Source of the DNA: Hydractinia symbiolongicarpus
Lineage: Eukaryota > Cnidaria > Hydrozoa > Anthoathecata > Hydractiniidae
DNA length: 64,000 bases
Direction: 5' to 3'
NCBI RefSeq assembly: GCF_029227915.1
Contig: NC_079881.1
Location: 9,548,001-9,612,000, forward strand
A program made the translations under genes and the position numbers. This document shows positions 1 to 64,000 of this stretch, one piece after another. Positions within the stretch are counted from its first letter, which is position 1; every line of letters begins with the position of its first letter. Below the pieces are notes generated by a model. That model made no database searches. It had not been told where the DNA came from and saw only the letters and a program-made list of their open reading frames with translations.

Positions 1-264
1 GTCATATTGACGTACTTCAAATGAATGACCCTTAAATTTTTGCTGATTAGGGCAAAATAATTATTTTTGTACTTTTCTCATAAATTATAAAAAAAATTTG
101 GATTGCTAAGCATAAACTTGGCGTCATTCATTTGAAGGAAGGTCATTAGTAGGTTCTTCTATTTATATTTGTTTGGAAAACAAGTTTTAGATAAACCGTA
201 ACTTAAAACAAAACAAATCTTTTCAAACAGCGTAGATAAGCTAAATATTATATGTCAGAATAAA

Positions 265-276
265 TCTATAAATATA
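265..276 (+). promoter_or_regulatory. TATA-like box upstream of the Ig/collagen/TLDc gene
   Basis: A TATAAATA stretch lies about 80 bp before the ATG at 347. Position and sequence fit a core promoter; there is no direct evidence for a transcription start here, and the region is AT-rich. Confidence 0.3.
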
Positions 277-346
277 TCTTGTATACATAAGCAACAAATA
301 ATTTGAGTTGAATCAATTGACAAAGAGGACGTGCTTGGGTGTCAAG

Positions 347-3300
347 ATGATTACGAAGAGCCAAGCCTTCATATATACGTTTTTGTTTTTCACAAGCTGT
401 TTATCAATTTTTAACCACCTTCGATTTGAAGGTTCTGAAAGTCATGCAAGCTTCGGTAAGTCCATACCTTTTATTGCATTGAATTCTCTAAAGGTACAGT
501 CTCTGATTACACCTTCATTCTCACGAAAATACTGATAATTCATGGCTAATGAAAGTTTTTTTTGCCTAAAAGTAAGTCAGATGCACCCCCCCCCCCCCCC
601 CCACCCTCGACACCCCCACTGCCTTTCTTCACCAGTTCAAAAAATATTAACACACTGTTTTTATTATTTCGTACGAAACATTAAGTTAAATTTTTTTTGA
701 TAATTTTGATTATACTTTATAAACTAGTCAGTTATATTACTTATCAAAACATATCATGTATTGTATCACTGCCTTTCTTCACCAGTTCAAAAAATATTAA
801 CACACTGTTTTTATTATTTCGTACGAAACATTAAGTTAAATTTTTTTTGATAATTTTGATTATACTTTATAAACTAGTCAGTTATATTACTTATCAAAAC
901 ATATCATGTATTGTATCAAAAAATCATCTTTTTTTTAAAAATTTATTTTCTATAACACTTTTTGCAGCTAAAGAAAACTGGTATTTTCTTTTTATAATGT
1001 TGTTGTATAGTCTGTACTTTATCTTCAACTTTATATTCTGTTCTGTATAATATGCATATTTTAAGAAAGAAGTTTCATATGTCTCTGGAATGAGAAGACG
1101 TTCTTTTTGTTCTTTGTGAACTATACCTCAAACGTTGCACTATAGCTATATATTTATATCTATTTATACATAGGACACCAAATTTAATCTCGCGCCCTGA
1201 ACCATAGAACAAGGTTTTTTTTCAAACTGTTTTTCTACTCTTTAGAACCTTTACGAACGTTACGAAAGCTAAAACTTTGAAATTTTCTGCTGGTACATTT
1301 AAAAATTCAAGTATTTAAAGACATTGAGATTGTACCTTTGTCCTGAATATTATAACGTCCAAAATCGACCTAAAAAATTCTAACATAAATATTCTTGCCA
1401 AAAAGGTACCACAGAAACACTCTTTTCAGTGCATTCTCTTAACTGATGAATAATACCAAGTCGCGATTATATCGTACTAAGTGCAAATGTTATTTTTAAA
1501 ATTTTTTAAAACGCTTGGGCAAGGCAAAGAACGTTTAAAAATCGTTAAAAAATTCCTGCATTATACCTAAACCTAAAAATATTTAAAAAGCCTCTTCATG
1601 CTGACGTTTTAACGCTATTTTCCAAATAAATTGATAAAGTTTAAGAAAGAGATTTCGCTTTTGTCCTAATTTTCTTTATACGTGGAAAGTCAAAACATTT
1701 AGAATGTCTGGATTCCACATTCTGTAGTAATGAATATTTATAAAAAACAAGGCTGACAATCTTGCTTGGCATTTTCCCTTTTATTTAAAAATGTCGCCTG
1801 TAGAAATGTGTTTTTAACTTTTTTTTTATTTTTGTTTTTGCCTTTGAAAGTCATGTTAGAGTGCATGTTGAATTAGCCTGCGGAAAATCCACGGGATCTT
1901 TGTCTCTGTCATTTTTGTCTCACAAACACAAACATGGACGTAAGGCTGGAACTATAATCTTGTTGAATGCTGTAAACATTAACTTTTCTCACTTTCACAG
2001 CAAACACTGCTAGCAATGGAGATTCCAGCCTGAGAAACCGACGAGATGTAAACGCAAAAAACCTTTCATTCGATCTTTTGAATATCTTTGGTGTGATGAA
2101 AAAAAATGATAGCACAGCTACCATTCGCGAAAAAATACTGGAAATTGTAAGAAACACCACATTATCAGAAGATCAGATATGTAAAGCTGTTAGGGAATGC
2201 AATTGTAAGTATAGCTATGCACAGTGTACACTTGCCTTTTGTAGTAGTTCTTGCGTTAAAGATTTTGTTTTGAAAGTCTACCATAATAACTGGTAGATAA
2301 AGTTAAAAATACATTTGGTTGAAGCAAGAAGACACGAATCGTCTTATTATAAAGTCTTGTTAGTTGAACTGTTTACAATTTATTTTGGTGAAAAGGTAAA
2401 TATATAAGTAAAAACTTTAAATATAAAAGAAAATATCAAAAAGAAACCAAAATGAAAAATTATAGTTTTAAGATGTTCAAACCAAATTTGGATTCGTCAG
2501 ACTTTTAAAAAAGAGTTTGTGTGTATTCATTTCTATTATAATGCATTATTTTCTTTTAGGCACAATGAAACCTGGACCAATGGTAATACTTTTTCTCTCT
2601 GTTGTTAGCTTATACAGTAAGAGCAACAATTAAAAACTATTTTATTTAAATCTTAGGGTCCAACAGGTCCTCCTGGACCACCAGGTAAAGACGGTAAAAG
2701 AGGACTTGGTTTATTTTCTCCAAGATTGAGAATGAAAGACCTGCATCATTTATCTATAGTCAGAAGCAATAAAATTCTAAAATGTCAATTCTTTGGAAAC
2801 CCAATACCTTCTGTAAGATGGAAACATGACTTCTCAAACACGAATGTTACAATTGAGATTAATCATAACAAATCGGTTATTACATCATACTTGCACGTTA
2901 AAAACATTACGTGGGATGAGCGTGGTAGCAAGGTGACTTGCATTGCGGAAAGTGTTTTAGGAAGTGCAAATGCTACTGGGCTTGTTACAGTTCATGGTAT
3001 AAATCCTGTTTCTATTTTCTAGAATAATATATTTACATTTTTTTTCACAAACTCAAGCATACGGTTAACTCTCGGCAACTCTCGGTAACTCTTGGTAAAT
3101 CTCAGTAACTTAAACTTCTAAGGGACCGACAAAAATAGTTCGACTTAACAAATATTGGATATAAAGCAAAGCTTCCGTTAAGTATAATTTAATCTAAAAT
3201 GAGGTTATAATTCAAGTTAAAGCGATTTTTTCAAGAAGTTGGGCAACAGCTATTAAAAAATGGTGCAATCTGGGCGATGAAAGGACATGCAAGTCCCTTA

Positions 3301-5159
3301 TAAATTTTACTCTCCTGAACAAACAACACTATCTATCTATATTACATCAGGGATTAAAACTAAAAAACTGAAATCTGACATTTATTCAGTCTTTTATTTC
3401 CTTTTCTGAAACAAAAAGTTTGATTTATTCATAGAGATTAGCCGCAACGGGAAGGGGTCAAAAATGGAGTCGAGTTAACGAGTTAGCTACCGGTTTAAGT
3501 TACCCAAACTGTATCATCATTACATTTTTCTTATCTTTTGCAGTTGCACCAATTATACATTTACCAAGCGGTCCTATTCATGCAAATCTTGGTACCAATG
3601 TTACATTTCCTGAATGTAAAGTAACTTCTAATCCACCCGCTACGATAACATGGAAACGCGGTTATGTAAATCTTCCCATTGGACGACACGAGAAAAACAA
3701 CACATTTCTTCAAATTTTTAATGTGCGCGCAAAAGATGAAGGTTATTACGTTTGCGAAGCAGAAAATTACTTAGGTATGGTTTGAAAAATGTAAAAAAAT
3801 ATTAGGCTTTCCACTGTCATCTTTGTAGCACTTGGTAAATTATTATGCTTATGTATGGATTGTTGCTCCTATATCATCAGGTTGTCAACCTTTTCGTTTC
3901 TTTAATCCGTTTTGTTTTCTTGCACAGGCAAATCAACACAAGGCATACTACTAACATCAGGACCTTTGCAATTCACAAAGAAACCAACAGATCTTATTGA
4001 ATCAGTTAATTCATCAGAAGTTATCCAATGCTCAGCGTTGGGTTTGCCAAAACACATGTCTGGAAAGGTTGTGGATCTTGATAGCAAAAAGGAACTTTCG
4101 GTTAACATTTCCACAGCTGCCAACTCATTTACGTTGACTGCAGAAATTACAACGCCTGGATATTACAAGTGTATAATTCAGGAGCTCCAACAAGTAGTTG
4201 AAAGTAGTTTTAAAGTCAATTTTTTTTCATGTAAGTTAAAATTTAGAAACGTTAATTATATTCACTTTCAGATATGCAACTTGCCGATGCATCAACTCGA
4301 CAGAGCCATACGCCAGAAGATATCAGGACATATTAGTAAAAGGAATATTCAGACATTTCCCACTTTTAGAAATTAGGAATGTAACTTTAAGCGTAAATCC
4401 AACATAATACTTAAGAAAATACTTTCACGGTACTAATTTTGGGCACAATTGTTATTCATTCCAGGTTCTAAATATGTTTCCATTAATAACTTTATTAAAT
4501 CTACCGAATGCACGTAACTCTGAATTTTTTTAGTACCATCTTCAATATTAACAAAAGATCTTTCACCACGTCTTGCCGGGTGGTTAAAAGAAGAAAATGC
4601 ATTTGCAAAATATGCTCTATGTTGGAAAGGGACAAGAGATGGTTGGAACGTGACAACATTCCATCAAAATTGTGATAATAAGCCGTATACTCTTACACTC
4701 ATGAAATCATTTTTTTCAATCTATGGAGGTTATTCAGACATTGCATGGAGCCGTACGTATTGTTATCATACTCCCCCCCCCCCTGCAAAAGTAACGAAGT
4801 CTAAAAACTACTATTAAATTATTAATAGTTATTGTAATAACACATGTATTCTTTTTTCTTTTCTAGTCTCTACAGCTTCAAAAATCAGCTCAAAAGCTTT
4901 TCTTTTCAACTTAAAATACCGACCGCGAAAAGTACTGATCCGAAGTGGTTCAAAAGCAATATGTTATGACAGAAATTCAGGGCCCTGTTATGGACATAGG
5001 GAATTCAGAATCAGAACTCCTGAATATGGTTATAAAAAAATTGTGAACACTTTTACAAGTAAAACAGGTAAAAGTTTTGCAGGGACTACAGAACCATTTT
5101 CTGGGTACATTGGTAGACTGAGCGAGATAGAAGTGTTTTACAGAGTAGACATTGTATAA
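347..5159 (+). CDS. Secreted/type II membrane collagen-Ig(3)-TLDc protein, 8 exons
   Basis: Exons 347-455, 2001-2204, 2560-2582, 2657-2996, 3544-3774, 3928-4230, 4534-4752 and 4867-5159 join in frame to 573 aa; all introns are GT-AG and all but one are phase 1. Residues 7-22 are hydrophobic (signal peptide or signal anchor). R48-N-R-R51 fits a furin site. Residues 110-130 are seven Gly-X-Y triplets preceded by a cysteine pair. Ig-like domains lie near 140-224 and 226-302 (both Cys...Trp...Cys, the second with a DEGYYVC end) and 308-402 (Cys pair, no clear Trp). Residues about 410-573 match TLDc: a CWKGTRDGW block, then FHQNCDNK, then GGYSDIAW, ending in a beta-rich segment. The layout (anchor, furin site, collagen, ligand-binding C terminus) resembles colmedin/gliomedin-type adhesion proteins, but TLDc is usually intracellular. 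A role in adhesion or recognition is inference. The ATG at 347 directly precedes the hydrophobic segment and is matched by the paralogue at 8264. Confidence 0.85.
586..602. repeat. Poly-C run in intron 1
   Basis: Seventeen consecutive C residues just downstream of exon 1; a homopolymer whose length may be unreliable in the assembly. A shorter C run sits in intron 7 near 4771-4782. Confidence 0.9.
618..917. repeat. Perfect 150-bp tandem duplication in intron 1
   Basis: Sequence 618-767 is repeated base for base at 768-917. No coding sequence is involved. Perfect identity means a very recent duplication or an assembly artefact next to the poly-C run. Confidence 0.9.
1868..1900 (-). mobile_element. 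Remnant of Helitron 3' hairpin end
   Basis: TTAGCCTGCGGAAAATCCA and the following CGGG resemble the hairpin terminus of the Helitrons at 39409 and 59998. Only the terminus is left, close to exon 2 of the TLDc gene. Confidence 0.45.
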
Positions 5160-7073
5160 TGAGAAAAATTTTTTAACTTGATGCTTGTTATAAAAAATTG
5201 TATTGTATGGATGGATTATTGTATTGTATAAAATATCCTGAATATGCAGATAAAAATATTATGACTTATCATTTGACAATACACCTCTTTACAGTTTAAG
5301 TTGTTCACTCAGTTTATCTAAGAATTTAATATAGACTCTCTTATAGACTCGTTATTCATGATCTTGCTTTCTCTTCATCAGGCCTGCCTTTATCTGGGCT
5401 TTGTTAATCGAACAATATTATAATATTAACCGTGTGTATGGCTATCTGTATATCTGTCCGTGTATAAACCAAAAGATGACAACTTTAAATAGACCAACTT
5501 TAGGAAGGATTTTTCTTTAATAGAAACAGTGTTACGATGGTAAGATCTTCGTCGTATTAACCCCGATTAGCGTCCCCAAAATATGTTCATGCGACATCAA
5601 AATCAGGGATGGCAGTAACAATTTCCCATCTATTTCATAGGTCCTTTTACTCTTTTTACTCTTTTTCTTCTATTAATTTTTATATGTAATTATAGTTAAA
5701 CTTTCAAAGAGGTATTTTTATGTTTAGTTTAACTTGAAAATAATCGAAAACGGTACTACGATTTTCTGACCCTAGAGGCTCGTCGAGCTTGCTGTTCCGT
5801 AATGCAGAAACAGTCAGTGGTGTATTTTGAACGTCATTTACCTGCCCTAAACTGCTGCAATAGCACTTGGTCGGAGATTTGAAAAAGCGATTCTACTTGT
5901 CAGTTTCGTCAAATACCCATAATTTGGCCATGTATGCAATAATATTTTGTCAAGGATTGTACCTCGCTATAGGCTACATAATTTTTAAATAATCTGACGT
6001 TCTGATAGTTTTTACCTAAGTTGGCTAGATAGCTAGACTTGTCACACAGCTTTAATAATAGCAGCACATTGTGTCAAATATATCCATCATGACTGTCCAT
6101 ATTTGTTTTCCAATCAAAGCAAAATAAAATTGCGTTTACTCTTTTCTTATTCTGGCATCCTTTTAATACACACCATGCGGGGATTTAAAACTTTTAAACC
6201 TAGCATTGAGCTTAACCAACATTTAATCTAAAATATAATGACCTAGTTGCACCGAAATTGCTTTACCAAAAATCGTACGTATTTGTTTTATTACTTGCTC
6301 AATTCTCACGTTCCTTAAAAGTCTTGCCGCCCTCGCTTAAAATGCTTAAATTATAGAAGTCAAAAAATACTGCTGCAATGCAACAAAAAGAATGTATATA
6401 ATGCATTAGCTTGATCTAAAAGCAACCAAAACCAACTTTAAAGTAAAAAGAGGCCATTTGCATGCGACCGAAGTGATATACTGGCGCATTGAAACTCCAC
6501 GGCGTATTTAAAAATTCTAGTAATTACTTAATGGTTGAGTTTAATTTCGGGGTTGGTCGGAGAAGGGTCGAATCTTTTGTATTGATGACTTTAAATAATG
6601 CGCATTTATTGGAAAATGAATTGTTTGCACGGAAATCTCGCACATGTTTTAAATTTTTATTTAGTTGAGAGCAAATTTTTAGTTTGCAGCGAAGTAGTGC
6701 AGATATTTTTTGTTCACTTGCAATATTTTTAAAATTAATTTGTCATACAGATTGTTATTAACATTTGGTGATAATATGAGATAATAGCATGTATCAATGG
6801 GCCGTTCTAATGCTTTTGTTTATTATTCTTGGTGTTAAATTAGCTAGGTACTAGCTATCTTTGAATATGATACAAATAGCTAGCGAGTTGGCTGGCTGCT
6901 GACTTGTTCCTAACAAATACGCCCTTAAAATCAATATTTTGTCATACTACTACTAATTAACCCTCTTTATAACTGTGTTAACTACGATTATGTGAAACTG
7001 CCAGTTAAAGGGCTATAAAAGTCAACATTTTGTTGATACATTCTTCAAACTTGCATGGCTCCGTAGATTTTAT
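5160..7073. other. Intergenic region, no gene seen
   Basis: This is the 3' flank of the TLDc gene, AT-rich. I found no Ig, collagen or TLDc exon on either strand and no convincing transposon end. An AATAAA occurs near 6123. Confidence 0.6.
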
Positions 7074-7250
7074 GGCGCCGTAGATTAGTGGTTATAGCTC
7101 TCGTACTCTGTGCAGGAGACCGGGGTTCGACTGCTCTTGACGGCGAATCAACATCCGCGAGTAAATGTTACTATAGCCCTGGATTAACCCAAGCCATGGG
7201 AGGGAAATTGGGGATGGCAAAAAATCCATCCATCCACCCACCCACCCACC
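7074..7250 (+). mobile_element. tRNA-derived SINE, copy 1
   Basis: An A-box-like TAGATTAGTGGTTATAGC and a B-box GGGGTTCGACT (about 7125-7135) are spaced as in a tRNA promoter, followed by a non-tRNA body (GGATTAACCCAAGCCATGGG, then GGAAATTGGGGATGG). The same string of blocks recurs at 22490-22745. A CCATCCA/CCCA microsatellite lies at 7226-7250. The acceptor stem does not pair, so this is not a functional tRNA. Boundaries are approximate. Confidence 0.7.
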
Positions 7251-7714
7251 AAAGGGATATGGAAATAGGTCTATTGACAAAGACTTACGCAAACAGTTCT
7301 AAGGAACAGACCGTGGCTCAAACGGACTTGAATTTATTTCCGTTTTCATATACACGGTTTCATAGAAAAACAAACCCTCGATCTATTTATTTCTTATTGT
7401 TCTTACACATAATGAATAAACGATGCTGAAGCCAGACCTTCAATTTTTTTTAAAAAAAACGTATATGATGTTGCAGACGCTAAAATTAAAACAATAATAG
7501 ATTTTTTAAAAAACTTAAATAACATATCCAGGAAAAAATACACACATTCAAATTAAGCAAGGTCCATTTTATTAATAGGATGTTAAAATTTTAACAGGTT
7601 AAACGTCAAAACAAGGCGTTGCAATTAAGGTCAAAAAGTAACGTAAAAAATGTAATTATGGTTATTCACTTATTTTACAGTACCGAGCAACCGCTAACTT
7701 TCTTGGTAAATCCC

Positions 7715-7895
7715 AAATATATGTTTATTTGTATATGTTTATTTATATATTTTTGTTCATATACTTTTTATGTATTTTTGTTTCTATATTTTTGTTTATG
7801 TATTTTTGTTTATGTATTTTTGTTTATGTATTTTATTTATATATTTTATTTGTATATATTTATTTATATATTTTTGTTAATATATTTGTGTTCAT
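7715..7895. repeat. Low-complexity T/TATG-rich tract
   Basis: Degenerate short repeats built on TATTTTTGTTTATG. Open frames across it are a by-product of composition. Confidence 0.8.
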
Positions 7896-7919
7896 GTATG
7901 ACGCACCGTGGATACTTAC

Positions 7920-8264
7920 AATTACATTTGCTAACAGCTTGACAAAATTGACCTGCAGGAAGATTTGTCACGACACTTTGGATGATTTTTGTTAACTCCT
8001 CTTGGATTGTAATATTGACTTCACTTCGAATCAAACCAATGAGTTTTGCAAGATCTGATGTTGTATCATTAATGTTGCTGGATATGTCAGCTATATATGA
8101 AACAGTGATATAGTTTTTATGTTAGTGTACTGCTAAAGTATAATAATGCGTATTTTCTTACCACTTTGACTTTTGGAATCTTTAAATGGAACACAGTCAA
8201 AAGTTGATAAACAACTTGTTAAGAAAAAGATCGCATATAATAAACACCGACTTCTTGTGATCAT
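7920..8264 (-). pseudogene. Truncated paralogue (exons 1-2) of the collagen-Ig-TLDc gene
   Basis: On the minus strand, exon 1 (8264-8162) encodes 34 aa beginning MITRSRCLLYAIFFLTSCLS, closely matching the start of the gene at 347, and ends in phase 1 at GTAAGA. Exon 2 (8090-7920) encodes about 57 aa ending in a QFCQAVSKCN block, parallel to QICKAVRECN in the first gene, and ends in phase 1 at GTAAGT. The next expected exons (CTMKPGPM, then Gly-X-Y) are not found between 5160 and 7920. Both exons are open with intact splice signals, so this may be a recently truncated duplicate or a short gene with unrecognised downstream exons. It is convergent with the full gene, implying an inverted duplication. 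Confidence 0.7.
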
Positions 8265-8342
8265 GATGATAGCGATTTTCTTTCCAAATGAGTATATTTG
8301 ATACAACGTTTAGTTATATCTAGAGACGTTGTTAAAAGTGGA

Positions 8343-8354
8343 GGTATATATACC
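8343..8354 (-). promoter_or_regulatory. TATA-like palindrome upstream of the paralogue fragment
   Basis: GGTATATATACC lies about 80 bp before the start codon at 8264 on the minus strand, the same distance as the TATA-like box of the full-length gene. Functional use is inferred. Confidence 0.3.
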
Positions 8355-8419
8355 TACTTTTAGTTTTAAATAATTTTGTGCGGTTTCAATGTTTTACTTC
8401 ACGCAGCTAGCTAGCTAAC

Positions 8420-9437
8420 ACAGGCAATTAAAAAAGGCCATTCCCCTTGTTGTCAGGTTCATGTGTAGCTTAAAACTGTAAAAGAAATATATATTTGGGA
8501 TTTGTATGTAGCTGACATAATTGATAAGGATCCCATCAATGTTTAGAATTACATAAAAAATAAAAAAGTAGGAAAAAAAGAAGTAGGAAAAGTTGTAAAA
8601 CAATGTCTGAGCGTAAACAATATCTAAGCGTAAAAAAAGGACGCCATTAGAAACAAAATACGTATGTTGAATTTTAGTGAAAAAAGCGCGCTATCGACAT
8701 TTGTTGTTAACCAGTCTCACCAGCGCGGTGATGTGAGTGAATCAATTCAAGCATTCGACAGAGTAAAGAAAAATGTTTTAAAAAACATGATTTGTACGAT
8801 TTGCCATCCTCGAAAATCCATTAGAGAGTTATCCTTTAAGGTTGTAATTTCCCAAATATGGCTGGACTAACTTTTCAGATAAAAAACAAAAAAAAAAACA
8901 GTAATCGGCTAATTAAAATAAAAAAAAAAAAAATTGGCAAACCCAATAAAATAATAATTTTTTTTTTAATAAAAATATATATACAAATAATATTTTACAT
9001 AAAATACCAGAACCTTTAAAAGTGAAATAAAACTATAAATATTACCGAATCACTATGATACTTTCTCATAGAAGTCTTTCTGACGCACTGTTCTTGGCCT
9101 GTGCCCTTATGGCAATAATAGCGATTCGATTGCTGCACGTGAAAAGCACCAAAGGCTAATGACGTTTCAAGGACCAGCTAATTTCTTTAATTGCGATATT
9201 TCTTGTTCCATACAATGGATATCAGATTGACTAACAGCAAGCTTAAAAAAGAATTGGATATAAATTAACAAAATACTTTCATCATACTAATTTGGAAGTA
9301 ATCCTACTAAATTGGAAACAAGCTGAAAAAACTAAGGATTTTTAAAACAAGACCGGACTCCTTAAAAATAATGTGAAATTTAAATTTGCAGATGCAAGGC
9401 AAATCGCATAATTCCATATTCCTATCTTCTGTTATCT
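8420..9437. other. Intergenic, AT-rich, no gene seen
   Basis: Homopolymer A/T runs near 8880-8980 and short open frames without recognisable domains. It lies between the 5' side of the paralogue fragment and the 3' end of cby1. Confidence 0.5.
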
Positions 9438-10290
9438 TTATTCCACATTAATTTCAACAAGTAATAAGGTAGCATACAGGTTTTGTTGTTGTTCACCTAC
9501 CATATCAAGCAATAACTCGATTTTATACTTTAACATGTTATTTTCTTCTTCTGCTATTATCAATTTCTCTTTTAGTGAATTATTTTCATCATTTGTGTGA
9601 AGAGATGATGGACTACCGCGCATGTCTAGTAAAAAATCATAAAAAGTATAACAACAAACTATTTGTAATCACATATTAAAGTATTTCGTGGAAAAATAAC
9701 AATTTCTAAACTTGTTGTGTTAGTTTGAAAAAGGTATGCTACCTAAAAGAAAACGGTTTTGTTTCTGAGCATTTCATAGGACGCAACCAATTCCTCGAAA
9801 ATTTAAATATGTAATTTTTTCCTTATCCTAGGTAAAACGTATGGTGCAATTTAAGGGTTTATTAATGGCATAGAACTACAGTTGCTTTGTACAAGCTAAA
9901 TTGGTTACAAATTTTAAGGCATTTTTTTTTATTTCAGCTGTTCTTTCCCTTTTTTATGACTTTTTTTATATATTTATACGTTTTTATTAATACACTAAAT
10001 ATTGTAAATTACATTATTTAATTATATACATTATATAAGTCCAGAAAACATATATAATCTATATATAAACATAACATGAATAACAACTCACCATCTTGAG
10101 GAACCCATGCTCCATTTTGAAATACCATATTTTGCCCGCCTAACTTTAATTTCAAAGGTGTGTTTGAAAAGTCTAAGTTGGGATCAAGTGCAGCTTTATC
10201 CGTAAGTTGAGATGGATTTGTTGATCCTGCATCTGCTCGTCGTTTTGGAACTTTTCGGTTTGCTTTGAAACTTGGTTTAAACAGTGGCAT
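9438..10290 (-). CDS. cby1: Chibby homologue (CBY1), 2 exons
   Basis: Exon 1 (10290-10092) and exon 2 (9625-9438) join in phase 1 to a 128-aa protein, close to the 126 aa of human CBY1. It keeps the basic MPLFKPSF start and KRR patch, the central LGGQNMVFQNGAWVPQDG block (Chibby: AGQ-L-F-NG-W) and the C-terminal coiled coil with EENNMLKYKIELLLDMVGE, the most conserved Chibby segment. In animals Chibby acts at the distal centriole and ciliary base (with FAM92/CEP164) and binds beta-catenin to restrain Wnt signalling; both roles here are inferred from homology. The very C-terminal basic nuclear signal of vertebrate Chibby is not evident. The intron (10091-9626) has GTGAGT and CTAG ends. Confidence 0.93.
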
Positions 10291-11093
10291 ATTTTACTTT
10301 AATGTGAAAAACATGAAAAATTATTTTTGTAATTACCAGGTCTTTGAGGACTGAATTAAAGGGAATTATAAAAAAAAGTTGTGTCCAACTATCCAGCATA
10401 GTTTACTAGCCATTACACCAGTATTTAAAAATATAACTTGAGCGCCCTGATTATTTGAAGCTTCTGGATGGCAATTTTAAATTAGTGCTTCGGGACCTAT
10501 AGCACTTATGGCTGAAACGTAAAAGCGATGCAAGACCATGAGAAGATAACGAACATAGAATATTTTTGTTGTTGTTCTAGTTCCTGCGACCTTATTGTCA
10601 AAAAATTGTGATCTGAAAATAGGGTCAGTTGGGTGATTCTAGTGCATAGCACCCTATTATCACCATCGTCCTAATATTGCCTTCAGAAAGAAAACAAGTG
10701 TTCAACGCTTTGTCTATGGGTTGTTGTTTTGGTATAAACAGATGCACAGAACATCTAACTTCAGGATTCACCTCCATCACTTTTTGTTTTCCCATGGCAT
10801 AAACCATATGTATATTAAAATTATTAGATTAAATGGTCTAATTTTGGGAGCACAAGAAGCAATACACTTTGAGAAAACACTTAAGACAAGACATACTTAA
10901 ACTGAGAGCTCTGAATTATTCAACTTAAAATATTTATACAGGGTACGTTTTTATTCTGAAAAAAAGTTTTCTACATAAATTTCTAAATTTTTTTAAGAGG
11001 GTGGTGATATAAAGAGCTGACTTGACGATGATTGTATGGCCTCAAACAGAAGTAAATTTTGATACTTAAAGTGGAGCGAGACACGTGTAATGA
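10291..11093. other. Region upstream of cby1, no gene seen
   Basis: Contains the presumed cby1 promoter. Only short open frames without domain signals on either strand. Confidence 0.5.
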
Positions 11094-11839
11094 TGTTCTG
11101 CCCAATCTTGAAACCGGCCCCGTCTTAAGACTGGCCAGGCCAATCTTCTGACAGTGATAAATGGGCGGCCAGTCTTAAGACTGGACTGCCCAATCTACGG
11201 ACGTACATGTCCAATCTTAGAACAAATGTGGAAGACAAAAAAAAGAATAAAAAATTTTGACTGTAGCTACAGGAACTTTAAAATGAAACTTTTCCTGTAA
11301 ATCAAAAGGCTAAAAAATTATACCATGTAAACTATTAAAACATATTAGCTAGCTAGCTAACCTTCTCATCCAATGAAGTTACCAGCAAACTAACTAAATA
11401 TGGTTAAATAAGATTTATCAGACTCTTCATATATAAACATTTTTCAAAACTTGGCTAAAACAAACTGTATAAAAATGCTAAATGTATAATAGGTGCTATA
11501 GCTACACAGTTAGTTGGCTAGCTACGATTTTTATTGTGTCCAAAAACTGGCCTGGTCAATTCAACAGTACTGGCAAATTTGTTTTTTGTGGTGTAGCTAA
11601 ATACTCCAAATATGATTTTTTTTAATGTGCTTAAAAATATTTGTTGGGTCTTGGAAATAACAGAGCTTGTGTGGCACATCCCTTCTTTAGAATAAAAAAA
11701 GGCGTCTGAAAATGTGCCTTACATGGTCTCCTGCCTAATCTTGTGACGCACTCCCCAGTCTTAAGACTGGCCGGCTAGTCTTCAGACTGGGCATTTTTAT
11801 GTCCAAAGATTGGGCAGTGTCCTAAGATTGGGCAGAACA
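11094..11839. mobile_element. Non-autonomous TIR DNA transposon A (746 bp)
   Basis: Begins TGTTCTGCCCAATCTT and ends AAGATTGGGCAGAACA, a perfect 16-bp terminal inverted repeat. Flanks ATGA and GTGA may be a decayed 4-bp target duplication. The interior carries palindromic CCAGTCTTAAGACTGG blocks at both sides (about 11175 and 11755) and no ORF. It shares its first 10 bp with the element at 12400. Confidence 0.75.
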
Positions 11840-12399
11840 GTGAGACCCGTTTTTAGGTGTAGTGAGACCCGTTTTTAAGGCAGGCAAATAGGTTTTTAAC
11901 CAATCATAACCTGTAAAAAATATTCTTAGCCAATTGAATTGCATTATTTTGCTTGCCAAAAAGTAAAGAAAACAAAAAATTTATCAAGGTAGCAAGTCAT
12001 CTATACAATAACACTAAATTCTTGTGATGTTTCAGCTCGTCATCAAAACATTATAGCTACATCAATTGCACCAAAAGTGGTTTATGGCTAGCTAAAGCCC
12101 TAGGTAGAAGTCAGTTAAAAATAATAATAATAATTCTCATATCCTGGCTAACATGCAACATATCTCAATTCATGTATAATCTATCAATGTAGCTAGCTAA
12201 ACATGCAAATTTTCAAGCTTATACACTAAGTACAACTGCTTTTCAAGCAGCAAATTTTTTATAAAAATCACCACGCAAATCAATTGCAGTTAAGATCTTT
12301 TCACTGCGTTTCAGACCAAGTATGAGAGATTTTTATAGTTATCTAAAATATCAAACTGATATAGCTGGAAAAACATTTCCCACTGCAGCTTACGGTTAC

Positions 12400-13181
12400 T
12401 GTTCTGCCCAGATTGCGAAAACGGCCTGTTTACAACAGGGACAACCGGATTATGTACGCATGGTCTGATTATGTTTTTTTGCACTGGTTATGTCGTGGTG
12501 TCCGGATTATGAACGCTGATATAAATGGCTGGCCAGGCAGGCTGTGATTGGCATTTTCTTCGAACTTTTATGAATTAAACATTCTCTGAAAGATAGAACA
12601 CCCCTAAAAACTAGACATGGCGAAAAAAAAAGTCTCAACGTAATTCTTAGTATAAACTACTCTTGTAGTAAATACATTTCAACATAATGTACTTTGAAGT
12701 AACTAAATTTCACGGAACCTAAATTATTCTTTTTGCAGGAATTAGGTTTGGTGAAAAGTTATTAAACTTGCGAATCCCAAAGTTTAGTATTTGCCTGCCA
12801 CGAAATTTCGTTTCATTTGAGAACAACAACAACTTTGCCACCAGGGCTATTTGCTTGTCAGAAGTGATGATGAATGATATAAAAGCGGTCGGCCCCGATT
12901 ATATTTTTCTATAAGTCTCGAATAATATTTGGCTGTCATACATAAGCCGGTCTTCCCCGATTATGTGCGTTCTATAATAAGTGAGAAATAGTATTAGACT
13001 GTCGTATATAAACCAGCCTGCCCTGATTATGTTCCTTTTATAAGTACCAAATAATGTTTTATGAGTAATAAGCCTCCGCCCGTCCTGATTAGGTTGCCCT
13101 GATTATGTATTTTCTGTCCTGTTCTTAACGGGACAAGCTGCCGTACTTAATCAGGGCAGCGTTTATTATCCGGGCAGAACA
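12400..13181. mobile_element. Non-autonomous TIR DNA transposon B (782 bp)
   Basis: Starts TGTTCTGCCC and ends GGGCAGAACA, flanked by exact TTAC duplications (12396-12399 and 13182-13185). Contains repeated CC(T/G)GATTATG words and about three copies of a 62-66 bp unit near 12892-13090. No ORF. Same terminal motif as element A 560 bp away, with a different interior. Confidence 0.8.
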
Positions 13182-13185
13182 TTAC

Positions 13186-14182
13186 CGCCGTTTAAAAAAT
13201 AAACAAAGCCGACTTATTGGTTTAGCCTCAGTTGTGTGTTAAACACATAAATGTTCGGGGGTAGCATAATGTGTAAAATGTTAGTTTTAATAATTATAAA
13301 TATCTGTAGACATCTTTTAAAGATAATTTATAGCATTAGATCTATAATTTATTAGTGTTACTATTTTAAAAAAATTGTACATAAATTTTATTTGGAATTG
13401 CGTTTGTCTTTTTAGGGAGAATAAACACCCTCATGAGAAATGGCGGGGAAAGCGAAAGCGCAAAATTCTCATGAAATACGGCACACACAGCTTATTGGTT
13501 TGATTTGAACAACAAAACAGCCAGCAAGCTAAAAAGTAGGTTGCCAAAAATGATCTTCCTTGCTTTTTTAAATAAAAAATAATACCAGAAATATGTTCTT
13601 CATAATTTTAGGAAGATTTTCCATTTCTACTGGCTTGATCTGTTGTGAGAAATGTTGATAGCTAGACAGCTAGCTAGCTTTAACTACTAAACTAAAAGGG
13701 TATAGCTAGCAATATAGCTAGCAGCCCACGTTTCGTGGAAGCGATCCAGTTATGTTATTTGGGTTTGTCAATTAAGCAATGATTCTTTCTCCTCGATAGC
13801 AATTCTGAGAGTTTACAATAGCATGGAAGTGTTGTTTTACTTTTTAAAGCATTTGTTCTTTGACGAGGGTGCCGATAAATGGCCTCAGAATCCAAAGTAA
13901 TGTTTTTTATTCAGTTAATAAACGAGTTTTAAGCATACATTCAGGCTGTAAAGGCAGTTTTTCACATAATTTCTCACATTTGGCCCAAAAATAACCCTTT
14001 GGACAATTTCGGACAGTAATAAAATTAAGTAATATTCATTCCAGATATTCAACCTAACCTGTGAACCATAAAAAACATGTTTCCTTAACTTTATTCTAGA
14101 GATATTGTGGAAGACATTCATCTAAATGATAATTTTAAGTCATTCTTAGACATTTTGGCCTAAATATGCCAATTTCGGACAG
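13186..14182. other. Intergenic, no gene seen
   Basis: AT-rich with GCTA-rich patches near 13665-13725. Small open frames lack domain features. Confidence 0.5.
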
Positions 14183-15259
14183 GTCATCATCATCATCATC
14201 ATTCTCGGCTTAACGTCCGTTTTCCATGCTAGCATGGGTTGGACAGGGTATATTAATGACCCTCTTCCAATCTGATCTAGACTGTGTTAGATCTAAACTC
14301 AACTTCCTCTGTATCAAGTCTGTCCTTATAACCTCCTGCCAAGTCTTTCTCGGTCTGCCTCTGGGCTTTGCCCCAGGAACTATCAAGTCTGTACACTTTC
14401 TTACCCAATTATCCTCCTCCATTCTTTCCAAGTGCCCCAGCCAATTCAATCTTCTTATCTGGATAACATCTTTAATTCTACGGAGACTTAGCCTGCTTCT
14501 TAGCTCATCTGAACTCTTTCTGTCTCTCATACTGGCGTTACACATCCACCTAACCATTCTCATATCATTCCTTTCTAAACGGTCAAGATCTTCCTGCTGC
14601 ACTGCCCATGTCTCACTACCGTACAACATAACACTTCTTACACAGGCCTCATACAACCTACCTTTTACCTCAATTGACAGGACTCTGCTAGTCAACAAGG
14701 GAAGTAACTCTCTGAACTTTTTCCAAGCAGAACCTATCCTGCAAGTAACACTTCTTCCAACACCCCCTTTACTGCCCAACATATCACCTAAGTAACAGAA
14801 GTTCTCAACTATCTCTAACGAGCCACTGTTGTACATCATTAAAGCTGGAAATACTTCATTCTCTATAATCTCACCTTTGCAACGCTTGCATACAAACTGA
14901 ATGTCAGCTCTTAACCTTCCACTAATACTACTGCACTTCTTATGTACCCAATGCTTGCAAGTCTGACAAAAAATTTAGTTACTACCAACCCCTTTCCTGC
15001 AAACTCCACAAGGCCACTTTCCAACTACAAGGTCACACTTGGCTGCAATGCTACTAATCATGACTTTAGACTTTGCTGTGTTTACCTTTAGCCCTTTCTC
15101 TTCTAGTCCTTTCTTCCACTTCTCAAACTTTTCAACTAATTCTTCCATCGACTCTGCTATGAGAACCAAATCATCTGCATACAATAACTCCCATGGACAA
15201 CCTGTTCTGAACTCCATCAACAACGCTTCTAAGACTAGAATAAACAACAAAGGACTAAG
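14183..15259 (-). pseudogene. LINE (RTE-like) reverse transcriptase, 3' half
   Basis: Minus-strand continuation of the RT split by the 15260-20963 element. From 15259 it encodes SPLLFILVLEALLMEF and the catalytic YADD box, then a cysteine-rich zinc module (CGVC ... CQTC-KHWVHKKC ... CKRC), a C-terminal domain ending in GRPRKTWQEV and a DLTQSRSDWKRVI block, with a stop at 14210. One in-frame TAA (14977-14975) interrupts the zinc module; otherwise the frame is open. The element ends in an (ATG)n run (14183-14202 on the plus strand as TCA repeats), typical of RTE-like LINEs. Clade assignment is moderate. Confidence 0.85.
15255..15259. repeat. Target-site duplication CTAAG (left)
   Basis: Identical to 20964-20968. 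Removing 15260-20963 and one copy restores a continuous LINE reading frame (VHQGSVL-SPLLF). Confidence 0.92.
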
Positions 15260-15289
15260 GGGTCATCTACAAAATTCGTAGCAATTCGT

Positions 15290-15610
15290 ATCAAAAAAAT
15301 TCGTATATACTATACGAATTTTCTTTTGCCATACAGTAATTAAATTCGTATGAAATTTTTCTAAATTCGTATAAAATTCGTATGAGTTTTTAATTAAATT
15401 CGTATGAGTTTTAAATTAAATTCGTATGAGTTTTAAATTAAATTCGTATGAGTTTTAAATTAAATTCGTATAAGTTTTAAATTAAATTCGTATGAGTTAA
15501 ATTCGTACGAGTTTAACAAAAAATTCGTATGAGATTTTAATTAGATGCGTATGGTTTTAAAAAAAAGAAAATCGTTTGACATTGTATTAAATTCGTATAT
15601 GAGTTTCAAA
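15290..15610. repeat. Subterminal ATTCGTAT-rich repeats (left)
   Basis: Degenerate units of about 22 bp built on TAAATTCGTATGAGTTTTAA. Related motifs recur at 16455-16585 and, inverted, at 20800-20960, so they mark both ends of the element. Confidence 0.85.
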
Positions 15611-15611
15611 A

Positions 15612-16450
15612 TAAAATATTTTTTAGATCGCATTTTAAAAGTTTAAAAACGAAAAACGGCGATAGAAATGTTTTTTTAGATCGCATTTTTAAAAGTTGAA
15701 AAACGAAAAACGGCGATAGAAATGTTTTTTTAGATCGCATTTTTAAAAGTTTTAAAAACGAAAAACGGCGATAGAAATGTTTTTTTAGATTGCATGTTAA
15801 AAGTTGAAAAACGAAAAACGGCGATAGAAATGTTTTTTTAGATCGCATTTTTAAAAGTTGAAAAACGAAAAACGGCGATAGAAATATTTTTTTAGATCGC
15901 ATTTTTAAAAGTTGAAAAACGGCGATAGAAATGTTTTTTTAGATCGCATGTTAAAAGTTGAAAAACGAAAAACGGCGATAGAAATGTTTTTTTAGATCGC
16001 ATTTTAAAAAGTTTAAAAACGAAAAACGGCGATAGAAATGTTTTTTTTAGATCGCATTTTCAAAAGTTTAAAAACGAAAAACGGCGATAGAAATGTTTTT
16101 TTAGATCGCATTTTTAAAAGTTGAAAAACGAAAAACGGCGATAGAAATGTTTTTTTAGATCGCATTTTTAAAAGTTAAAAAACGAAAAACGGCGATAAAA
16201 ATGTTTTTTTAGATCGCATGTTAAAAGTTGAAAAACGAAAAACGGCGATAGAAATATTTTTTTAGATCGCATGTTAAAAGTTGAAAAACGAAAAACGGCG
16301 ATAGAAATGTTTTTTTAGATCGCATTTTTAAAAGTTGAAAAACGAAAAACGGCGATAGAAATGTTTTTTTAGATCGCATGTTAAAAGTTGAAAAACGAAA
16401 AACGGCGATAGAAATGTTTTTTTTAGATCGCATTTTTAAAAGTTTAAAAA
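15612..16450. repeat. Tandem array of a 57-bp unit (about 15 copies)
   Basis: Each unit contains GATCGCATTTTTAAAAGTTG, then AAAAACGAAAAACGGCGATA and a GAAATG-T7 tail. Copies differ by small indels. Found only in the left arm. Confidence 0.9.
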
Positions 16451-16585
16451 CGAAATATAATTCGTATGAAAATTCGTATAAAAGAGAATATAATTCGAAT
16501 GACAATTCGTATGAAAGAGAATATAATTTGTATGAAAATTCGTATGAAAATCGTATAAAAGAGAATATAATTCGTATGACAATTC

Positions 16586-17182
16586 TATGGAACGCCAAGG
16601 CTGCCTTATTCGATGATTTCATTCGGTCATAAAACACTATTTGTCGCTAATTGTATTCGATTTTGTTAAAATTCATTCGATTTTGTAAAAATTCATTCGA
16701 TTATGCGCTAAATTCATTCGATTATGCGCTAAGTTCATTCGATTATGCGCTGAATTCATTCGATTATGCGATGAATTCATTCGATTATGCGATGAATTCA
16801 TTCGATTATGCGATGAATTCATTCGATTATGCGCTGTTTGCATGTGATAAATTATTCGATGCGCTGAATTCATGCGCTAAATTATTCGATGCGCTGTTTG
16901 CATGCGCTAAATTATTCGATGCGCTGTTTGCATGCGCTAAATTATTCGATGCGCTGTTTGCATGCGCTAAATTATTCGATGCGCTGAATTCATGCGCTAA
17001 ATTATTCGATGCGCTGTTTGCATGCGATAAATTATTCGATGCGCTGAATTCATGCGCTAAATTATTCGATGCGCTGTTTGCATGCGATAAATTATTCGAT
17101 GCGCTGTTTGCATGCGCTAAATTATTCGATGCGCTGTTTGCATGCGATAAATTATTCGATAGTTTTGGCGCCTCAATCAAAA
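16586..17182. repeat. Inner inverted-repeat arm, left copy
   Basis: About 600 bp inverted and nearly identical to 20239-20804. Consists of a non-repetitive start (GGAACGCCAAGGCTGCC), then 21-bp units on TTCATTCGATTATGCGCTAAA, then eleven 30-bp units on GATGCGCTGTTTGCATGCGC plus TAAATTATTC. The right arm has ten 30-bp units in a different order. Unit lengths divisible by three give long spurious frames on both strands. Confidence 0.92.
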
Positions 17183-17203
17183 CTCAAGGATTACAAAATT
17201 AAT

Positions 17204-19838
17204 ATGGCTGACGAAAGAACACGAGCTATATTAAAGAAACTTGGATTGAAACACCTTATTTTGAAGTTTAGTGAAGAAAATATAACCGCTGATTTGATAC
17301 CAAAGCTTTCTCTAAAGCATTTCGAAAGCTTAGGTGTAACAGATAATGGAGTTATAATGAACTTGAGGGTAAAATTTTGCAGCTTTGGTGGAATTAAACC
17401 ACAAAAGTTAAAGTGGGAAAATGGAGGAGCTCCAAAATTCCTAATACCTGAAGAAGTCCTACAAAACCTACTCAATGACGGCTGTCTTATTTCGGAGATC
17501 AGCAATATCTTATGCGTTTCAGAAAGAACAATTTATAGAAGAATGGAAGAGTATGGGCTTAAAAAGCATAACTTTACAGAAATGTCTAATGAAGAGTGTG
17601 ATTCAATTCTGAGCACTGTGACTCAAGAGTTTCCTAATTGTGGCGAAGTTATGTTACGAGAACTGTTAAGAGAAACTGAAGGTTTTCCAACTTTAAAACA
17701 TTGTGGCGGGTTTGAGTTATTAAAATGTATCCCAAATTGCAGGATCCTTGAACCTTTGAATTGCAAACTAAATTCCATATCTTTGAAAGCTACCATAGGA
17801 CAAGGAAAGATTTATATACGTCCAATTCAAAAGTCGTTGTCGGTAATACCTCTGCAAAAGGCAAGTACAGTAACAACTTCTATCAAAGAAAAATGTTTAA
17901 ATTGTTTTGAGGAGTTTTGTCTCGAAGAACTGAGACAACATACTGAGTTATGCATGCCATACTATGAATCTAGTGATGATTCAGAAGTTGCATTACCCCC
18001 TGTGTTATCAAATGAGGTGACCCATGAAGAGGAAAACAATGAAATAACTGAAACTGAATCTGCTTTTCGAATAAGCTATGAGTACATTCCAGAAACAAGA
18101 GATCAAAAGCAGGATAATGCTAATAACAACGAAGAATTTGATCTCAATGCAAACATTAACAACATCATCAGTTATTGCATTGATAATCAAGTGAATTCAC
18201 CAGTCGAGATATTACGGTATATGCAGCAGAAGTTAGTTCAAGGTCGAAGTTTAGAAATAACTGATATTGCGGTTCATGATGACAGACCAACAAATTTTAT
18301 CATGGTTGATCGGGCCAATCTTATTGAAACTGGTTTAGAAGAGATACGGGAACTGCAAAATAAGTTGATTTGTTTATCTGTGCAGTTTTATGGTGAGGTA
18401 GGAAAGAGTATTATTTTTATCTTCATGTTTAATATTAAGATTGTTTTTTTGTTCATCAGTTAATTTGTTTATTTTACCAGACATGTTTGTGTAATCATTA
18501 TATTATATTATTTATCATTTATATTATTATATTTTTAGTTGGCAGAAGATTATGGAGGGCCAAGAAAAGAGTTTTTTCAACAGATAATAAGAGAAATCAA
18601 AGAAAAATACTTTGATTGTGAAATAAACTTGTTTCCTTTAAGTGATTATTATGATATTGGAATAGTTTTTGGTACGTAATTACACTCAGCGTTATACCAC
18701 TGTGAGAAATTGAAAAAAGGAACACAAAAACATTTCTTGTTGTTGTGAGCTTCTTAAAAACTAAAAAAAAATCTAAAAAGATAAATATTCTATGAAAATG
18801 AGTGTTTATTCTTATTTTTTTAGGCTTGAGTTTGCTTCAGAATGGTCCATTTCCACAGTTTTTGGAAGAAGATGACCTGCAAAAAATATTTTTTAACGAA
18901 GAACCTGGCAAATTCAATGAACTCCGAAGAGCTTTCAAGGATCTTGGAATTTTCCAAGTTTGTATTATATATTTTTGGATGTTTCTCTAAAAGAAGCTTT
19001 TTCTCATAAAGCTTTCTCTTAACATACCGTATTTCCTCTTATCCGTCTGTTTTCTAATACCTAAATTCAGCATTTTAAGGTTTATTAGAGGGGGCGTTAA
19101 TAGAGGAAATACGGTAAGTAAATACATAAGGAAAAGATCTGTTGAGCATTGTATTTACATCTACACTCAATGAGTTTATTTATCATTATAATTAGTTATC
19201 ATTGCTTTCAGATTGTGGAAGCCTTTCCTATCATGCTACACCTTTTCCGACCCAATCCTAATGCTACTTTCACTTTTAAAAAACTGGTCAACTTGCTTCA
19301 GCCAAAATGGGCAGCTGAAGGGTCAAACGAACATTACAGGCAGAAAAAGCTTTATCCGTCATTAATGAAATATTTGAGGCAAGCACATGGTAAGTGTCAA
19401 ATTTAAATTTCCACGCGCTCGCTCCGCTTTTCTATAAACTAAATAGCCAAACATTTTTTATTTTGTATGAGCAGAGTTTCACAAAGGAAGCTGGCTTCTG
19501 CTACCTTAAGGGAAGAAATTATGTGCGGAAGAAATATCTATATATAAACTTTCTATTTTTGTTACTGTTTAGGTGGAAAACGTTCGGGTGTTTCGCTTCC
19601 CGATGTACTAAGGTTTGTCACTGGAAGTGAAGAAGAGCCTTTGTTAGGATTTGCACTGGCCCCTTCGATAAAATTTGTTCCGGTGATGGAAGAAGGTCGA
19701 TTTCTTCCGACAAGTAACACTTGCATTAATCAATTGCAATTACCAATGGAAAGTAATGCTATTTCCCTTCCAGACGAAAACGCTCTGTTCGGTTTATATG
19801 ACTTAGCCTTTTCTAGTCGATTTTTTGGACAAATTTAA
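17204..19838 (+). CDS. Transposon-borne SAM/HTH/zinc-finger/HECT E3 ligase-like protein, 5 exons
   Basis: Exons 17204-18397, 18539-18671, 18824-18957, 19212-19389 and 19573-19838 join to 634 aa without internal stops. Residues about 5-58 look like a SAM domain (LKKLGLKHLILKF...LGVTDNG). Residues 83-160 form an HTH of the kind seen before integrase-like cores (ISNILCVSERTIYRRMEEYG, then QEFPNCGEVMLRELL). C231/C234/H246/C250 form a possible zinc finger, followed by an acidic linker. The rest is a HECT domain: NFIMVDRANLIETGLEEI, QFYGELAEDYGGPRKEFF, LPDVLRFVTGSEEE, and the catalytic-cysteine loop LPTSNTCINQLQLP with C597. All HECT landmarks including the acceptor cysteine are present, so ubiquitin-ligase activity is plausible. 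The ATG at 17204 lies 21 bp after the left inverted arm; upstream in-frame codons from 17069 belong to the repeat. AATAAA at 20095. Function in transposition is unknown. Confidence 0.87.
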
Positions 19839-20238
19839 AAGTCGTCGACAGTTTTATTATTTATGCCTATTAGGAACTTAACTCTTGTGATTAAATGCAA
19901 ACATTTATGCTTTCTTTCGTTACCTTTTCACTGATTCAAAACTTATTTTATAATTGGTAGTTGTTTACTTGTAAACTTCGTTTTGTTTACGGTGTCCCTT
20001 TCCAAAGGGACACTTAATTTTTGTTTTATTCAGAGAGAATATTTTTTATATTTTAGCTCTTATCGTTTGTATTCATTTTCTTATATTATAGGAGAATAAA
20101 TGTTCCGTAGTTTCTTCAGAAATTTTCGATGTACTTTGCAAGATTAGACTGACGCTTAATCGTAACACTATGGTAAAGTGTTCCCGCGAAATTGTTAATT
20201 TTCTAAGAAATTCAGAGGTTACCATTTTTTAATTTTAA
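19839..20238 (+). other. 3' flank of the HECT gene inside the transposon
   Basis: Non-coding, with a polyadenylation signal AATAAA at 20095-20100, running up to the right inverted arm. No further ORF. Confidence 0.6.
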
Positions 20239-20804
20239 TTTTGATTGAGGCGCCAAAACTATCGAATAATTTATCGCATGCAAACAGCGCATCGAATAAT
20301 TTAGCGCATGAATTCAGCGCATCGAATAATTTATCGCATGCAAACAGCGCATCGAATAATTTAGCGCATGAATTCAGCGCATCGAATAATTTAGCGCATG
20401 CAAACAGCGCATCGAATAATTTAGCGCATGAATTCAGCGCATCGAATAATTTAGCGCATGCAAACAGCGCATCGAATAATTTAGCGCATGCAAACAGCGC
20501 ATCGAATAATTTAGCGCATGAATTCAGCGCATCGAATAATTTATCACATGCAAACAGCGCATAATCGAATGAATTCATCGCATAATCGAATGAATTCATC
20601 GCATAATCGAATGAATTCATCGCATAATCGAATGAATTCAGCGCATAATCGAATGAACTTAGCGCATAATCGAATGAATTTAGCGCATAATCGAATGAAT
20701 TTTTACAAAATCGAATGAATTTTAACAAAATCGAATACAATTAGCGACAAATAGTGTTTTATGACCGAATGAAATCATCGAATAAGGCAGCCTTGGCGTT
20801 CCAT
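20239..20804. repeat. Inner inverted-repeat arm, right copy
   Basis: Inverted counterpart of 16586-17182, with ten 30-bp units followed by 21-bp units and the same unique end (GGCAGCCTTGGCGTTCCAT). Beyond it lie ATTCGTAT motifs to 20963. Confidence 0.92.
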
Positions 20805-20963
20805 ACAATTCGTATGAAAATCGTATAAAATTCGTATTAGATTTTTTAAAAATCGTATAACTATTTAACACTATACGAATTGTATACGATTTTTATACGA
20901 ATTAAAAGCAATTAAATTCGTATATATTCGTATAAAATATCATACGAAATTTGTAGACGACCC

Positions 20964-21757
20964 CTAAGTACAGAACCCTGATGTACACCAACATTTACAC
21001 TAAATTCATCACTAAGTGAATCGTTAATCCAGACACGACTTCTAGCATTGCGGTACATAGACTGTACCATCGTAACTAGCCACTCATCCACACCTAATTT
21101 TCTCATAGCCCACCAAATAACTTTAGGTGGCACTCTATCAAAAGCTTTCTCTAAATCTACAAAGGCAAAATAGAGATTCTTTCTCTTTCCTAAATACTTT
21201 TCCTGAAGCTGTCTGATTAAAAATATTGCATCTGTAGTTCCACACCCTGGAACAAAACCAAATTGCATCTTATCTATATCAATTCTTTCTCTAAGTAACT
21301 TATCAATCACTCTTTCAATAACTTTCATTACTTGATCAACCAACTTCAAACCTCTATAGTTACCCCTTTCTAATGCATCACCCTTGCCCTTGAAACAATT
21401 CACTATTACACTCGACTGCCACTCACTCGGAATAGCACCATCCTTTATAATCTGGTTAGCAAGACTTGTAATAAGCTCAACTCCAATATATCCAGATGCT
21501 TTTACCATCTCTGCAACAATACCTGATACTCCTGCAGCCTTGCCAATCTTCAATTTCCTAATAGCCTCCACTACCCATTCTGTCTTGATCTGCATAGCTG
21601 GCCCTTCTATAACATCATCATCAGACAAATTATCCTCGTCCCAATCAAACTCAGTGTTAAGCAACCTCTGATAATGATTCTTCCAAGCTACCCTTTTTTC
21701 CTCCTCTGTGCTAGCCAAAACACCTTCATCATTACGTATACACTTCTCACCTACAAT
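20964..21757 (-). pseudogene. LINE (RTE-like) reverse transcriptase, 5' part
   Basis: Minus-strand upstream half of the split LINE. Reads VGEKCIRNDEG, then a linker (WKNHYQRLLNTEF), RT motifs GNYRGLKLVDQVMKVIERV, QFGFVPGCGTTDAIFLIRQL, AFVDLEKAFDRVP (catalytic Asp) and VGVHQGSVL, where the 5.7-kb insertion follows. The element is 5'-truncated near 21757: the endonuclease domain is missing. Confidence 0.85.
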
Positions 21758-21783
21758 ATGAATATGAATATGAAACCTAAAAA

Positions 21784-22158
21784 GTATACATAGGTGAATA
21801 TTTATCATAGCACATCCATAATTTATTCTCAACAGAGAATGCTTCACCCCGATCAGACCTCTGATCATGAGGGGCAAGTATAATGCGTGTAAGTCATATT
21901 GAAGAAGAACTACTTTTTTATCACTAACATACTGCCTGGCAGTCAGCGGGATTCGTTAGGTTCTGGGGGCAGCAGAAATTACGGATGTGCTATGATAAAT
22001 ATTCACCTATGTATACACACTATCCGCATAAACTATCTTAGTTCATCACTAACATATTGCCGCACATAGTGTAGTGGGTTTGTCTGTGGCGCCCAGTTCT
22101 GGGGACTCCAGACAAACCCACAGATGTTAGTGATGAACAAAGTAGTTCTTCAATATGA
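21784..22158. repeat. Complex foldback region with two interleaved inverted repeats
   Basis: Pair 1: 21784-21824 and 21976-22016, 40 of 41 bp complementary (GTATACATAGGTGAATATTT core). Pair 2: 21894-21936 and 22123-22158 (TCATATTGAAGAA...CTAACAT). A smaller hairpin (GTGGGTTTGTCTG / CAGACAAACCCAC type) sits at about 22076-22122. No ORF. Probably one or more non-autonomous elements at the truncated LINE end. Confidence 0.75.
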
Positions 22159-22457
22159 TTAAAAACTATAGTTATGCAAAATTACTTGCTATGCTAATTC
22201 TATCATACAAGTTTAAAAACACCCAATTGTAAATTTTAAGTCAATATTTTTCTGTTTGCCACAGTTGTTTCATTTTTTACTTTCACAAAATGTTGGCCTG
22301 GAAGCTAAATTGTTTTCTCATTTGAAAATCCTTTGTTTCTCAGATCAGTTGTGATCAAGGCAGCCACCATCACCCAAAACTCTGAGGGTGCTATTTGCAT
22401 TGAGGAACTAATAAAATGTTAAACTACTTGTTTTATTAAACTTGAACAGAAAAAAAA

Positions 22458-22487
22458 AGCTTCATAATCTAAAAGATTATGAAGCTT
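22458..22487. repeat. Perfect short hairpin
   Basis: AGCTTCATAATCT, an AAA loop and AGATTATGAAGCT form a 13-bp stem immediately before the second SINE. Confidence 0.8.
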
Positions 22488-22489
22488 TT

Positions 22490-22745
22490 TGGTTATAGCT
22501 CTCGTACTCTGTGCAGGCGACCGGGGTTCGATTCCTTGTGAAGGCCATTCAACATGGGCGAGTGAATGTTACCATAGCCCGGGTTAACCCAAGCCACGTA
22601 AGGGAAATTGGGGAGATGGCACACTGTGTGAGCCGGTGGATGTTGCCGGGAGTTGTCTGGTAGAGCGCTGGACCTAATTGGATCTGTGTAGCTCAAACTG
22701 AGCATTAAATACTTTGGACTCTCCATCTAAGCCATGGCCCCTCCT
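22490..22745 (+). mobile_element. tRNA-derived SINE, copy 2
   Basis: Shares the tRNA-related head GGTTATAGCTCTCGTACTCT, B box GGGGTTCGATTCC and body (GGGTTAACCCAAGCCACG, then GGGAAATTGGGGAGATGG) with 7074-7250. It has a longer tail with a second tRNA-like stretch (GTCTGGTAGAGCGCTGGAC) and ends in AATAATAATAAA. Better preserved B box than copy 1. Confidence 0.75.
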
Positions 22746-23189
22746 GGAAATAATAATAAAGTATATCCCTCGATATTTGTGAGGCTAGCGATGTAAAATA
22801 TATACACATTTCTCCTTGATTTTAAAAAATACTCTTTTGCTTATAATTCTGAATTTCAGAGTTTTTTATCAAAGCCTAATTTGACAAATAAATTTACAAT
22901 TTTGTACAATATTTTGCAAAACAATGCACCCGTAAAGGTCCACGCTGAGGCATTTTACAGTGCTAAAATAGGTGAATTAGTGAATCCTTCTGGGCTTTAG
23001 CACAGATTGAACTAGGGAGGCTGGCAGCACATTTACACACATTTTTAGTTTCATAAAAATATTTGTTTGTTTCCCTCTGCTCAAAAATTGACCTAAGCAG
23101 GAAAACATCCTGTATCCACCCTGCCACCAAGGCATCACAAAACTTATTGCAGTTTAGACTTTGAGGACCTTAACAACATGAAAATGTGT
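22746..23189. other. Non-coding stretch between SINE and LINE
   Basis: AT-rich; no ORF, repeat or element end recognised. Confidence 0.4.
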
Positions 23190-24858
23190 TTTTTTTATAT
23201 ATATAATGATTTAGAAAAGAATTACAAGACAGATACAAAAAAAAATGAAAAAATACTAAAAGTACGACATTTAAATAGGTGTGAGACAAACCTAACTACC
23301 AAAATAAACTAAAATAAAATATATAAGTAATATACAATATATTTTAACGCTTTAAGAAATGGGCAAGAAAAAAGTTTAAGAGAAGGGTTTGAAAAGGACT
23401 GTTAACTCAAAAAAGAGGTCCGTCAAATCTTCTTGACGATTTAAGAAACACAATTGTGTTATTCAGTATAGATACGTTTTCGACCATATTAGTGTTTTCT
23501 TGGCCATAAAGAAGTACTCGCACTAGGTTTTCATCAGAAAAATTCGAAATATCACCAATTATTTCTATAATATTATCAAGGAGTTTTCTTTGGTTACCAT
23601 AAAAACTACAGTGCAAGAGGAAGTAAGACGTGGTTTCTGATTCTAAAAGTCCACAATTACATAAAGGAACAAGCGTATCAGTGAAGTTATGCTGATGGTT
23701 ATGGTCCTTGTGACTCATACTAACTCTTAAACGTGTTAACAATTTCAAACTAAGAGAGTCCATTATATTATAAATAGGAGAAGGTTTAGGGCGAATAAAC
23801 TTGAGAATGGATTTTTTAAACAAGGGCAAAGAATCTAATTCCCTGATTGCTACATCGAGTTTGTTCCATTCATTTATGGAGTACGGGAAAAAAGAATTTG
23901 CAAAGTAGTTACTCCGTGATGGTATGCGATTAAATAAATTTCTACGAAAAACACTACGCGAACACACATAACCAGGCAAAATATCAATGAGATACTGAGG
24001 AGCATCTCCACTTGCAATTTTATAAAATAAGCATAACCTACGATACCATCGCCTATCACGGAGACTTTCTAGACCTAGTTCTTGGTAAATTTTCCCCCTT
24101 GATGTCCCCCTTATAGCACCTGTTATTGCTAGAGCAGCATTATATTGAACAGATTCGATCCTACTACAGAAGGTATCATTATGCGGCTGGTCATAAATGT
24201 GATGTACATTTGTGCGCACTCGAGATGAGGGCGCACAAGTGACCTGTACGTGGTAACAAGAGCGCTTCTGGGTAGGCTGCTGAAAAGTTGTTTGATAAGA
24301 CCAATACCTCTATTAGCTTTGGCAATCTTTTCATTTAAATGATGATCAAAGGCTAATTTCCCATCAAGTGTTAGACCAAGGTGCTTTTGATAAGGTACAA
24401 CTAAAACAGGGGCATTGTTGAAAAAAAGTGGGGGTTGGATTTTGGGAGTTCTTTTTTTAGAGAAAAAAACTTCTGAAGCCTGATATTTGAGGTCTGGGTT
24501 AAATGACATTTTCCACTGATGAGCCCACATATTAATGGCATCGAGGTCCCCGTTTAAATCATTACAAGACTTTTCAATAGAAGTTACAATAGAAAACAAG
24601 GACGTGTCATCAGCAAATAACTTGACTAAGTTATTAGGTAGATCATTAATATAAATAAGAAATAACAATGGACCCAAAACGGACCCCTAAGGAACGCCAG
24701 CAAGTACATCCTTCCACGTCGAATGTTGCCCGTTGAGAACAACCCGTTGTTGACGATTTTTTAGATAGTTTTCAAGAACACTAAAAAGTTCTCCCTGAAC
24801 ACCATAACTTTTTAGCTTGAAAAGAAGGCCATCATGCCAAACTTTGTCAAACGCTTTA
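23190..24858 (-). pseudogene. Second LINE (Jockey/CR1-like) RT, 3' part
   Basis: Minus strand: AFDKVWHDGLLFKLKSYGV, GVP-stop-GSVLGPLLFLIYINDL, the FADD catalytic box in LFADDTSLF, then the C-terminal region through RSLVRPHLE and a long tail (SRIESVQYNAALAITGA ... LLHCSFYG) with stop at 23407. Two disabling changes: a TAG in place of Gln in the G-P-Q-G-S motif (24689-24687) and a frameshift near 24215-24235. The 3' boundary (about 23190) is approximate. The upstream part continues at 26602 after the Harbinger insertion. Confidence 0.85.
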
Positions 24859-25222
24859 GGGGCTATTTCTTTCGCACACAAGAATCGGTTCTAAATGCTC
24901 CAAGTGCTCCAACTATCATTTCTTTGGTAATTTGGGGCATTCAGAATCGAATCTGGATGAACTCCTCGAGGAGCAGTTCACTTGGAGCATTTAGAGCACT
25001 CAGAACTAATAATTTGACTTACTACGGTCAAAGCCTTCTTGCTCCGAAAACCCATTTCTTTGGCGCACATTTTTTCGCTAGTGAAACTCTTGCAGTGAAA
25101 AACCATTTTGAATACTTTACATAAATTAAAAAACCACGGGAGACGGAACTTAATTATACGGAAAAATAAACAAACAGGACAGCTTCAAATGTAAACACAA
25201 CTTGTGTAAAAGTGAAAGCGCG

Positions 25223-26155
25223 ATGTCATTTAACACTTCTTGCGAAGATTACGGTTTTTATTTACAGAATATATGGGGAGGAAATGATGAAACAGGAGAA
25301 TTATCTACGATAGATACCAGCGCCATACGTCAGTCGCCGTCTCCACCGAAAAAAAAATTAAAAATGACTTTTAAATTAAACGGGGTGGATAAAAAAAGTA
25401 ACAAAAACAAGAAAAATAAAACAGGTGAAATAGTTGACCAAAGCGTGCCATCAACTGCTTGTACAACAGTGGAGGATGAACCTACTCCAATTTATTGGAA
25501 ACAAGAGGCAACCAATATCTTAATTGCAGAATATGAGAAATCCGTCGACAAATTTAAAAATTTAAAGTATAAAGCAAAAGAAGTATGGCAAATTATAGCG
25601 CATGAAGTTAAAAAGGAATTGTTAAAATTAAAGTATACAAATTTTCCATCTTGGCAACAATGCAACTCAAGATGGAAAACTATTACCAAAATATATAGGA
25701 AAACAGTCGACCATAATAATAAATCAGGAAATGATAAAAAAAGTTGCCAATTTTATGAGGAACTAAAAAATGTTTACGGTTATCGCCCAAACGTCAAGCC
25801 CATGTGCACCGTTAGTTCGTCGGGTATGGGTAATGTTCAAAGAAAAAATGAAGTCGATGAGGAAGAAGCTGATGAAAGTGTAATCACACCTTCCATCCCT
25901 TTTAGAAATTTAAAGCCATTAGCTACTTCGATTATGGAGCTTCCAGAAGGCCAAACAATGTTAACTGGGACCAAACAACACATAATTGCCTTCGATACTC
26001 GACGTATAATTCTGAGTACTGTTGACTCGGTAACATCGAAGCGATCAGCAATGCTACGAAGTGGTTCCTTTGATGCACAATACCACAGGAAAATACATAC
26101 TTGTTTGTGCAACTTGACCATTGGTCTTCCACCACTATTTGATTTAAAAAACTGA
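25223..26155 (+). CDS. Harbinger Myb/SANT-like DNA-binding protein (chimeric C terminus)
   Basis: The first ATG in frame is at 25223. After a basic low-complexity stretch (PPKKKLK and KKSNKNKKNK, likely nuclear localisation) comes a trihelix/MADF-like domain at roughly residues 90-195: YWKQEATNILIAEY, KEVWQIIAHEV, FPSWQQCNSRWKTITKIY, QFYEELKNVYGYRPNVKP. In PIF/Harbinger elements this partner protein brings the transposase to the nucleus and termini. From about 25885 to the stop the frame runs antisense through the transposase remnant, so the native C terminus has been lost in the deletion and the last ~90 residues are spurious. Confidence 0.75.
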   Translation: MSFNTSCEDYGFYLQNIWGGNDETGELSTIDTSAIRQSPSPPKKKLKMTFKLNGVDKKSNKNKKNKTGEIVDQSVPSTACTTVEDEPTPIYWKQEATNILIAEYEKSVDKFKNLKYKAKEVWQIIAHEVKKELLKLKYTNFPSWQQCNSRWKTITKIYRKTVDHNNKSGNDKKSCQFYEELKNVYGYRPNVKPMCTVSSSGMGNVQRKNEVDEEEADESVITPSIPFRNLKPLATSIMELPEGQTMLTGTKQHIIAFDTRRIILSTVDSVTSKRSAMLRSGSFDAQYHRKIHTCLCNLTIGLPPLFDLKN

Positions 26156-26421
26156 CCGAAGTTGCCAATCTTTAAACACAATGATTCAACTGATGTTTTT
26201 CTCAACCTAAAATGGCTTTTAAATGTGTCATCGGTATACAAGGGTATCACTGTCTCAAAGTATCCTGGTATCCTAACAGCATCGACACGATCGGTAGAAC
26301 TAATTGAAGCAACCAATGGCAAAATTAATTCAGTGATATCCTCCGCATTTCTTTTATCTTCTTCATTTTCTAATTCGCTGAAGGCTAAAATCGCTAGCGC
26401 TTTCGCTTTTGAAACAGCCAT
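25837..26421 (-). pseudogene. Harbinger transposase, N-terminal fragment
   Basis: ATG at 26421 begins about 180 residues typical of a PIF/Harbinger transposase N terminus: IPLYTDDTFKSHFRLRKTS, GGRPMVKLHKQVCIFLWYCA and an HTH (SIADRFDVTESTVLRIIRRV), then IVWPSGSSIIEVANGFKFLK. Right after GVI, where the first catalytic Asp block should begin, it runs into a Ser-rich tail that is the complement of the Myb/SANT ORF. The DDE domain is therefore deleted (junction about 25882-25885) and the protein cannot catalyse transposition. Confidence 0.85.
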
Positions 26422-26601
26422 ATTTGTTTACAAATGAGCCGTGGTTTCTTAATTATGCAAAAATTATGCAAAAATATAAGCTATATTTTTAAACCACATA
26501 AAAATGTCGGAGCACTTGGATTCGGTTCCGTGTTGTTTCTTTGGTCACCGGAGCAGTCGGAGCATACAGATTTGAATCTCAGGTATGAAAGAAATAGCCC
26601 C

Positions 26602-26790
26602 TTAGACATATCAAGAAATACGCCTCTAGTTTCAAGAGAAGTCTTTCCATCAAAAGCTTTATAAATTTCATGTGTAATTGCCACAAGTTGATTGACACGG
26701 TCTGAAAATGTGTGTGACAATAATAACCCCAGGTTCCCAGTTGGAAGGAAAATATTTTGATTTATGGACATTTTCTGTTAAGTGACTAAG
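26602..26790 (-). pseudogene. Second LINE RT, 5' remnant
   Basis: Encodes NQLVAITHEIYKAFDGKT and TRGVFLDMSK, the RT segment preceding AFDKVW at 24858. Further upstream the frame degrades (GFRP motif not intact). The element is 5'-truncated near 26790. Confidence 0.75.
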
Positions 26791-27051
26791 AAGAGTTTAA
26801 CCATGGTGGCATTTTGCTTGCTGAAAGGAATTTTTTTAAATTTGAACCCTTCAAGTTGTTATGTACCAACAAATGCCAAACAAACGCCTTAATAGGTTTT
26901 CTTTTTTTCTTTTACAACCCTAGATATAATACTTGAAATGGCCAAATACCATCACTTGAGCAATACTATTTAGCCATAGTTTTCAAGTGTTTTTATTTTA
27001 TATTTTTACATTACACCTTGAATGTTTGTTTCTTTTTAGAAGTTATAAACG

Positions 27052-30000
27052 ATGGCATGTGCACAGTCAATAAAAGATTTGATAGAAATTTTGAAAAGTA
27101 ACAATGAAGAGGAAGACAATCCTGTTATGTTCACTTGTCAATATGCATTAATGAAAGGTTTTCAGGTGAATTGTTTTTAGATATAAAATAAGTTATATTG
27201 TGGTCAGGTTAAGGAGGTCTAGTTTTAACATTTGCGGATAAGGAATACTGTTTTTATTAAAGTAGTTTTAGTAAGTTATAACTAACTACCTGTTTTTATA
27301 AGCACATACTTTATTTTTATTTCTAAATGTGTCTAGTTTCAAACTTTCTTTTATATATAATGGGTTTCTTAATATATTTTAAGTTCCAATATAAAATAAG
27401 TATACTTTTACCTAATTAAGGCTTAAAGTCTTGAGTAGAAACCACTTCGTAAAGTTGCCAAAATAGCAAATCTCTTAAAAAAAATTTTTTCTCTGAGTTA
27501 TTTTGTTTAAACAAACCTGTGTACTATATGAAATCTCTTTATGATATTTTGCGTTCTTCATTTGTTTTCATTTAGAGGTGGTAAAAGTGTCAAGTGTGCA
27601 AATCTGGTTTTTAGTTGAAATTTTTAAATTTAAAAAGTTAAGATTGCATACTGTATGTAAAAGCAACCTAAAATAATAAATACGAAAATTTATACCCTTA
27701 AAGGAATCATCAAAATAAGGAGATTTAAAAAATTGTTTCGAATTTGTCACTCAGAACACACAAAATAAATAATGCAAATTTAGAGTAATTCCATAATGAT
27801 ATTAAATAAATTATGCATGATTATTATGTACAATGCAAATTTAGGGTGACATTAATCCTGTACATTCCCGAGTGCTGTCATATTTCTAAAAACATCTCCT
27901 TAATAAAACTTAATATTTTAAATTTTTTTGAATATTCTAAGGTAACGTTTTTTTTTACATTCACACATAAAAAAATATTTGCATATTCTCATTTATCATC
28001 ATTTTTTCATCCTCCGGGGGAACTAATAAAAACAGCATTTTTTGCATTTTCCAATGTTTTCCAAAACATTCTTTCCTGTAAGTTCCCCGAAAAGCCCATT
28101 ATTAAAGAGCCAAATGTATTTCAGCCTGTGATTTATAGGTAAAGGTACACATTTGGCGAAAATGGGTGAGGTTGCTGGGTCTATTTAAAAGCACACCATA
28201 CAAACTTTTATTGCTTGTACCCGAAGCTAAAAACCATTTCTCTAGTCAACACTTGGACAAACACTAATTTATCTTGTTGTTGTTTTCTTTATTTTTTACA
28301 ACTTCTCATTGTTTGCTTTCTATATTTTTTACAATTTCTGGTTGTTTCCTTTGGGTTAATTTTTACAAATTCTGGTTATTTTGGTTCCTTTTGTTTATCT
28401 TCTTGTTGTTTCTTTTTCTTTCTTTTTTACAACTTCTCCTTCCAGTGCACACACAGGACTACACAGCAGAAGCCTGAGGAAGGCAGCCCAGCATCGCCAA
28501 ATTTTCCTAAATTTGACTACAAGACATTGCTTTGATCGATATCTATCTGGACAGCATAATCACGAGAAAAATAATTCTTTTTCATGAGAGTACATATATC
28601 ATACCACATATTTAAGTGAAACTCAAGGTGGGCTCAAACAGAAAACTGTTCTAAATTTTTCTGTGCAAGGTGACATATATGTATAACTTCCATAAATAAG
28701 TACAATGGCATTAAAAATGACATCGGAATACAAAAATACACACAAAGTTACATGAAGCATGTCCCTGTAACTCAATAACACCATTTGGGTTACCATACTG
28801 CTGCTTTATTTTAGCAAAGCACTGTTGGAAACGTAAACATATTGTTTACAACAATCACCAGACCACACCGAGATTTTTAAAGCAGATTCCAAAATATTAC
28901 ACAAGGTTGCTGCAGAGACCCTACAGAAATTGTGTTATGTATAAGGTTATTGAGGCTAATGTTTAAAAAGGCTAAAAGATATTTCTGTGTGAGGAAGCTG
29001 CTAGACAGTACAAACAAAAGACCTTGTCCAACACCATGAAACAGCAGGTATCGTCCAACAGCATTACCTGGACATAAATCTTTTCCAATGTTGAGCAGTT
29101 GCATTTTAATACACTGCTTGATTCCTTGATTGAAGTTGTTTCAGAGATTGTCATTTGTCGGAGGCCAAAATCCTAGAAGGGGATTTGAAAACTGTGTGGT
29201 GGTGGCTGTGCTAAGCCAAGTAACCTATTTTAGCGTTTAGCAGCAAAAAGGTCCTATGGTCTGCCAAGGGTAACACAGAATTAGTCCATCTGAGGTAGGC
29301 TTGTATGGCACTGGCACTGAGAGTGGGTCAGGGCATCATCCATAGCATCCCATCTGCTGGTGGGATTATCGGCTGCAAAAGGTGAAGCTGGTCATAGGTG
29401 TAAACCGAAGCAAACACATTAAAGGCAAAATCACTAACTTTTGAATTAAATTCCCTTTCCCTTCCCAGCCGTTTTCTCAGATAAAGACACTTTTGGTGGA
29501 CCACCAAAATTTTGAATATTAAATGGAATTCCCAAAAATAATCCTTGAGACCCCTCCCATGGATGTTACTGGGGAAGAACCAGAAGTAGTTAAAGGATAT
29601 GGAGATGGAGGCAAAAGAGAATTGAAGTTTACATACTTATGCAACTCAATGTTATCTAGTAAACATTGGGTATTGGGAACAAACACACACTAGATGCATA
29701 ATCAAGAGTAACACTTTGCTGTAGAGCTTCATTGCGTACTGGGTTTACCTACTTAACGTTGCTATTTTCACCATTATGGATGGTATGCAGCAAAAGTAAA
29801 CAGGCGGCTGAAGGAGAAGCAAAGAGGGGAAAAGGGAGTAATTGGTCTTGACCTTGATGTAAAAAATATTTGCTGCCTCAAGTTTGTGGCTCTAGAAGAT
29901 GTGTTAAAGTCTAAGTCCCCAGGAAGAACCGACCCGCATTTTCTTCACTTGGACACTGAAAGCCTTTGGCCGTTATCATTACTCTCCGGCAAGGCAAATT

Positions 30001-33000
30001 TGCAACTACATGTCTTGCCAAGATCAGCATGACTGAGACCATCTTGCCCAGAATTATCTTGAATGGGACGACAAGCGCTAGCCATGATTTTAAATTTTTT
30101 AAATAATGCTTGGGTGAGCTGGAGGATGTTTAGACTTACCTGGCATGTTAAGCAAATTTGACATTGCAACACGTGTTTCAATGGCCAGGTCCACCCAATC
30201 TTTCACGTAGATGAGGCTTTATAAATTTTTAAATCAGTAATGAAAGTAGTCGCTACCAACTGCATTTGTGTTGCAGCCATCTACATTTGCCTACTTTCAC
30301 TTTTTAGCCAGAGGTAGCTAGAAGGAGCTGGCTACGTAGACCTAACTGCAACATAAGAATAAATAACAATTTACTGAACTGAATAAAAACTTTAAAAGAA
30401 TAGTTTATGACATTTATTGTTGTGATGTGTACACACAACTATGGGTAACTATTTGGTGACCCCTGGAAAAATCCACAGGTTCACCCATCTTTTATATACT
30501 GCATTGCATGTGTCTTGCTATGTGCGGTACCATTTTGCATGATAGACAGATGTATACGAGTATTATAATATAGATGAGTGTGAATGTTCGAATTTTTTAT
30601 TTTGATGTCATTGCTTGACAACTTTATTATCTAATTTTATATGTAAACAATTTTTTATGTAGCTTCAGATGACACCTCAACTGCAAGAAGACATAGCTGA
30701 ATGGAGAACAACTGCAAAGGAAGTTGAAAAACGAATTCAACAGAGAAAGAAAAGAAAAATGGAAATACTGAGAGAACAGATGCAAGCTGTGGAGAAAAGG
30801 CTTGAGGTATAACAAAAATTGTGTGTATATTTAAAAATTTTGTATGGTAAGTAAGTGTAGAGACTTGATAGTTCCTGGGGCAAAGCCCAGAGGCAGACCG
30901 AGAAAGACTTGGAGGAAGTTATAAGGACAGACTTGATAGAAAGGAAGTTAAGTTTAGATCTAACACAGTCTAGATCAGATTGGAAGAGGGTCATTAATAT
31001 ACCCCGTCCAACCCATGCTAGCATGGAAAACAGACGTTAAGCCAAGAATGATGTTAATTTATTGCTAATCTTATGTCTGATGGCAGGGGAGTTATTATAC
31101 AATTACTGCAGCCATTGAATGCCTCAAACTTTTTTAACGCAATGAATAACTCAGAAACAGTTGGAAAATGTCATCTGCTTGGGTTACTAGGGACCACCTT
31201 GAGCCAAAGTGTGGGTACAGTTCTCTAAAGCTGGGTTGTCATCATTTCATGGATTATTGTTACAGGCAGTAGTGGGGATGGGTTTTCTGTAGAAGTTTTT
31301 TCATATATTGATGGGGCATTTCTGATGTCATCAAAGATTTCTCCATTGTTTGCCTGCCTAATCAAGTGGATATTTTCACAGGCCAACCTGCTAATATATT
31401 CAGTCTGTGACAGGCATAGTTCTTTAAAGTAGCTGAAAGAGTCTTGTTTCTTAATTTTTCGGCTTTACATCACAACACCAATGTATTAGACTGATCTCAA
31501 TTACTTTTAAAATTAGCACATATAGTCCTATACATATTCTTACTTAGAATTTTAAACTCTACACATTAGTAAAGAACAGTTTTTTTAAAATTTCTGTAGT
31601 TCATTGATGGCATCATCCAGATTTTATTTCTTTAAATGTTTGCCTCCTTTTATCAAGTGGTTATTTCTATGTCAATCAACTGTACAATCCTTATGTTATA
31701 TTTTGTTTTGATGATATTGTTTTTTTATTTTTTACTTTAGCACAAGAACAAATCATCTTTACAAACAACAGACGAAAATCATAATTTGTATGACAACAAC
31801 AGCAACAGTAAATCTACTTGTTCGCAGCAAGAATTTAAAGAAAGTATTGAAGATGATTATTTGGGGATGTCCATTCCTCTTTCACTGGATAGTATTAATT
31901 TTAAAGAACTCACCACAAGGAGGCGTGATATTGAAAATCAATCACCACCAATGATAGATTTCACTGAAACTAAACAAAATAACGAATTTGATCTAAATCG
32001 TTATGAGCAAACAAAGTGTCAATCAAAAGAGATATTGAATGTTGATACTCAGGAATCTTTATCTGATGTAGGAGATGACTTAGCAGTGCATGAAGAAAGC
32101 ACGGAGGAAGTAATTCCAGAAGTTTTAGAACAAATGAAGACGTTGCATATATTACAAGAACAGCAAAAGGAATTAGACGATTGGTACCATGATATGCAAA
32201 AACAACTGGAGTTAGAAAAAGTACGTCTGGCTGAAAAGTACGATCAACTTAAGTTACATAATATTAAAAAACAACAACACGTTATTGATAGCAGCCAAGA
32301 ATTTTTAAGAACAGCTAGTTTGCATATGAGTCCAAATGTACTCCTACAACAGTCTCTTGTTGACCAATCACAATCAAGTACACCTCAGAAATTTCAAAAG
32401 GTGTTAGAATGTTCTCAAGAAAATCTGATAGAACTCAATGAGAACGATTTTACTAAATCGCATGATGGTAGCATAATCTCTTCACAAAGTTGGACTCCAC
32501 CAGTACAGCAGAACACTGAGCATCAAAATTTTTTTAATAAGCCAAAAGTTAAACGAATACTTCCCTCACCTCCACCTGTGACTGTAGAACCTTTGTTGCT
32601 TCAAAATACAGACTTAGTTGAAACAACACCACCAGTCATAACTAACACTTATGTCCCCTTAAAAGAACCAATATCATTGATCCCTGATTTGTGTAATTTC
32701 AATCATTCTGAATCTATAACTGGAAAAACAATGCCACCATTGCAGGACCAATTGGATACTCCTCCAGTGGGCTATAATACACCATCAATTGCAACACCTG
32801 TTACTGCAGCAAATGATGTTTTTGATTCAAATAAGTCTGATAGCGCAACTGTTGCTCAACTCGTACACAAAGACACCATGTCTGAACTTAAGTTAAGGCG
32901 TAAAAGCCGCCCAATTAAATTCTTTACTACGCCAGTATCAGAGAACGGTAGATCACCGATAAAGCTAAGCGATCACTCTCACGAGCTGTTAATGCAATCA

Positions 33001-36000
33001 AGGGAAAAAGATGCTAGTGGGACCATTGCAGCTACATCAACTTCCACTCCACAAGAAGTTGGTAAACAATTAGTACATGAATTTTCACCAGTGTTTGCAC
33101 AGGGATTTCAACATACATTGCATTATGAAGATGAAATTATTGGTCAGCATGGTAAAGCTGGGTATGATGCTCATGAATTTGATAAAAACCCATTGGTATG
33201 TATTTTTTCGTTGGTCTTATTATTTTTTTTCTTAGTTAAGATTGTTAGAGATGATGGAGGAAATATTTATTATGTCAGTTGCTTGTCTAGTAGCAAGAAG
33301 TGTTTAGATCAGTTAAAATATGAAAGCGAAAGCCATTTGATTACAATAATAAGGAATTTACATTATTTATTATACCATATCAAATGACAATCTAAAGGAG
33401 CTACAAAACCGGCTGTAGATTTGAGACTTTAGTGACTGACACAAAAGTCAAGCTAATGGTGGTGGGGGGAACTTAAAACAAAAACAACATCTAAAGTCAT
33501 CTTAAAAATCACTCTGGAATCTTTTTAGAGGTATTTTTATATACCTTCTTAATATATAGTATTTTTACCAAATGCAGCTCCATGTTAATATATTTTGCAG
33601 ACTGTAACCTATTTTACTGCCAAAAAAGAATGCTAAATTACTTGAAAGATAATATTTTTTGAAAATAACGAAATAAGTGCCAATTTCATCAGGTTGTCTA
33701 TAAATGTGTATAAATTCTTGTATTTGACTTTTTGAGTTGGTCTGTTTATTACACACTGTTAGTCAGAATGTTTGAGGATGGAGAGTAACATCAATGACAG
33801 ACATCTTACTTGAAATGTTTTTTAGCCCCTTTTAATAAAACATTATCATAGTTTTGTATAATCTAAAAATATTCATGAAGATTTAAATGTTTAAATAACC
33901 TCCTTGTAGCTTTGAATATATTTCACTCTGTACTTGGTCAGTTTGTAGCACAAGTGCCGTATAAGTCCCACAGTGTTTGCCAGACCGTAAAAACGGTTAA
34001 ACTTGGAAAAGTTGGATATCCATTCAACCCTGAAAACCTTGAGATCATTTGAAAAAAGTTCTGTCTAGTTACATTACATTGTATGATAGTAACTCACTGG
34101 GTTAGCACCCTTATAAAGATTCTCTTCTCATAAATTTGAATTATGACAATGTTGTTTTCGGGTCTAAAAGTCTAAAATGTTGTAAGACACGACATATAAA
34201 CTTCATGAAGTATATATATGATTATTTAAATTATTAGAATTGAGGCTCATATTTTTTTTGGTCCCTAGTGTATTTTACTAATCTGGGATATTCTAGGGTA
34301 TGTTATAAGTGTCTTCCCAGAACTTTAAAATTTTAAATTATTACGTCTTTTTCCACAAACTAAAGCAGTAAGCATTCAAGCTTTGCAGTGTTAGCTCTTT
34401 TTGTTTTTAAAACAAAAAATTTCTTGCTGCTGAAAGTAATAGATTAAGTTCTGTCGGTAAAATCTTCTTCTAACTACTTAATTTATTTTAATGCAAATGT
34501 TTTTCTATCATTAAGGCAAAAGATTTAAATGAAGGTTTAAAAAGTAAATTGGAAGCTGTGGCGGAGGGATGTTTGGTCAGGATGTTAATGAAGACAAATA
34601 AAGTTCAGGAAATCATTAAAACGATAAAGGTATGCGTAATGATATAAAAAATTGTATTTAAGTTCCATTTGTGTCCTTTCAAAATTGCTTTTTGTCATGA
34701 AATTTGAGATTTAGACTCTAAAGCATTATGTTTTTCCAATATTGCGTCATTGAGCGTCATTTCTGGCCAACTGCTGGCGCAATATTGGCAATGTTGGGCA
34801 CTGCCGGATTTTAAATCGGCTTGTATTCCAACACCGATAAGGTACTTTGGAGTCTGGATTAATAATAACAAAAACATTTTTAGTCAACACAAATTGTACT
34901 ACTTATTTTAGGATACACAAGCCTTTTTGAATGATATAGAAAAAGAGAAATCTATCAAAAAGAATATAAGTTCTGCTGATAGACAATTACGCATGAGGTT
35001 GCAAGAAGAGGTACGATTCGTTCGTTATACTGTTACTTGCTTACACTAAGAATCCTTGGTAGATCACGCTCAAAGTTCACAAAAATAGGCCTGTTTAGAT
35101 TCATAAAGATGGTCAGAAAAATTTTCGAAACTCCTCATATTCCATTTTGTTTATCAAAACTCTTCAAATCCATTTTTTAAATAATGTAATGAGATGCTCA
35201 ATTTTTTTTTTTAAAAGAGCGAAGTTTAAGCTCCTTGAAGCTAAAATCGTACCAAAATAACCTGTTTTAAAATTGTTTATTTGTTTGTTTGATTTTGTGT
35301 GTCTCTCTATTGATATATTAATACTGGTTTGTTACAGTTGTTGAACAAACGAAACAAATTTCATGATGTTTTCTTCGATACCTCCGCAACAGATCAAATG
35401 AAACTCATAATGCTATCACGACTCCGAAGAGAGGAGAGAAAGACACAACTAAGTAACTTTCAGGTATGTTTGACACCAGCTAGGACTCCAGCGATGGCAA
35501 AAATTCCTTTTCTTTGTCAATTTTAAAGTAAAATTTCAAACAATTCGAACTGGGTGGTCCAGTATTAGCTCGATCCATTTTTTCTAAACTTACAAGTTGC
35601 GTTCCATGCGTATGATATATGCTAAAAATTTGTCATAATACAACATTCTCTATTAATAAGTGTGTTTGTATTGAGTAACCAAGACAATTAATGAACTCGC
35701 AAGTTAGATTTTTAGGTATTTTCTTTAAATCTCAAGTCTGCTGACGTCAATACTTTCTTTCGAAATTTTCTGCCTTGTACAGGTATGGGTGGTTTTCGTA
35801 ATGTGAATTTGCTGGGAAGTGTGACCACTTCATTCTGCATGAATTATACATTTAAGTCAGGTTTCCCAGTCTTTAAAGTCGAGTTTTATTTCCACCAAAG
35901 CAGAATTGACGCATCACCGAATTGGGTGTGTGCAACATCCCCCAAAACTAGGGTGTTTTATTTACCAAAATAGGGATGTTGCATTCATTCAGGTGTTGGT

Positions 36001-39000
36001 GTAACATCCACCGAGCGAGGTCTTGCACATCCATGTAAAGGGGATGATGTGTATTTCACAAAGTCGGGGTGTCGCTTCCTCCAGTAGGGGTGTAGCATCT
36101 ACCAAAATCGCGTATCATGTCCAATAAAATTGGGATGTTGTATCCCCAAAATTAGGGTGTTGTATCCACTAAAGTGAGGTGCCGCATCCACTAAGTGGGT
36201 ATGTCGTTTTCACTTAAGTGGAGGTGATGCATTCCCTAAAATAAGTCCGTCAAAACACCAGAGTGGGGTGTTGCCTGCCCTAATTTAATTGTAATTTATT
36301 TCAACACGTTTTTTCCATAAGGTTTTCCAAATCTTGATTCTGTGAACTTAACCTTAATCCTAACTAAACCGCATTCGATTTTAGAGAGACGTCTCTTCTA
36401 GTAGGAAACTAATTAACTTTCCAAAAATTGAGCTGTGATTTTAGGCTTATTAAAGTAACTAGACAGTTCATGTTGGGCATATTGAATAGGCCAACTCATT
36501 CTCCTTGTAAAACGTGGGGAACACTTGTTTTAATAACCTAGTCCTCAGGCGCACATTGGCGCACCTGTGTTGTTTTTTATTTGCCTTTGCCTGCCCGTGA
36601 CCCGTCGTTGAATGTTAAGGAGAATTGTGCAAGAATTTAAAGTGTTCAAAATGAATTATTGGACAAAATTAGTTAGTTAAATATTTTATAAATCACACTC
36701 GTCAACCCTTAAAACACTTGAAATATCTTTTGTCAGGTCAAATGGTTAACTTTCTAAAGTGAAGCTGCACTAGGGTTGAGGAAGAGAGTTGATGATTCAT
36801 GTTGGACACCGTTGGCTAGGCCAATTCATTCTTTGGCTTAATACGCGGAGCGTTTTTTATGAGAACCTAGTCCTTAGAACTTTGGCGGTGCAATTGTGGG
36901 ACTATGTTGCCGGATTTATTTACAGATATTTCCGCGCGTTGTTTTTAATCGTTAAGAATGCCAGTAAGAGGGACATCTAAGTGAAGTTAAAGACGTCGAC
37001 TTGTGTTGTTGTTGTTCTGTGAACTTGAAAACACTATCAAATCTCTTCAAAATTTGCTATATACTAGCCTGGTTAACTAAGCTTTCCTCTTCGAGTTGAT
37101 AAAATGAGTTTCTCTCAAACAAAAGCTTAGACGCGAACGAATGATTCAGCGTAAACCCCGAGTTTAATTATAACAATGTGACTAATCGTTTCAGGGGCCA
37201 TTTTACTTTATCTGTGAGTTGTTTACCAAGCTTGGCCATATCTTACTATGGTAAAAACTTTAATAGTTTACTAATGTTTGTTAGGGTGAGTGAAACCACT
37301 CGCTGGAATATTCGGATGAAAAGGGCTTTCCCCGTCATGGACCACGTGAGCAAAGAACAATAGAATTAGCCAATAAAAACGTGCGGCCAGATTTTGGCCG
37401 CAGAAAAATCGTTTGAGACCCAGCGTAATTTTTCTTACCACCGGGAAATCGGAGTAGTTAAATTACTAGTAGTAGTAGTAGTTAAATTACTAGTAGTAAT
37501 TACTTAGTAGTAAAATTACGCTGGGTCTCCTGGCTAGCTATATACGTTAGCAAGTCTCCTTTCAAAAACGTGCAAAACCTCTTCTAGTACATTTTTTTAT
37601 TTAAACGTAAAAACTTTGCATTTTCTTCTGAGCGAGCCACACTCTTGTTTTTCTTATATATCGGGTTTATATAAATAAAATATTCTTCTTAGAACAAAGA
37701 GGTTAAGACAACGAAAGAACCTGTCCACAAAAAGCTATCCACAGCTTCTCAAAGATCTATGAAGAGAAGACAGGATCACGTGTATCCTTTTTTACTTTCT
37801 ACATATGGGCTAACCATTGTGTTGTCTCATTGTGTCGTCAGAAAGCGTCCGTATACGTTGTTGTATTTTATTTATGTATTTGAGGTTTCAAAACATCACC
37901 TAGTTGACTGTCTCAGTGACTAGTAATATGTTGCTTCCATTTATCCTTGGTGGGCTGAAAAACTAAGGATATATGTAATTGTTAAATCGTTTTGGCCATT
38001 GTTCATAGCGGTGCCACTAATTCCACACATTAGGCTTTTCAACTCATTTTTTATTTATTATTTTATCAAAAGGATCATAAGCTTTTCTTCAAAATAGCAT
38101 GCTTCTTGACTTTTTTGCAAAGACGTGTTTACACAAAATTCTGCTACTTATTCATTTTCCTTTAGAGGGCAATGTGTTGTGACACTATGCCCTCTAAAGG
38201 CTGTTAAAAATATAACTAGATTAAGATTGGGAGGTTTGTGCCCGAAAGTAGGGTAGCCTGCAAGCCCAAAAACATGCTTTAGTCTGAAGATTATTATGGA
38301 CCACACCTTTAGGACAAAAAAGCCACGTGCGACTTACTTGTCATTGTAATAACGAGAATTATTCAATTTATAATTTTAAGAAATATTTTCACAGGGTTTA
38401 GTAGTCATTATTACTTTTTTAAAAAATCATGAAAATTCATTAAATTTGTCCTAAGAAAGGTTTTGGCTGCCTTGCAAAACTGGTACCCACCCTATGCATA
38501 CAGTTACAGTTGCAATCGAGTGAATTTTGTTTTTTCCTGTTTTTGTTATTTTCTTTGATATTCTCCTTCACTGTAAAATGTAAATAGTAATGAAAATCGA
38601 CCAAAAACAGCACCAGAGAAAATCCAAAGTGTAAAGAAAACAACTGAGAAGGAGCAGAGGTAACAGGTGTTTTTTTATATTTTGTTTCTTCATTGTTGTC
38701 GCATGTTCATCGCTGTTTAACTTTACGTAAAATTTTTTGTGAAATTTAATTTTTACGCGAATTTGATTTTTGGGCGGATTTAATTTTTGCGCGGAATTAA
38801 TTTTTGCGCGGATTTAATTTTTGCGCGGAATTAATTTTTGCGCGGATTTAATTTTTGCATAAATTTAATTTCTGCGCGGATTTAATTTCGGAGGAACTCA
38901 AATATTCTTAAAAATCGAATTTTCCAGGTCGATGGAAAAATAAATTCGAATTATATTTCTCAAATTCGTGCGTTCGCACATAAAATTGAAAATTTCTGGG

Positions 39001-40129
39001 TAGGGATATGGCGATGTTTAGTTAAATAAGACAAAATGCCATCGGTAACCTGACTGTTTTACGGGAAACTAATTGTAACCAGTTTTATTTTTAGACCTTT
39101 GCGACCTATTCAAAGTCATTCGTCGCCAGTGTTGAGCGAGAGATCAAGGTTTGACTATGTTGTCGCTGTGTTTGTAGCTGGCAACTAAACTATAAACTAT
39201 TTTAGGAATAAAAACGTAACGAAAAATAGAAACGCATTTTGATAAGACCCAATTTTTAGTTAAAATGCGTGTAAAATTAGTTTACTCAGTCTCAGGTTTT
39301 TGCAGTTTTGTAAATATTTCATGAAATATAAATTTGGCCTCTTAAAATTACCTTAATAACTTAAAACATGGACACCACAAACCTAAAAATTTGGACCAAA
39401 AATATCAATCTATATTATAATACACGTATACGTCTGTCCGTCTGTCACACAAAATGGTAGCTTAATTGCGCAAGTATAAAAAGGACAAGCGAACCCGTGG
39501 ATTTTTCCACGGGCTGATGACTAGTTCTCTTAAAATCTCTAAAAATTATTTAATGTTGACATTCACAATTTTTTGATAGTATTTATTATTTTTTATGTGG
39601 CAAAAAATTGAGCATTATATGTTTAGGACTGGTGAATTATATTTACATAAATACTGCAATTGAAAACAACCTTCTCTGATATTGAATTAGGGAAAGGCGT
39701 GCTTAATTTTAGTTCTTTCTAAAATTGTAGCAAATTTCTAAAAATATGAAATAGTTTTTATATGTTTTGCAGTGTAATATTTAGGAGATTTTTAGGTCAA
39801 AATCTTCAAAATTACGAAGTTTTGAATCTGTGGCCACTCTACCAGGTTCATGGTTCAAGTTCTCTTTAACCTCTGGCATACAACCACAATTCAGTGTAAA
39901 ACATTGAAGTAAATCTTGCATCGTTTTCGTACTTGTTAAATTGTTGCGCGCATGCGTAATACTTACTAACTAACTTTTTAGACCAAAGTCAACTGGAGGA
40001 AGTGCGCTGCAGAACAGATATCCGAAAAAACAAATCAATAAAAAGTTAAACATGAACTCAGTGACGAACGCGCCGACACACCGAGTAATGGCGGCGAAGT
40101 TAGCGAGTCGTTATTCTTCCGTTTTATAA
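27052..40129 (+). CDS. ccp110: CP110 centriolar coiled-coil protein homologue, 10 exons
   Basis: Exons 27052-27165, 30663-30806, 31741-33195, 34516-34629, 34912-35010, 35338-35463, 37693-37781, 38588-38659, 39095-39148 and 39982-40129 give 804 aa. Coiled-coil segments lie near residues 49-90 and 212-268; the middle is Ser/Thr/Pro-rich and probably disordered. Residues about 572-684 match the conserved C-terminal part of vertebrate CP110: AVAEGCLVRMLMKT, IIKTIKDTQAFLND, QLRMRLQEELLNKRNKFHDV and FFDTSATDQMKLIMLSRLRR. The tail is basic. CP110 caps the distal end of the mother centriole with CEP97 and must be removed for cilium assembly; this role is inferred. Intron 1 (3.5 kb) and intron 2 hold repeats (a LINE fragment and a Helitron); intron 7 is U12-type. 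The ATG at 27052 is the first in frame, preceded by a possible 5'UTR acceptor (TTTTTAG at about 27033-27039). Confidence 0.88.
28260..28445. repeat. Imperfect TTTTACAA(C/T)TTCT repeats in ccp110 intron 1
   Basis: Four degenerate copies of a roughly 50-bp T-rich unit ending in TTTTTTACAACTTCT. Open frames across it are not supported as genes. Confidence 0.6.
30449..30574 (-). mobile_element. Degenerate Helitron-like element in ccp110 intron 1
   Basis: Contains the decayed hairpin CCCCTGGAAAAATCCACAGG at one end and GTATACGAGTATTATAATATAGA (followed by T) at the other, matching the Helitrons at 39409 and 59998 on the opposite strand. CTAG has decayed to CTAT. Confidence 0.65.
30862..31053 (+). 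mobile_element. 5'-truncated RTE-like LINE fragment in ccp110 intron 2
   Basis: About 190 bp nearly identical to the 3' end of the LINE at 14183 (GTTCCTGGGGCAAAGCCCAG, later CTAGCATGGAAAACAGACGT, then GATG). Encodes only the GRPRKTW-containing C terminus and 3'UTR; same strand as ccp110. Confidence 0.88.
35920..36270. repeat. Diverged 28-32 bp minisatellite in ccp110 intron 6
   Basis: About ten degenerate units of the form (A)AAATTAGGGTGTTG(C/T)ATCCAC. Spacing and sequence vary, indicating an old array. Confidence 0.75.
36465..36890. repeat. Diverged direct repeat in ccp110 intron 6
   Basis: CATGTTGG(G/A)CA...AGGCCAA(C/T)TCATTCT and TAACCTAGTCCT(C/T)AG occur near 36470-36555 and again near 36795-36880 (as GAACCTAGTCCTTAG), about 325 bp apart: an old tandem duplication. 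Confidence 0.55.
37415..37529. mobile_element. Short palindromic MITE-like element in ccp110 intron 6
   Basis: GAGACCCAGCGTAATTTT at the left is complementary to AAAATTACGCTGGGTCTC at the right, enclosing TTAAATTACTAGTAGTAGT repeats. A lone end of the same kind (CCAGGAGACCCAGC) occurs at about 56769-56783. Confidence 0.65.
37782..38587 (+). other. ccp110: U12-type (minor spliceosome) intron of ccp110
   Basis: The 5' splice site GTATCCTTT matches the U12 consensus at all nine positions. A branch-point-like CTCCTTCAC has its adenosine at 38570, 17 nt before the AG at 38586-38587. Using these sites keeps the frame (QDH-VNENRPKTAPEK); the alternative GT two bases upstream with the downstream AGs fails or needs a weak acceptor. 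Confidence 0.8.
38757..38892. repeat. 18-bp tandem repeat in ccp110 intron 8
   Basis: About seven copies of (G/A)GAATTAATTTTTGCGCG or GGATTTAATTTTTGCGC alternating regularly. Confidence 0.85.
39409..39524 (+). mobile_element. Complete short non-autonomous Helitron (116 bp)
   Basis: Starts TCTATATTATAATAC after a host A and ends with the 20-bp palindromic hairpin CCCGTGGATTTTTCCACGGG, seven bases, then CTAG before a host T. These are the canonical Helitron ends and AT insertion site. Lies in ccp110 intron 9. Confidence 0.82.
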
Positions 40130-43100
40130 CACGTAATTCTTGCAAGGTTTTCGCCTATGTTGATATTATGTACTGTAATAAGTTGAAGGAAGATTTTATT
40201 ACCAAGATCAATGACATCATCACTAATAGGGTATGGCGCGGTGGAGGTTATAAATTCAAAATAAACATAGTATATTCAGAGTTATATCCCGACTATATGT
40301 TCTGTTTTGTATTTGGTGCAGGGTCCTGTTTTTAGACCTTTTTGTATGTTTAACGGCTTGTTGTCACTTTCTTTGTCGGTTTCGCATCTTTTTTCTGCAA
40401 TTTTTACAGTAGCCATGCTTGATTTGACTTTACTTTGCATTGTCGCTTCCCTGTGCTTTTTGGCGCCGTTTTCACAAGACAGGTTTTCATGAAAAGTCAT
40501 TAACAAAGCCGTTGCAGATAGTCCTCGTTCTTTTTTTTTTTGTGAAGTCCCTATGATTAACTCTTGTAAATTAAATGAAAATTTTAGTCCCAAGAATAGT
40601 GACTTCATCAGTAAGTGGGAGTTTGAGGAGTTATTAAATTCAAAATAAACATAGCATATTCAGAGTCAGAGTATATGACTAAATGCTCTGTTTTATATTT
40701 GGTGCAGGGTCCTGTTTTTATACCTTTTTGACGAATCTAGAGATTTTAATTTACATCATGTCGACCATTTTTGTTGTTGAAATATCTAAACGGATCAGGT
40801 TAAGCAAGACAGTCTTCGTTTGCCTCGCTTTTTTTATTAAGGGTTAACAGCATCAACTGTACTGATTGTGACGACCAACTTATATCAAACTACTGATAAA
40901 ATCTTGTATATATTAAAGAAAATAGAATATTGTTACTACGTCGGAACAAAAAGTCTATAAAATAGTCCTTATTTTATGTTTATTTCTCCGAAAATAATAT
41001 TTATATTCTTGTTTATATTAATGCTCGTACGGTTTTTTTGAAGGATACATCTCCCCCCACTTAAGTAAAAATTCTAGTTGTCTGCCATTTTTTATTTTTA
41101 AGAAAGTTCAACTTAAAATAATTTTTTTGCAAAATGACAGCTTAAAACCCAATATTGCTGGAAGACAAGGGACCTGGAAACGAGGGGACTGCGTCATTTA
41201 ACTTTTACTGTGGGTACGAAACAACAACCAGCCAATCGGTAAAGAGGCTCGATTGACAATTAAGTGAAAACAAAACCAACCATGCAGGATAGGCAGCTTG
41301 TCAATGTGTACAAATGTTTGCGGATTTTAGTCCAAATGCGCACATTGGGTTATTAACGAAATCTATATATATTTTTGCAAGTAAAAATCCAAAAGACACT
41401 GCAATAACATTTGCATTTTCCCATTTCTTGTTAGTTCGTATATATTTATTTAATTATGTAATCTTAGACTGGAATTTACACTTTTATAACACTGGAAATA
41501 ACTGGAGCCAGGTAGGGAAAGCCCTAAATTTTTTTTATTTGATCAGGAATCGTAGCTAAAAGCGATTCCCAAGAAACCTTGTGTTAGATATTGTTTATGT
41601 TCGATATTGTATATTCAGCATATATTTATATATTTGTTTTGCTGGTCAATTTCACAACATTTATGTGGTGATTTTTTCCCTAAGCCAAGCTAGAAATAAT
41701 GTAACCTAATGTAAAGACAGCTAAATATCGAAAAACACGTAACATCAATTCATTTATTCCCGAATCTTGTTAATGTGATCGTACATTGTCCCCAGGGTTT
41801 GTTGCCTGATGTCAAAGCCGTTCGCGCTTACTTGACGCCCTTGATGTAAAAAAAAAGAAGCAGGGAGCCCTGGGAACGAGGTTGTGACATTAGCACCTCT
41901 CGAGTCATACTGCACCTTGTTAGAAAAACAAGTAGCTATGCTACTAAAATATGAACAATTTTCTGAGTTCCACTTAAAATTTTACAGTTTTAGTGTAAAA
42001 GGCTTCTTATTCAAAAAATTCGAGAACTATAGAAAATGTTACATGTGATAGCTCCGTAAAGGTCATCTGGTAATAAAGAATTTTTAAGAGAATGAATCAA
42101 AAATTCAAAAATGCTACGACGGTTTTGTTTTCTTCATGTATTGTGCGAAATTATGAGAAAGAGTCATAAGAGATTACGTGCAACCTCGTCCTCGAGAATT
42201 TTTTCCTTTTTGATATAAGAGAGAACCCAAAAACTTTCGGTGGATGAGGATGATTGTGATGATTGCGTGTTTTATCTAAAAGTTATAAAAAAAATAGGAG
42301 CCACGGAAAAGTTAGGATGGAAATGAAATAGGAAAAGACGAATTTCAAGTGAGAATGGAATTTTTAAGTTCGTTGGCGTTAAATAACACGGGATTAATTA
42401 TTAACATGCCGTAAATACTAACAGACGGTTTAATAAAAATTTCAAGGATAACATTAGCTCGTTGAATTGCTTGAAAAATATGTATTAATTAGTTCTTTGT
42501 TGAAATATTTTGATGTATTGGAATTCCTTGCTAATTAATTTCAAAGGGTTTCAGTGTTGAACTGCTTCTCATCTCAATTTTCAAATCCTTTGACGTTTTT
42601 GTAATTGTTGATATTTTAAGAGAAAGGGCGTTTAATCAGAGATCTCTAAAACACCGTTAAAACTAGGTATGGATAGTGTCTCATGAAAATGTAGTTTCAA
42701 ATCAAAATAAGGTACTAATGAATGCTACGTGTTAACTTTAGTTGAGTCGGTTTTTTAATGTCTACGGATTTTTTAGATTAATTTTTAGGAAAGGCGTTAA
42801 TATGAAGGGGCGCTTAAAAGGTTTTAGGAAAGGAGTATTTAATTGAAATATAAGATAAGAGCATAAAAAGCCATAAAGAAGAAGCGTCCAACATTTTTTC
42901 AGATTGTCAATTCGTAAATATGAATTGAAAGAATAGGAATTTTTCAAAATACGACAAACAAAAAATCGCATTTTTTTTTAAATTTAACGAAAATCTCTCT
43001 TGCATTGGAAATATCTCTTTTTTTATGTAAATTATAAATTCACTGTGGAAGTTTTGGAAACCTTTTTTAAAATCTGAAAGAGGGTAAAGAAAGTAAAATT

Positions 43101-44495
43101 CCTAGAATATGACATCACAGCCAAAAAATACCTACGGTCGGCACAGAGTGACGCTAATGTTGTTGTTCTATCCTGGCATAGTTAGCTATCAGTCCATTGC
43201 TACGAGATGTAAATAGACGTTCTGTAATATCGCAGAGCTATTGAACGGCCAGCCTGGTTCATGTCAATCTTGAAAAAAAAATTCAAAATGGACGGCAAGC
43301 AGTGGGATACAGAGATAAAATTTACTTTCTTATTTGAAGACGCTCTGGAATACATATGAACTGATAAATTTGATCACCAGGGAATTTTTCTCGCTTTACT
43401 AAACTACTATGTCAGAGTATTTATATATATTGCTTTTCGCTGCAGCCGTGTATTTGGCTGGTAGCTTATAGCCAGAGCACCTACCCCAGCTTTTTATCGT
43501 TGTAGCTAGCTAGTATTTATAGCTAGCTAGATATCTAGTTATATACTGTCATATCTTTCTTGAGTGTCCTTAATATATTAGTTAATAGCTGCTTAGGAAA
43601 TACACACTTACCTAGACACCCAGAAAAAAAAACAGGAAAATTTGCTTGACAGCTAGCTAAAGTTTTTGGTAGCCAGATCTTGGGATACCCTATAATTACA
43701 GTAGTGAGCCCCAAAATATAGCTAGCAAGTTGTATCACAATTCTGTTACAATTTCAAGGCCATCTAACTGCCAATAAATAGTTCACATAGAGTAAATGAC
43801 CATTATGAGTAAAAAAAAGCACCAAAATTTTTAACTGTATAGTAGAGCCTTTTAAATATGTTTATTTTTGCTTGTTTATGTTTGCTTGTTTATGTTCGTT
43901 TCCTCTGAACACCTGGTTCAGTAAGTCAGAAAAAACTTAGCAAAAAATAATTAAGTAGTTTATGGTCGTAGGGACAGAAAATTTTGGAGGAAAATCTACC
44001 TGACCAACCAACTGATGCACATGAATATAGTGCTCAAAAACAAACATTACACCACTGCAAAACTCATCTAATACTTTTACAAATTAAAAATCATAACAAA
44101 ACACATTCAACAAAAACAGATTTTCTATTATGTTCATATTAAATTCATCAGTTTTTATTCTCAGTCAAAACTATGAATAGCACAACAACTACAAAAATTT
44201 GGAGATTTCAGTGATATACTTTTTAACTTTCTTTCACAGTTCTAAATATACTTTTCTTTGCTACGATTTAATTTTAAAATGCAAAAATGACAAAGCCTTA
44301 AAATAACAAGTGTTACATAGCTCCAGGTTTTGTGTGCTTGTTTTCACAAAAAAATCCATTGTCAAAGCTGTAAAAAACAAAGATCCTGGAAATTTTAAGA
44401 TGGTTACTTTTTCGCCCTAACCATTGAATATATTTCTCAATTTTTTTTAGGGTTAGGTACAGAATCACTATAATATACATATATTTAAAAAAAAC
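40130..44495. other. Intergenic region between ccp110 and nde1
   Basis: Contains a diverged direct repeat (40186-40735), GCTA-rich patches (43500-43540), and a possible small foldback with CCCCAGGG / CCCTGG ends at about 41793-41875. No coding exon recognised on either strand. Confidence 0.5.
40186..40735. repeat. Diverged direct repeat downstream of ccp110
   Basis: AAATTCAAAATAAACATAG and GGTGCAGGGTCCTGTTTTTA occur at 40250-40340 and again at 40635-40725, about 390 bp apart. The spacing and order of blocks are conserved. Confidence 0.7.
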
Positions 44496-47400
44496 ATGGT
44501 GTCTAGCCGCAGTAATGAAACCGATTTAGAGCAACCTTGTTTTGATAATCCAAAAGACGAAGCTCTATACTGGAAACAGATTGCTGAAGATTATATACAA
44601 AAGTAAGGCTAACTAACGAAAACCCTTCACAGTATACAATTTCTTAAATTATTATTTTCTAAGAAATTTGCAATTTGATTTTTGTAATTTGTTACCTAGG
44701 CTACAAGATGTCAGGGACGAATTTGATGAGTTTCAAGAAGGTAGTAGAGAACTTGAACAAGAACTTGAGGCTCAATTAGAACAATATGAACAAAGAGTTA
44801 AAGATTTAGTTAATACAAAGAGTTCATTAGAAGAAGAAAATGAAATGCTAAAGGTATATTTATTTCATTAATTCATTTTTTAATTGTAGTTTTAAGTGCG
44901 TCATTAGAAAGTGGTTACGTAATTTCTATATACTGAATGTCTTGGGCTAGAATTATGACTGCTCATCGGGTATAACTGATCAGATTTGGCTATTGAATAT
45001 GGCTATTGTTCTGTTTTTTTTAACCTTGTGATCAGTCATTTATTTTCTGTCAAGAGTTACAAAGAAAACACAAGAGCCATTAACTGGAGCATATTGATAT
45101 GTTTGTTTTGACGACATTTTCTAATAATTTACTGTTCGAACAGCATAATATATTATAGGTAAAATGTTTTGGGATATGCTGTGACCTAAAAATGGCTTAA
45201 GTGTATGCTAATTATTAATAAGTTTGCTTATGTATTTCTCTGTTGGAAATAGAAAAATTGTGTTTGCAGTATGACAAAGTCTGATTTTAAACAAAGGAAC
45301 TGAATTGTTAATAAGCACTAGGTAATTCTAAAAGAAAATTTTTTTGCCGATTTATAAATTATATATAAATCAAACTTTGTGATTTTGTGGTTGGTTTTTG
45401 ATTTATCATATATGTTTAATATATAAATAAACACTCTTTTTATTTCTTTCATTTCATTACTTTTTATTAAATATTTATTTTTGGTTTTTGGTTGACCTTT
45501 TACTCTTTCCACATGATGAATTTCCAATTGATCTTGAAAAAGTTTTCTGTATGAAAAATAACAATGCCGAATTATTTTTGAGTGTGAAAGTGTTTGAACA
45601 GTTTCTGAATGTTTGTAAAAAATGTTATTACACTTCTTTTTAATGAAGTAGGTGTTCTAAACCTTGGGATATTAATTTTACATGTAAATAACGATATTTC
45701 ATTAAAATTTTAAATTTATTTTATTTTCATTGTTTGGTAGTGATAAATCAGTGTGAACAAATGTTCCTGTTGACATGAAGAAGTAACACTTTAATTGCTA
45801 ATTTAAGTACATACACAATGTGTGAAATAAAAACAAGTACATGCATGTACATACAGGGAATTTTTTTTTTGTTTTTAATAAAATGTCAAAATTTCTTCTA
45901 TATAGCTGTGTTGCATGTTTGGTTGTGTTTACAAACAAAACAAACACATCATATTCAGGAATTAACATTCTTCTTTCAACAATTTATTTGCATATTTCAA
46001 CAGTGACAGTGATTAAAAGTCCAACTCACAACTCCGAACAGTTCTTTTCAATATTTTCTAAGCTACTATTCTTTAGATGTGTTGCTAAATTTGATTTTGC
46101 TGGCACTAAAAAATTATCACATAAAATCTTGCACTATGAAAAATGTTTTTTCCACATAATCAAATGTTGTTTTTAACTTCCCATCTCAAAAGGATGATTA
46201 CAGAATATCTCTTGCTGTCACATCTGTTAGATTTTAAAGTATTTTGAGAAAAGAATATTTTTATATTGAGATGTACTGTTGTTAGCGCAGCTTTGGATAA
46301 GTCTAAGTATATGTAGACAACATAGTAAAAGTTGTGACGCTGTGGGATTTTGTTTTGATGAACTACATTATAATCGGTAACACAATGTTTACCTTGATTA
46401 TCAGTTTGTTGTTTATGGTGTTTTGTTGATAACAAACAGTGCTTCAGCCTGGTTGAAAAATATTATCATTTAAATTTTTTATTGTTTTCAAATTTTTTTC
46501 CCTGTCAAAATTTTTGTCTGCACAAGATTGCAAAATTATTTTCTACCTTTCCTATTTATGACGGTTAATTATGATCTTTATGAGTATTTGTTAAGAGATT
46601 AAACTTATTAACTTATTGAAGCTTTATATATTCTCCTAAGAATAGAGCAAAGAATAGTATACATTTCTTTTGTCAATAAGGCTTAATGATGTGGGAAAAT
46701 ACGTTTATTGCCATGGTAGAAATTATCAATTTACAATCATGCGTTTTTTTTTAATCTTAAAAATGCATTTTTAAAATCAGACAATAGCATAAGACATTTC
46801 TTAGGCGCTTTGTAATTACAAAAAAGGGAAGGAATAAAGAAATTGCCTGTTAGATAATTTTTTCCAGTAGACACACGACTTTTGCATTTAAGATGTTATG
46901 TATGAACAGAAATGTCACTCCCTATTATTTACATAGTGTCACTTCATATGTGAGTGCTTCACAAGTAAATATGTATTAATCAGAAGGTATTAAAGTTTAA
47001 CCTTGATAATTAGCTTCATTATGAATAAAATGACAATAACATAATTTTTGGCTGTGTCATGAGGAAATAGTTCTCTCAGCAATCATTGTACACATGGCAA
47101 CAAATTTTATTGTGATCTTTTGCTAGTAATCCTTACTGTAAAGCAACACATTACTATAACATAGGATGCGCCTGTTTCTTATTTTAGGTTCTATTATTTA
47201 AAAAAATAACAGGCAACATTGTAAACATCATTGTTATTTGTATTTTAAATCATGCTTTAAAGTTTAATTATAATTTGCTCTTTCTCCTGTTGATGAGGAC
47301 TCCAGTGATTAAATCGGGTTACTGGCTTATATTAACCCCTTTTCCTAAAACATTTTATATTGTTACAGCCTGAATCAACTCTAAATTCAACTGGTTTGTA

Positions 47401-50400
47401 ACATTTTTATTATAATGCTATCCTTAAATATCTTAAATTAAACTTACAAGTTTTTGCTATTAATTAAATGGGAGTTTTCTAAATACTGGCTTATGATCAA
47501 GTATTTTTTGATCACAAGACTTAAAAATTGTAAAATTAGCCTTGAGTTTTTATTTTTATTGTCTGAAAAAGTCCTAAAAAGTCCTGGATTTTTGTTACTG
47601 TAATTTGCTAGCTACCCTCTGTTGGACATCCTTCTTCTGTCATTAAGCCAAAGGTTGAAGGGGGTTTTAATTGCATTTACCCACCCTTAATAATAATACA
47701 ACCTTTGTGCAATGTCTTTTTCCTCTTTATAGGAAAAACTTGAATCAACTTCTCGAGACACATATTTACAAATAACAGCACTACAGGATGAAAATGCCCA
47801 GGTAAAAGCTGTAAAAGAGGAAATGTCAAAATATATACGTGAACTGGAGCAAGGTAACGATGACCTGGAAAGATCGAAAAGGTAAGATTGTATTTAAAAT
47901 TTATCTTCCTTTACTAGGCTAGTCATTAGTTTTATAATTCTATATTTCCCTTACTTTGCCCTTAAGTGTCTTTGTTATAAAGCCTAATGATCTTAATTAA
48001 ATCACCACAGATAAGCCTGGTTAAAATTAGACACATGGCAGAAACATTTATAATATCTTTCAAATAATTGTTAAAATTAATTACATTGTTGCAGATAAGT
48101 GTTTAATATCCTCCTCGTTGAAAATTAAACAAATAGAGGTATCTTGAACAGGAAAAATAACATTTATGTTTCCGACACCATCTGCTGCAAGTAAACTTAA
48201 AGAGGATATTATTGTTGTTAAAAATTAATGATTTGTTTTTCTCTTTCAAATAAATGAAACAACTAAATTGACATAATTGGTATAAATGTTATTGTAAAAG
48301 CTATTGTTACTCCCTTACTGGGTATTTTACCTAAATTTTAGGACTAAATTTTAACCTTTTTATGTCTACTTAGTATTGTATGAAGTATACAGTAAAGTGG
48401 CTTTACGAAAAACGATTTTTTCTTTTTGCTACACTGACTTTGGTTGTTATTTTTATGAATTAATAGTCCACAAGACCCAGATTTTATTTATCTGACAATT
48501 ATTGATATCTGTAAATCAAGACTTTTTCTTCTATTTGCAACTATCCACATTCAAAAAAATTATCTTGTAAGTCATAACCAAACAATAACATTGTCTGATT
48601 ATAAATGTCTATTGACAGAAACTGGAATTGGATCGAAGCATACATGAAGTATTACCCTGGAAAATGATAGTCTTTTTTTCATGTTAGAAACATGATTGGA
48701 ATGCGAACCACTAGGAAAAGAATACAATGTATCACATGATACTTAACAAAACTATGTCATGGACATCAATATTGATGTCATGTAGTTAACACAGTTTTGT
48801 TTTCATTGTACAGATTGCAATTTTTCACATTTGAGAGTCTCCTTGAGATATTATTTAGGAGGAACTACTTTATAGAAAACTGACTATAGTTGCCTTAAAA
48901 AATTAGCTAGTTGTAAAAATGTAAGATTTTTAAGTCATATGCCTCCTATCAATTGGAAAAATTTCAGTAGTATATCCTGAATAGGTTATTCTAAATGAAA
49001 GGCGAAAAGGTTACATCTATTATATATGTCGATGAAAGTCTCTATGCTGTGTCAAAATCATTTTTTTGGCTCAATTTTTCTTTGTTATAGATCCTGTGAG
49101 AATTAAAAAACTTGCTAAAAAACTTTTTATAGTAAAATGACCTCAGAATTTAAGAAACTTTTCTAATGGGCCGTTCGATTGGTTTCTATAAACATCGCCA
49201 CCGTATTAACTCTGCTTTAAGTATAGCTGGTCACGCCCAGCTGTCTTTGTAGTTTGTCCACTGCTAAAAAGAGTTATATCATGGAGGTGGTATAAAACAA
49301 GTTCTTTTATACCCCAATGGATATATGTGTGAATGAAATTATACACCGGTAAAGAGAAACTGGCACCAAAAAAGTCTGGACTTATGTTGAAAAAGCTGCT
49401 ACGTGTTCTTTTAACATGTATTACAAGTTTGAAAAATTTAAGCCAGATTCATTTTTTCTTGATGGTGTTACACATTTTACGTTAAATTCTAACGAGTTAC
49501 ATAAGTGTCTGGTTTTTTCTAATTTTAATAATTTTTATACTGTAAAATCGCTTACTTATTGGATCAGAACAGAAAGGCTGTATGTTGTTTTATGTTTTCA
49601 TTTCAGAGCAACAATATGTTCACTGGAAGAATTTGACGCCAGACTAAATAGTGCCATCGAACGCAATGCTTTCCTTGAAAATGAATTAGAAGAGAAAGAA
49701 GAACTGATGATCACTGTACAAAGACTAAAAGATGAAGCCAGGGGTATGTCAAGAATAGTGCACTTTATTTATGCTTTGATAATAAGAGAATACCTTTTGA
49801 GTTTCAGTCCTTTAGGTTTTTGAAGTTAGCTTTGTTGATTCTTTTCCAAGAGCATCGATTCGGAGAATTTTTTGGTCGTAAAATCTTTTGATGTCGCTTA
49901 TTCACTACACGTGATGTTTGCGAAATGCAAAAAATTTCTTGAATTTCCACATTTGTCTTGGTAAAATTACAACAGATTCATCGTAAAATTCTTATAAATA
50001 TGTAAAAGATGATATTTGCATTTGTCTGACCTGAAATGTATTATGGATACCCTCAGAAATGTATTTCTCAAAAGGTCCATAAACGTAATGTTTTTTATGA
50101 ATTAAGAAATATTACATGGACGCTGCAAGATCAAGGAAATCAAGCGAAGGTCAGGGAATTGACGTAACTTTAAAAACATCAGGGAATGCGACAAAAATCG
50201 GTGAATCTGACTAGTAACAATTTGTCACCTTTCATCGCTCAACAAGGAAATATGAGGAAAACCCATCCTAAGATTCTAGCAGACAGCCTGTATTCATTGC
50301 ATCAATAAACCAAACTATTACTATTTTTTTTTTTTTGCTTTTGTTTTTTCACTAGACTTAAAAGCTGATTTGGCACTTAATAGTAGACAGCGCCACCAGT

Positions 50401-51840
50401 CGCTGAGCGAGTCGAAATCAAAAATAACGGAAACCGAACACAACGCACATATATCGCATCAAGCTAATGATACACCAGATGGGAACAAGTTGCACAAAGA
50501 GCCCTCCACGCCTAAAAAACCGATCGACACAATTGAACATAATACTCCAAAAACACACCACGATTCGTTTGAATTGGAGAAGAACAGAACAAATAGTTTA
50601 CTGTCGGCAAATTCTACGACGCCGATGAGTAGAGGTAATCCAAATTCAATGACTCCGTCGGCGAGGATTTCCGCTTTAAATATAGTTAGTGATCTACTAC
50701 GAAAAGTTGGGGTAAGTTATCATTATGTTTGCTCTTAGACCATGTGTACGTAAGATTAACTTTACATGAGTGATTGTAGAGTCCTACTTCGGCATCACAC
50801 TTGCACTGCACAAAAAGAAGGAAAGAGCTTTTTTGTGTTTTATTATAACGAATATATATTTCAATATTCCTAAATTCGCAAAAATTGGCCTGTCCACAAC
50901 CGCTAGCTTGTAACTAAAATTCTAACTTCCTCCCTCTGTTTCTCTGAGCATCATGTCTATGTTGTAAATATTATCAATTTTTAGTTTGTGTTGCCGTTGA
51001 GCGTTTAACCCTTTTTGTTGTAACTACTGTCAACCTATAAGATGTTGCGTATTATAATGGTCGTTGAACCATCTTTTCGTTTTAAAATAGTGCTGACATT
51101 TAATTTTATTAAAACGATAACTTTGGGGGTCTGTCGTTGTTGTGTGTTTGCTGTTTAACTTGAAGATGGCCCTGAAGTGTTGTGTGTTTAATGTTTGGCT
51201 TGTTTTATTTTGTGTTGAAGATTGGGCCTTAGATGTTGTGTGTTGTTTATTAAAGCTGTTATTGTATTATTGAACGTTTGATGTAAGTATGTCGTAATAA
51301 AGATGTTACATCTATTTTCACAGGCTTTAGAATCCAAACTTGCCAGCTGTCGAAACTTCGTTCAAGACCATCCTAGGAACGGTAAAACACCTCACAACGT
51401 GCACGGTGTGACTCCAATCACAGATTCGCCCAAGTAAGTTTTATGTTGTTGCTATGGTGAGCCGTTAAAATACATACAAGAAGTTTACATTCATAATAAA
51501 AAGAGGTTATATCTCACGATGAAACAGAATCGCTGAGACGTTCTTAACGCTGTAAATAAGGAGTTAACATTAACACTTTTAATGTTGTGTTTACTGTACT
51601 GTAGAAAGCGAGTAAGACAGAGAGAGAAAGAGGTTTTCGCTCGCCAATAGTTTTGTGTTTTTGAAAAAGAACGCAATAAATTGCAGTTTTGCTTCCCCGT
51701 CCCGGTTTTATTCTATTTTAATTTTTAATAAATCGACATTGGCATGTTTATTTATTTTCTTTTTCAGAGGCAAGCCAAAGAATATGAACACAAAAAACAA
51801 TTCAAAAAACGTATCCGGCTTGGTAAAAGTCAATGTTTAA
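44496..51840 (+). CDS. nde1: NudE (NDE1/NDEL1) homologue, 7 exons
   Basis: Exons 44496-44602, 44700-44853, 47733-47881, 49607-49743, 50356-50711, 51324-51433 and 51768-51840 join to 361 aa, close to vertebrate NDE1/NDEL1. The N-terminal coiled coil (to about residue 190) carries the family signature blocks [69 protein letters not shown] and [11 protein letters not shown]. After a Ser/Thr-Pro-rich linker come [13 protein letters not shown] and the terminal SGLVKVNV, both diagnostic of NudE proteins. NudE links LIS1 to cytoplasmic dynein at centrosomes, kinetochores and in nuclear migration; the LIS1-binding coiled coil is intact. A single invertebrate NudE is expected, so I cannot choose between NDE1 and NDEL1. 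Same strand as ccp110. Confidence 0.93.
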
Positions 51841-54800
51841 TTTTTTTAAATTTTTTTTTGATTTGTTTTACGAAGTAAAAAAAAAATGTTTATTTTTGTC
51901 AAAAGTTATTAAAACCTTATAATTTAATTTTATATTAGTTTTAACATTGGCTTTGTTATTCTGCACTTTCTTTTGTTTCTTATTTGCACTTTCAATTGCG
52001 AAACGTTTTTCAACCGTAGCTGTACTGATAAGGTGGATTTCCACGAAGCGAATCGGACGGCGAATTCGCCAGCAAGAATGTATGTGAGCATGCGGAGTTT
52101 TCTTTGTTTTGATTTTGCTTTGATTTTGCTTTAAAAAATTCGCTCCGTTGAAAAGAAGAATCATTTTCTACTTTATAGCGACGAAATATTCCGCGTTAAA
52201 ATTTTCTGTGGTGAAAATAAAAAAGATATTATGCAACTTCTTTGCCGTCGAATTCCTCATTGATAATTCGCTACGTGCAAGGAAATCCGCTTTTACTTGT
52301 CAGTCAAATTCGACCGATTGGTTAAAATAATGCAAAATGAAGCGCTGTTTGTCTCATTTTCAAATACAAAACAAACAGATCATCTTCTGTGAAGTCGAAT
52401 TCGAGTTTGCTTTTTTATCTCCTTCTTGTTTTTCGTTTCCTACCTAGCACACCTCACAACGAAAATTTTGACGAAAACTAACTAGCTAGTGAAAAACCTT
52501 AATTTATTTTCATTTATTATTAGCTAAATTTTAAAATTGTTTTTCTTTTATCTATTTTGGTATTAAGGTCCTTACACGGTCTGCATTTCGTGTAGACCAC
52601 AAAAATTCTATTTTGTATTTCATACAGGATATGGCGAATACGAAGTTGGAAACCTAGATAATTTCACTACTCGCAAAGCTACTCAGGTTCTTTCTGTTTT
52701 ATGAGCAAGATATAAATTTGTGAATATAAGTTATTTGTAACCCCTTGCTTGCGTTGCTGCTCCACTTTTGTTATCACGTTTCTGACTCTTCCACTAAAAC
52801 AGCAAGGAGGGTTAGTTATGTTTGTTACACGTATGAATAATATGTTACAGTTCTTCAGTTTTAAGAGAACACTTCTCGCAAGATTTTCCCCGGTTTAAAT
52901 TGACATTATCCATGATCAAACCTACGCAGACAAATAGTGTTGTTTTGATTACTACTTTAAAAGGTTCAGTGAGGCTGTTGCTTACATTAACTTCCCTTCT
53001 AAAACAATCAATTTCTGCTTTTTTTTTTCGGCAGTAGTAAAGATACATATCATAACTCCATTCCGCTTTTTATCGTATTCTGTATTATCTGTATGATGAA
53101 AATAAAGTTTCGTGCTTTAGTTTACTTCGCATCGTGTACTCATAAGAGTATTGTTAACATAATAATTGTAAATATAACTTGGTTAATCTTTTAACGAAAA
53201 TAAGTAGATTATATACGGAACACTGTTTTTTTTATCCCTTAAGGGGGGGGGGGGCTTTTGGGGTGCCACTGGGAAAGCTGAATTTTAGTTTAAATAACTT
53301 TATGCAGCTTTTCTATAGACTACTTGCCAATGTTTACAAAAAGTTAAAAAGTTTTGCGGGTTTTTTTGCACATGCGCTAGCATTTCTGTAGGCAGAAAAT
53401 ATAAACAACAGACCACAATAATCGAAAAAATCCATCCAAAAAAGAAATATACACCCAAAATTATTGTTTTTTTTTAAGAATTAAAAGAATGTAGTTAAAA
53501 TTCAATTACAGTTCCTCTTGCATCTTATGCTACCCCAAAAAATCTTTAATCTGTATTAAAAACCATTTTAGCCTGTGCGAGTCCTTCTTTTTACCTACAC
53601 AAAAGTGCGCGCATGCCCATTGTTTTCAAAATGAAATTAAATCAAGTACGTCACGCAGAAAGTGGTCTATTAGACGCAGTAAATATAGTTCATCTTTAAA
53701 AAGGTTTTTATTTTGCAAAATTAGTATAACAGGGTCTCCACCCTATCAAAAATGTCAGAAATTTCAAAAATGTAGGCGAAATATCAGGAAAATTTAATTT
53801 TTTTATGAAATGTTAGGAATAGGTCATAAAGTTGGTTTGGATGATAACAGAACTAGCTTGTTTTTTCAACAAAAATATTGGCAAGGATTAAATTTTAGAA
53901 TACATTAGAAACGAAAATTCTCGGACAGAAAATCAATAAAAAAATGCAGTTTTATTATTTTCGTTAATTTCACATTTGGCTGAGACTCTATCTATAAAGT
54001 TGGATTCTGAAGACCCTTTTTAGATCTTGATTGAATATATGTACACTTTTAATGCTTCTATCCTTATTTTTGTGCCCTTTACCGTAATCATTCTTTTGAA
54101 ATTTGGTTAAAATTCGTTCAAAAGACTAACCCATACTTTTTTTGACTTCTAAATCTTGTCCAAAAATTTTTCCGCTGAAATAAAAAATTGTATCCGAAAG
54201 TTTTTCCGCCGAAATTTTTTCTCCAAAACATTTTCCGCCGAAAATTTTTGTTCTTAATGTACACGTATTTCTATTCAGCCATAAATAAAAACGAGAGTGT
54301 GTTTTTTGAAACGAGGCTAGTGTTGAGCACTTTGCAAACAAACAACCGCAAAACAGTGCATCCAGCTCCATGTTCAAGTGGGTTTGGAATTATTTATGGA
54401 CAATTCAGTTGATAGTTACTTCAGGTGTAGTCTTCCATGTAGTCTTTAGTTACGCGTAAAAATGTCCCAAGGGTACTGTAGACGTTTTTTATGGAATACA
54501 ACAACAAATACACAATCTCAAGTGCTTCAGTGAGGCATAATCATAAGTGTTAGTAGCTAGCCTGCTATGAAGCATTTTATAGCAGTTCAGTGAGAGAATT
54601 ACCTAAAAATAAGATACCTTTAACACACTAATCATAAAAAAAAAAAAAAAAAACAGCCAGTTAGTTCAAAAGTTCTCTTCTCGAGAATTCAACTTGGTTT
54701 AACCTGGTCATTTTCAACCGTTGACTTATAGAGGCATATAACGCCTAGTAATTATTCCTAGCTAACTAGTGGACCAATTCTCCATTGTCTGACTGTTTTT

Positions 54801-55387
54801 ATAGATATTTTTATAGCTATATGATTTCACAAAATATTATTTCTACTCATGTTAACCAACGCCTATCCTCAAAAACATTTCTGACAAGTAACCCACACAG
54901 AGACTTAATCAAGTGTCTACATATAGAATGTCGGAAGTTTGTGTCCTCAGCATTTTTTATTCAATTTATTCACGTCAGAAAAAAAAACAACTCTAATTTT
55001 CGAACAACACTGAATTAAGAATTTTATTAACACGTTGACAATCGTAATCACAAAATTTACAAATACAAAATGAAGATTGTCAATTAAAATGTAATGTAAG
55101 ATTTTCTGCATTTTGTGAGAATAGATTAAAGTGTTTTTTGTGTTTTAAATATATAGCAAGTATATCATCTAGCCAGAGTGTCATCCTGGCCAAGATATGC
55201 TATAGAATTGAACTGGCTAATAATAAACGCCGTCTGCCTGGGCAACGTGTGTCCAAGTAGCGACTTTGCAGCTTTTTGGATGTGATCCTCGTTCTTTTAA
55301 AGGGGATAAAGTTATTACTATTACAGATAAGCCTTATAACTGACTGATATATACGGTCAACTTCACGTAAAGATAATTTACAACCTT
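51841..55387. other. Intergenic region, no gene seen
   Basis: Holds a possible 265-bp foldback element (52030-52294), a run of 12 G (53243-53254) and a patch of TTTTCCGCCGAAAATTTT-like repeats (54160-54260). Short open frames lack recognisable domains. Confidence 0.5.
52030..52294. mobile_element. Candidate MITE-like foldback element
   Basis: AAGGTGGATTTCCACGAAGC is imperfectly complementary to GCTACGTGCAAGGAAATCCGCTT, with further inner pairing (GACGGCGAATTCG / GCCGTCGAATTCC). No clear target duplication. Confidence 0.4.
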
Positions 55388-56305
55388 TCAGGGATACGCA
55401 GTGTCAGAAGCAGTCCATGAAAATTCGTCCTCCCATAATTTTGTCCACCACAAATGAATAAGATAATTTTGTGTATACACCGAAACATGATATTCTCCAG
55501 GTTCAATTCGCTTTAGTTGGTCAACCATGACGAACTTGTGTAAATTAAACATGTTTATTTTATACTTTTTAGAATAATTTGTTTGACACTCAACATCCCA
55601 TTTCACTTGCCATTTTTTTATCTTTGGATGCCACAGAATAGCAGGATTGCTTTGCCACACTAAGTTCACTTGGTTTTCTAAAGATTTAATAAACTGCGGT
55701 GTGTTACCAAAAGTTCGATCACAGATCGAATTAGAAATTGCTGGAAACGGTATCCATAGCCCATGCGTTATAAAAAGTAAATCAGGTTTTCCTGACTGAT
55801 TGAAAACTTTGTTTTGCAAAGAGGGAGGGTGTTTAGCGGTGCAAACATCTCCACAATGTCGAATACTTGACCAAGTTTCATTTATACGTAATATCTCTAC
55901 ATCTTTACCATGTAAAAAACGCAAACTGAGACGTATGCAAGTCTTATTCTTAAAATATACTATACTATCCCTATCAAACCATCTTGCATCCCCTTTACTA
56001 TTGACATGAGATATTGTAACATGTTGGACTTCTGTGTTTTCTTCTTTTGTTCTGTTGATGAAGCGATTTAGAAGCAACCAATATGTTTTCCTCATGTTGG
56101 AATCTCCAGCTACCATCAACCATTTCATGCATCGATTATGGGGAACAAAACTTCCTTTTTTCTGAGTGTTCAAATTTGAATTTTGCGGATTCTCTTGAAC
56201 TGGTGAAGCCTGTGTCATATGGCTAAGCATTTGTGCTATTAGGTAACAGCCGTAGACTGCAATACATAGCGAAACTAAACGTAAAACGTTATGCAGTCGT
56301 AACAT
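55388..56305 (-). CDS. Type II membrane protein with GDSN motif (SGNH/PC-esterase-like), single exon
   Basis: A 305-aa frame begins at 56305. Residues 9-27 are a transmembrane signal anchor (LRLVSLCIAVYGCYLIAQML), followed by a polar stem. WLMVAGDSNMRKTYWLLL at 62-79 fits block I of the SGNH/PC-esterase superfamily (GDSxxR), including the candidate Ser69. At least five N-glycosylation sequons (NRT, NKT, NET, NQS, NYS) and several cysteines support a Golgi-lumenal or extracellular domain. The C-terminal DxxH dyad expected of PC-esterases is not seen, so it may be divergent, inactive, or continue in an unrecognised exon. Possible role: acyl or glycan modification in the secretory pathway. Function uncertain; the gene itself is well supported. 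Confidence 0.7.
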   Translation of the reverse strand: MLRLHNVLRLVSLCIAVYGCYLIAQMLSHMTQASPVQENPQNSNLNTQKKGSFVPHNRCMKWLMVAGDSNMRKTYWLLLNRFINRTKEENTEVQHVTISHVNSKGDARWFDRDSIVYFKNKTCIRLSLRFLHGKDVEILRINETWSSIRHCGDVCTAKHPPSLQNKVFNQSGKPDLLFITHGLWIPFPAISNSICDRTFGNTPQFIKSLENQVNLVWQSNPAILWHPKIKKWQVKWDVECQTNYSKKYKINMFNLHKFVMVDQLKRIEPGEYHVSVYTQNYLIHLWWTKLWEDEFSWTASDTAYP

Positions 56306-58986
56306 ATTTATCGCAAAAAAAAGTCGAATACTTTAACCGTTAAAAATTTTATTTTAGAAAACTTGTATTATGCGGTTTTGTTTTACACAAATCAACTATT
56401 CATTTTTTCGTGTATATATATAAATAATATATATATATATATATATAAAAATACTTATAGATATAGAAACTATTTGAATTGGTTCATAAAAAATGATAAT
56501 TTTTTTTTCAAGTCATTCAAGTGTGTGTTCTAAAAGGGTTGTTCACAAATGACGTCATCCATTTAGATGGCATCACAAAGGGCTATGGCGCATTTTTTTT
56601 TAAATATATTTTTTATAAATTATGTGTCCTAATTTTTCGTGCGCATGATTGAACATCATTCACCCACATGATCTTGTCCCCTCATTCAAACATTCAAGAT
56701 GGCCGACGAAACTGCGATTAACTAGTTATAATTACACTCAATTTTAACAACTAATCATTACCACTCTAGCCAGGAGACCCAGCCAAAAGGAATTTTTTGC
56801 AGCCTGAGAACTGACCGCATTTTGGTTGATTGGTTGCTTCCATATTGTTTTTTCTCGCGTAATCATCGGAAAATCTTTGTTTTAAGCTCAGTTGGCCTCA
56901 CTTACACGAACAAAAAAAATTAATTCTCGTACTGTCTAAGAGGGTAAGATGGGATCACGCATTTTGCTCATTGGAAATCATGTTATGTTGATTGGTGGAT
57001 TCGAATTTTATGGATTTGCTCTCACATATTTGTTTTTGTCTAAGCTAAATTTTGATATCCTTAAAGAAAACTTAGTTAACTAAGCTAATCTTACTCGACA
57101 AGTACTCAGTGTTAATTCAACAAAAACCACCATACAGCCTTTAAAGTAGCTTGTTTTTATCTCATTTTTGTTTTCAAGTACATGGGGATGGTCACACTCT
57201 CCAACAACAATAGCCAACTTGTTATCACAGGATCCAATTAGCAAACATAGTACATATTAATAACATCGAGTTGAATTAATTACTCTTTTCATAATATACT
57301 TCCATAAAAGCACCTACAAAACATTCCCTTAAAAACTATATTCTGTATTTTATAAATCTTTTGTTGACAGTTTTGTTTGGTTAGAATAAAAGCGATTTGT
57401 TTAGCAATGACATTTAGCTATTGTATTCTAATTTAAGTTTGGCGTTACCGTTTATGTTTCGACTAAAGTTGAATGTGTTTATTATTTGCTGAAATAGTCC
57501 TTATTACGTTCTGAAACAATCCTTAAAAGCGAAGAAGAAAATATTTAGGTTTTTGAAAGCTATTTATAGATTCTCCTTCTCAAAACAGATTTAGCTGTAA
57601 AATAACCTATTTTCGCTATGTCACAATAAAGCGGGTAAACTTAATTTATTTTGTTTTCGTTGAATTTCGTAAAATGTTTTAAGCTCATAAATCCATTAAG
57701 GATCAGCATGGTGTTAATGCGTTTTTAATTTTATTGTTAAATCTCGGCCTAAATTTTCGAATAAACTAGGTTCTTATAAAAACAAAACCATGCAGTTTTT
57801 AATAATTCAATGCCTAAAAGTGAATTTTACCATAGCCATATTCAGAGACCAGACTACAGTAACCGGTGCACACAGATTGGTGATGTACCGATGCAGGATA
57901 CAGTAAATTCCTGTAAATTCTTACCCTGCTAACGACTAGGTAAAGTACGACCAATCCAAACTTCCAGGAGTCTGGGTAGTGAGAGAAAAAAACTGAAGAA
58001 AAGATATATTAAATGCCAGGAAAACAAAAATGTTGCAAACGAAGCTACCGTATATGTGTATAAATATCTGTATTTTTTAATTTCGTCTGTTTGCCTGTGA
58101 CATATATATGCGATTTTATTATCCACAATTTTCTACGATGAAGGCTAATAAATATTAAACACAAAAAAAGTTCCATGGAGAAGCAACAGATGCGAGCTAA
58201 AGTAATTATTCACGGTAAATTAACTTTTATTGTCTGTTTTCTTTGTCTCTTTATTCGCCACAGAAAGTTTGTTCTGACGTATCAGGATTAATTAACTGAA
58301 AATGCAAACAAAATTTCGTAAGCTTCATTATGTTAGGGGCGTTTTGTTTTCCCAGGCATTTGGAATTGTCTTAAATTGAGCATGTTTCACCCCATCGGGT
58401 AGATGTATTATATCTTGTTTAAACATGCTTTATGAGCTAAGTATTTGAAATTTAAAAAAACTTAACAAAATACTAGGGCCAAAGTGTAGGAAAGATCCCC
58501 CTCAAAGAGGTCTTAAAAGGCACACAAAGTACCCTATGGGGTACATGGTCCGAATTATATGGTTAGGCAATAATGCTTTGGAGAGGTCCGGACTGAAGGC
58601 ATACAGATTTCAAATACAAAATGAGAAATGACTTAAAATACATGCGTCAAAGTACAGACCCTCTATAAAAAACGCAAAAGGCCTATAAAATGCCTCATTA
58701 AGTAAATGCACCAACATTTGTAAGCAAGTTCCACTTATATAAAGGAACTTGAACTAAAAAAGAACTTATTAAGTATTGTGCCTTGGTTAAACCCCACAAA
58801 CACGAAAAACTATTATCAAGCATGCAAAGTTCACGAAAAAAGTTTCCAATTTTGTTAGGATGCTATAGAGCAATTCATTTTACTTTTCTTTATTGAGTAT
58901 ATTTTATACAGAACATGTTTTGAATTTTAGGTTCTAATCAGATGAGTCCGATTAGCCGATCTGGTTCAGTATGTCAGGCTGGAATA
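56306..58986. other. Intergenic, no gene seen
   Basis: Includes a TA-rich microsatellite at 56414-56450 and an AAGATGGCCGAC stretch at 56696-56707 whose frame stops after eight codons. No element ends apart from the lone MITE-like terminus at 56769. Confidence 0.45.
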
Positions 58987-59828
58987 TATGGAGTTATATA
59001 TGGGACAATATTCGTGTATGGTTTTCGTCGCGTCGTAAATGCTTTTCGTCGTGTCGTATCTTTCTTCGTGGTGTGGTTTTTGTCGCGTCGTATCTTTCTT
59101 TGTGGGGTGGTTTAACGTTTCGTCGAGTCGTATTTGTGTTCGTCGCGGCGTATTTCACTTTGCGGCGTATTTCACTTCGTGGCGTACTTCACTTCGCGGC
59201 TTATTTCACTTTGTAGCGAAAATTTTCATGCTTTTTTAACACGAAATTACTAAATTCGTGTAGCGCTTACAAGAAATCCAAGTCACATGAATAAAGTGCA
59301 GTAAAATAAACAAAACCTTTAGTGCTAAAAATTATATTCTATTTTTAAGTTAGTTTTACATTTTGTGATTATGAAGAAATATTATGTGTTGTGTAAGAGT
59401 TTTATGTAATAATTTATGTTTATGTAGTTAGTTTACTTGATTTTTGATATTTTCATCAGAATCCATTTAAACTACAAAATAGATAATAGATTATACAGTG
59501 TAGCATGCTTAAAATGTATAGCTAGCTAGCTAGCTAAATCTATAGCTAAGAATGTATCGTTTATTAAAAGAAAATGACAAAAATAATAGCTAGCTTTACC
59601 CAAAGCCACTAGAAAGAAAGTGAAATATATTGTGTAAAAGCTTCACGAAATTAGTAATTCCGTGTAAAAAAAGCATAACTATTTTGCCTCAAAGTGAAAT
59701 ACCCCACGAAGTGACATACGACACGACGAAACATGAGATCACACCAACATGAGTAATACGACACGACGAAAACCATTACGCTGCAAAGAAAACCACGCCA
59801 CGAATATTGTCCCACATATAACTCCATA
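58987..59828. mobile_element. Foldback DNA transposon (842 bp) with long repeat-rich TIRs
   Basis: TATGGAGTTATATATGGGAC at the left pairs with GTCCCACATATAACTCCATA at the right, with exact 6-bp GGAATA duplications (58981-58986 and 59829-59834). Arms of roughly 200-250 bp consist of degenerate CGTCGTGTCGTAT, TTCGTCG and TATTTCACTTCG units, inverted in the right arm. The centre is AT-rich with a (GCTA)n patch at 59520. No ORF. Confidence 0.85.
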
Positions 59829-59997
59829 GGAATAAGGTCGCTATCACGTGAAGTGCTGAAAAATAGTTACATGATAAGAGTGAAGTTTTCAACATTTTTT
59901 TATATATATAATTAATTTTCTTAATGTGTAAAACTATTATATTCATCAAAGAAAATAAAAAATATCGATAAAAGTTTGTTCTTTAATATTTTTATTA

Positions 59998-60142
59998 CTA
60001 GTCGTTAGCCCGTGGAAAATGCACGGGTACTCCCGTCCTTTTTCTACCGCATTGCGTGCTTCTCGATATTGCGCAGCTAAGCTATTTTGCGTGACAGACA
60101 GACAGACAGACAGACAGACGTATACGGGTATTATAATATAGA
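59998..60142 (-). mobile_element. Non-autonomous Helitron, tandem copy 1
   Basis: On the minus strand it begins TCTATATTATAATACCCGTA, contains a (GTCT)n microsatellite (60094-60118 on the plus strand as GACA repeats) and ends in the hairpin CCCGTG-CATTTT-CCACGGG-like sequence plus CTAG at 60001-59998, before a host T. Its TC end abuts the CTAG of copy 2. Confidence 0.8.
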
Positions 60143-60270
60143 CTAGTCGTTAACCCGTGGAAAAATCCACGGGGTCGCCCGTCCTATATATATCGCATTT
60201 CGTGTTTCCGTAACAAAAAGTCAAACAGACGCACGAACAGACAGACGGAATACGGCTATTATTAAAGAGA
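60143..60270 (-). mobile_element. Non-autonomous Helitron, tandem copy 2
   Basis: Same orientation and family: hairpin CCCGTGGAAAAATCCACGGG next to CTAG at 60143-60146, and a TCTCTTTAATAATAGCCGTA start at 60270 after a host A. Head-to-tail with copy 1 with no bases between. Confidence 0.78.
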
Positions 60271-63200
60271 TTAAAGTACAGAAAGAAAAAAAGATTTCTC
60301 CAATTGAAACAACGTTATCATGCTGGACTGGAGTAATCACATGAAATTTGCTTAGCCCTCTTTTCCGGTTAGTTGGGCCACCCGTTTTTCATGTGATAGC
60401 AAGTTGTGTTTTGTGGGACCGCTTTCATGGGAATTTTCAGCCTGGCTAACCGGGCCGAAAAATCACCCCGGTTGCTTTGTTGAAAGCCTGTCAAAATAAA
60501 TCACGATTACCCCGCTTTTGTAAAGCAATCCCGGGTTGAAATTCCAAGTAATTGAAATTTTTCTCAACCCAGACTGCTAGCTAATATGCTTACTTTGCAA
60601 AATGTGCAATATTTTCCAGTTAACTTGACGGAGAGAAAGAGCCAACGTGATCAACAAAATTCGACTTTTAGATTCAGATTTATCTGTTCTTCCAGCAAAA
60701 CGAACTCAAACCGATTTTCTTTTTCTTTTGAACTTTCGAACATGTAATTGCTTTCGTTTTTTTACCAGTTTGTTTTTCATGTGAGAGATTTGCATCATTA
60801 TTAATGAGTTTATTTTAACTTTATAAACGTGATAAAAAATTATTAATCCGTATAACTGCTGTTGAAGACAAGACACAAACATAAATTGATTCAACAGTAA
60901 CTGAAATACAATACACCTTTCCCGAGACCATGAGTCATACTTTTTTTAAACTCCTAAAATATGAATACCATATTTGAATTCAGCATAGTTTGTTTAATTT
61001 ATGTGTAAAAGTTTAACTTGATACGCCAACAGAAAGTGCTATTTTGAGGAGATATATATCACAGTTAAAGTCTTCTTAATGCTTAAGTTACCATGTCCCG
61101 CCTCGATTTCAAAAAGAGGTTGGGCATGCCACAAATCTTTAAATTAGAATAGCAGGTTGTTTACTTGCTGCATTGTTTCGAAATTTTCTTTGTTTATGAC
61201 ATTTTTGATAAGGAATTCAAATCTGTTGTCCGTTTTTCATAAAACTCAACAGAAAAAGTTGCGACACATCAAAAGAATAAGTCTCGGGAAAGGTGTATTG
61301 ATTATATAAAAAAGCTGCTATTTTTGAAAGTTTCCCGAGCCGAAGTTGTTGCGCTAAGACTGCTTATAAATATCAGACCGGGCTAAAAATTATTTTTCAG
61401 TTCGAGATAAAATTTTTTATGTAATCAGCTAGAATGACATGTGAGAAAGTGAAAGATACAAGACAATTTGAAGAGATAGTTTCAACAGAAATGTAGCGTA
61501 TTATATATAAAAAAAGGAAGAAAATAAAGATGATATGGGGATTAATTTACAGCAAGCTGCGAAACATATTAATGGTAATGATATTACAACATCTCCTTTT
61601 ATCATCTACAGTAACCGTTCAATTGTTTAACTGTTCAATGAATTATAAGAAAATAAACAGCACTTTTGACTTTTATAAGGAAGCATTTATTTTAGTTTAT
61701 TTATAAAGTTGTATCAAATCTATATTCTTTTTCTTTAACTTGCGATTTGCGATTGCTGTGTTTGCAATAAGTTGTTATTGTGTTTGTAAGAGTTATACTA
61801 TGTTTTTGCCTTTTTATTGAAGAAGAGTCTTTCTAACCTATCTTGAATAGTTGTAAACATTTTTCAAACTTTTCGTTTTTTGTGAGGGTCTAAGCAAGAC
61901 TTTAGGACAAAAATATTTGATAAGTTCCGGTAAAGTTACTTTATATAAGTGGTACTTATCTACAAATTTTGGTGCATGTACTTTATAAGGTATTTTAAAA
62001 GCCTTTTTTAATTCTTTGTAGGGGTGTTGCATGTACCTCTACCCAAGTACTTTAGTAAGATATTTTGTATTTGAAATCCGGATGCTGCTATTTTATCCTA
62101 AGTAGTTTTTGTGCCTTGAACCTTGTGAGGCAACATTTGCATCAAAAGCTTGGTGCAGGGGTCCGACTATGCTTTAAGACTACAAATTTTGGTAAGTTCT
62201 TACATTTTTAGACCGTGTATAGTACTTTGTGGCCCATGTGAGGGAAGTCTGACCTACGCTTTGACCCTTTTAATTTAAGTTTCTCTTAATATTGAATACT
62301 TATCTCATAAGAATATTTGTAACAAGATTTGATGCATGCACCCGGTGGTTAAAACATAACCAATTTGAGACAATTTAAGAGACCTGGGGAAGCACAGAAA
62401 GCCAGGTTGCCGACTTCTATCTGTTTGTATGTACCGAATGGGGTTCACATCCTCAGTTAATATTTCTCTGTAGCGCCCGACTAAACGGTTTATAAGACAT
62501 TAGATGACGAACAGAAATTTTTTAAACCCAATATCAAAGAATTTTGTTTTTTCTTAGAAAAAAAGAATTCGTGATGGGATTGCATCGAACAGTTTTAGTT
62601 AAAATCTGCAATGGGTCGTATGGCTTACTCCTCTTCCAATTTAAAAGGTTTAGATTGGAAGAGAAGTGATCCATAAGTGCCATCGTAGAAGCTAAAACCT
62701 CCTTTACATTCAGGTGGAGTGAGATTTACCGGGGTTAAAATTCCATCCCGAGCTAGAAATATTTTGGGCTACATGTGATGTTAAGGCAGGTTGCAAATAA
62801 AATGACTTTCACTCCGGATTGAAAATTGTTGAACCACAGCTGGGGTATCTAGTTTGATCTTTGAACAAAAAGTGTTTTTCTCTTTTGGTCGAAAAAAATT
62901 TAAAGTATGAAAGATTTAAAATTCAGTATCCTGGGAACACGATTCAGAGGTGTTTGGCAATGAAGTTGTTGATGAAGAGTCACCCCACAAGACTTTCAAT
63001 GTATCTCAGCTTTCGCATACAATTTTTCAGCTTGCGGAACGGTTTCCCTCGGTCATGGCATTCCTATATTCTTGACGGATGTCTTTCTTTTTAGTGGATG
63101 CGATCATATGCTTGTTTAATTGCCTTGTTATCCTCAACCAAGTTCGGTTTGAGAATATTAAATTCGTTAGGGACGACATCGTCTGACACTTCTATGGCTT

Positions 63201-64000
63201 TCTCAGGTCTGAACTCACAATCATTTTTGTAGTGCATCCCCATTCACATTTTGAAAAAATTGGCCTTCACCATAAGTTTAAAGTACAATATATTGTATTC
63301 AATATATAAACATTAAGTTATATATAAAGAGCGCTGTTACCAGTGCATTTCTTTTTGACAAGTTTTCATATATTTCACACAACCAACACAAAGCGAACTG
63401 CTTTTTGAGTGAGAGTTTGTGATTTTGCTGATGTGATGAAACTTTCCATATCACTTTGCGCATATTTACGTCAGAAAACAGTTTCACCCCGGCTTCAGTA
63501 GAACTTTTGGCGTTACACGTTAAAACCATGCTCAAATCTAGGCCGGGTTGAATTTCGCTCATGTTCTAGAGACATGGGGCGAATTAACCCCGGGACGAGA
63601 TGAAATACGTTTCAGCCCAGAAAACACGTGTACTTACATGGTTCTGTTACGAGGCAAAGGTGAATTTCAACCCGGGGTGAACTTTTGTGTGCAAGCAAGC
63701 ATAACATCCTGAATAACTTTCCGCATATTTATAACATTATATCTTTGAAACTTTGAACTTTGGCTAGATCGTTTGAATATTTCGCAGTTTTTTTGCTTCT
63801 GTAAAGATTCTGATTGACAATGAACTGTTCAGGGGCGGAGCATACCACATCAAATACATCAAATGACGAAGGTAAATAATCTACCTGTTTAACGTGACGA
63901 TGTTAATCGAGAGGGGCACAGTAACGCGTAAAGTTCTTTTTATGTAAACAACGTGCGTATACCTCAGAAGCTAATATAAGATAGGGGTCGAACGGTCCAG
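60271..64000. other. Repeat-rich terminal region, no gene seen
   Basis: Contains clustered GC-rich motifs of the type CACCCCGG and CCGGGTTGAATTTC (about 60390-60560, 62720-62830, 63480-63690), a perfect 20-bp inverted repeat pair (60909/61281) and a small hairpin at 62633-62672 (CTCCTCTTCCAATTT / ATTGGAAGAGAAG). Open frames are short and without domains. Confidence 0.5.
60909..61300. repeat. 20-bp perfect inverted repeats 392 bp apart (possible MITE)
   Basis: CAATACACCTTTCCCGAGAC at 60909-60928 and its exact complement at 61281-61300. Little similarity beyond 20 bp and no unambiguous target duplication. Confidence 0.6.

Follow-up and report, generated by a model that had tools for sequence, protein, structure and literature searches.

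A transposase-HECT fusion in a nested IS3EU/GingerRoot-type transposon of Hydractinia symbiolongicarpus, and the recurrent pairing of HECT ligase and transposase genes

The window analysed here, a stretch of 64,000 nucleotides from Hydractinia symbiolongicarpus, contains two nested DNA transposons: the ends in GGGTC are those of the outer one, whereas the HECT gene lies on the inner one. The sequence shows the inner transposon to be an internal-deletion derivative of a family that carries a transposase gene and, recurrently, a HECT gene; the account as a whole we consider very probable. That the HECT ligase recurs in IS3EU-type elements as their second gene is strongly supported in this genome, and it probably holds this place in other animals too. 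The initial annotation had described one complete element at 15260-20963. Its readable ends are real, but they delimit only the outer of the following two elements:

15259-20964, no strand: outer gene-less PIF/Harbinger-like element, ends GGGGTCRTCTACAAA (from its TIRs, seven other copies and copy L006)
15256-15258, no strand: left outer target-site duplication, TAA
20965-20967, no strand: right outer target-site duplication, TAA
16586-20805, + strand: inner IS3EU/GingerRoot-type transposon, internal-deletion copy, ends TATGGAACGCCAAGGC..GCCTTGGCGTTCCATA
16580-16585, no strand: left inner target-site duplication, CAATTC
20806-20811, no strand: right inner target-site duplication, CAATTC
16586-17187, + strand: left inverted arm of the inner transposon, with 21-bp and 30-bp tandem units
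20234-20805, - strand: right inverted arm of the inner transposon

The outer element, about 1.48 kb long once the inner transposon that interrupts it is subtracted, lies in a LINE-like reverse-transcriptase ORF and ends in GGGGTC. PIF/Harbinger elements are characterized by a 3-bp TWA duplication and G-rich ends. A TWA duplication flanks the element in the window as well as all seven other GGGTC copies examined, and by these two features the outer element is PIF/Harbinger-like, although its large minisatellite interior distinguishes it from non-autonomous members of that group. The CTAAG duplication reported earlier is not found at either level: the outer one is the 3-bp TAA and the inner one the 6-bp CAATTC. 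Superfamilies with 5-bp duplications were dropped, since the duplications turned out to be of 3 and 6 bp. The GGGTC ends do flank both the gene and the arms, as a single transposon with a CTAAG duplication and HECT as its sole gene would have it. However, the inner ends and their 6-bp duplication recur in copies that lack the GGGTC region, none of the seven other GGGTC copies has a HECT or transposase match, and copy L006 of the outer element is the same site devoid of the inner insert. The single-element reading, to which we give a negligible probability, is thus refuted by the nested boundaries and by the copies without insert. A HECT system encoded by the GGGTC element, which many gene-bearing copies with its termini would have supported, falls with it; it is to the inner family that such a system can be ascribed.

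The long repeat arms are also real, but are those of the inner transposon. They measure about 460-550 bp and are about 98% alike; the first 40 bp are identical between the two ends, so that the TIRs exceed 30 bp as in fungal IS3EU. The element begins with TATGG and ends with CCATA. Its limits come from alignment and from 12 fetched copies, in which the left end sequence was found 12 times and the right one 11 times; TA..TA ends (TATGGAACGCC..GGCGTTCCATA) are thus common to the window and to the 11 copies with both ends. The 6-bp duplication is exact in the window and in 10 of these 11, the exception being L039 (AAAATT/AAAATG). IS3EU/GingerRoot elements are described as having TA..TA ends, 6-bp duplications, long TIRs and an integrase-type DDE transposase (PMC10045372, in the part available), and the fungal IS3EU ends as TAYGG..CCRTA (PMC12730594, likewise in part). 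The inner element shares these ends, duplications and TIRs, and autonomous copies of its family have the integrase-type DDE transposase; it is therefore of IS3EU/GingerRoot type, a placement made from ends and duplications and not from a tree. It differs in that a HECT E3 ligase is its second gene and in that the window copy has no DDE core. IS481EU was considered and set aside: its transposase is a related one of integrase type, but TG..CA ends, duplications of about 4, 15 or 25 bp and parabasalid hosts (PMC10045372, in part) do not fit.

The gene in the window had been read as a single intact HECT gene. The HECT domain is indeed complete, catalytic cysteine included, but the protein is a chimera whose residues 1-157 are the start of a transposase and residues 157-634 a HECT ligase. 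The open frame matches transposase P0012 over 182 residues (25 upstream codons included) and then HECT protein P0001 over 478, with 100% identity. The gene is made up as follows:

17204-18397, + strand: exon 1 of the fused gene
17204-17674, + strand: portion contributed by the transposase, with SAM-like and HTH regions and no difference from P0012
17672-17674, + strand: deletion junction, a GAA codon common to the transposase and HECT readings
17672-18397, + strand: portion of exon 1 contributed by the HECT protein, with no difference from P0001
18539-18671, + strand: exon 2
18824-18957, + strand: exon 3
19212-19389, + strand: exon 4
19573-19838, + strand: exon 5, HECT C-lobe, with the active-site Cys codon at 19722-19724 and the stop at 19836-19838

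These identities indicate that an internal deletion joined the transposase and HECT genes in frame, with loss of the DDE core. The suggestion that the element is non-autonomous is true of the window copy: because the deletion took out the DDE core, its movement would depend on a transposase supplied in trans. One may ask whether selection has favoured the fusion protein as such, in the role of an E3 ligase that binds the ends and acts in trans to repress or regulate its family; truncated P-element repressors offer a parallel. The reading frame is free of stops, the splice sites are intact, and the product retains the entire HECT domain along with SAM and HTH. Yet one join in three would be in frame by chance, the junction of the window was seen in no other copy among those examined, and different internal deletions occur elsewhere, as random deletion predicts (fetched copies L039, L040, L043, L044, L049 and L050, and C8:27262867 from hit tables only). 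We consider a selected fusion unlikely.

Ten inner-family copies in the genome keep an open full-length transposase (474-507 aa). In six of the ten, a complete HECT gene lies downstream, with five exons, 648 codons and 0-1 amino acid differences. These six two-gene copies show 0-5 pairwise mismatches over about 4,660 bp. The order is that of a transposase (SAM-like, HTH, DDE core) followed by a separate HECT gene on the same strand, itself laid out as SAM, zinc-finger-like and HECT E3-ligase regions. The inner family is young and has two genes, one for a cut-and-paste transposase and one for a HECT-type ubiquitin ligase of its own. Three Hydractinia LOC entries were also matched, on contigs that are apparently those carrying family copies.

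The pairing extends well beyond this family. When Pfam models were run over the whole genome, 37 of 90 HECT loci (from 141 rows) lay within 5 kb of an IS3EU-type transposase (150 listed rows of 151 matches), against a random mean of 0.29, in the calculation of which the sizes of contigs C5 and C11 were guesses. At 8 kb, with 40 HECT loci (one row each, from 88 rows) and 90 transposase loci merged from 100 rows, the figure was 33 of 40 against 0.12 expected. The two genes stand in three main orders, and the families concerned include some whose transposases are no more than 32% identical. In a second family, whose transposase is about 42% identical, the transposase and a HECT gene with a CUE domain (E 1e-5) lie inside perfect 20-bp TIRs with a 6-bp duplication. 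A CUE domain suspected by eye upstream of the L053 HECT exon was not confirmed by Pfam, and the 5-kb stretch of L053 did not reveal where this element begins and ends. In public sources, at least five contigs of 10 kb-5 Mb putatively bear both genes, against 0.003 expected; they were recognized as equal sizes in the transposase list (117 of 719 matches, 120 being listed and three having no size) and in the HECT list (118 matches, 113 of the 114 from one search and five from another). Two further coincidences of size were left out: one contig, at 1,544 bp, has no room for both genes, and the other, a Pinctada chromosome of 62.6 Mb, is so large that an equal size says little. Relatives in IMG/VR and GTDB genomes amounted to pattern matches, none of them confirmed.

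Host genes do ride on DNA transposons, and the HECT gene might be a passenger captured by chance with no effect on transposition. Indeed, for 111 of the 150 listed transposase rows there is no PF00632 locus within 5 kb, and the same holds for 36 of the 60 rows that score at least 195 bits. Of the 39 positive rows, two or more (C9:26494955 and C13:6780904) may count as such only through a HECT gene that belongs to a neighbour. Deletions, or exons under the cut-off, explain some of the HECT-less rows, and IS3EU-type families without HECT may exist. Against a passenger, the pairing takes three main orders and spans families whose transposases are as far apart as 32-42% identity, which also leaves a one-off capture unsupported, and the active-site cysteine in the C-lobe is conserved in all 22 homologues that cover it (23 aligned) and in the window copy. 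We therefore hold the passenger explanation to be quite improbable.

What the ligase might do is suggested by its domains. In fold searches, the HECT domain and the integrase core both had matches; both lobes of the HECT fold are present, and the domain in the window is a predicted E3 ligase. The SAM of the transposase and that of the HECT protein align over 37 aa at 30% identity (E 5e-4), although SAM matches mostly stay under the Pfam cut-off, and on two of the putative shared contigs SAM is visible in the HECT partner only. That one lineage has a SAM domain on each of the two proteins suggests that they make direct contact. In that lineage, the related domains could dock the ligase to the transposase; ubiquitination of the transposase itself, or of chromatin proteins found at the ends or at the target, would then tune the assembly or turnover of the transposition complex. 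We see about an even chance that the two proteins act on one DNA-bound complex. A broader proposal, put forward tentatively, is that animal IS3EU elements are two-component systems whose mobility would depend on their own HECT protein, with SAM docking in one lineage, ubiquitination of the complex or of local chromatin, and deletion copies like the one in the window giving rise to end-binding fusion ligases that would feed back on the family.

Alternatively, the ligase could mark for destruction a host silencing or defence protein and not the transposase. Fungal IS3EU elements carry extra TET/JBP and alpha-kinase genes, the transposase and alpha-kinase being oppositely oriented, and their TET/JBP is thought to reverse methylation silencing (PMC12730594, in part). 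These are accessory enzyme genes like HECT, and their orientation matches that of the convergent HECT families here, but the enzymes are others and the hosts fungal, not animal. Similarly, the VTD deubiquitinases of Helentrons, suggested to overcome limits on transposon inheritance, are ubiquitin enzymes that spread within DNA transposons (PMC9741609, in part); they are, however, domains inside the Helitron ORF, whereas the E3 ligase here has a gene of its own next to that of a DDE transposase. These analogies make counter-silencing a serious possibility that falls somewhat short of even, given that the shared SAM hints at direct contact with the transposase. Our literature search found no publication linking HECT to IS3EU, and HECT is not mentioned in the portions of PMC10045372 and PMC12730594 that were searched.

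A cut-and-paste transposon lineage has thus repeatedly retained a ubiquitin E3 ligase next to its transposase. This makes two ideas testable: that transposition is controlled by ubiquitin, and that a transposon attacks host silencing through protein degradation, to be compared with the presumed DNA demethylation by its fungal relatives. Annotators of cnidarian, bivalve and other invertebrate genomes should bear in mind that the HECT genes of this family are probably, at least in part, transposon genes.

The gene in the window has five exons with GT..AG introns and encodes a product of 634 amino acids. Several splice options are possible; the model picked was preferred because it preserves the conserved HECT reading, and P0001, a related protein of H. 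symbiolongicarpus, concurs. The exons of this model are:

17204-18397, exon 1
18539-18671, exon 2
18824-18957, exon 3
19212-19389, exon 4
19573-19838, exon 5

Pfam searches of the product detect HECT at residues 557-605 (E 1.1e-8), together with SAM and winged HTH matches that are both under the cut-off, and the top PDB sequence matches are AREL1 (E 1.1e-6) and then E6AP (E 0.00085). In a protein homologue search, its relatives split into two classes, one including P0001 (LOC130647115), a SAM-HECT protein, and the other P0012 (LOC130624204), an integrase-type transposase of the same species with a match to PF24764 and a sub-threshold one to PF00665. The window reading is 100% identical to P0012 over 182 residues, starting 25 codons upstream of the ATG, and its last 478 residues are 100% identical to P0001; the two parts join at a single common Glu codon (17672-17674). 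Given these successive identities, the predicted protein is a chimera, with residues 1-157 assigned to the transposase and 157-634 to the HECT protein. Public gene annotations list P0001, P0012 and a further relative, P0002, all of them transposon copies, as normal LOC genes for an 'uncharacterized protein'.

The genome assembly containing the window (G000, 480.9 Mb) holds 10 full-length, stop-free matches to P0012; these copies were fetched along with two truncated ones, making 12 stretches. Alignment of the window with the family copies ends near 16586 and 20805. The inner element delimited there, TATGGAACGCCAAGGC..GCCTTGGCGTTCCATA, is flanked by a 6-bp duplication, CAATTC. Its left end is present in all 12 fetched copies and its right end in 11, with exact target-site duplications (TSDs) in 10 of 11 copies, the exception being L039 (AAAATT/AAAATG). 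These ends and 6-bp TSDs are those of IS3EU/GingerRoot, whose hallmarks in the literature are TA..TA ends and TSDs usually of 6 bp (PMC10045372); the ends of fungal IS3EU elements are given as TAYGG..CCRTA (PMC12730594). One copy, L046, has two right-end motifs, at 8157 and 8403, and its right arm seems partly duplicated, since the TSD fits the outer motif.

The GGGTC ends, the long inverted arms and the intron-containing gene described in the initial annotation are all present, but they do not make up one HECT transposon: the inner element has its own boundaries, 16586 and 20805, within the GGGTC-ended element (15259-20964), and L006, another copy of the GGGTC-ended element, aligns through the insertion site and lacks the insert. 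A genome search with the outer left end gives at least 51 match rows, part of which overlap (40 of 145 candidates scored). All seven other GGGTC copies examined have GGGG-type ends, the first G being changed to T in L005, and an exact 3-bp duplication, TTA or TAA; the duplication in the window is therefore TAA (15256-15258 and 20965-20967), and not CTAAG as first read. None of the seven has a HECT or transposase match. We take the outer element, by family criteria, to be PIF/Harbinger-like. Its removal restores an open LINE-like reverse transcriptase frame:

14210-15258 + 20968-21955, minus strand, LINE-like reverse-transcriptase ORF, target of the outer element; the flanks join in one open frame

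The outer element also contains a minisatellite (15637-16502) with units of about 54 bp and 15 overlapping repeat copies.

A complete HECT gene lies downstream of the transposase, on the same strand, in six of the 10 copies with a full-length transposase. These six genes have 5 exons and 648 codons, with 0-1 amino acid differences from P0001, and the two-gene copies span 6.05-6.39 kb and show 0-5 pairwise mismatches across ~4,660 bp. In the remaining four, the HECT gene is partly deleted, and in L049, L050 and the window both genes are truncated and joined; hit tables point to a like arrangement at C8:27262867. The inner family is young and has undergone many internal deletions. In the transposase gene, the window (17669-17674) and L050 (3041), two different deletion copies, have breakpoints that lie no more than ~5 bp apart, possibly at a deletion hot spot.

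The association of the two genes extends across this genome. Searches with P0001 and P0012 gave 40 HECT loci and 90 transposase loci; 33 of the former have one of the latter no more than 8 kb away, against 0.12 expected. Pfam models gave 90 HECT loci, host genes among them, and 150 listed transposase rows; 37 of these loci have such a row within 5 kb (random placement, 2,000 trials: mean 0.29, maximum 4). The pairing persists through changes of gene order: among the 39 transposase rows with a HECT nearby, at least two of which may count the HECT of a neighbour, 17 are convergent with it, 12 have it upstream and 9 downstream on the same strand, and 1 is arranged otherwise. No HECT was detected by Pfam within 5 kb of the other 111 rows, including 36 of the 60 scoring at least 195 bits; some of these cases are due to deletions and to exons under the cut-off, and families without HECT may exist among them. 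At G000:C10:7939548-7953467, four PF24764 transposase rows lie inside 14 kb, and the regular ~3.7 kb spacing of three of them suggests a tandem array.

Further families carry the pair. In the stretch L051 (1-10000) the features are:

1203-7705, second HECT-carrying IS3EU family, with terminal inverted repeats (TIRs), TSD and two ORFs
239-715, flanking HECT C-lobe ORF (21.9 bits, below the 23.9 cut-off)
8996-7670, flanking transposase, opposed to the flanking HECT C-lobe ORF

Its TIR is a perfect 20 bp, TATGGAGTCATGTACTGGAC (best match in 30 trials on shuffled sequence, 14/20), and its TSD is GCAACT. One ORF (641 codons) encodes HECT (E 5.6e-14) and CUE (E 1e-5), and the other (496 codons) a transposase with ~42% identity to P0012. 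The arrangement looks as if this second family were nested inside a further element of this kind. A third family, now decayed, is represented by L052 (TSD GATATT, TIR matched at 19/20, genes convergent), and L053 has an open transposase frame of 526 codons with a convergent HECT exon (E 5.9e-18).

Outside Hydractinia, HECT matches were found in the cnidarians Clytia, Dendronephthya, Paramuricea, Porites, Montipora and Exaiptasia, and beyond them in many bivalves, the hemichordate Ptychodera and the crinoid Antedon. The transposase matches, of which 120 of 719 were listed, include Clytia, Desmophyllum, Crassostrea, Mytilus and Pinctada. Both classes occur on five contigs, of 11,836, 30,226, 459,999, 468,268 and 749,193 bp (the same contig being assumed from equal sizes), against 0.003 expected in a jitter control.

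The SAM-like domains of the transposase and the HECT protein resemble each other (30% over 37 amino acids, E 5e-4) in what we call the SAM lineage. SAM is found in both partners on the 11,836-bp contig and, weakly, on the 459,999-bp one, in the HECT partner only on the 30,226-bp and 468,268-bp contigs, and in neither partner of L051 and L053, in a search that lacked some first HECT exons. The literature searched does not describe a HECT gene for IS3EU-type elements; a database note on one may exist. The nearest precedent found is that of the Helentron deubiquitinases, ubiquitin enzymes carried in transposons (PMC9741609). Given what is known of the family, and the TSDs, the DDE protein would carry out transposition on the TATGG ends. 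That the HECT ligase is a partner of the transposase has, in our estimate, an even chance of being correct; a role in counter-silencing is a plausible but less likely alternative.
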